Source: Prochloraceae cyanobacterium | GTDB taxonomy: Bacteria; Cyanobacteriota; Cyanobacteriia; Cyanobacteriales; JASJDA01 | Reading direction: 5' to 3' | DNA: 35,592 nucleotides | Assembly (NCBI GenBank): GCA_030065755.1 | Contig: JASJDA010000104.1 | Span: 1 to 35,592 of the forward strand | In this document: positions 1 to 35,592 of the stretch, one piece after another | How the letters are laid out: every line of letters begins with the position of its first letter | How positions within the stretch are numbered: the stretch's first letter is position 1 | Position numbers and translations under genes: made by a program | The notes under the pieces: model-generated | Seen by the model: the letters and a program-made list of their open reading frames with translations, nothing else | Databases searched by the model: none | What the model was told of the DNA's origin: nothing

Positions 1-59
1 GTTATTTAGCATTGAGAAATGGAATACAGGATAATTGTACTCCTCCTTGTATTTAGAAT

Positions 60-88
60 CTAAGACCATAGCGCTAGCTTGGTCTTAG
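60..88. repeat. Perfect 9-bp stem hairpin next to the truncated FGE gene
   Basis: The arms CTAAGACCA (60-68) and TGGTCTTAG (80-88) are exact inverse complements around an 11-base loop that itself contains TAGCGCTA. It lies 4 bases past the stop codon of the minus-strand metacaspase gene. No T-run follows on either strand, so it is not a classic Rho-independent terminator. It could be the end of an inserted or deleted element, because the neighbouring FGE domain stops abruptly here. Confidence 0.5.
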
Positions 89-92
89 AGCT

Positions 93-2531
93 TCAATCCG
101 ATACATTTCCATGCATATCTAATAAACCAAAAGCATTAGGGAGAAAACTACCTACATCAGTTGTTTCGTTTCGATGTTCTCCGTAGTTGGCTAGCCAATA
201 GGTAATAGTTTGACCAAAATAGAAAGGGGTAGTAGTTCCCGCACGACAGGCATATTCCCACTCAGCTTCGCTAGGCAACCTGTATTTTCGCCCTGTTTTT
301 CTCGACAAGCGGATACAAAATTCAATCGCATCGTCCCAAGAAACGTGCTCTACAGGACGATTATCACCTGGGAATTTAGATGGATTTGCTTTGAGATAGC
401 GATAGACTTTAGGAAGATTAGCAACTGCTCTCCACTGCGCCTGAGTTACTTCATGCTTGCCCATAAAGAAAGGCGGAACTGTCACTTTATGTTGAGGAAT
501 TTCGTTATATGTTTTGGGAGAACCCATAGTAAAAGTCCCCTTAGGAATAGCGATCAATTCTAAATCGACACCATAGCCCAAATTTTCAGTGAAATATCGA
601 GCTTGCTTAGTAATGCGATCGATCTCTTGACCCCATGCATTTACAGTTACTACCTCAAAAATAAAATTGTTTAGTTGAGGCTGAGGTGCTTTTATAGGTG
701 TTGGAGAATCTCCCTTGAATAAAGTTCGTCCCACAACAGCTATACCTGCTCCAATAAAACTCAAAACTCCCCATTTTAGAAAACCCCTACGGTTTATCAA
801 ACCGCCTGAAACAGGAGTTTTTTCTTCTGATGAAGGACGTGTAGTAGTGGCTTTTGGAGGAGATGTAGTAGGTTTTAAAGGAGGTGTAGGAGGTTTTGGC
901 GAAGCGACAGGAGTTAGTGAGGGTTGAGAAATATCTCTTTGTGAAACAACTTTTGCTTCAATTTGTGCTACATCTTCATCTCTAAGTTCCAAAACGTGCT
1001 GAAATCGCTTTAATTCCTCACGAACCTCATCATTAAGAGGATACTCTTGCTGAATCGATCGAGTAAAAACCTGCTCGTACTTCTGTAATTTTTCTTGGTA
1101 GGCTTGAATCTCAGCAGTAATTCGGATTTTAATGGGGGCAATATCTTCATCCTTCAACCCTAAGTTTTGCTGTTGCTGTCGCAATTCATTGCGCTTCGTT
1201 TTAGTCAGGGGATATTGTTGCTCGATCGCGCTGGCAAATGCCTGTTCGTACTGCTGTAATTTTTCTCTGTAGGCTTCTATCTCATCACTAACGCGCCTTT
1301 TAATAGAAGCTATATCCTTATCGGTCAGTTGCCATTGCTGCTGCATCTGCTGCAAGCGATCGCGAGTAGCTTGGCTGAGGGGATATTCCTTTCGCATCAC
1401 TTCAGCTAATGCCTTTTCGTACTGTATCAGGTGTTGCTTGAAGGTTTTAATTTGCGATCTAACCCGTGACTCGATCTGTTGAGTATCTTCATTCCTCAGC
1501 TCCAAAACCCTCTGAAGATTCTCTCGTAGCTTATTGAGATCGTCAACACTTGGGGCTACTTCCTGCTGAAATAGATTAGTGAAAGCTTGCTCGTATTGCT
1601 GTAACTTTTTTTTAAATTTTTGACGAGAAGATGCTAGTATCTCATCTTCGATCGCCTTTGCTTCCACCTCAGAAAGTGCCAAACGATCTCTCAGCACGTC
1701 TAAAATCTGGCGACCCACAAAAGTAACTTCGCCACGGCTAATATATCGCTCCACCTCTTTTTTATACTTTGGCTTGGGATCGCCAGGAGGAACTTTTGCC
1801 AGCCGAATAGTATATCCCTCTTTACCTGGATAAATCTCTGGCTTCATGGTCGTCGGTTTAACTTCCTGAACTTTCTCACTAGCGTAATTATGTAGTTCGC
1901 CAAGGGAGACAAAACCATCCTCATCGAGATCGGCTTCTCCAGTCTTGATGCCTTGAATCAAGTATTTAGTATATAGGGATAGTTCAGACCCTTCCTGTTC
2001 AAAAGAGTATTGGGTTGAGGTAGAAGAAGTCAGTATTGCCCATCCCTCACCACCTAGCTCTTCTCGGATGTTTACAGTACCGTCATCTTTTGCTGATAAA
2101 CCTTCAGCAAACGCTCCACTAAAGCAACTGTCCAAAATTACCACTTTGCGCTTAGAACGGCTGCGGTTCATATTATCGTGGATAAAACTGGCTGGCACTG
2201 CCGAAGAACGAATTAAATCACCTCGATTGGTTTTACGAGTGTTACTGGTTGCTAAGTAAAGTCTGTTAGTTTCGTCCTTAATTCCGTGACCAGAGAAGAA
2301 TAAAAGCACCAAGTCATTCTTGTGACGACGGGCAAATAATTGCTCGATCGCTTCCTCCATTCTCTGACGGTCTGGATTTTTCAGCACTGTTATGTCTTTC
2401 TGAGCAAACCCCCCCATGTCTGGATGTTGCAAAACTTCCTTTAATGCTTCGACATCTTTTACAGCAGAGGGGAGAGGGTTCAAACCAGGCTGGTACTCGC
2501 TGACTCCCACCAGTAACCCGATCTTTGTCAT
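93..2531 (-). CDS. Metacaspase (C14)-helical repeat-FGE-sulfatase protein, C-terminally truncated
   Basis: Residues 1-245 form a caspase-like peptidase. Catalytic His82 sits in FFSGHGI and Cys136 in LDSCFSGAF, and an EF-hand-like loop DLDEDGFVSLGE follows at about 200-211. Residues about 255-535 hold four helical repeats of about 54 residues with a shared YEQAF...YPL...L.DEDIA.I pattern. A Pro/Thr linker (about 540-578) leads to an RRGFLKWG segment (Arg581-Arg582) plus a hydrophobic stretch, like a Tat or membrane signal. The FGE-sulfatase/SUMF1 fold starts near residue 625 (PKGTFTMGSP, PVEHVSWDDA, YRLPSEAEWEYACRAGT). FGE domains normally continue from DMHGNV into WEW and a further 50 or so residues ending in RGGSW...GFR; here the frame ends DMHGNVSD-stop and no other frame downstream resumes the domain. 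The caspase part is intact, so a protease-only role is possible. Together with the upstream EACC1-like gene it looks like a cyanobacterial conflict or cell-death module; that role is inferred. Confidence 0.85.
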   Translation of the reverse strand: MTKIGLLVGVSEYQPGLNPLPSAVKDVEALKEVLQHPDMGGFAQKDITVLKNPDRQRMEEAIEQLFARRHKNDLVLLFFSGHGIKDETNRLYLATSNTRKTNRGDLIRSSAVPASFIHDNMNRSRSKRKVVILDSCFSGAFAEGLSAKDDGTVNIREELGGEGWAILTSSTSTQYSFEQEGSELSLYTKYLIQGIKTGEADLDEDGFVSLGELHNYASEKVQEVKPTTMKPEIYPGKEGYTIRLAKVPPGDPKPKYKKEVERYISRGEVTFVGRQILDVLRDRLALSEVEAKAIEDEILASSRQKFKKKLQQYEQAFTNLFQQEVAPSVDDLNKLRENLQRVLELRNEDTQQIESRVRSQIKTFKQHLIQYEKALAEVMRKEYPLSQATRDRLQQMQQQWQLTDKDIASIKRRVSDEIEAYREKLQQYEQAFASAIEQQYPLTKTKRNELRQQQQNLGLKDEDIAPIKIRITAEIQAYQEKLQKYEQVFTRSIQQEYPLNDEVREELKRFQHVLELRDEDVAQIEAKVVSQRDISQPSLTPVASPKPPTPPLKPTTSPPKATTTRPSSEEKTPVSGGLINRRGFLKWGVLSFIGAGIAVVGRTLFKGDSPTPIKAPQPQLNNFIFEVVTVNAWGQEIDRITKQARYFTENLGYGVDLELIAIPKGTFTMGSPKTYNEIPQHKVTVPPFFMGKHEVTQAQWRAVANLPKVYRYLKANPSKFPGDNRPVEHVSWDDAIEFCIRLSRKTGRKYRLPSEAEWEYACRAGTTTPFYFGQTITYWLANYGEHRNETTDVGSFLPNAFGLLDMHGNVSD

Positions 2532-2649
2532 TGGCGCTTTGTTATCTTCTTTATCTATTAACTTTTGTCGGCATAGGTTCAGCTACAAACTCAAGCAGTA
2601 TAATTTCAGATTTTATCTCAGATTTTTGGAGAAACTGAGAGATCGTTTA

Positions 2650-3033
2650 TCAAGAAAATACTAGAAATTCTTCTGCTTTCTGCATCGCAAATTCAAACTC
2701 TTCTCGGCTACTAGCTTTAATACTGAGTTCTCTGCCATCGGGTGTCTTAACAGTCATTTCAATGGGCTTAGCACCTAAGCGATCGCCTAAAAATTTCATC
2801 AAACCCTTGATGTTCTTTGGCTTGACTTGAGCGGTTATCATTCCCACCAAAAATCCTCCCAGTGCTTTACTACCCTCTGGTGGATTTTCTCGGACGCGAT
2901 CGACCTCTTCGACTTCATCCAATTCTTGCAAATAATTCAGAAGTTTTCGGGCTTCTTCCTCCCGCTCCTCTGGATCCAAGTCTGAATCTATAAAATTAAT
3001 TTGTAGTTGAAGGTTGGATGGATCTATTTTCAT
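2650..3033 (-). CDS. EACC1-like effector-associated small protein
   Basis: This 127-residue protein matches the layout of the effector-associated constant component family (EACC1), found beside caspase-like or other effectors in bacterial NTP-dependent conflict systems. It has an acidic, helical N-terminal half (residues 15-50), then a PEGSKALGGFLVGMI glycine-hydrophobic core, then a short strand-rich end containing MTVKTPDGRELSIKA. No catalytic residues or signal peptide are visible, which suits a regulatory or adaptor role. It lies 118 bases upstream of the metacaspase on the same strand, so the two are probably co-transcribed. Family assignment comes from pattern memory only; a profile search would settle it. 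Confidence 0.6.
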   Translation of the reverse strand: MKIDPSNLQLQINFIDSDLDPEEREEEARKLLNYLQELDEVEEVDRVRENPPEGSKALGGFLVGMITAQVKPKNIKGLMKFLGDRLGAKPIEMTVKTPDGRELSIKASSREEFEFAMQKAEEFLVFS

Positions 3034-3081
3034 ATTTTTCGCGAGATTGATAACAGTTTAATAAAAATCTTATGCTTAAGG

Positions 3082-3201
3082 GATGGGCGATCGAGATAAT
3101 TATAGTTGAATTTGGCTTGTGAATCACAATAGCTGAATACAGTCATTCGTACTAACGAGAAAGTGCGAACAATATAAATATAGGCGTACCGATCGCCCAT
3201 C
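3082..3201. repeat. 12-bp inverted repeat around a divergent promoter region
   Basis: GATGGGCGATCG at 3082-3093 is matched by its exact inverse complement at 3190-3201, with 96 bases between. The repeat sits between the divergent EACC1-like gene (minus) and the lipoprotein gene (plus) and ends about 24 bases before the lipoprotein start. Part of each arm is HIP1-like CGATCG, which is common in this genome, so a regulatory role is only possible. Confidence 0.3.
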
Positions 3202-3224
3202 GCAAAAACACCAAATAGACAAGA

Positions 3225-4067
3225 ATGATAAAAAAACTTTTTTTGGTAGTGAGTTTAACTCTATTGACTCCTGCAGTAATAAGCTGCAATTCCCCCAGGG
3301 AAAGTTCAACCCCTGAAAAAACAATTGAAACTGGGGTAAAAAAAGGGAATCTTTTCTTAGTAGCTAACGGAGAAGATTTTATAAGAGAGGGTTTTGTTTC
3401 CAAAGACGGTTGGCGATTAGATTTCGATCGCGTTTATGTCACCTTAGCCAATGTCACTGCTTATCAAACAGATCCGCCTTTTAACCCAGAAAAAGAGAAT
3501 AAAATCCAAGCAAGCAAAAAAGTAGTTCTCCTCAATGGACCCAAAACAGTAGATTTAGCAGCAGGAGAAAAAGACGCAGAACCAATTTTAGTAGAAACTG
3601 TAGAAGCACCTGCGGGGACATATAACGCCATATCCTGGAAAGTAGTAAAAGCTACTGCAGGTGCAGCCGAAGGAAAAACCATACTCCTCGAAGGTAAAGC
3701 TAAAAAGGAGGGTCAGACGGTGAAATTTAGCCTCAGTTTCGATCGACCCTTAGAATACACTTGCGGCGAATATGTAGGGGACGATCGCAAAGGTATTCTC
3801 AAAGCAGAAAACAACGCACAACTAGAAACTACTTTCCACTTCGACCACATTTTTGGCGACGCAGACACCCCAGCAGATGACTCGTTAAATACAGATGCAT
3901 TGGGGTTTGAGCCATTAGCTGCTTTAGCCTCAAATGGGTCGTTAGAAGCGGATATGGAGAGCGTAAAACAAAAACTCTCTGCTGAAAATTATCGAAAACT
4001 AGAAAAGGCGATCGTTAATTTGGGTCACGTTGGCGAAGGGCATTGTTCGACAAATAGCGAACAGTAG
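3225..4067 (+). CDS. Secreted lipoprotein, DUF4382-like, function unknown
   Basis: The 280-residue product starts with a lysine-led hydrophobic signal ending in the lipobox VIS-Cys21, so it should be lipid-anchored on the periplasmic side. The body is beta-rich with WRLDFDRVYVTLANVTAY, PAGTYNAISWKV and a late FHFDHIFGDADTPADD segment. The spacing resembles DUF4382-type domains (a strand describing 'V.V.L..V..', then 'AGTYN.I'). The HFDH motif plus several Asp residues could bind a divalent metal, and the gene stands a short way upstream of a CbiM/CbiQ metal uptake pair on the same strand. A metal-handling role is therefore attractive but is inference. The C-terminus (GHCSTNSEQ) carries an unpaired-looking Cys-His. 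Confidence 0.6.
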   Translation: MIKKLFLVVSLTLLTPAVISCNSPRESSTPEKTIETGVKKGNLFLVANGEDFIREGFVSKDGWRLDFDRVYVTLANVTAYQTDPPFNPEKENKIQASKKVVLLNGPKTVDLAAGEKDAEPILVETVEAPAGTYNAISWKVVKATAGAAEGKTILLEGKAKKEGQTVKFSLSFDRPLEYTCGEYVGDDRKGILKAENNAQLETTFHFDHIFGDADTPADDSLNTDALGFEPLAALASNGSLEADMESVKQKLSAENYRKLEKAIVNLGHVGEGHCSTNSEQ

Positions 4068-4194
4068 CCAAGAAAAATCAACGGGTGCGTTTATTGCTTG
4101 GAGTGTAAACCGTACTTACCGTATGTTAAATGAGTTGGCAAGTTTTTGTTATATTAATTTACAAAGAGAAATAAAAGTTTAAGGAAAAACAACT

Positions 4195-4419
4195 ATGACT
4201 ATTCTGATTGCCTTGTTTGTCGTCGCCTGGACTGCTGCTGCTATTTTAGGAACCCAAGCTTATTTCCGAGGCGAACAAACCAAACCAATTCACGAACGCA
4301 ATTGGCGATCCGACTCTTTTGAGCAACTAGCAAAAAGCTTCACTGGTAAGGAAATTGACTACTCCGAGCGCGTTTTTGCTTATACAATAGACACCTACAA
4401 TAGCCGCAACCTGGTCTAA
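4195..4419 (+). CDS. psb35: Probable photosystem II assembly protein Psb35 (Ssl2148-like)
   Basis: This small protein of 74 residues has one N-terminal membrane helix (about residues 2-20, LIALFVVAWTAAAILGT). A polar tail follows with AYFRGEQTKPIHERNW, then SFEQLAKSFTGKEIDY. I recognise this pattern as a conserved cyanobacterial thylakoid protein family that I believe corresponds to Psb35, a factor described as stabilising the CP47 module and its high-light-inducible proteins; the exact name is from memory. An AAGGA ribosome-binding site (4181-4185) stands 9 bases before the ATG. It is probably transcribed alone, since 127 bases separate it from the lipoprotein gene. Confidence 0.55.
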   Translation: MTILIALFVVAWTAAAILGTQAYFRGEQTKPIHERNWRSDSFEQLAKSFTGKEIDYSERVFAYTIDTYNSRNLV

Positions 4420-4510
4420 TAATTTGGCAATAAGCTCGGATTACATTGCAAAAGCTTACCAGATCTCGATAAATTAAGATTGTCTTTTTGTGGTGTGTGG
4501 GTTAGATGTG

Positions 4511-4541
4511 GCGATCTCTCCGAGATCCGCGGAGCGGCGCG
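4511..4541 (+). repeat. Short dispersed repeat copy 1 (GATCTC-TCC-GAGATC type)
   Basis: A 31-base unit beginning GCGATCTCTCCGAGATCCGC holds a GATCTC/GAGATC hairpin followed by a GC-rich tail. The same unit with two substitutions occurs on the minus strand at 16804-16834. Here it lies before pepE and keeps an open frame that could be mistaken for an N-terminal extension of that protein. Confidence 0.75.
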
Positions 4542-4592
4542 CATCAAAACTCAGCCCCATTCCACCAAAGAAGAAATTTATTTTTTGAGAGA

Positions 4593-5303
4593 ATGTCAAC
4601 TTCTAGACAAATAGTAGCTATGGGTGGGGGAGGTTTTTCCACGGAACCCGACAACCTGCTGCTAGATGAATATATTCTGAGTTTAGCAGCAAAAAAAAGC
4701 CCCCAAGTCTGTTTTGTTCCTACAGCAAGCGGAGATTCTCCCAGATATACGGTAAAATTCTATGGTGCATTTAACAAATTACCTTGTACCCCATCTCATT
4801 TATCCTTATTTGACCCGCCAACTGCCGATCTGAAGTCTTTTATTCTAGAGAAGGACATCATTTACGTAGGAGGAGGAAACACCAAAAACTTAATTGCTTT
4901 GTGGAAAGAGTGGGGGCTAGATTCGATTTTGAAAGAAGCCTGGGAAAAGGGAATTATCTTGTGTGGTTTGAGTGCAGGTTCTATTTGTTGGTTCGATCGA
5001 GGAGTAACAGACTCTATCCCTGGTAAGTTGACCTCGTTAGAGTGTCTTGGCTTTCTTGAGGGTAGCAACTGTCCTCATTATGATGGAGAACCAGAACGAA
5101 AACCTGCTTACCACAGACTATTATCCACTGGAGAAATTAGCCCTGGATACGCTACAGACGACGGGGTGGGTCTCCATTTTGTGGGAGAAAAGCTAAAAAA
5201 AATAGTTAGTTCTCGTCCCCAAGCAAAAGCTTATAGGTTAGAAAAAATACGCGATACAGTAAAAGAAACCCCTCTAGAAACAATCTACCTGGGTGGAGAC
5301 TAG
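4593..5303 (+). CDS. pepE: Peptidase E-like serine hydrolase (family S51)
   Basis: The 236-residue protein has the S51 fold signature: GGGGFSTEP at the start, IIYVGGGNTKNL in the middle, the nucleophile elbow CGLSAGSICWF, and CPHYDGEPER holding the likely catalytic His. S51 enzymes of the PepE branch cleave N-terminal Asp dipeptides and act in the cytoplasm; cyanophycinase is a related branch, but it lacks this short PepE-like layout. Length fits the family (about 230). I start it at the ATG of MSTSRQIVAMGGGG. A longer frame from 4506 adds 29 residues made from a dispersed repeat and has no family counterpart. No operon partner is evident. Confidence 0.8.
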   Translation: MSTSRQIVAMGGGGFSTEPDNLLLDEYILSLAAKKSPQVCFVPTASGDSPRYTVKFYGAFNKLPCTPSHLSLFDPPTADLKSFILEKDIIYVGGGNTKNLIALWKEWGLDSILKEAWEKGIILCGLSAGSICWFDRGVTDSIPGKLTSLECLGFLEGSNCPHYDGEPERKPAYHRLLSTGEISPGYATDDGVGLHFVGEKLKKIVSSRPQAKAYRLEKIRDTVKETPLETIYLGGD

Positions 5304-5315
5304 TGAAGCAGAAAG

Positions 5316-5434
5316 GATGAAAGATAAAGGATAAAGGATGGGGCTTCATACCCTAACCTATATCGAGACTACTAATTTTTTAGTAGAGGATTTAAACCCA
5401 AAAAATTCATCATTCATCCTTCATGATTCATCCT
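5316..5434. repeat. GGATGAA-type imperfect inverted repeat with central hairpin
   Basis: A series of AAGGAT(G/A)AA units at about 5316-5340 faces inverse-complement CATTCATCCTT units at about 5405-5434. Between them is a perfect hairpin CTACTAA-TTTT-TTAGTAG (5369-5386). The whole could fold into a cruciform or behave as a small non-coding mobile repeat. The T-rich loop does not look like a terminator tail. No cobalamin or nickel riboswitch consensus is visible here. Confidence 0.5.
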
Positions 5435-5458
5435 TGTGAAAAACTTCAGGCAAAAATC

Positions 5459-5956
5459 GTGAAAAAGTCCAATTTTTTCTTACTTCCTTTAATTATTTTC
5501 CCAGTCTTCACTTGGTCGGGAACAGCATTTGCTCACGGTACCAAAATTGAATACCAACAGACTAGGGCAATAGAGATCGAAGCTACCTACCACGATGGCA
5601 CGCCGATGAAAAATGCTCAAGTAGTCATTTATGCACCCAACGACCCCGCTACTCCTTGGATAAAAGGAATGACTGACGATCGGGGTCGCTATATTTTTAT
5701 TCCTGACTATTCCCAGACAGGAAACTGGGACGTAAAAGTCCGCCAGTCGGGTCACGGTGGCATTATTACTATTCCTGTAGCTGCTTCCAGCAATGGGGAT
5801 AGCAATAGTGAAATAACCTTCGATCGCGATCGAATTTTATCTCCTACTGCTGAATATACCTCAATGCAAAAGCTAGTAATGGCAGCGGTTGGGGTTTGGG
5901 GATTTGTCGGTACAGCCCTGTTTTTTTCCAAAAGAAAAGTACAACAACAACAATAA
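5459..5956 (+). CDS. Periplasmic NikL-like component of an ECF metal uptake system
   Basis: From the GTG at 5459 the product is 165 residues: a KK-led signal peptide cleaved after TAFA, leaving a mature N-terminus His-Gly. A carboxypeptidase-regulatory-like beta sandwich follows (EATYHDGTPMKNAQVVIYAP, TDDRGRYIFIPD, GNWDVKVRQSGHGG), then a C-terminal membrane helix and a basic tail. This single-pass periplasmic layout directly before CbiM matches the NikL-type accessory proteins of nickel/cobalt ECF transporters. The N-terminal His and SGHGG His are candidate metal ligands. I prefer GTG 5459 (AGG 9 bases upstream) over ATG 5423, which lies inside the repeat and spoils the signal peptide. Only 3 bases separate it from cbiM, so they form an operon. 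Confidence 0.7.
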   Translation: MKKSNFFLLPLIIFPVFTWSGTAFAHGTKIEYQQTRAIEIEATYHDGTPMKNAQVVIYAPNDPATPWIKGMTDDRGRYIFIPDYSQTGNWDVKVRQSGHGGIITIPVAASSNGDSNSEITFDRDRILSPTAEYTSMQKLVMAAVGVWGFVGTALFFSKRKVQQQQ

Positions 5957-5959
5957 ATA

Positions 5960-6598
5960 ATGCACATTCCTGACGGTATTTTACCTGCAAGCATATCTAT
6001 TAGTGGTTATGCCATTACTGGTGGGGTAACTTGGTATTCCTTGCGTAGAATTAACAAAGAGAAAAATCCTCAAGAGAAAATTCCTCAAGCATCCCTGTTA
6101 ACAGCAGTTTTTTTTGTTGCTTCTTTAGTTCACATTCCTATAGTTTTTACCAGCATTCATTTGATATTGAATGGGGTGATGGGAATTATCCTCGGTTATT
6201 ACGCTTTTCCAGCTATTCTGATAGGGTTATTTTTCCAGGCTGTTATGTTCGGACATGGAGGACTGTCAACTCTAGGAATAAATGCAGTAATAATGGGAAT
6301 TCCGGCACTTTTTGCCCATCACTTTTTTCAGCTTAGAAAGGCGATATCGCCTAAACAGCAGATATGGACGGGAATTTGGGCTTTTATTGCAGGTGGGGGT
6401 GCTTTAGCTATGTCTGCTTCTATTTTCGCGTTTATTGTTCTTACTAATATTTCCCCCGATCTTGACGCTCAAACAGAACAAAAAGCAATTTATATTTCTT
6501 TAGCAGGCTATACAATACAAGCAATTATTGAGGGAATGTTCGCAGCTATGTTACTTTCCTATCTTCAACGAGTCAAACCGGAAATTCTGAAAAATTAA
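5960..6598 (+). CDS. cbiM: Cobalt/nickel ECF transporter substrate-binding subunit CbiM
   Basis: The 212-residue membrane protein begins MHIPDGILP, the hallmark of CbiM/NikM in which the N-terminus and His2 bind the metal ion inside the membrane. HIPIVFTSIHLILNGVMG supplies the second conserved His region. Six or so membrane helices are visible and the length is normal for CbiM. The start must be this ATG, because His2 has to be the second residue. It overlaps cbiQ by one base (TAATG), which suggests translational coupling. The metal (Co or Ni) cannot be decided from sequence by eye. Confidence 0.9.
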   Translation: MHIPDGILPASISISGYAITGGVTWYSLRRINKEKNPQEKIPQASLLTAVFFVASLVHIPIVFTSIHLILNGVMGIILGYYAFPAILIGLFFQAVMFGHGGLSTLGINAVIMGIPALFAHHFFQLRKAISPKQQIWTGIWAFIAGGGALAMSASIFAFIVLTNISPDLDAQTEQKAIYISLAGYTIQAIIEGMFAAMLLSYLQRVKPEILKN

Positions 6599-7374
6599 TG
6601 CGATTAGCTATTGACAAATATGCCTATTTAACATCTAAAATACATCGCTGGGAACAGTCTTCTAAGCTAGTAGCCTTACTAGCTTTAATTTTTGCTTTTG
6701 CTTTCGTAAATAAGTTGGTTTTACTTCCAGCTATGATTGCAGTAACCATCGTCCTTTACACTTTATCTCGACTGCCTTTTTCTTTTCTTTTAAATAGACT
6801 GTGCTATCCTGGTTTTTTTATTGCAGCCGTGGTGATTTTTCTTCCTTTTGTGGCAGGAGATACAGTAATTTTCAGCATCGGTTGGCTGAAGATAAGGCAA
6901 GAAGGCTGTTTGTCGGTAGTGCTGATTGTAACTCGGTTTATCTGTATTTTCACGGCGAGTTTAGTTTTATTTGGCACTGCACCTTTTTTAACCAGCATTA
7001 AAGCCATGCGATCGCTCGGTTTGTCAGATACGATCGTCGATATGATGGTGCTTTCTTATCGCTATCTCGAAGAATTGGGCGAAATGCGGACAAAAATGCA
7101 AAGAGCGATGAAATTGCGAGGTTTTCAGGTGAAAATTTTTAATTTTCGCAATCTCAATACGAGGGCTCAGTTAATAGGTAGTTTATTGATACGCAGTTAC
7201 GATCGCTCGAAACGAATTTATCAAGCCATGATTTTGCGCGGCTATGGCAATAAATCGGGAAAATACTCCCAAAATAGAAGCAAAAAAAACGATCGACTCA
7301 GCTCTGTTGCCTTCTGGATTACTATACTAATAGCAAGCTGTTTTATTGTGGCTGAAATTTTTTATCGTAATTAA
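6598..7374 (+). CDS. cbiQ: ECF transporter transmembrane coupling subunit CbiQ
   Basis: The 258-residue T-component has four to five membrane helices and the two cytoplasmic coupling helices typical of CbiQ/EcfT: MQRAMKLRGF, with the alanine-arginine-type motif, and YQAMILRGYG near the end. These helices dock an energy-coupling ATPase (CbiO). No cbiO or any ABC ATPase follows; the next gene, 177 bases on, is a carbonic anhydrase. The ATPase must be encoded elsewhere, or the CbiM/CbiQ pair works with low basal activity as reported for solitary CbiMN modules. Confidence 0.9.
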   Translation: MRLAIDKYAYLTSKIHRWEQSSKLVALLALIFAFAFVNKLVLLPAMIAVTIVLYTLSRLPFSFLLNRLCYPGFFIAAVVIFLPFVAGDTVIFSIGWLKIRQEGCLSVVLIVTRFICIFTASLVLFGTAPFLTSIKAMRSLGLSDTIVDMMVLSYRYLEELGEMRTKMQRAMKLRGFQVKIFNFRNLNTRAQLIGSLLIRSYDRSKRIYQAMILRGYGNKSGKYSQNRSKKNDRLSSVAFWITILIASCFIVAEIFYRN

Positions 7375-7376
7375 GC

Positions 7377-7432
7377 ACCTTAGCTCTAAGGTAAGTTCTC
7401 CAAGCTCCTCAGTTCGCCAAAATTTTGAGGAG
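7377..7432. terminator. Two hairpins after cbiQ
   Basis: ACCTTAG-CT-CTAAGGT (7377-7392) starts 3 bases after the cbiQ stop. A second hairpin pairs CTCCTCA (7405-7411) with TGAGGAG (7426-7432). Neither is followed by a clear T-run, so they may slow or process the transcript between cbiQ and the carbonic anhydrase gene rather than terminate it fully. Confidence 0.35.
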
Positions 7433-7511
7433 AATATCAAGTCTAGACGATAGTTCAAATCTTATTAAAAAACTACAGCTTTTTTTCGTTTTTGAGAGTT
7501 TAGCAATACAG

Positions 7512-7528
7512 TACTCTTTAAAAGAGTA
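7512..7528. promoter_or_regulatory. 17-bp palindrome upstream of the carbonic anhydrase gene
   Basis: TACTCTTT-A-AAAGAGTA is a perfect 8-1-8 inverted repeat that ends 23 bases before the ATG of the alpha-carbonic anhydrase. Its place between a plausible promoter position and the start fits a repressor operator. The binding protein is unknown. Confidence 0.45.
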
Positions 7529-7551
7529 AAGATGTCTCTCAACTAACTCTA

Positions 7552-8325
7552 ATGAGCTGGAAATTAGATTTATATTTCAAACTAAGTTTAATAACAATAG
7601 CTACTTTTTATCCATTTTATTTGTGTTCAGCAGAAGAAAATGACTCTAGACACTGGGATTATGGAGGTGCTTGGAATCCTACTCGTTGGAGCGAATTAAA
7701 GCCCGAATACGCTTTGTGCGAAAATGGTCGCAATCAATCACCTATTAATTTAGTTCCTTACACTGCTGAACCTATTTCAGATTCACTGGAATTTAAATAT
7801 CGCTCAATTCCCGTATCTATTCTCAATAACGGCCATACTGTCCAAATAAATTTTTTACCAGGCAGTTATATACTAGTAAATGGCGAGAAATATGAACTCC
7901 AACAACTCCACTTTCATACTCCCAGCGAACATACTGTTATGGGAAAAGCATCGGCAGGAGAATTACACTTACTACATAAGAACCCAGCCGGTAAAACAGT
8001 AGTAATTTTAGTGTTCTTACGAGAAGGAAAATACAATCAGGTACTTGGAGCCCTCAGAGAATATATTCCCAAACAAGAGGGAGAAAATCAAATCAAGGGA
8101 GTTGGTCTCGATGTTAATCAATTGTTACCAACTCAGATGGATTCTTATTATTACTATAGTGGTTCTTTAACCACACCTCCTTGTACTGAAAACGTCAATT
8201 GGTACGTGATGACTACTCCGATTGAAGTTTCATCCGAGCAAATAGAACGTTTTCGCTCCTTGTATCAAGTCAATGCACGACCAATTCAACCGCTCAATGG
8301 GAGAGTGATTTATTTTAAAAAGTGA
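7552..8325 (+). CDS. Alpha-class carbonic anhydrase, exported
   Basis: The 257-residue protein interconverts CO2 and bicarbonate using zinc. A signal peptide covers residues 1-27 (ends near CSAEE). Alpha-CA landmarks are HWDYGG, NGRNQSPINL, the zinc ligands His120 and His122 in LHFHTPSEH, His139 in GELHLLH, and LTTPPCTENVNWYV with the active-site threonine. Cys56 and the Cys of PPCTE probably form the conserved disulfide, which implies a periplasmic location (EcaA-like). Length is normal. It follows the metal-uptake genes on the same strand and has its own palindromic site, so it may share a metal response; that is inference. Confidence 0.93.
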   Translation: MSWKLDLYFKLSLITIATFYPFYLCSAEENDSRHWDYGGAWNPTRWSELKPEYALCENGRNQSPINLVPYTAEPISDSLEFKYRSIPVSILNNGHTVQINFLPGSYILVNGEKYELQQLHFHTPSEHTVMGKASAGELHLLHKNPAGKTVVILVFLREGKYNQVLGALREYIPKQEGENQIKGVGLDVNQLLPTQMDSYYYYSGSLTTPPCTENVNWYVMTTPIEVSSEQIERFRSLYQVNARPIQPLNGRVIYFKK

Positions 8326-8338
8326 CGGGATTGTCAAA

Positions 8339-8659
8339 ATGCACGAGCGATATTTACCAAGACAAGACAATCAATTTACTGTGGCCCATAGCGGACACGA
8401 TCGCAAACCAAAAGAGCTAGAAAAAATAGAAGAAACCAAAGAAGAAGCGATCGAAGAAACTGATTCATCTGAGATAATTGCACCATCTGAAACTAAAATA
8501 GAATCTTTACAAGACAACCAAAACATACGATCTAATCCTGTTTCCAATGTATCTCGACCAGAATTTATACCAATGCCTGGTTTGGGAGAGGTTATTTTTA
8601 TTTTAATAATTATAATGCCATTTTTGTTATTTTCAATTAAAAGCAAACTTTATCGGTAA
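8339..8659 (+). CDS. Small acidic tail-anchored protein, function unknown
   Basis: I do not recognise this 106-residue protein. The N-terminus is polar with several His (MHERYLPRQD, VAHSGHDRK), the middle is strongly acidic and probably disordered (about residues 24-60), and a single C-terminal membrane helix (about 84-101, EVIFILIIIMPFLLF) ends in a basic tail. It begins 13 bases after the carbonic anhydrase stop and 36 bases before the PepSY-type gene, so it belongs to the same transcript. A metal-binding or membrane-adaptor role is conceivable but unsupported. Confidence 0.6.
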   Translation: MHERYLPRQDNQFTVAHSGHDRKPKELEKIEETKEEAIEETDSSEIIAPSETKIESLQDNQNIRSNPVSNVSRPEFIPMPGLGEVIFILIIIMPFLLFSIKSKLYR

Positions 8660-8695
8660 AATACTAACTTATAACCCTTATGTTTTTTAAGCATA

Positions 8696-8965
8696 ATGAT
8701 AAATTTGCGTCAACTACATACCTCACTAGCACCAATTATGGTGTTACCACTGCTACTAACATTGATTACAGGAGTGGTATTTCAAATAGCTGCTGTCACA
8801 GGAAATGGCAATGATTATGTATGGTTATTGGAATTGCATACAGGTAAATTTGGCGCGATCGATCTACATAAAATTTATCCTTTTCTTAATGCCGCAGGTT
8901 TATTGACTATGATAATTAGTGGCATGACAATGTGGTTCAAAAGAAGACCTCGAAGGCAAAGATAG
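8696..8965 (+). CDS. Small PepSY-associated-type membrane protein
   Basis: The 89-residue protein has two or three membrane helices (LAPIMVLPLLLTLITGVVFQIA and a later LNAAGLLTMIISGMTMWF), conserved histidines in LRQLHT and LLELHTG, and a basic end. This matches short PepSY-associated transmembrane proteins of cyanobacteria, which are often linked with metal or haem related membrane genes. It is the last gene of the plus-strand run and is followed at once by a terminator. Confidence 0.65.
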   Translation: MINLRQLHTSLAPIMVLPLLLTLITGVVFQIAAVTGNGNDYVWLLELHTGKFGAIDLHKIYPFLNAAGLLTMIISGMTMWFKRRPRRQR

Positions 8966-9004
8966 AAGTAGTAACTTCCCTAAAAATCAGAAATTACTAC
9001 TTTT
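8966..9004 (+). terminator. Rho-independent terminator between convergent genes
   Basis: AAGTAGTAA (8966-8974) pairs perfectly with TTACTACTT (8994-9002), and a TTTT run covers the end (9001-9004). It begins immediately after the stop codon of the PepSY-type gene and lies between convergent genes, so it probably ends the plus-strand operon. The stem is AT-rich and the loop is long, so strength is uncertain. Confidence 0.5.
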
Positions 9005-9027
9005 ATAACTAGCTATAAATCTATTTT

Positions 9028-11169
9028 TTATCTAGAAACTCGGACAGTATTAATGTCTACAGTTAAGTCATCTAATTGCTGCTGAACTTCAGGAGAAATA
9101 GATTCTTGATAGCGTCCTTTAAGATACTTAGCAAAGAATTTTTCCATAGCAGCAGCCACAGCGAGTCGGTTATTTTCTTTTCTGAATCCGTGTCCTTCTT
9201 CTGGAGCTAAAAGATATTCTACATCTCGTCCTAGATCGCGCAAAGCAACCACAATTTGGTCTGATTCTGCTTGTTTGACGCGGGGGTCATTAGCTCCCTG
9301 AACTACCATTAGAGGCGCTTTAATATTAGTAGCTGAAAATAGAGGAGATTGTCGGCGCAATTGTTCTTTTCCTTCGGCTGTTTCTGGATTTCCAACTCGC
9401 AATTTAAGTTGGGCTTTATAGGATTCCCAATAAGGCGGTACCGAGTTTAATAAGGTGAGAAGATTGGAAGGGCCAACATATGATACACCTGCAGCATAGA
9501 GATCGGGAGTGAATGCCAGACCTGCTAAGGTGGCGTAACCTCCATAGGAACCGCCAAAAATGCCAATTTGTTTAGGATCGGCAATACCTTCACTGATGAG
9601 ATATTTTACCCCATCGGTGATATCGTGCTGCATCGCCCCAGTTCCCCACTCTTTATTCCCAGCGTTGAGAAAAGCTTTACCAAAACCTCTAGAGCCTCTG
9701 AAATTGGGCTGCAACACTGCATAACCGCGATTGGCTAGAAATTGAGCAAAAGGATCGTAACCCCAAGTATCTCTCGCCCAAGGGCCGCCGTGAGGTAAGA
9801 TAACAACTGGAAGATTGCGGGCTGGAATACCTTTAGGAACGGTTAAATAAGCAGGAATTTTCAAACCATCGCGGGCAGTATAGGTAATGGGACGCATTGG
9901 TGCTAAATCTTCCCGTTTGAGTGAAGGAAGAACTTCGTATAGCTTAGTTAGTTTTTGATTTTGACGATCGAATAGATACGCCGAACCAGGATCTACGTCG
10001 CTGCTGAGAGTAACTATCATTTGTTGACCGTCAGAAGTCATCGATCGCAAACCTAATTCCCCGTCGGGTAAGTTTTTTCTGAGATAGGCTAAATCTGCGG
10101 CAAATTTTTGGTTTTTAGGATATATGCGCAGGCGATCGCCTACATAAACTGTTGCGATTAACTCTTCTGTTACCTCAGAGAAAATAGCTGTGCCAAAGTC
10201 TACTTTTTTTTCGGGATCTGAGTCGACAACCTCAACTCTTCTTGTCTGAGGATTAAATAAAACTAAGCGACTTAAATCTACGTCGTCCCCTTTATTAGTT
10301 TCCACGTACACTCGCTTTCCGTCTTTATGAAATCGATTTGGCGAGCAAGTTTCCCCGAATTTACATTGATAAACTGGCACCATTTTCTCGCCCTGAATTT
10401 GGTGGATTTCCGTTCCTCCGTCGGGTAAACTTATTACCGCTAAACGCAAGTTTCCTTGTAAATCTGCGACCCACCTAGAAACGTTACGATCGTTCTTAAA
10501 TACTAGTTCTCTTTTTCCAGTGGTGAGATTTATACGGTAAACGTCGTGATATCTGGGATCGCGATCGTTCAGTCCCACAATAATAGTATTGGGAGTGTTT
10601 TCTGGTACGGCGTAGATCCGCGCTTGCACTTTTTCATAAGGCGTTAAGTCTCTTGCTTCTGGTACTTTTTGTCCTCTTGCTGGCTTGTCTGTGGGGGATA
10701 CGGCATAAATGCGGAAGTTTTCATTACCTCCCTTGTCTTGACCGAATAGTATATATTTACTGTCTTTACTCCAAAAGTAACCGAACACCGGTCTAGTCTT
10801 ATCTTCCGTTATCGGACGCGCTGCTTCAAATGGTTCGTCCACCCCTTTTACCCACACATTGATTACTCCATTAAGTGGTTTGCGAAAAGCTAGGTATTTG
10901 CCATCGGGGGAAAGCTGCGCGCCAGATATTTCTGGATTGCCAAAAATTAATTTGCGATCGATTAATGGAGGCAGTTGTTGTAAGTTGTTTCGATCTCGGC
11001 TTTGCTGAGGCGCTGTGCGATTGCGAATTTGTTTGATTTTTTCTATTTCGAGATCTAGTTTTGTTTCTGTGGAAATAGGTTTAAATGTTTCAGAAGATTG
11101 CACTCTAGCTGAAGTAATAGAACTAATAGCGACTATTCCTAATAAAATGCCAAAAATTTTTCTTCTCAT
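9028..11169 (-). CDS. Secreted prolyl oligopeptidase-family (S9) peptidase
   Basis: The 713-residue protein has an N-terminal signal peptide (about residues 1-26, [20 protein letters not shown]). A seven-blade TolB-like propeller follows (about 85-400, with [11 protein letters not shown] and [15 protein letters not shown]), then an alpha/beta hydrolase domain (about 430-690). The catalytic triad is readable: Ser541 in GGSYGGY, Asp628 in GANDPRV and His660 in [19 protein letters not shown] is the oxyanion-side motif. S9C acylaminoacyl/dipeptidyl peptidases of this type trim short peptides in the periplasm. The gene is monocistronic, with 120 bases to the restriction gene upstream. Confidence 0.9.
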
Positions 11170-11289
11170 TTTTTAAAGTTTTGTGAATTGTTTTAAGTTT
11201 GTACTTAATCTAATCTTTTATTGAGATTTTTTTCAGCTCTATGCTATTCACAGGTATTTTTTAAAAATTACCAGGGGAAGAGGGAAAGT

Positions 11290-12216
11290 TTATAGTTTTT
11301 GTGAAATAATTTCGGAAAGCAAGCCAGTTGAAACCATCTTCAGATTCAAAATATAGTCGATGTGACTAAAAGTTTCTTCGAGAGGACGAAGAGTAGTTTT
11401 CCAACCTATTCCATCTGTAATCCAGATGAATTTATGTCCTTGTGATGATATAAAATTAAATAAAGTTCTGTATTCTCCAGCTGTAGCTTTAAGTTTAGAG
11501 CCTCTTCCACCATAATAATTTGTCTCTATTAGATACAAGGTATCATCGTTTTTGACCGCGAAGTCGAAGCGACGACTAGATTTATCTACTTTTACACTTA
11601 TACCCCATTGTGTTCTGATTTTTTCAGATGTCGCCTGCGATATTAGCAATATACTTTTTTGTTGCTGTATCTGCAACAGAAGACTTTCCACAATAGTTTC
11701 CATAGTCCTACCGCTACGGTTTTTTCTTCCGTTACTGTCTAAACCAACTTCAATACCGAGAACGTAGTCTGGTATATTCTTGATTAATTTATTTTTGAAT
11801 AATTCTATTATTTTTGTTTTTTTAGTAAATTCTAATATATCAGTTATTTCTTGTTCGGTAAGTTGATTTTTGGTCTTGAAGTTGAAAACTTTGTATTTCA
11901 AGTTTCCGCTAGTATAAGAATGCAAAATTTTAAAATCTTTGTCGCGACAAGCGAGCAAAATTGGAATGATGCTAGCAACTTTTGGATATTCACGAAGTAA
12001 TACTCGAAACTCTTCTTCTATGTTATCTTTACCGACTAAATAGTTCAGCAAATTAAGATTTATTTCTACATCTCTAAATTTATTGAAAACTTTATCCCAA
12101 TTAACAAAGTAATCCCAGAAATATAGCGATTCGGTCAAATTATCTTGTAAGTATTGAAAGACTTCAGCTCGATCTGAACAATTTAAATATTGTTTAAAAA
12201 CATGATTAAATTTCAT
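11290..12216 (-). CDS. Type II restriction endonuclease, DpnII/MboI family (GATC)
   Basis: The 308-residue protein carries the DpnII-family core YVLGIEVGLDSNGRKNRSG with a following METIVE, and a nuclease region with RRFDFAV...LYLIETNYYGGRGSKLKATAGEY, where Asp, Glu and the later polar residues suit a PD-(D/E)XK site. Family members cut GATC when adenine is unmethylated. It begins 13 bases after the stop of the Dam-type methyltransferase, in the usual order of methyltransferase first. The gene is distinctly AT-rich beside its neighbours, a sign of transfer. It appears intact. Confidence 0.88.
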   Translation of the reverse strand: MKFNHVFKQYLNCSDRAEVFQYLQDNLTESLYFWDYFVNWDKVFNKFRDVEINLNLLNYLVGKDNIEEEFRVLLREYPKVASIIPILLACRDKDFKILHSYTSGNLKYKVFNFKTKNQLTEQEITDILEFTKKTKIIELFKNKLIKNIPDYVLGIEVGLDSNGRKNRSGRTMETIVESLLLQIQQQKSILLISQATSEKIRTQWGISVKVDKSSRRFDFAVKNDDTLYLIETNYYGGRGSKLKATAGEYRTLFNFISSQGHKFIWITDGIGWKTTLRPLEETFSHIDYILNLKMVSTGLLSEIISQKL

Positions 12217-12229
12217 TTTATTTTTTCTG

Positions 12230-13156
12230 TTATTTATAAGTCGGATAATTATTCATAATCAAAAGTTCGTTTATTTTACCTCTTTTTTGCGCATTACTAT
12301 TAATATTACGACTGGCTTTGACTCTTTCAATTCGATATCGTTCATATGCAGTTTCAAAAAAATTATCCCTAGGGTCAGAATTGCTCAACATCAATTTAGC
12401 ACCTTTTTTATCCAGTAAAGAGAAAAAATCTCGCAACCGTAACTGCTCTTTATCGTCAAAACTATCTTTAGAATAGGACGTAAAATTAGAAGTTTTGGTG
12501 ATCGGTTTGTAAGGAGGATCGAAGTAAACAAAAGAGTTTTTGTCAACTACTTTTTCGCAATCTGTAAAGTCTCCATGATGAATGTGAGTCTTTTGCAAAA
12601 CTTGAGAAACTGCCCTAAGATTGTCTCGATCGCATATTTTTGGATTTTTATATTTCCCAAAAGGTACGTTAAATTCTCCTTTGGAATTAACCCGAAACAG
12701 TCCGTTAAAACAGGTACGATTGAGAAAGATTAATTGTGCTGTTCTTTTTATCCATTCCTCTCGTACTTCCCCAAGTTTTGCATCTATTTGTTTTCCTAAT
12801 AAATTAAATTCCGATCTAGTTTGATAAAAATATTCTTTTCTTTTCTCTTCGTCGAGACATACATATTGTTCCTGAATTTTAGATAAATTTTCAATTAATT
12901 CTTCTACATTTTTTTGAATAGTTTTGTAAGCTATTATCAATTCTGGATTGATATCGGAAATAAAAAATTCTTCTATTGAATAATATTGAGAGACATAGAA
13001 GAAAACCGCGCCGCTACCGACAAAAGGTTCTATATATCTCGCGATCGAACCTGTTTTCAATTCAGCAGGAAAATTAGCTTGTATTTGTTCGAGTAATTGA
13101 CTTTTGCCACCCGCCCATTTTAAAAATGGTTTGACGGGTTTATTTTTATCTGACAT
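12230..13156 (-). CDS. Dam-type adenine-N6 DNA methyltransferase (GATC)
   Basis: The 308-residue enzyme transfers methyl from S-adenosylmethionine to adenine in GATC. It shows KPFLKWAGGKSQLL (motif X region), RYIEPFVGSGAVFF (motif I, SAM binding), the catalytic DPPY in SFVYFDPPYKP, and TCFNGLFRVNSKGEFNVPFG, a block typical of Dam/DpnM proteins. It pairs with the DpnII-type endonuclease downstream and protects the host genome, which is dense in GATC through its HIP1 octamers. Its start codon overlaps the stop of a short leader frame created by a tandem duplication. Confidence 0.92.
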   Translation of the reverse strand: MSDKNKPVKPFLKWAGGKSQLLEQIQANFPAELKTGSIARYIEPFVGSGAVFFYVSQYYSIEEFFISDINPELIIAYKTIQKNVEELIENLSKIQEQYVCLDEEKRKEYFYQTRSEFNLLGKQIDAKLGEVREEWIKRTAQLIFLNRTCFNGLFRVNSKGEFNVPFGKYKNPKICDRDNLRAVSQVLQKTHIHHGDFTDCEKVVDKNSFVYFDPPYKPITKTSNFTSYSKDSFDDKEQLRLRDFFSLLDKKGAKLMLSNSDPRDNFFETAYERYRIERVKASRNINSNAQKRGKINELLIMNNYPTYK

Positions 13157-13188
13157 TAAATTTTGACGGGTTTATTTTTATCTAACAT
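13156..13188 (-). CDS. 10-codon leader peptide duplicated from the methyltransferase start
   Basis: A 32-base duplication puts a second copy of the methyltransferase 5' end directly upstream. The upstream copy reads MLDKNKPVKI-stop, against MSDKNKPVK at the gene start. The stop TAA shares its last base with the methyltransferase ATG (TAATG), the arrangement of translational re-initiation. It may couple expression, or be a neutral slip duplication. No independent ribosome-binding site is obvious. Confidence 0.4.
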   Translation of the reverse strand: MLDKNKPVKI

Positions 13189-13201
13189 TCAATAACGTAA
13201 C

Positions 13202-13702
13202 TTATAAAAGATTGGGCCAGTTTAATGTTAAAAGAACGATCGCGTTAGCACTCCAAAATAATAAGACAATTTGCAATATAATCTTGACAAATTTATTAGG
13301 ATTTGCTCCTATAAATTTTTGACCTTCCCACAATTGCCAAAGTCGAAAAGCCGTGTAAAGAGTTGCCACAATAACAACAATACTGGGAAAAAATAAACGA
13401 CTGAACAGTATTTCAGTTGGTATCTGAAAGGCGATCGCCAATAAGTAGAAACCCCAAATCTTACGAGTCTGGCGATCGCCTAGAGAAAGCAACAAACCGA
13501 TAAAAGGGACTACTATACCAATAACTACAGCTAGTCTCAACCAAAATTGAATGAATTGAAATTCTTGTGTAGTGTAACCTAACGATCGATTTATAGGTAA
13601 TATACTCCCTTGTATTAGCCAACCAATTAGAACTATAAATATGGTGACAAATGCTATAAATAACGACGTAGTTTTCCAGTTATTTATTGTTAATTGGCTC
13701 AT
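13202..13702 (-). CDS. Multi-pass membrane protein, function unknown
   Basis: I do not recognise this 166-residue protein. Four to five hydrophobic helices are visible (about residues 13-31, 50-70, 82-98, 103-120 and 140-160). A conserved-looking GDRQTRKIWGFYLLAIAFQIPTE loop follows the second helix. No signal peptide, cysteines or enzyme motif are seen. Its start lies 6 bases after the PcrA stop on the same strand, so it is co-transcribed with the helicase. Confidence 0.65.
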   Translation of the reverse strand: MSQLTINNWKTTSLFIAFVTIFIVLIGWLIQGSILPINRSLGYTTQEFQFIQFWLRLAVVIGIVVPFIGLLLSLGDRQTRKIWGFYLLAIAFQIPTEILFSRLFFPSIVVIVATLYTAFRLWQLWEGQKFIGANPNKFVKIILQIVLLFWSANAIVLLTLNWPNLL

Positions 13703-13708
13703 TTATTT

Positions 13709-15826
13709 CTAAAATCGATCGACTGCAAAATTACTGCTGACTAAATCTTTTGGCATTTCTGAGAAAAATTGAGATGGTGGTTTGCATTCTCGCGAACCCC
13801 AAAAGTAACGTTCTGTAGCACAGGAAATAAATAATTGTTCTTGCGCGCGAGTTACTCCTACATAACACAAACGACGTTCTTCTTCTAATGCAATGGGGTC
13901 ATTTAAACTTCTAAAGTGTGGGAACAATCCTTGTTCTAAACCAACCAGAAAGACGATCGGAAATTCCAAACCTTTTGCTGAGTGTAGGGTCATTAGAGAT
14001 ACTTTATTATCTCCTTCTTGCAGGTCGTCTAAATCGGAAGCAAGAGAAGCATTTGCAAGAAAACTCTCTAAACTTTTATCGTCGTTTTCTTCTTGAAAAT
14101 ACAGTACCGCATTATATAGTTCGTAGATGTTTGCTAAGCGATCGTCTGCTTCTTCTGTTCCTTTGTTTTTCAAGTTTTCAATATAACTGGAATCCTCCAT
14201 GATTCCCTGTAAAATTTCTGCTGCGGGTTTGGTTTCCATCTGCTCTTGGTACTTTTGTATTGTTTTGGCAAATTGGTTAACTTTTTTGGCTGCGCGTCCT
14301 ACTATAGTATTGACCGAGGTCGGATCGCTCACAACTTCCCACAGAGGAACCCCTAATTCTTGAGATGCGGCTATTAAACTATTAATTGTGGTTTTCCCAA
14401 TACCGCGAGTAGGAGTATTGATGATGCGCAATAAACTAACACTGTCAGCAGGGTTGGCGATCGCTTTTAGATAAGCCAATGCGTCTTTAATTTCTTTGCG
14501 ATCGTAAAATTTCAAACCACCGACAATAGTATAGGGAACGTTAGTTTGAATTAAAGCCTCTTCAAAGGAACGAGATTGTGCATTAGTACGATAGAGAATA
14601 GCAAAACTTCCCCAATTTAATTCTGGGTTTTGTCGCTTCAGTTGAGTTATTTGACCGATCGCAAAGTCTGCTTCGTCTCTTTCGTCGTCAGCTTTGTAAC
14701 AATATATTGGATCTCCCAAACCTCTCGTTGGTTTCAGTATTTTATCTATGCGTTGGCTGTTGTTTTCTATTAACTTGTTAGCCAGTTCCAGTATATTTTC
14801 CCTAGAACGATAATTTTCTTCTAGTTTTACCATTGTGCGACTGTCGTCGTCTGGTAAACCGTCGCCAAAGTCTGACTGAAAATCTAATAAAATAGTAAAA
14901 TCAGCCATTCTAAAACTATATATGGACTGATCTACATCTCCAACGACAAAAACCGATCTATCTTGCCAATTCCACTCGCTTTTTCTGTTTTCTCCATTAG
15001 TAGTTAAGAGGCTAATCAGATCGTATTGAATGCGGTTAGTATCTTGATATTCATCGACTAAAATGTGACGAAATTGACTGTGCCAATAACCTAAAAGCGA
15101 TTCATTTTGCTGCAATAATCTTACTGGCACTAAAATGAGGTCGTCAAAATCTAGTCCGTTGTTTGCTGCTAGTTGTGTTTGATATTCTTGGTATACTTCT
15201 GCGATTACTCTTCCTTTATAACCAGTCTGTTCTACCCCGTATTGTTGGGGTGACAAACCCTTATTTTTTGCGTTGCTTATGGCGTATCTGATTTTGCGAG
15301 GTTCAAATTTTTTATCGTCTAAATTCAACTGTTTGGTGGCGATATTTTTGATTAGACTTTGAACGTCAGACTCGTCAAAAATAGTAAAGTTGCGCTTCCA
15401 GGTGCGTCCTTGTTCGTCTTGATATTTATTGATATCGTAACGAAGAATGCGAGCACAAATACTGTGAAAAGTACCAATCCACAGAGGTTTTATTGTAGTT
15501 TTATAAATTTGCGATCGCAACTGTTTTTGTTCGTATTCTGGCAATAATTCGATGCGTTGCTGGTGCTTTCTCTCTGCCAATTCAGCCGCGAATATCTTCT
15601 CTATTCGCTCTTTCATCTCCCGTGCAGCTTTGTTAGTAAAAGTCACCGCCAAAATATGTTGTGGATCTACTTTATGGTGGCGAATCAGGTTAGCTATTCT
15701 GTACGTCAAGGCTCTAGTTTTTCCCGAACCAGCACCGGCTACTACTAACAATGGTCCGCAAAAATGTTCTACAGCTTGGCGTTGGGATGGGTTGAGATGA
15801 CTTAACAAGTCGGTGGTTGCACTCAT
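13709..15826 (-). CDS. pcrA: UvrD/PcrA-type 3'-5' DNA helicase
   Basis: This 705-residue superfamily 1 helicase unwinds DNA in excision repair and replication restart. Motifs in order are LNPSQRQAVEH (Q motif), AGAGSGKTRALTYRI (I, Walker A), AVTFTNKAAREMKERI (Ia), GTFHSICARILR (Ib), ILVDEYQDTN (II), VVGDVDQSIYSFRMAD (III), LEENYRSRENIL (IV), LMTLHSAKGLEFPIVFLVGLEQGLFPH (V) and EERRLCYVGVTRAQ (VI). I start at the ATG at 15826 (MSATTDLL); a GTG 9 bases earlier would add only MRS. The C-terminal tail is shorter than in many PcrA proteins, which usually run to about 730-780 residues, but all motifs are present. Confidence 0.92.
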   Translation of the reverse strand: MSATTDLLSHLNPSQRQAVEHFCGPLLVVAGAGSGKTRALTYRIANLIRHHKVDPQHILAVTFTNKAAREMKERIEKIFAAELAERKHQQRIELLPEYEQKQLRSQIYKTTIKPLWIGTFHSICARILRYDINKYQDEQGRTWKRNFTIFDESDVQSLIKNIATKQLNLDDKKFEPRKIRYAISNAKNKGLSPQQYGVEQTGYKGRVIAEVYQEYQTQLAANNGLDFDDLILVPVRLLQQNESLLGYWHSQFRHILVDEYQDTNRIQYDLISLLTTNGENRKSEWNWQDRSVFVVGDVDQSIYSFRMADFTILLDFQSDFGDGLPDDDSRTMVKLEENYRSRENILELANKLIENNSQRIDKILKPTRGLGDPIYCYKADDERDEADFAIGQITQLKRQNPELNWGSFAILYRTNAQSRSFEEALIQTNVPYTIVGGLKFYDRKEIKDALAYLKAIANPADSVSLLRIINTPTRGIGKTTINSLIAASQELGVPLWEVVSDPTSVNTIVGRAAKKVNQFAKTIQKYQEQMETKPAAEILQGIMEDSSYIENLKNKGTEEADDRLANIYELYNAVLYFQEENDDKSLESFLANASLASDLDDLQEGDNKVSLMTLHSAKGLEFPIVFLVGLEQGLFPHFRSLNDPIALEEERRLCYVGVTRAQEQLFISCATERYFWGSRECKPPSQFFSEMPKDLVSSNFAVDRF

Positions 15827-15942
15827 GGATCGCACTATTTGGGAGGCAGCTAGGGATTTTTTTTGTTATATTTTATCCCAATAGATAAGCTTATCACGCG
15901 ATCGACTTATTTCTAGCAACGATCGTTAATTATTAATAATTA

Positions 15943-16947
15943 TTAATTAGATTCTAGGCTAACTGTTACAGATATTTTTCTCTCCAAAGTTATTTCTTCT
16001 GACGTGTTAGTATTTTTAATCTTCATTGTGCTGTCAGAATTAACTGACATCGTAGAGTTAATAGGCATAATTTTATTTAAATCTATTTTAATTTTGCCGC
16101 GACCGTTTCCATTTAAAGACACAATTTCCATTTCTGTTCCCGCAGGCATTTGGGGCATATTGATTTTTTGTGAACCTCCATTTTGCTCTACGTTCACTGC
16201 TAAGGTAATAGTATTATTTTTTCTCTCAATCAGCTCGTAGGTTTCTGTTTGCCTAATATTTATACCATCTAGTTTACTGTTATTAATAATTTGCCATTCC
16301 GCGCCAATTCCAACTGCTTCTGTGGGAAGTGGCAAAAATATTTCTTTAAAGGACTTCAATGTTTGTTCTAGTATTTGTTTAGTATCTGGTTCGATATTTT
16401 CAGGTATATCGGATTTTACTTCTTTGACATTGCCTCGATAGTCACTAACGATTGTACCTTTGAATCCTTCTATTTTTTTGAAATAAGAACGCATTTGTTC
16501 TACCTGTTCTGGTTTAGTATTAGGAGTCGCTATTACCTCAGTATTGGTATAAACAAAATCGGCATGAAAATCGCCATTATCATCTACTTTAATAACTTGC
16601 ACGTCCACGTTCGTTTTGCTTTTTGGACTATTTAACTGAGGAGTGCTTTGTCCACCTACAGATACGATCGCGTTCATATCCACAGTCATTGTGGTTGTTT
16701 GCTTAGCACGTGGAATTGGCTTGAGACGAAGTTTTTGTCTGGGTTGTTTTCCAGTTTGAACTACTCTTAATTGAGTAGCTGGAGTTTGAGAAATTTTGAA
16801 ATTCGCACCGCTACGCGGATCTCGGAGAGATCGCTCGATCTGAGTAGTTTGAAGTGAATTTTGAGCAATTACAGGTGTAGAGGAAGGAGTAGCCCCTATT
16901 GCAGCAAGGGTAAACACCAAAGAGTTGAATAAAACAATTTTTTTCAT
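15943..16947 (-). CDS. Secreted protein, DUF6263-like, with an in-frame dispersed repeat
   Basis: The 334-residue protein has a signal peptide (residues 1-29, ends TPVIA-QN). The mature body has LRLKPIPRAKQTTTMTVDMNA, YFKKIEGFKGTIVSDYRGNV, LPTEAVGIGAEWQI and a beta-rich end, a layout I associate with DUF6263 proteins of unknown function; it would sit in the periplasm or outside the cell. Residues 39-48 (RSLRDPRSGA) are encoded by a short dispersed repeat that also occurs before pepE. It falls in the linker just after the signal peptide, where an insertion should be tolerated. No operon partner: 107 bases separate it from pcrA. Confidence 0.6.
   Translation of the reverse strand: MKKIVLFNSLVFTLAAIGATPSSTPVIAQNSLQTTQIERSLRDPRSGANFKISQTPATQLRVVQTGKQPRQKLRLKPIPRAKQTTTMTVDMNAIVSVGGQSTPQLNSPKSKTNVDVQVIKVDDNGDFHADFVYTNTEVIATPNTKPEQVEQMRSYFKKIEGFKGTIVSDYRGNVKEVKSDIPENIEPDTKQILEQTLKSFKEIFLPLPTEAVGIGAEWQIINNSKLDGINIRQTETYELIERKNNTITLAVNVEQNGGSQKINMPQMPAGTEMEIVSLNGNGRGKIKIDLNKIMPINSTMSVNSDSTMKIKNTNTSEEITLERKISVTVSLESN
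16804..16834 (-). repeat. Short dispersed repeat copy 2, inside coding sequence
   Basis: On the minus strand this is the same 31-base unit as at 4511-4541, with two substitutions. The reading frame passes through it and yields ERSLRDPRSGAN in the secreted DUF6263-like protein. The 31 bases are not a multiple of three, so either flanking bases arrived with it or the frame was adjusted by the target duplication. Confidence 0.75.
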
Positions 16948-16998
16948 TTGTTATTTTTACCCGCGATCTCATCTTTGCCATTATATTCTTTTAAACTC

Positions 16999-17046
16999 CC
17001 TCACCCACTCCCCCCCTCACCCACTCTCCCCCTCACCCACTCTCCA
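16999..17046. repeat. 16-bp tandem repeat (CCTCACCCACTCTCCC type), three copies
   Basis: Three imperfect copies of a pyrimidine-rich unit run between the two minus-strand genes. The last part of the shortened ATPase gene is encoded by this repeat (its residues after about FGEWV), and the stop codon at 17001-17003 lies in it. Confidence 0.75.
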
Positions 17047-17894
17047 AACCGAGAATGATACAAACAGTAACGGGTTTCTTTATCGCCTTTTATTTCCTGT
17101 AGAAACTCAAACCAATTATCCAATACTTCCTGAATATCGAATACATCCTCATTGGTTATCTGGGTAATTTCCCTCAGTGAAACCCCTTCTTTTTCAGCAG
17201 AAACCAAAACCCGCAATACTGATAATTCTACGTCTGACAAACCCTCACCTTTCATTTTCTGCCAATGTTCGGAAAAAGATCGATCGTCGTCCCAGTTTTT
17301 TACATCGTATTCGGATAGATCCAGAATTTGTGAAGGAGTTTCAATTAATAAACCAGATTGTTCTTTTTTGAAAGGACGACGGGTGAGAATAAAATAGGTG
17401 CGATCGGGTAGATATCTGGGAAGATAAAACAAGTTTGTACCTGGGGGTCGATCGCTGGGGTTAATTGCGTCTAAAGCATCTATAGCAATAATTAGGGGTT
17501 GTCTTGGTTTTCTGTCGTCGCTTATTTTTTGCAGTAATAAGGAGAGAAACCAACTTCCTTCTGTTGCATTTTCAGCAATTTCCCTCTCTGTCCATTCCCC
17601 ATTTTCTATTTTCGCAGTTAATTGGGTACAAATGTATTTGAGAAATTCCTCAGTAGAATTTTTTCCCGCTACTTGGGCATTGTAATAAATAACATCAGGA
17701 TTATCTTTGGCATATTTAGCGAGAATAGTACTTTTACCGCTACCAGGAGAACCGACAATAATGAAATAACCCCGCTTATTATTGTGCAGGAAGTTGTCTA
17801 TAGCATTGAAGACAAATTCGCAGTTAGTGAAATTGGCGCTTTTTTCCTCTATTATTGTTTGGAATTGGGAATCTAATGGAACTGAGGTTTTCAT
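17001..17894 (-). CDS. Shortened NACHT/STAND-type ATPase, second copy
   Basis: The 297-residue P-loop protein has Walker A GSPGSGKST (48-56), Walker B PLIIAIDALDAI (133-144) and a sensor-like YFILTRRPF. It is a diverged paralogue of the ATPase at 20158-21834: NNKRGYFIIVGSPGSGKS matches NNSKGYFTIVGDAGMGKS, and YCLYHSRFGEWV matches YRFYHESFRDFL. Compared with that copy it lacks the N-terminal 190 or so residues and about 75 internal residues after ILDL (the joint is near NWDDDRSFSEHWQKM). Its C-terminal tail comes from a simple tandem repeat. The start overlaps the WD40 gene stop (ATGA). It could be a helper ATPase or a decaying copy; the P-loop itself is intact. Confidence 0.75.
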   Translation of the reverse strand: MKTSVPLDSQFQTIIEEKSANFTNCEFVFNAIDNFLHNNKRGYFIIVGSPGSGKSTILAKYAKDNPDVIYYNAQVAGKNSTEEFLKYICTQLTAKIENGEWTEREIAENATEGSWFLSLLLQKISDDRKPRQPLIIAIDALDAINPSDRPPGTNLFYLPRYLPDRTYFILTRRPFKKEQSGLLIETPSQILDLSEYDVKNWDDDRSFSEHWQKMKGEGLSDVELSVLRVLVSAEKEGVSLREITQITNEDVFDIQEVLDNWFEFLQEIKGDKETRYCLYHSRFGEWVRGRVGEGGSG

Positions 17895-20146
17895 GACTCT
17901 ACCTCATCGCATTTTAATCGCAAAAAATGAACCTTTCCAGATCGGTCTCCTGCGATTATTGTTCCACCATCAGAGGTAATAGCACAACAATCTATACTAT
18001 TTTCACCTCTAAAAGTAATAATTTCTTCTCCTGATGCTATATCCCATATTTTTATGGTGTTGTCCCTAGATCCAGAAACCACATATCGATCGTCTTGGCT
18101 TATGGCGATTGCAAAAACCAAGTCAAAATGACCAGTAAGAGTGCGAATTTCTTCTCCTGTTTCTCTTTTCCATACTTTTATGGTTTTGTCCTTAGATCCA
18201 GAAACCACATATCGATCGTCGTGGCTTATGGCGATCGCAAAAACCCAGTCAGAATGACCAGTAAGAGTGCGAATTTCTTGTCCTGTTGCTATATCCCATA
18301 CTTTTATGGTGTTGTCCCCAGATCCAGAAACCACATATTTATCCTTGTGGCTTATGGCGATCGCAAAAACCGAGTGAGAATGACCAGAAAGGGTGCGAAT
18401 TTTTTCTCCTGTTTCTTTTTTCCATATTTTTATGGTGTTGTCATCAGATCCAGAAACCACATATTTATCCTTGTGGCTTATGGCGATCGCAAAAACCCGG
18501 TCAGAATGACCAGTAAGAGTGCGAATTTTTTCTCCTGTTGCTATATCCCATACTTTTATGGTTTTGTCCTTAGATCCAGAAACCACATATTGATCGTCGT
18601 GGCTTATGGCGATCGCATTAACCGAGTCAGAATGACCAGAAAGGGTGCGAATTTCTTCTCCTGTTTTTCTTTTCCATATTTTTATGGTGTTGTCCCAAGA
18701 TCCAGAAACCACATATTTATCCTTGTGGCTAATGGCGATCGCATTAACCGAGTCAGAATGACCAGAAAGGGTGCGAATTTCTTCTCCTATTGCTAATGAC
18801 CATACTTTTATGGTGTTGTCGTTAGATCCAGAAACCACATATCGATCGTCGTGGCTAATGGCGATCGCAAAAACCGAGTCAGAATGACCAGAAAGGGTGC
18901 GAATTTCTTCTCCTGTTGCTAATGACCATATTTTTATGGTGTTGTCCTTAGATCCAGAAACCACATATCGATCCTTGTGACTAATGGCGATCGCCAAAAC
19001 CCAGTCAGAATGACCAGAAAGGGTGCAAATTTCTTCTCCTGTTGCTATATCCCATACTTTTATGGTGTTGTCTCTAGATCCAGAAACCACATATTGATCG
19101 TCGTGGCTTATGGCGATCGCATCAACCGAGTCTGTATGACCAGAAAGGGTGCAAATTTCTTCTCCTGGTGCTATTATTGAGCATACTTTTATGGTGTTGT
19201 CCCTAAATCCAGAAACCACATATTTATCATCCTCGTGGCTTATGGCGATATCCTCAACCCTGCTAATGGCGATCCCATTAACCCGGTCTATATGATCAGA
19301 AAGGGTGCAAATTTCTTCTCCTGTTGCTAATAACCATACTTCTACGGTGTAATCCGATGCAGAAAACACACATGTATCGTCGTGGCTTATGGCGATCGTA
19401 AAAACCCAGTAAGAATAACCAGAAAGGGTGCGAATTTCTTCTCCTGTTGCTAATAACCATACTTTTATGGTTTTGTCAGAAGATACAGAAACCACATATT
19501 GATCGTCGTGGCTTATGGCGATCGCATTAACCGAGTCTGTATGACCAGAAAGGGTGCGAATTTCTTGTCCTGTTGCTATATCCCATACTTTTATGGTTTT
19601 GTCCTTAGATCCAGAAACCACATATTGATCGTCGTGGCTAATGGCGATCGCATTAACCGAGTCTGTATGACCTGTAAGGGTGCCAATTAACCCATTCCCA
19701 GGAGGAGTTAAGCTAGGTGTCAGAGGAAGCAAGCATTGAATTTCGGTTTGGGATATTTTTTGTAGTAATTGTTGAATTTTTGTTTGTTTTTTAAAGAGTA
19801 ATAAACGTCCTGTTAATTGTCCTGCTAGTTGTTTTGTATCTCGATCTAAAATATGTGCTGAAAGTTGCAAAGCTTGTTTGATTAATTTTAAATCTTCCAG
19901 AGTTTCACTATTGTATTCTGGACGATCTGATAATTCAGCATTTTCAATTAACTCGTAATCTTCAATGAGCGATCGCACCCCAAATTTAGGGTGATTAATC
20001 TTTGCTTCGATAAAATCATAATCACTCAACGAAGAACATAACTTATTAACTCGACCAGATTCTAACCGCAAACGAGTAACTTCACCCAAAAAATGCTCTA
20101 TTTCTTCTGGTGAATTTTCTGCTAACCAAGTACGAACACTACTCAT
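17891..20146 (-). CDS. WD40 repeat sensor protein with about 14 near-identical repeats
   Basis: The 751-residue protein opens with a helical domain (residues 1-150) containing LSDYDFIEAKINHPKFGVRSLIEDY and LQLSAHILDRDTKQLAGQL. That region normally joins the NACHT ATPase to the propeller in single-chain cyanobacterial NACHT-WD40 proteins. From residue about 155 there are about 14 WD40 units of about 42 residues (consensus TLSGHSDSV.AIAISHDD.YVVSGS.D.TIKVW.IATGEEI), enough for two seven-blade propellers. Unit 3 is one residue short, unit 4 is irregular with an extra AISRVEDIAISHEDD stretch, and unit 14 is degenerate. Most variation falls on a few exposed positions, which suggests ligand recognition. 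It lies between two ATPase genes (11-base gap, then ATGA overlap). The inferred role is the sensing arm of a split STAND complex. Confidence 0.88.
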   Translation of the reverse strand: MSSVRTWLAENSPEEIEHFLGEVTRLRLESGRVNKLCSSLSDYDFIEAKINHPKFGVRSLIEDYELIENAELSDRPEYNSETLEDLKLIKQALQLSAHILDRDTKQLAGQLTGRLLLFKKQTKIQQLLQKISQTEIQCLLPLTPSLTPPGNGLIGTLTGHTDSVNAIAISHDDQYVVSGSKDKTIKVWDIATGQEIRTLSGHTDSVNAIAISHDDQYVVSVSSDKTIKVWLLATGEEIRTLSGYSYWVFTIAISHDDTCVFSASDYTVEVWLLATGEEICTLSDHIDRVNGIAISRVEDIAISHEDDKYVVSGFRDNTIKVCSIIAPGEEICTLSGHTDSVDAIAISHDDQYVVSGSRDNTIKVWDIATGEEICTLSGHSDWVLAIAISHKDRYVVSGSKDNTIKIWSLATGEEIRTLSGHSDSVFAIAISHDDRYVVSGSNDNTIKVWSLAIGEEIRTLSGHSDSVNAIAISHKDKYVVSGSWDNTIKIWKRKTGEEIRTLSGHSDSVNAIAISHDDQYVVSGSKDKTIKVWDIATGEKIRTLTGHSDRVFAIAISHKDKYVVSGSDDNTIKIWKKETGEKIRTLSGHSHSVFAIAISHKDKYVVSGSGDNTIKVWDIATGQEIRTLTGHSDWVFAIAISHDDRYVVSGSKDKTIKVWKRETGEEIRTLTGHFDLVFAIAISQDDRYVVSGSRDNTIKIWDIASGEEIITFRGENSIDCCAITSDGGTIIAGDRSGKVHFLRLKCDEVES

Positions 20147-20157
20147 GACTCAAATTT

Positions 20158-21834
20158 TTATGGCATATTATCATCAATTTCACCACTAATATCGGGTAAA
20201 CTCACCCCAGCAGCTTCTACAATATCCCGACGATGCAAAAAATCTCGGAAACTTTCGTGATAAAATCTGTAACGTGGTGGGTCATAGGTTTCCTGTTTCT
20301 GTAAAAATTGCGTCCAACCATCAATAACTTCCTGCACAGTCAATTCATTTTGCTTAGAATATTTAGCAATTATTAAACGGGAAGCAGCGCTACGTAAAGC
20401 ACACATTACATAAACAATTTTGATTTTATTTTTCGGTAAAGGCTTAGTTGTCATGCCCATTATTTGCCAGTGGCTTTCATAATATCCTTGTAAACCATCA
20501 GGTAATTCATCCAGATGTTTATCGTTATAAAAACCATCAGCTATTGCTGGCAAAACACACCGCAAATACATAAAATTATTCTCGCTTTTTACAGCAATTC
20601 TTACCACAAAATCATCTTTATATTTATCTTGTTGTTTTTTAATCCACTGATTCACACCTTGTTTATATTTCTCATCTTTCAATAATTGTAGAATATATTC
20701 TTTCACATCTCGATTGCTTTTAGTTTGTTGAGATTCTTCCCTTAAATCTAATACATCGGTAGGTATCCCAGGAGAAACATTCAATCTTTTCTCACTTTCT
20801 TCATAGGGTCTTCTCGTCAAGACAAAGTAAACTTTTTCAGGAAGATTCATCGGTAAATATAAAAGATTTCCACTTCCCTCTTGGTCAACTTCATCTAAAG
20901 CATCGACAACAATAATTAAAGGTTTCTCAGCGGATATGCGATCGCCAACTTTAGTCAGCAAAGTTGATAGATCGGCATCCGCTGCGTTTTGTAAATCATA
21001 GCGATTTATCAACTGTTGGCGAACTTTTTTTAAAAACAATTGAGGAGTATTTTTTCCCTCAGCACGAATATTAAAAAAGCAAATAGTCCCAGGATTATCT
21101 AATACGTATTTAGCAGCAATGGCACTTTTTCCCATTCCCGCATCTCCGACAATAGTAAAGTAGCCTTTGGAGTTATTATCGATAAATTCTTGTATAGCAT
21201 CAAAAACAAATTGACGACCGCAAAATAATTCTGTTTTTTCTTTAATTAACGGTTTAAATTCTTCTGCATAAGGAGATACAATTTTAGGGATTATCCCGAT
21301 TGTTTCCTTCAGCTTAGCATCAACTTCAGCAGGATTAGAAAGCTGATTTACACTTTCCAAAATCTCCCGAAAGTTTTTGCCCTGCATAACTTCAGCAGGT
21401 GTCTGCGTTAATCTGGCGACATTCGTAAATACTCGCTCAAATTCTTTAAGATAAGGACTAATATGTTCTTTAATATTTTGCTTTGCTTGTAAACCTAATT
21501 CTCGAACTATCTCGTCACCAATCCTGGTAGATTCAATAGAATATAAAACTTTATCTACAAAGGCATCAGTATCATCTAAACTAAAACTACGCCAAAAATG
21601 CACCTTAATATCTCTTTGACGAAAAAGTTTGAGAATAGGCTCAGGCTTGTCAATTCCATATTCTACTAAAGAATAAGCATAAACTCCATCAAAATCTTTG
21701 GGAGGATGTGCTGGATCTAAATTTAAGTTTTTTAAAACTTGGATGACAATCTCATTCCGTTGTGCTTTATCAATAATTTTGGGAACAGCACAAGGCAAAA
21801 TTTTAGTAATAACTGTTACAGGATGGAGATTCAT
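20158..21834 (-). CDS. STAND/NACHT-type ATPase with an N-terminal adaptor region
   Basis: The 558-residue protein has three parts. Residues 1-85 form a compact region (IIDKAQRNEIVIQVLKNLNLDP, DFDGVYAYSLVEYG, ILKLFRQRDIKVHFW) of the kind found at the front of cyanobacterial STAND proteins as an adaptor or effector-associated domain; I cannot name it securely. Residues 85-200 are helical. The NTPase runs from about 200 with Walker A GDAGMGKS (230-237), Walker B LIIVVDALDEVD (306-317) and FVLTRRPYEES, followed by a helical winged end (YRFYHESFRDFLHRRD). No WD40 or TPR sensor is attached; the next gene 11 bases on supplies it. Such ATPases act as signal-gated switches in conflict or cell-death responses; no effector enzyme is fused here. 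Confidence 0.8.
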   Translation of the reverse strand: MNLHPVTVITKILPCAVPKIIDKAQRNEIVIQVLKNLNLDPAHPPKDFDGVYAYSLVEYGIDKPEPILKLFRQRDIKVHFWRSFSLDDTDAFVDKVLYSIESTRIGDEIVRELGLQAKQNIKEHISPYLKEFERVFTNVARLTQTPAEVMQGKNFREILESVNQLSNPAEVDAKLKETIGIIPKIVSPYAEEFKPLIKEKTELFCGRQFVFDAIQEFIDNNSKGYFTIVGDAGMGKSAIAAKYVLDNPGTICFFNIRAEGKNTPQLFLKKVRQQLINRYDLQNAADADLSTLLTKVGDRISAEKPLIIVVDALDEVDQEGSGNLLYLPMNLPEKVYFVLTRRPYEESEKRLNVSPGIPTDVLDLREESQQTKSNRDVKEYILQLLKDEKYKQGVNQWIKKQQDKYKDDFVVRIAVKSENNFMYLRCVLPAIADGFYNDKHLDELPDGLQGYYESHWQIMGMTTKPLPKNKIKIVYVMCALRSAASRLIIAKYSKQNELTVQEVIDGWTQFLQKQETYDPPRYRFYHESFRDFLHRRDIVEAAGVSLPDISGEIDDNMP

Positions 21835-22157
21835 TTGCTAGTATTAAGAACAAAAATTTACACTTTGGACGATCGCTCATTAGAACCTTTAATCGAATAT
21901 TTTAAATAAAAAGGTTAAAAATTTCAAATTTTCATCAACAAAATATCGCGATCGTCATAAAAGATTTGCGATCGGACGAAAAAAAATCCTCCCCTAACCC
22001 CCCCTCCGAATTTCGGGGAGAATCAAAGAGTGGATTCTTTAACCTTTTTCCCGATCGCCCCAAAAAGTAAAATTGCGATCCTTGTTAGCGAGAAAAAAAA
22101 TTAAGACTACTTACATTGTTTCAGGGTGAGGTAAAACCCCTGACCTCTGACCTTAAA
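21835..22157. other. Intergenic region between the ARTO operon and the STAND operon
   Basis: No gene is visible in these 323 bases. A CAGGG (22122-22126)/CCCTG (22138-22142) hairpin lies just after the ctaE stop, and a C-rich stretch with CTCCGAATTTCGGGGAG near 22004-22020 can fold as a second hairpin. These may end the oxidase transcript. The part next to 21834 is AT-rich and should hold the STAND operon promoter, but I see no clear -35/-10 pair. Confidence 0.4.
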
Positions 22158-22775
22158 TCATTGCCAAACGTAAATTAGAACAAACAAAATAATCCAAATT
22201 ACATCAACGAAATGCCAAAATAATGATGTTGCATTAACACCAAAGTGACCCGAGTCGTAGTTACCAGGAATAAACGATCGAAACAGAATCATTATCTGCA
22301 ACAAGATACCTATGAAGACGTGTAAACCGTGGAAACCCGTCAGCAGGTAAAAAGTTCCTCCAAATACACCACTAGTGAAACCAAATTCCAGATTACTCCA
22401 TTCGATCGCTTGTCCCAATAAGAAATAGCTTCCCATAGCGATTGTTGCCAAAAGAAAAATGCGAAATCCTTTGAGGTTGTGGCGCTGAAGTTCTTTTTCT
22501 GCTAAATAAATTACAAAACTACTAGAAACCAAAACTATAGAGTTAATTGCTGGTTCCCTAACTTCTAATCCTGAAACACCCGCAGGTAGCCAGTCAACGG
22601 TAGTCGTTTTATAAACAATATATCCAGCAAAAAAACTCAGGAAAATAATACTTTCCGACAGCAGAAAGACAATAAAGCCGAACATACTATTCCCTTCGTG
22701 GTCGTGAGTATGTTCTTCTGCTTCGTGAAGCAAATGTTCTATACTAAGAGACTCAGTGACGATCGTATTGCTCAT
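22158..22775 (-). CDS. ctaE: Haem-copper oxidase subunit III (ARTO CtaE)
   Basis: The 205-residue protein has five membrane helices and the subunit III signatures FGFIVFLLSESIIFLSFFAGY, TGFHGLHVFIGILLQ and FWHFVDVIWIILF. The His-rich N-terminus (LLHEAEEHTHDHEG) precedes the first helix. It begins one base after the ctaD stop, so the genes are translationally linked. Length is normal for the cyanobacterial five-helix form. Subunit III supports stability and proton supply of the oxidase. Because the intron blocks ctaD upstream, transcription reaching ctaE may be reduced or may start inside the intron. Confidence 0.93.
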   Translation of the reverse strand: MSNTIVTESLSIEHLLHEAEEHTHDHEGNSMFGFIVFLLSESIIFLSFFAGYIVYKTTTVDWLPAGVSGLEVREPAINSIVLVSSSFVIYLAEKELQRHNLKGFRIFLLATIAMGSYFLLGQAIEWSNLEFGFTSGVFGGTFYLLTGFHGLHVFIGILLQIMILFRSFIPGNYDSGHFGVNATSLFWHFVDVIWIILFVLIYVWQ

Positions 22776-22776
22776 T

Positions 22777-23459
22777 TTAGTGATGTTGTTTTTCAGTAAT
22801 TTCTTGTTGTTTTTGGCTGTTGCGGTATTTGCTGCGATCGAGAACTAAAGGTTCTGATTTACCATAGCCATAGGGTTCGGAAATAACGATCGGAATTTCG
22901 TCAAAATTTTCTATTGGGGGTGGGGAAGAGATTGTCCATTCCAGTCCGATCGCCCTCCAAGGGTTAGCGGGTGCTTTTTCGCCGTTTATCCAGGAACTGA
23001 TTATATTGAGGATAAAGGGTAAGGTAGACATTCCCAGTAAAAAAGCACCTAAACTAGCAATAACATTCCAAAAAGTATACTCAGGGGCATAAGAAGAGAC
23101 TCTACGCAACATCCCGTGTAAACCTAATGGGTGCATGGGTAAAAAGTTGAGGTTAGTACCGATGAATGTCAGCCAGAAGTGCAACTGACCTAAACCTTCG
23201 TAATACATTCGCCCTGTCATTTTCGGAAACCAGTGATATATAGCTGCATATATCCCCATGGTCACAGTTCCATAAAGGACGTAGTGAAAGTGACCGACAA
23301 TGAAGTAAGTATTGTTAACGTGAATGTCAACAGGAACAGAAGCCAGCATAATGCCAGTAATACCAGCAAAGACGAACATTACCAATGCGCCTAAAGCAAA
23401 TAACATTGCAGTCTTTAGGCGCAATTTGCCTCCCCAAATAGTACCAAGCCAAGCAAATA
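22777..23459 (-). pseudogene. ctaD: ctaD, C-terminal part (226 residues) after the intron
   Basis: This is the downstream exon-equivalent of subunit I. The native sequence resumes at FAWLGTIWGGKL and includes VNNTYFIVGHFHYVLYG, whose two His are the conserved haem a3 and haem a ligands, and it runs to a normal cytoplasmic tail. Joining base 23459 to 26198 rebuilds ...PTGIK-V-FAWLG... in frame, with the valine codon split by the intron. An open frame reaches back into the intron to a Met at 23493, adding 12 foreign residues (MWGLISSQRIAL). A separate C-terminal polypeptide could therefore be made if a transcript covered it. Confidence 0.92.
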
Positions 23460-24166
23460 GTGCGATTCGTTGGCTAGAAATCAAGCCCCACAAGGGTTAG
23501 AAGGATTAGCCGCTAGGAATTAATGGAGAGTGCCTTAATCTCTCAGAACCTAGACAACTTAACTAGCCTGATGGTGAGCCTGGTATAAAGTTATACCTAC
23601 AACTTGTGAAAGTTGAAGAAATATAACAGAAATACCTAATCTTAATAAAGAAACAAGCAAGTCCATCTCTCCAGGTGCAGGAGTAAAAGCATCGCCCCCA
23701 GGGTAGCGAACGGTCATCAATCCCTGAAGCGGGGTGAAATGTCGATATCTACCAGCCTAAAGGTAGAAACTCGGCTAGCAACCGACCATGAGCAAGCTAA
23801 AAGCTGAAAAAAACCTGAGTGTCACCATTAACCTTGTCTTAGCAGCGAAATAAGGCTGACACGCTGCGGTCAAAATAAGACCTCGGAGTGGAAAACTGTA
23901 ATATTTGAGCAGTAAAAGTCAATCATGCTTTCGATGATTGATTGTACCCGTAAAACTCCTGGTGATTGAAAGGAACTCTAAAGTCGGAAACCTAGGCTAG
24001 TTAGGAACGAATTAACCTCTGGGCTTACTCTCGGTAAGGTCGAAAACGCCGAGTAGTCAACCAAGACGCAAAACTCTACTACTGTAGGTAACTCAGAGGA
24101 AAGATTGCGTAAGAAAGCAAAAGCCTGGGGTAACTCCCAAGGATAAGCAGACGTACGCACGGAAAC

Positions 24167-26191
24167 ATGAATGATAAAAGCTATCAACAGAGAGCAAAGT
24201 TACCGATGAGTAAGTCGTCACACGACCGAAAAAGTAAAATTGAATACTGGCACGATATCCCTTGGAAACGAGCGGAAAAAGTCGTATTCTCTCTCCAGAG
24301 ACGGATTTATCAAGCTAGTCAACGTGGCGATGTCAAAGCTATCCGCAGACTACAAAAACTACTGCTCAGAAGCTTCTTTGCTAAGGCAATAGCGGTTAGA
24401 AGGGTAACACAGGATAATCAGGGCAAGAAAACGGCAGGGATAGACGGGATTAAATCCCTAACACCCAAACAACGTCTAGAACTGGTCTATACGCTCAAAC
24501 CTTTAACTGGGAAAGCTAAATCTGTACGTAGAGTATGGATACCAAAACCAGGAAAGAACGAAAAGAGACCATTAGGAATTCCAGTTATGGAAGACCGCGC
24601 TAGACAATGCTTAGTCAAATTAGCCTTAGAGCCTGAATGGGAGGCTCGATTCGAGCCAAACTCCTACGGTTTTAGACCTGGTAGAAGCTGTCACGACGCT
24701 ATTGTACAAATACAAAACTGTTTAAAACAAAAAACAGCATATGTATTAGACGCTGACATAGCAAAATGTTTTGACAGAATAAACCACAAAGTCCTAATAG
24801 AAAAACTTAATACCTTCCCTGCCATGAGAAGGCAGATAAAAGCCTGGCTTACTTCGGAAATAAAGGATGGATTTGAATTATTTCCGTCATCTGAAGGTAC
24901 ACCGCAAGGTGGAGTGATTTCCCCTCTATTAGCAAATATCGCATTACACGGACTCGAAAATCACCTAAAAACATGGATAAAAGGAAAAACCATCAGACAT
25001 CCAACAGGAAAGGTGATGTCAAAAATACAAAAAGGAGAGTCCCTCGGTGTAATAAGATACGCAGATGACTTTGTAATCATACACAAAGACATCGAAATAA
25101 TAAAAGAGGCAACCGAAATCACAAAAACCTGGTTAAAAGAACTAGGACTAGAGCTAAAGCCAGAAAAAACAAGAGTCTGTCACACAATTTATAGGCATGA
25201 AAAAGAAAAACCTGGGTTTAATTTCCTCGGATTCAACATCAGGCAATACAAAACTGGGAAACACCATGCAAATAAAACGCCGACAGGCAAGGTAAAACCA
25301 TACACCCTAAACATCAAACCGACTAAAGAAAAGTGTCTAAAACATTATAAGGAAATAAGCCAAATAATCAACAGACACAAAGCAGCCCCACAAAGAGCAT
25401 TAATCAGTAAACTAAACCCTATCATCAGAGGATGGTCTAACTACTACAAATACTCTGTATGTAGCAAGACCTTCAAAAAGATAGACTATCTCCTCTTCTG
25501 GAAGCTCAAAAAATGGGCTGACAAAAGACACCCGAAAAAATCCTGGAAATTTAAAAAACCTAAATACTGGAAAACTATAGGAGGTGATAATTGGGTTTTT
25601 TCAGATGGTAATAGCAGACTCATAAAACACAAAAAGAATTATGATGAGCCTGAAATCATTAACAGGAAAAAGGGAAGGAAACAAAAAGAGTACTTTATCA
25701 AGGTACAAAACAAGCGCTCCCCCTACGATGGAGACACGGTTTACTGGAGCAGCAGATTAGGCAAACACCCAAATATGCCTACAAGTAAAGCAAAAATGCT
25801 CAAATGGCAAGACGGGAAATGTCCACACTGCGGATTAAGTTTCAAATATGAAGATGTAATGGAAATCGACCATATCATCCCACGCAAAGCGGGGGGTAAT
25901 AGCAGTTATAAAAATCTCCAACTTCTTCACAGACATTGCCATGATGAAAAAACAAAGGACGACTTAAAATTAATTGCCGAGTACCAAAACCGCAAGGAAT
26001 TAGAAAAGCAATACAACAAGTCTATCAAATGGTTCAATAACCTATTCTCTCAGGAGAAATGGGAATGGATTAATGATATCCCTGTTTTGACCAGTGTTCG
26101 TGACAAGAATCATGTTTCTGAGGAGCCGTGTGAGGCGAAAATTTCATGCACGGTTTTGAAGACGAGCGGGTCGGGTGACCGATTCGCTTAG
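24167..26191 (+). CDS. ltrA: Group II intron-encoded reverse transcriptase/maturase with HNH endonuclease
   Basis: The 674-residue protein helps the intron splice and copy itself into DNA. Reverse transcriptase blocks are visible: RRVWIPKPGKNEKRPLGIP, SYGFRPGRSCHDA, DADIAKCFDRINH, GTPQGGVISPLLANIAL and the catalytic IRYADDFVII (YADD 298-301). The maturase X region follows (LNPIIRGWSNYYKYSVCSKTF). The C-terminal HNH nuclease has CPHCG, MEIDHIIPRKAGG and NLQLLHRHCHDEKT (about 545-605). All catalytic motifs are intact, so the element could be active. The frame runs on through domains V and VI to a stop 6 bases before the intron end; the last 30 or so residues therefore serve also as ribozyme sequence and may not matter for the protein. 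Confidence 0.93.
   Translation: MNDKSYQQRAKLPMSKSSHDRKSKIEYWHDIPWKRAEKVVFSLQRRIYQASQRGDVKAIRRLQKLLLRSFFAKAIAVRRVTQDNQGKKTAGIDGIKSLTPKQRLELVYTLKPLTGKAKSVRRVWIPKPGKNEKRPLGIPVMEDRARQCLVKLALEPEWEARFEPNSYGFRPGRSCHDAIVQIQNCLKQKTAYVLDADIAKCFDRINHKVLIEKLNTFPAMRRQIKAWLTSEIKDGFELFPSSEGTPQGGVISPLLANIALHGLENHLKTWIKGKTIRHPTGKVMSKIQKGESLGVIRYADDFVIIHKDIEIIKEATEITKTWLKELGLELKPEKTRVCHTIYRHEKEKPGFNFLGFNIRQYKTGKHHANKTPTGKVKPYTLNIKPTKEKCLKHYKEISQIINRHKAAPQRALISKLNPIIRGWSNYYKYSVCSKTFKKIDYLLFWKLKKWADKRHPKKSWKFKKPKYWKTIGGDNWVFSDGNSRLIKHKKNYDEPEIINRKKGRKQKEYFIKVQNKRSPYDGDTVYWSSRLGKHPNMPTSKAKMLKWQDGKCPHCGLSFKYEDVMEIDHIIPRKAGGNSSYKNLQLLHRHCHDEKTKDDLKLIAEYQNRKELEKQYNKSIKWFNNLFSQEKWEWINDIPVLTSVRDKNHVSEEPCEAKISCTVLKTSGSGDRFA
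26123..26156 (+). ncRNA. Group II intron domain V
   Basis: GAGCCGTG at the 5' side pairs with CACGGTTTT at the 3' side around a GAAA-type loop. This 34-base hairpin is the catalytic centre of the ribozyme and its most conserved part. Its strand (plus) fixes the polarity of the intron as opposite to ctaD. Confidence 0.85.
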
Positions 26192-26197
26192 TTTAAT

Positions 26198-27224
26198 CCT
26201 TAATCCCAGTAGGTACGGAAACAAACATGGTAGATAGCATAAATACCATCCGCATCCAGCCAGGAGTACCGCTAGCATACATGTGGTGTACCCAAACCAG
26301 ACCGCTAACTCCAGCAATGATCAGAGATGAAATTGCTACTACTTTGTAACCAAATAAAGGTTTGCGGGAGTATACAGGAAATATTTCCGAAAAAATGCCA
26401 AAAATGGGCAAAATAATTACATAAACGGCGGGGTGAGAATAAAACCAAAACAAGTGCTGGAATAGGACGGGATTTCCTCCTCTAGCGGGGTCAAAAAAGC
26501 CAGTTCCAACTGTTAAATCGAACAAGAGCATAAGTGCAGCCGCTGTTAATGCAGGAAGTCCGAATAATTGGATAATTTGGGCGCTGAGTACAGTCCAGAC
26601 AAAGATAGGCATCCGAAAGAAAGTCATTCCAGGGGCGCGCATCTTGACGATCGTAGTGACAAAGTTAACAGCTCCCATAATTGAGGAAATACCCGATACA
26701 AATATGGCTAAAATCCACAGAACTTGACCGTTAAAGAGGAAATTTGTCGCCATTTGAGTACTTACAGGAGGATAAGACCACCAACCAGCTTGTGCCGATC
26801 CCCCTGGCACAAAGAAACTAGCAACAGTTAAAATCCCTACTACTGGAACCATCCAGAAAGCAGCTGCATTAAGACGCGGAAATGCCATATCTTCTGCGCC
26901 TATCATTATCGGAACGATATAGTTGGCTAAACCAACTAAAGAAGGAAACGTCCACAAAAACAGCATTATTGTGCCGTGCATGGTGAACGCGCCATTATAC
27001 ATAGTGCGATCGATTAAATCCGAGGCAGGAGTAATCAATTCTGCCCGAATTATCATTGCTAAAATACCGCCAAGAAGAAAGAAAAAGAAGGAAGTAACTA
27101 GATACTGAATGCCAATGACTTTGTGGTCGGTACTGAAAGTAAAATATCGCTTCCACTCTCTTCCAGCTTGGGGAGGATCTTGTTCGGTTTCGATAATAAT
27201 GTTTTTTAAAGGGGCTGTTTTCAT
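26198..27224 (-). pseudogene. ctaD: ctaD, N-terminal part (342 residues) before the intron
   Basis: Subunit I of the haem-copper oxidase, first part. Ligands are present: His in GAFTMHGTIMLF (low-spin haem), HLFWFYSHPAVYV with the CuB His and cross-linked Tyr, and WVHHMYASG with the CuB His pair. After PTGIK the frame enters antisense intron sequence and stops after one extra residue (D). With the second part the gene would encode 569 residues, normal for CtaD. No other damage is seen, so the disruption appears recent. As it stands, this copy makes a 343-residue fragment lacking the last helices and two haem ligands. Confidence 0.93.
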
Positions 27225-27230
27225 TTGATT

Positions 27231-28127
27231 TTAGCTATGATAATTGACTATTGGAGACGCGCTAGGCGCGATCGTCTCCCAACCACTGGGGTTTGGATGT
27301 TTTAATTCTCGATCGTATTCAGAAGCAGCCTGATTGTATGCAGGGGTAGGTTCTTGCTTAGCAGCTACTTCCAGCCAGTGAAGATAATCTTCACTAGATT
27401 CCACAACCACATTCGCTTCCATAGTTGCAAAATAAGTACCGCTAAATTGAGAATCTGTCAGTCTATATTCACCGTTGCGAATAGGAGTAAATTCCAAGTC
27501 AATACTTTCATTGGGAATAATATCTTGCTTGACCCGAAAATCAGGGATATAGAAACCGTGGAGAACGTCTTCTGATGTTAATGCCAAGCGAACTCTTTTA
27601 TTAACAGGTAAATGCAGTTCCGTACTGGTAATGTTTTTATCTGGGTAGCGAAATACCCAAGCCCACTGCTTTGCTAGCACTTCAATTTCTTCAATCTCGG
27701 ACTTGGAATGAATAGGGGCAGCGTGGGCAGGTTCCATGACGTGTATGTGGTGCGCCATTTCCATCGGCCCTCGAATTGCTATTTTAACGTAAGCGTCGTA
27801 GCTATAACCAGCAATCCAAAAAACCAGCAGAATCGGAATTGCTGTCCAAACGATTTCTAAGGTGAGATTACCTTCAATATGAGGACCATCGCTGAGGTCA
27901 TATTCTTCTGCGCGATGGAAAATAACTGAATACATTAAAGTTCCAGTGACCCCCAAAAAGATAAACGTACCGAGAGTTACTAAAAGACTAAATACATTAT
28001 CGATCGTGCGAGATTCTGCTGCCGCTTCTACAGGAAGCCAGCCATAAGACAATTGTCCGACCCAAATACTAACAGCAGTTAGAAATAAGGCGATCGCGAC
28101 TAATTTCAAAATATTCCCAATTTTCAT
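27231..28127 (-). CDS. ctaC: Oxidase subunit II without the CuA site (ARTO CtaC)
   Basis: The 298-residue protein has a signal or first helix, a second membrane pair (about 45-70 and 90-110) and a cupredoxin domain. His190 (DVLHGFYIPDFRVKQD) remains, but the CuA loop that normally reads C-x-E-x-C-G-x-x-H-x-x-M is here D225-S-Q227-F-S229-G-T-Y-F233-A-T-M236. Both Cys, the Glu and the second His are gone. That loss is the mark of cyanobacterial ARTO, thought to oxidise quinol instead of cytochrome c or plastocyanin. A GAGGG ribosome-binding site precedes the ATG. Near its C-terminus, residues ETIAPSAS are encoded by a dispersed repeat. It lies 6 bases before ctaD. Confidence 0.9.
   Translation of the reverse strand: MKIGNILKLVAIALFLTAVSIWVGQLSYGWLPVEAAAESRTIDNVFSLLVTLGTFIFLGVTGTLMYSVIFHRAEEYDLSDGPHIEGNLTLEIVWTAIPILLVFWIAGYSYDAYVKIAIRGPMEMAHHIHVMEPAHAAPIHSKSEIEEIEVLAKQWAWVFRYPDKNITSTELHLPVNKRVRLALTSEDVLHGFYIPDFRVKQDIIPNESIDLEFTPIRNGEYRLTDSQFSGTYFATMEANVVVESSEDYLHWLEVAAKQEPTPAYNQAASEYDRELKHPNPSGWETIAPSASPIVNYHS
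27253..27279. repeat. GC-rich dispersed inverted repeat in the ctaC 3' end
   Basis: GGAGACG (27253-27259) pairs with CGTCTCC (27273-27279), with an inner CGCG-rich loop. This resembles the GAGACGCG short repeats scattered in many cyanobacterial genomes. It is read through in frame as part of the last 16 residues of CtaC. Confidence 0.5.
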
Positions 28128-28136
28128 TTTTTCCCT

Positions 28137-28745
28137 CTATTTCAGTATCAGATTGGGATCTAAGCCCGATCGCAACAAACCCCCTGCTGTATTGTGTATC
28201 TCAAATTCCGCTGCCAATTGCGCTCCTAAAGTTCCGTGAACGTACAATACAAACATAATCGCCAATCCAGCTAGCAAATAAGCCCAATGGACTTGTACTG
28301 TTGCTTCTTGACGCTGCCAGCGATACCTTTGATACCCTCTCCAGACAGTCATCCCCACCATTAGCGCCAGCAGAAAAACACCGCCAACACCGTGCCAAAT
28401 CATGGTTTCCATCGCCTGTAATCCCCAGGCACTCTTGATGTCTGTTATCGGATCTGCTAAAACTATCTCGTAAAACCCTGCTGCTACGGTGAAAAAAGTA
28501 ACGATCGCCGCAGCCAGCATATTGTACCAGCCCACATCAAAAAAGTTAGAAGGAACCGCAGGGAGTGCCAACAATTTCAGAATAGGTTTTCCCAGGGGAA
28601 AAAATACGCCCAGAATATCGCAAGTAACGCCAATGATAAACAAACCTAGGGTTAAATGAACTAAGTTAGGATGAATAGGTATAGAGTAGGGGAGTCCGTT
28701 TGCTCCAAGTTGAGATCCTATTTGGTCAATTAGTTCAGAATTCAC
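28137..28745 (-). CDS. DUF2231 membrane protein 2 of the ARTO operon
   Basis: The 202-residue protein has four membrane helices. IHPNLVHLTLGLFIIGVTCDILG opens the DUF2231 domain, and WYNMLAAAIVTFFTVAAGFYEIV, MIWHGVGGVFLLALMVGMTVWRGYQR and AYLLAGLAIMFVLYVHGTLGAQL follow. Conserved His residues in helices 1, 3 and 4 could bind haem, but this is inference. The start is the GTG at 28745, overlapping the previous gene's stop (GTGA), so the pair is translationally coupled. It stands 9 bases before ctaC. Its role is unknown; the tight linkage suggests assembly of, or electron delivery to, the oxidase. Confidence 0.8.
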   Translation of the reverse strand: MNSELIDQIGSQLGANGLPYSIPIHPNLVHLTLGLFIIGVTCDILGVFFPLGKPILKLLALPAVPSNFFDVGWYNMLAAAIVTFFTVAAGFYEIVLADPITDIKSAWGLQAMETMIWHGVGGVFLLALMVGMTVWRGYQRYRWQRQEATVQVHWAYLLAGLAIMFVLYVHGTLGAQLAAEFEIHNTAGGLLRSGLDPNLILK

Positions 28746-29239
28746 TGTAAAATTCCCTCTTTAATCGCTTCAACAATTGGTACTGTATGCACTCCATAAA
28801 CCCAAACTAATTCATCTCCGAGATACACTTGAACGCCAACTATAACTACTAAAACCAGTGCCATTCCTAGATATGAAATTGGTAATTTTTCAGAGTTGCG
28901 CGATCGAATTACGTAGCGCCAACCTGTAATTGCAGCAATTATTCCTGAAAGCGACCAGCCAATTAGAGTATGTAAATTTAGTACGGGTTCGACTGCTTCG
29001 TAAGGTTGTGCCAAACCTGCTTCCAATTGACCGAAAATAATGGCTATGAAGATAGAAACGGTAGCAAAAAACATATTCCACCAACTCACCTCATATAAAC
29101 GGGAATTCCGCTTAAAATAGCCGATTACATCGCAAACAAAAGCAAATAATACCATCGCAATTACGAAATGTACGACTATAGGATGAAGAGTATCGGGATA
29201 GGGTAAATTGTGGTCATTTAAAGGTAGAAAATCTCCCAT
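28742..29239 (-). CDS. DUF2231 membrane protein 1, first gene of the ARTO operon
   Basis: The product is 165 residues from the ATG at 29239. I choose that start because a GGAG ribosome-binding site lies 6 bases upstream; a GTG at 29254 would place that site inside the gene. It has four helices with the DUF2231 pattern: LPYPDTLHPIVVHFVIAMVLFAFVCDVIG, WWNMFFATVSIFIAIIFGQLEAGLA, LNLHTLIGWSLSGIIAAITGWRY, and a last helix with VVIVGVQVYLGDELVW. It is homologous to the next gene, so the two probably form a heterodimer. The operon leader upstream carries two operator-like palindromes. Confidence 0.8.
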   Translation of the reverse strand: MGDFLPLNDHNLPYPDTLHPIVVHFVIAMVLFAFVCDVIGYFKRNSRLYEVSWWNMFFATVSIFIAIIFGQLEAGLAQPYEAVEPVLNLHTLIGWSLSGIIAAITGWRYVIRSRNSEKLPISYLGMALVLVVIVGVQVYLGDELVWVYGVHTVPIVEAIKEGILQ

Positions 29240-29349
29240 AGTATTCTCCAACACATAGCTGTTAAATTTCGAGTGTTTCTAAAACAAACTTAGGCGACAC
29301 AGAAAATATAATTCGCGATCGTTTATACTTATTTATTAAGTTTACTTAA

Positions 29350-29364
29350 TTGACAAGTTGTCAA
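29350..29364. promoter_or_regulatory. Operator-like palindrome 1 (TTGACAA-G-TTGTCAA)
   Basis: This is a perfect 7-1-7 inverted repeat, 111 bases upstream of the chosen start of the ARTO operon. A second related site lies 48 bases further away. Such symmetry fits a dimeric helix-turn-helix repressor or activator of the MarR, TetR or BlaI type. The regulator is not in the window. Confidence 0.5.
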
Positions 29365-29397
29365 ATGTTCGAGTGTAATTTGAATCACATTTTATCA

Positions 29398-29412
29398 TTG
29401 ACTTGTTGTCAA
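29398..29412. promoter_or_regulatory. Operator-like palindrome 2 (TTGAC-TTGTT-GTCAA)
   Basis: This shares TTGAC-N5-GTCAA with site 1, with only the centre and one pair of flanking bases differing. The centre-to-centre distance of 48 bases is about 4.5 helical turns, so the sites face roughly opposite sides of DNA; looping or two separate promoters are both possible. Confidence 0.45.
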
Positions 29413-29696
29413 AGTTAAAACAAAAATAAAGTAATAGGAGATAAAAACTGGAACTAGAGTGCGATGGCTTTAAAAAATACAAATTTTTTATAACAACTAA
29501 TTAGTTTCAGAAAAAAATATAATTTTAAACACTAAAATTGTGCTTTTTATTTCGATCGTTTTAAAAGAAATATATTGATTTTTTTGCAAAAATAATTCGG
29601 CGATAGATTAGATGAATTTGCTCTAATTTCTCTGAAATTCAAAAAATATTGTAAACATTTGTTTAAAATAGATGCAGACGCGATCCTAACAATGCT

Positions 29697-30458
29697 ATGC
29701 AGTTGACATATTTAGACAGTAATTCTTGGCTAATTGAAATCGCACAGAAAAAGATACTGATCGATCCCTGGTTAGTGGGACAATTAGTATTTGGCGATGC
29801 TCCTTGGTTCTTTAAGGGAAAAAAACTATACGATCGTCAAATTCCCGAAGATATCGACCTAATTCTACTATCGCAAGGATTAGAAGACCACGCCCACACG
29901 CCCACACTCAAGACACTCGATCGCAATATTCCGGTAGTTGGTTCTCCTACTGCTGCTAAAGTAGTGGAAGAGTTAGGTTATACATCTGTAACGGCATTAG
30001 ACCACGAACAAACCCATATTCTTGGGGACAAAGTAGAAATAAAAGCAGTTCCAGGTTCTCCTATTGGCCCCCAACTAGTGGAAAATGGTTATCTAATTAA
30101 GAATTTAGAAACTGGTCACAACCTCTACTACGAACCTCACGGATACCATTCTCCTTCTCTAAAACAGTACGCACCAGTAGACGTAATAATAACTCCGATC
30201 GTCAATTTGAAAATACTTTACTTACTCTCTTTTATTAAAGGACAGCAAAGTGCTTTAGAAGTATGTCAGTGGTTGCAGCCCCAAGTTATTTTACCAACTG
30301 CCGCTGGAGGCGATGTTAAATTTGAAGGGTTGCTAGTATCCGTACTGAGTGCGGAAGGAAGTGCAGAACAATTTCGTTCCTTGCTAAGTCAAAATAACCT
30401 CTCGACACGAGTAATCGAACCAAAACCAGGAGAACCCTTCCGGCTATCTAAAAATTAG
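29697..30458 (+). CDS. Metallo-beta-lactamase-fold protein, UlaG-like, degenerate metal motif
   Basis: The 253-residue protein has the UlaG/MBL-fold layout: LTYLDSNSWLIEI and KILIDPWLVG at the front, LLSQGLEDHAHTPTL where active family members have a T-H-x-H-x-D-H metal motif, VVGSPTAA, and LYYEPHGYH late. The first two His of the motif are replaced (SQGLEDHAH keeps only Asp-His and one later His), so metal binding may be partial. The N-terminal ATG is the only sensible start. The last codons and stop (AAT TAG) lie inside the terminal inverted repeat of the TnpB element, so its natural C-terminus may have been altered. Confidence 0.75.
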   Translation: MQLTYLDSNSWLIEIAQKKILIDPWLVGQLVFGDAPWFFKGKKLYDRQIPEDIDLILLSQGLEDHAHTPTLKTLDRNIPVVGSPTAAKVVEELGYTSVTALDHEQTHILGDKVEIKAVPGSPIGPQLVENGYLIKNLETGHNLYYEPHGYHSPSLKQYAPVDVIITPIVNLKILYLLSFIKGQQSALEVCQWLQPQVILPTAAGGDVKFEGLLVSVLSAEGSAEQFRSLLSQNNLSTRVIEPKPGEPFRLSKN

Positions 30459-30600
30459 ACAATATTACTCAAGGGTAGACATAGTTGTACATACTCTTGA
30501 GGAAAATCTATCTTCTTTTTAGTTCCTGCTTCGCCCAGAACGGTCGGCCGCACTCTGTCCACAGGCGTGAATTCCGCATCTGCTATGCGTACTAAGTTGT
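30455..30600 (-). ncRNA. Possible omega RNA (right-end guide RNA) of TnpB
   Basis: In related elements the guide RNA overlaps the 3' end of tnpB. Here the last 45 or so codons (from about 30600 down) are GC-rich and structured, with GGACAGAGTGCGGCCG-type sequence and a CTCAAG (30468-30473)/CTTGAG (30496-30501) hairpin near the end. The coding region after the last catalytic Asp thus probably doubles as RNA scaffold. Boundaries are approximate. Confidence 0.35.
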
Positions 30601-31681
30601 AGCTGGCGTTCAAGTCGCGGTCGCAACTAAACCCACACTCACAATTAAAGGTGCGTTCACTTAGAGTAAGAGTTTTTTTGACTTGACCGCAAGCGCTACA
30701 AGTTTTACTAGAAGGAAAAAAACGGTCAGCTACAATTAATTCCGCTCCGTATAGTTGACATTTGTAATCTAGCTGCCTACGAAATTCAAATAATCCCATA
30801 TCGGCTATAGCTTTTGATAGCTTTCTATTCGCCATCATGCCCGATACATTTAAATCCTCGATGACTATCTGACCGTGGTTTTTAGCTAGATTAGTCGTCA
30901 ATTTATGCAATGTATCTTTACGCAGATTGGCTATTCTTCTATGCAGTCTAGCTACTTTTAGCTGTGCTTTATACCAGTTGTTTGATTTAAGTTTTTTTCG
31001 ACTTACATTTCTTTGCAATCTCCTTAGTTTTTGCTCTAGTTTACGATAACTTTTTGCTCCTTCTATCACTTCACCAGTTGATAGAGTCGCTAGATTTTTA
31101 ACTCCTAAATCTACACCGACAGCTTGGCTTATTTTCTCTGTAGCTTGTGGTTCTGTTTCAACTTTAAAAGATATAAACCAACGGTCAGCTTGTCGAGAGA
31201 TAGTTACATTTTTAGGTAGAAATCCTTTTGGCAACCGTTCGTAAGTTTTTAGTACCCCTATAACTGGAACTTGAATCTTGAAATGGTCTACTACTTTAAT
31301 ACTCCCATCGAGGGTAAAACTATTATGTCTAGATTTCTTTTTGAAGCGAGGAAATCCTACTGGCTTTCCATTAATTCTTTTCTTCTTAAAAAAGTCAGCA
31401 AATGCCTGTCTTAATTGACGTAGAGCGTATTGAGGTGCGCATTTACTTACCTCGTAGTACCAGTTGTAAGTAGGTTTTACTAACGCTACTAATAACTTAT
31501 GGAGGTCAATTGCCGTCGGAAACTTTAGTGGCTCGTCAGGATTTTCCCTATTGTGTTTCAAAAGTTTTTGACATAGAGCTAGACCCCAATTATATGCGTG
31601 TCTTGCTGTTCCTGCGTGTTTAGCTAGTAGGATTCTTTGAGTAATATTTACTTTTAGCTCTGTCTTAAATCCTAATAGCAT
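30455..31681 (-). CDS. tnpB: TnpB RNA-guided nuclease (OrfB family)
   Basis: The 408-residue TnpB is the ancestor-type relative of Cas12 nucleases; it uses a right-end RNA to cut DNA at the empty donor site and so keeps the element. RuvC residues are intact: Asp191 in VGVDLGVKNLAT, Glu275 in IVIEDLNVSGM and Asp356 in CDRDLNASYNL. A zinc ribbon uses Cys328, Cys331, Cys347 and Cys349. The N-terminal helical domain (AGTARHAYNWGL) is present and the length is normal (about 400). The stop overlaps the convergent MBL gene by 4 bases. No frameshift, so it should be active. Confidence 0.9.
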   Translation of the reverse strand: MLLGFKTELKVNITQRILLAKHAGTARHAYNWGLALCQKLLKHNRENPDEPLKFPTAIDLHKLLVALVKPTYNWYYEVSKCAPQYALRQLRQAFADFFKKKRINGKPVGFPRFKKKSRHNSFTLDGSIKVVDHFKIQVPVIGVLKTYERLPKGFLPKNVTISRQADRWFISFKVETEPQATEKISQAVGVDLGVKNLATLSTGEVIEGAKSYRKLEQKLRRLQRNVSRKKLKSNNWYKAQLKVARLHRRIANLRKDTLHKLTTNLAKNHGQIVIEDLNVSGMMANRKLSKAIADMGLFEFRRQLDYKCQLYGAELIVADRFFPSSKTCSACGQVKKTLTLSERTFNCECGFSCDRDLNASYNLVRIADAEFTPVDRVRPTVLGEAGTKKKIDFPQEYVQLCLPLSNIV

Positions 31682-31903
31682 AGTTACTTTAATCCAATAG
31701 CTACCTCTTTTAATTGTTCTACTATTTTCTTGTTTTTATGACTCCTAGTACCATATAGTCTAGCACTAAATACTGTAATTATCTCTAAAACATCCTGGGC
31801 TAAATCCTCTTCAAATATTGTCTAATTATTTAAAAGCAGATGTTAGCCCTTACAATTAAAAGAACGCATCATAGCAAATTCCTAAATTATTGCTACATAT
31901 CTT

Positions 31904-31957
31904 TCTCCCCCTGCTTCCCCTGCTTCCCCTGCTTCCCCTCTCCCCCTCTCCCTTTCA
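31904..31957. repeat. 9-bp tandem repeat TGCTTCCCC and pyrimidine tract
   Basis: At least three perfect copies of TGCTTCCCC (31912-31938) pass into a CTCTCCC-rich tract just after the cupin gene's 3' end. It is a simple repeat with no coding role; similar C-rich repeats mark 16999-17046. Confidence 0.7.
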
Positions 31958-31967
31958 TCCCTCAAAT

Positions 31968-32360
31968 CTAAACTTCTTCATCAGAAAAGCGTATAATATC
32001 CTCATCTCCAAGATATTCGCCATTTTGCACTTCAATCATCACCAGTGGAATAACTCCTGGGTTTTCAACTCGGTGAGTAGTATTCATAGGAACGTAGGTA
32101 GATTGTTTTTGCATCAGCAAAGTTTCTTGACCGTTGCAAATCACCTTAGCCGTACCAGCTACTACTATCCAGTGTTCGCTGCGATGATAGTGCATTTGGG
32201 TGCTGATGTGATGTCCTGGTTTAACGACGATGCGATTAATTCGATAACGGGGACCTTCCTCTAAAACTGTAACTGTTCCCCAAGGCGGGGTGCGAGTAAC
32301 TTCTGTTTCTTCTCGTGATGATGTTCCCTCAGGGCTTTGCTTATTTGGCTCTTCACTCAT
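31968..32360 (-). CDS. Cupin protein, type II phosphomannose isomerase-like
   Basis: The 130-residue single cupin resembles the C-terminal isomerase domain of ManC-type mannose enzymes: PWGTVTVLEEGPRYRINRIVVKPGHHIS, then QMHYHRSEHWIVVAGTAKV with the metal-binding His cluster, then STYVPMNTTHRVENPG and LVMIEVQNGEYLGDEDIIRF. It stands alone, without the nucleotidyltransferase part. Such stand-alone cupins are taken to interconvert mannose-6-phosphate and fructose-6-phosphate for exopolysaccharide synthesis, but activity is not proven by sequence. The first 25 residues are polar and disordered. Confidence 0.8.
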   Translation of the reverse strand: MSEEPNKQSPEGTSSREETEVTRTPPWGTVTVLEEGPRYRINRIVVKPGHHISTQMHYHRSEHWIVVAGTAKVICNGQETLLMQKQSTYVPMNTTHRVENPGVIPLVMIEVQNGEYLGDEDIIRFSDEEV

Positions 32361-32444
32361 AGATCGAATCCTACTCCAATTTATATTTTAAGCGAGAAAT
32401 TTCTAGGAACAATCGACAATAGCAGAATTAATGGTCAACCAGAC

Positions 32445-32825
32445 CTAGATCCTTTCTGCCTCCAATAGATAAAAGTTGTTCAATACTCCTACAGTCTTAA
32501 AGTGGTAATTTGGCAAAGAAGAATGCAATGACAAATCTGTTTGGTAAATACTAAACAAGATTAAGTTATATTGTTGAGTGTTTTGAACAATAATTTGCTT
32601 AATTTGAGGACGACTCGTATCTACTAATGAGCCGCACTGCCGTTGTAGGAATTTTTCTAATCCCTGAGTTAATTGGGTGCAACCTTTTTCTTTAAGATAT
32701 ATCGTTAGCTGCTCTGTGGCATATTCTTCATAAGCTTTTTGACCTGGATTGCTCGCAGCCATTAGTCCTACTAATGTTCCGAAGACAATTCCACCAGCGA
32801 TCGCCCCTATTTGCATAACTTTCAT
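32445..32825 (-). CDS. DUF4359 protein with an N-terminal membrane segment
   Basis: The 126-residue protein has one hydrophobic N-terminal segment (residues 6-24), then NPGQKAYEEYATEQLTIYLKEKGC, a cyanobacterial DUF4359 pattern, with two Cys (C49 and C68 or so) that could form a disulfide outside the cytoplasm. A beta-rich end (YNLILFSIYQTDLSL, FKTVGVLNNFYLLE) follows. Function unknown. It is probably monocistronic, lying between the cupin gene and the tRNA. Confidence 0.7.
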   Translation of the reverse strand: MKVMQIGAIAGGIVFGTLVGLMAASNPGQKAYEEYATEQLTIYLKEKGCTQLTQGLEKFLQRQCGSLVDTSRPQIKQIIVQNTQQYNLILFSIYQTDLSLHSSLPNYHFKTVGVLNNFYLLEAERI

Positions 32826-32899
32826 GTTTCAATACCAATCAATTTAACTAGAGTTACTTCGATCGCTTTATAATATGCTAGGATATAAATCCCTGATAT

Positions 32900-32973
32900 G
32901 GCGAGCGTAGCCAAGTGGTTAAGGCAGTGGATTGTGGTTCCACCATTCGCGGGTTCGAGTCCCGTCGTTCGCC
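32900..32973 (+). tRNA. trnH: tRNA-His (anticodon GTG)
   Basis: A full cloverleaf is readable. The acceptor GCGAGCG (32901-32907) pairs with CGTTCGC (32966-32972, one G-U), with the extra G-1 (32900) opposite C73 (32973) that is diagnostic for tRNA-His. The D arm is GCCAAGTGGTTAAGGC, the anticodon loop is TTGTGGT with GTG, and the T arm is CGGGTTCGAGTCCCG. The CCA end is not encoded. Confidence 0.93.
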
Positions 32974-33106
32974 CTAATTTAATATTTATTAAAAGAGATT
33001 AACAAAAATTAACTTTATTTTGAAGGCTTTGGGTGTAATTAAGCTAAAAAAAGAAAAAATTGCCAACATAGTACATAGGTAATTAAAGTTGCAATTTAAC
33101 TGACTT

Positions 33107-33838
33107 ATGAAATCTCAGTACCAAAATGTGATTATTCGTCTTGAAGAAGTTAACAAAGTATATGGTAGTGGGGATACAGTAGTTCGCGCTCTTTCTAACG
33201 TTAATTTGACTGTAGAGCAAGGCGAATACTGTGCAATCATGGGAGCGTCAGGATCGGGAAAATCCACGGCTATGAATATAATTGGCTGTCTCGATCGACC
33301 CACTTCCGGTCGCTATTACTTCGATAATTTCGATGTCTCTAGATTAGCTGATGGGGAATTAGCTCAAATTCGCAATCTCAAAATTGGCTTTGTTTTTCAA
33401 CAGTTCCATTTACTTCCCCAGATGACCGCATTAGAAAATGTAATGCTGCCAATGGTGTATGCTGGGATACCTCGTTCGGAAAGACGCGATCGCGCTTCTG
33501 TAGCTTTACAAAGAGTAGGTTTAGAAAATCGGATGCAAAATAAACCCAATCAATTATCTGGGGGACAGCAGCAAAGAGTAGCGATCGCTCGCTCCATTGT
33601 CAACCAACCTATCCTATTACTAGCAGACGAACCAACTGGAGCGCTAGATTCTCGCACCACGTCAGAAGTAATGAATATTTTTGAAGAACTTAATGCTAGT
33701 GGAATTACCATTGTCATGGTCACTCACGAATCAGAAGTAGCTCGTCTAACCAAGCGTATTGTCTGGTTCCGCGACGGTCAAGTCGTACACTCTCATCTCA
33801 CTCCAGATGAAATGCTTCGCGTTGCAGTAGCTTCATAA
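33107..33838 (+). CDS. ABC transporter ATPase, MacB/LolD family
   Basis: The 243-residue ATPase has Walker [10 protein letters not shown] (about 48-56), the Q-loop [18 protein letters not shown] typical of MacB/LolD/DevA proteins, signature LSGGQQQR, Walker [15 protein letters not shown] and the H-loop MVTHE. Such ATPases power MacB-type exporters or DevBCA-like glycolipid export through partner permeases. No permease follows within the window; the next 404 bases are non-coding, so its partner is elsewhere, or this is an orphan subunit. Length is normal. Confidence 0.92.
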
Positions 33839-34242
33839 ATTATCTGTTAATTGTCCTAATTTTAGGTAATTACACGCAAATATTTCGGACAAAATTATCT
33901 ATTTCTGTATGCCTTTGGAGTGATTTTAATCAGTTAGTGAAAATACTCGATCGAAGGATTTTTCACTTTCAAAATCACAATCGCTCCCTATTTTTACTAA
34001 GAGTTAATTTACTGTTTTTTGTTCGATCTTGCGATCGATTATATCTTTTTCATCAATAAAACCCTATTTTCACTCAAACTCTCAAATAATTGTGTCATCG
34101 ATCGCAAAAACATGGTGAACAAATAACATAAAGAACTAATGTATTAAAAAAACAGACAAAAACAAAATATTAGTTTATAATGGTTGAGAGTAGTATGTAA
34201 ATAAAATAAAATTTTTTTCTCTTGTAGAAGAGGGTAAATATT
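33839..34242. other. Intergenic region between the ABC ATPase and FHA genes
   Basis: These 404 bases contain no convincing gene. An inverted repeat pairs AGTGAAAAT (33936-33944) with ATTTTTCACT (33958-33967), which could terminate the ABC transcript or serve as an operator. The downstream half holds the likely promoter of the FHA gene (34153-34181). Confidence 0.5.
34153..34181 (+). promoter_or_regulatory. Sigma-70-type promoter for the FHA gene
   Basis: CAGACA (34153-34158, 4 of 6 matches to the -35 consensus) and a perfect TATAAT (34176-34181) are separated by 17 bases. Transcription would start near 34188 and give a leader of about 55 bases. A GAGGG ribosome-binding site stands ahead of the FHA gene start at 34243. 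Confidence 0.5.
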
Positions 34243-34695
34243 ATGAGTAGTTTACAACAACAATTTGAGCATATCTTAGCGATAGAAGACGAAAAAAATC
34301 AGCGAATGATTACACTCAAAGAAGATATGTATACCCTAGGACGTTCTGGGAAAACTTCTATTTTGATAGTCGATCGTCAAGTTTCTCGCCATCACGCTAC
34401 CATAATTCGTAAAAGAGATATCCGAATAAATAAGTCCTCATTTTGGATAATGGATGGGAATTTAAATGGTCAAAAAAGCACTAATGGGTTAATCATTAAC
34501 GGAAAATCATGCGTGTCTCATAAACTCAAAATAGGAGATATAATTCTTTTAGGTAGTAAAACAAAAATCAAGTACTACAAATTTTCTCTTGTCGCTTTAA
34601 AACAAATACTAAAAGCGGGACAAACTTTAAATCAATCCATCCTGGAAAGAATGTTGCTCAGACAAGAAGATAGCAAGCAAACAATGGTTATATAG
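34243..34695 (+). CDS. Stand-alone FHA-domain protein
   Basis: The 150-residue protein contains a forkhead-associated domain (about residues 18-105) that binds phosphothreonine peptides. Landmarks are TLGRSGKTSILIVDRQVSRHHATI (Gly-Arg, Ser-Arg-His-His), FWIMDGNLNGQKSTNGLIING (the Ser-x-x-Asn-Gly type loop) and KIGDIILLG. The remaining C-terminal 40 residues form a helix (ALKQILKAGQTLNQSILERMLL) that may mediate partner contact. No kinase or phosphatase gene adjoins it, so its signalling partner is unknown. Confidence 0.88.
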   Translation: MSSLQQQFEHILAIEDEKNQRMITLKEDMYTLGRSGKTSILIVDRQVSRHHATIIRKRDIRINKSSFWIMDGNLNGQKSTNGLIINGKSCVSHKLKIGDIILLGSKTKIKYYKFSLVALKQILKAGQTLNQSILERMLLRQEDSKQTMVI

Positions 34696-34809
34696 AAAAG
34701 ATATACTTACTTGTTTGCATAAACATAATTTTTTTTATAAAGCCAGACAAAAATAATAGCAGAATTTTTTTAAAAGATAGTATTTAAGTTTCCTAAAAAA
34801 TATAGCCAA

Positions 34810-34828
34810 GAGCTGCAAATTACAGCTC
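34810..34828. terminator. Hairpin between convergent FHA and msrA genes
   Basis: GAGCTG (34810-34815) pairs with CAGCTC (34823-34828) around a 7-base loop. It lies between convergent genes and could stop transcription from either side, but no T-run follows, so this is tentative. Confidence 0.3.
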
Positions 34829-34870
34829 CCGACTCATGTTATTTTGCCAAATTCACAGGGGCTACACCGA

Positions 34871-35527
34871 TTAAGGTTTTAGAGTTTTTGCTGGATATTC
34901 AACTTTAGTGCCACCTAAGCCACAATAACCATTAGGATTTTTAGCCAGGTATTGTTGGTGATAACTTTCTGCGTAGTAAAATTCAGGAGCAGAAATAATT
35001 TCAGTGGTTATGTCCCCATAACCAGCCGTATTGAGAACTTGCTGATAAGTATTTTGAGACGCTTGAGCTAATTGTTTTTGCTCCTGAGAGTAGAAATAAA
35101 TTCCCGATCGATATTGAGTGCCAACGTCATTACCTTGGCGCATACCTTGAGTTGGATTGTGACTTTCCCAGAAAACAGTTAGTAGTTGTTCGTAACTAAC
35201 TTTTTTCGGTTCATAAACGACATAAACTACTTCGTTATGACCCGTCATACCCGAACATACTTCTTGATAGGTGGGGTTAGGCGTAACACCTGCTGCATAA
35301 CCTACAGCAGTTGTGAAAACACCCTCTAGCTGCCAGAATTTGCGTTCTGCGCCCCAAAAACACCCCATGCCAAACATTGCTATCTCCATTTCTTCTGGGA
35401 AAGGAGGTTTGAGGGGATTGCCATTAACGTAGTGCTGAGAAGGAACTGGCATAGACTCCGATCGTCCTGGCAATGCTTCTTCTTTTGTTGGTAGGGAAAG
35501 CTTCTTACCAAATCCGAAAAATCCCAT
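34871..35527 (-). CDS. msrA: Peptide methionine-S-sulfoxide reductase MsrA
   Basis: The 218-residue enzyme reduces methionine-S-sulfoxide in proteins using thioredoxin. The catalytic [13 protein letters not shown] has Cys56, [27 protein letters not shown] is the family block, and [23 protein letters not shown] is the substrate pocket. The C-terminal [13 protein letters not shown] carries the likely resolving Cys. The first 45 residues ([20 protein letters not shown]) are the usual cyanobacterial and plastid-type N-terminal extension. The gene is convergent with the FHA gene. Confidence 0.95.
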
Positions 35528-35592
35528 AAATTATAACCCCGATCGCTTTTAAATTTGTTTCACTTAATTAATATTATGTAACATAGTTACTA

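Follow-up and report, generated by a model that had tools for sequence, protein, structure and literature searches.

Group II introns of the cyanobacterium Thermosynechococcus elongatus are described as lying mostly at well-matched sites, and the poorly matched sites are ascribed to infrequent retrotransposition, with poor splicing expected there (PMC2882425). In the passages of that account used here, the words "antisense" and "orientation" occur 0 times. Antisense insertion of a targetron is used as a knock-out (PMC2435150), and RmInt1 is reported from oxidoreductase genes of Sinorhizobium meliloti (PMC5894124). Here we describe a ctaD gene, for subunit I of a haem-copper oxidase, that is most likely switched off by an antisense group II intron. 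The window, i.e. the whole stretch of 35,592 nucleotides that was analysed, is contig C82 of a draft cyanobacterial genome (8.46 Mb, 455 contigs, 2.09% contamination). The original prediction for this DNA, a complete antisense group II intron in ctaD, was right in its coordinates, strands and frame. Two intact oxidase sets, 31 further domain V/VI matches, other antisense cases and a poor EBS1 pairing come in addition to what it contained.

A split oxidase gene

The ctaD gene lies on the minus strand at 22777-27224, outer coordinates that belong to the split gene and not to the intron, and it is read as two ORFs (26193-27224 and 22777-23493). Its 5' part (26198..27224) holds residues 1-342 and the first base of V343, matching COX1 profile positions 2-289, and its 3' part (22777..23459) holds the remainder of V343 to residue 569, matching positions 289-436. 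Removal of 23460-26197 gives, as had been claimed, a single 569-aa frame reading ...PTGIK-V-FAW..., with zero bases lost or gained. The full set of haem and CuB ligands expected from the prediction is also in place, the joined protein carrying H83, H264/Y268, H313/H314 and H399/H401, with K342 directly before the joint. We assume for these residues the haem, CuB and K-channel roles known from the haem-copper oxidase literature. The split leaves the CuB ligands on one side and H399/H401 on the other. The N-terminal frame ends one residue past K342, and the C-terminal frame opens with a TTG within intron sequence, with no clear ribosome-binding site by eye.

The neighbouring genes, all on the minus strand, are a ctaC-like subunit II gene (27231..28127; COX2 and COX2_TM), a ctaE-like subunit III gene (22158..22775; COX3, E 5.9e-33) and, upstream of ctaC, two DUF2231 membrane-protein genes (28137..29254, as 28137-28745 and 28742-29254; PF09990). 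Aligned with the COX-type paralogue on contig C341, the CtaC beside the split gene lacks the CuA cysteines (SQFSGTY vs AELCGSY). These cysteines are also absent from the paralogue on contig C288 and from the congener's orthologue. Because of this CuA-less CtaC, the split gene fits subunit I of an ARTO-type oxidase, in support of the identity originally proposed. Its relatives at 60-85% identity in the named genome collection are cyanobacteria.

Anatomy and strand of the intron

The intron covers 23460..26197 on the plus strand, 2738 bases, antisense to ctaD, and five other copies in the same genome align by BLAST over its full length (1-2738) at 80-82% identity. Of the features of mobile group II introns, it has the terminal bases, domains V and VI, and an ORF for a reverse transcriptase-maturase-endonuclease in domain IV. 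Domains V and VI reach the 3' splice site (26121..26197; RF00029, 49.4 bits, cut-off 40), and RF04357, also for domain V/VI, matches at 26120-26160 (56.3 bits, cut-off 53). The ORF (24167..26191) is intact and encodes 674 aa with YADD present; it scores above the cut-off for TIGR04416 (E 1.6e-99), and a profile search finds RVT_1, RVT_N, GIIM and HNH. All of these lie on the plus strand, and when domain V and the GTGCG start were sought on the minus strand, both were found on the plus strand instead. Since the ribozyme is on the plus strand and ctaD on the minus strand, the ctaD message is expected to be unspliceable. Together with the early stop and the TTG in the intron, the opposite strands support the original view that this would be a real disruption and not a self-splicing insertion.

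The termini, GTGCG...TTTAAT, fit the 5' GUGYG and 3' AY of mobile group II introns, and those of the sister copies are alike. The start GTGCGATTCGT is common to 15 rows and the end CTTAGTTTAAT likewise to 15, in each case between unrelated flanks; as one contig is listed twice in each list, the distinct ends number 14 on the 5' side and 14 on the 3' side, the window included. It is this agreement among sister copies, together with the K-V conserved at the insertion site in ctaD homologues, that fixes the boundary. Restoration of the frame was rejected as proof, as the frame stays open in 11 of 13 trial deletions: among shifts of -6 to +6, this holds for all those from -4 to +6, with changes only in residues at the joint.

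Bearing on a possible assignment to group IIB, with a CL-type IEP, are a candidate EBS3 column (7/9 copies) and the nearest solved reverse transcriptase, 6me0 (E 1.3e-93), which we take to be the T. elongatus TeI4h complex. A search of 388 genomes of the order with the intron DNA gave, among the matches listed, hits to most of the intron only in its own genome and in the congener (73%), and the next best genome matched 887 query bases at 67%. The element would be a group IIB-like mobile intron with an HNH domain, from a family that appears, as far as searched, private to this cyanobacterial genus.

Sister copies and their orientation

Relatives of the intron in the same genome amount to 58 BLAST rows, and domain V/VI matches to 32, i.e. 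the ctaD copy and 31 others. Where 3' flanks could be inspected, an antisense frame (at least 94 aa) is the longest at the joint in 4/31 (C82, C396, C405 and C166) and a sense frame in 7/31, one of which, on C29, has a near-equal rival on the opposite strand. The frames in the antisense cases are ctaD on C82, a frame without Pfam match on C396, one with a weak DHO_dh match below the cut-off on C405, and a transposase on C166; for the last two, one side only was inspected. Group II introns lying antisense in genes are therefore not unique to ctaD in this genome. The sense copies rejoin their host genes in frame at all six joints checked, fabG-, rtcB- and glycosyl hydrolase-like genes included.

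Pairing with the target site

Covariation with the upstream exon, across the 11 copies with a readable hairpin, was used to locate EBS1 and EBS2. Seven of the 11 form at least 5/6 Watson-Crick pairs at both elements. The ctaD copy forms 3/6 at EBS1 and 5/6 at EBS2 over exon -14..-9 (6/7 over -14..-8), and the remaining three copies, at EBS1 and EBS2 respectively, 2/6 and 6/6 (L014), 4/6 and 6/6 (L017), and 4/6 and 6/6 (L025). On the plus strand, the target-site exon from -14 to -1 lies at 23446..23459 (IBS2 -14..-8, IBS1 -6..-1), the inferred EBS2 (TTGTCTT) at 23834..23840, and the inferred EBS1 loop (GCTTTCG) at 23927..23933. This loop, terminal in the predicted fold and two bases shorter than in most sister copies, reaches its 3/6 with exon -6..-1 as the best pairing, a score equalled by 31% of random sites. 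The 7-mer score of EBS2 is equalled by 1.25% of 20000 random window sites, and its 6/7 at its own site compares with a best of 5/7 among the ctaD homologue sites compared. A candidate EBS3 base, the T at 23967 on the plus strand, was picked after the fact as the alignment column best in +1 complementarity (7/9 copies); in the ctaD copy it is mismatched with the +1 base C.

Guidance of the ctaD insertion by EBS2 is suggestive only, because the 6/7 register was found after two tests had failed. With a free register over whole hairpins the ctaD copy was at background, 53% of random sites giving equal pairing, and with the register fixed by the alignment its EBS2 scored 1/6. The EBS2 mismatch implied by the latter was rejected, since copies whose EBS2 is shifted are misread when the register is fixed by the alignment; with the register corrected, the copies on C396 and C321 also rose to 6/6. 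A search of the genome for a former home site matching the copy's own EBS1 and EBS2 gave no signal (4 matches vs 4 for a reversed-pattern control). Good EBS1 pairing was found in 6/7 sense and 0/2 antisense copies, two copies of unclear orientation being excluded, a difference that is not significant (Fisher p 0.083). The pairing pattern of the ctaD copy suggests retrotransposition into a poorly matched site, a process also proposed for Thermosynechococcus.

Age of the insertion

Signs of decay were sought in the ctaD halves, by residue changes and by dN/dS against the congener, and none was found. There are 12 residues unique to the window vs 14 unique to the congener, with 56 ambiguous, and dN/dS is 0.062 and 0.076 for the two parts, at a dS near saturation (1.2-1.7); for ctaC and ctaE it is 0.135 and 0.075. 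With both halves undecayed, the disruption looks recent, and ctaD would have been functional until recently, or its parts would still be so.

The intron, examined by its RT ORF and its ribozyme deviations, likewise gave no sign of decay. The reverse transcriptase frame is open, with pairwise dN/dS of 0.14-0.18 to nine sisters, like other copies, and dS of 0.63-0.83. Private deviations number 12 in the 5' ribozyme part (3-23 in ten other copies) and 1 in the 3' part.

Copies are 70-85% identical, and the tree of the sister copies is near-star with long tips, that of the ctaD copy measuring 0.14 changes per column. The closest copy over >1 kb reaches 85% identity. With no copy above this value the assembly contains no near-identical donor, so the donor would be lost, unassembled or outside the genome. 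Such a missing donor fits poorly with a jump made very recently inside this genome.

The absence of decay bears on the strongest alternative, which accepts the antisense insertion and differs in how it arose. The intron may have arrived by ordinary, well-matched retrohoming, its EBS1 drifting later in an antisense copy free of splicing pressure. An EBS2 that still pairs at 6/7 beside a shortened EBS1 loop would agree with this, and EBS sequences are called malleable by Mohr et al. (PMC2882425). However, drift would have struck EBS1 while leaving undecayed both the remainder of the intron copy, judged by its RT dN/dS and private deviations, and ctaD itself. We consider this course possible, though on balance doubtful, and a poorly matched arrival remains our preferred reading.

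Oxidase complement and related loci

The assembly contains three COX1 loci, of which two, besides the split ctaD, are intact and open over 565 and 568 codons. The locus on C288 has a CuA-less CtaC and a subunit I with 74% identity across the N-terminal query; that on C341 has a CuA-type CtaC and a subunit I with 57% identity. The genome thus encodes two ARTO-type sets, one broken and one intact, and one intact COX set. Published work on Synechocystis 6803 and Synechococcus 7002 describes their COX and ARTO genes as non-essential (PMC9313322). Given this and the spare sets, it is plausible that the loss of ARTO subunit I is tolerated, probably buffered by the remaining oxidases.

A comparison of the locus with close relatives, suggested with the original prediction, found the congener's orthologue, 84% identical, uninterrupted. 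The same insertion was not found in a close relative, the family of this cyanobacterium consisting of two genomes. Among 84 other ctaD loci, 82 encode a protein that crosses the insertion site in one alignment; the exceptions are L084, where the match stops at residue 254, and L098, where the contig ends at the site.

The insertion could also be an allele, with empty and filled ctaD coexisting within one polyploid cell or among mixed strains and the assembly showing one of them. Cyanobacteria can be polyploid (PMC8919778), and the assembly is both fragmented into its 455 contigs and, at 2.09%, slightly contaminated. Yet none of its just three COX1 loci is an empty copy of the split ctaD, and we regard such coexistence as improbable.

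The gene could further be split rather than dead, both parts being expressed and assembling as a two-piece subunit I. Both are open and conserved without excess change, and the missing near-identical donor leaves room for an old insertion. Against this, the C-terminal frame has only the TTG start in the intron, with no clear ribosome-binding site by eye, the parts are separated by 2.7 kb of complement-strand RNA, and the break separates the CuB ligands from H399/H401. Nor do promoter-like sites exceed shuffles: a scan found 12 vs a shuffle mean of 15.8, and 11 terminator-like sites vs 7.9 (sd 2.8), which is uninformative. A two-piece subunit I is therefore very improbable, and its most specific form, in which the antisense intron turned CtaD into two separately translated pieces, both under selection, with the break after the K-channel lysine, is harder still to credit. 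Least credible of all is that the assembler joined the intron into ctaD: the element is repetitive, the genome is a draft and one congener copy is flanked by different ORFs on its two sides, but here the intron is flanked by the halves of a single gene, which join without loss or gain of a base, and the genome has no copy that is near-identical along its length.

Proposed mechanism and comparison with known systems

We thus propose, as a likely account drawn from the sequence, a poorly matched antisense retrotransposition that left an unspliceable ctaD knock-out and a stranded intron copy. Of the two ARTO-type ctaD genes, one would have received the intron on its antisense strand by reverse splicing, at a site recognised by EBS2 and not by EBS1. 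As the ctaD mRNA would hold only the complement of the ribozyme, no splicing would follow, and the result would be an unconditional natural knock-out like that of an antisense targetron. ARTO function would be lost, with the CuB ligands of subunit I severed from its proximal haem ligands. The intron would also splice poorly from a plus-strand transcript, since EBS1, and perhaps EBS3, is unpaired with the flanks, and the copy is probably stranded despite an intact-reading reverse transcriptase.

If so, one genome pairs sense copies that rejoin their genes in frame with a gene-disrupting antisense copy, the exon pairing differing to match. Whether well-matched homing is neutral for the host, and poorly matched retrotransposition costly, thereby becomes directly testable. 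The locus also provides, in a cyanobacterium that has two other oxidase sets, a natural mutant of ARTO subunit I.

A literature search found no report of a bacterial oxidase gene carrying a group II intron in antisense, which does not prove that there is none. Both the element and the event are of a known kind, and the novelty lies in the example, in the paralogues that accompany it and in how its pairing contrasts with that of the sisters. As far as the parts of the published accounts used here go, the family resembles TeI3/TeI4 of T. elongatus (group IIB1, CL-type IEPs) in being a multi-copy cyanobacterial family with varied EBS, in which well-matched sites prevail and some are poorly matched (PMC2882425). 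It differs in that its copies, at 70-85% identity, are not near-identical, and in that the poorly matched TeI3/TeI4 introns are mostly intergenic, whereas the one described here lies antisense in a conserved oxidase gene (PMC2882425). With the antisense targetron (Ll.LtrB in lacZ) the ctaD intron would share an unconditional disruption, yet the targetron is engineered and retargeted, and the ctaD intron is natural and carries its RT ORF (PMC2435150). RmInt1 is likewise a case of natural ectopic invasion of bacterial metabolic genes; in contrast to the intron in ctaD, it lacks an endonuclease domain and inserts ectopically at a site similar to the homing site (PMC5894124).

The reverse transcriptase frame of the intron in ctaD (24167-26191, plus strand, 674 aa) remains open across domain V and into domain VI, of which it covers the greater part, its stop falling at 26191 and the intron end at 26197. 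Five sister copies (L015, L016, L019, L020 and L021) can be aligned as far as this same final residue, 674. If this frame is translated to its end, the catalytic RNA core would be overrun by translation.

Other copies of the intron in the same genome are sense-oriented and lie in or against conserved genes, namely L028 (contig C204) and L020 (C416); L026 (C222) and L021 (C239); and copies on C252, C420, C286 and C336. The genes at these copies are fabG-like, rtcB, inorganic pyrophosphatase, glutaredoxin, a GH1 glycosidase and rhomboid. Joining the two flanks keeps the reading frame in the fabG-, rtcB- and GH1-like genes. Expression of a fabG-like gene may therefore depend on removal of the intron by splicing.

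In the alignment of the copies, L022 (C286), L026 and L028 have inserts that resemble one another at approximately intron position 573; these are bounded by terminal inverted repeats and are possibly a small MITE-like element. A diverged copy (L023, contig C47, 70%) is preceded by a long sense frame, by eye resembling a TnpB-type protein. In the window itself, a 751-aa ORF (17891-20146, minus strand) contains many near-identical repeats, which by eye have the appearance of WD40 units.

In the congener genome, an intron 73% identical (L151, G001:C101:2286-5090) is flanked by ORFs that look different on its two sides, one protease-like and the other aminotransferase-like by eye, which suggests either that copies of the intron have recombined or that the contig was misjoined. 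In Calothrix sp. PCC 7103, the ctaD match (L084, 8001-8738) extends no further than residue 254, which may reflect a separate interruption at a site other than that in the window.
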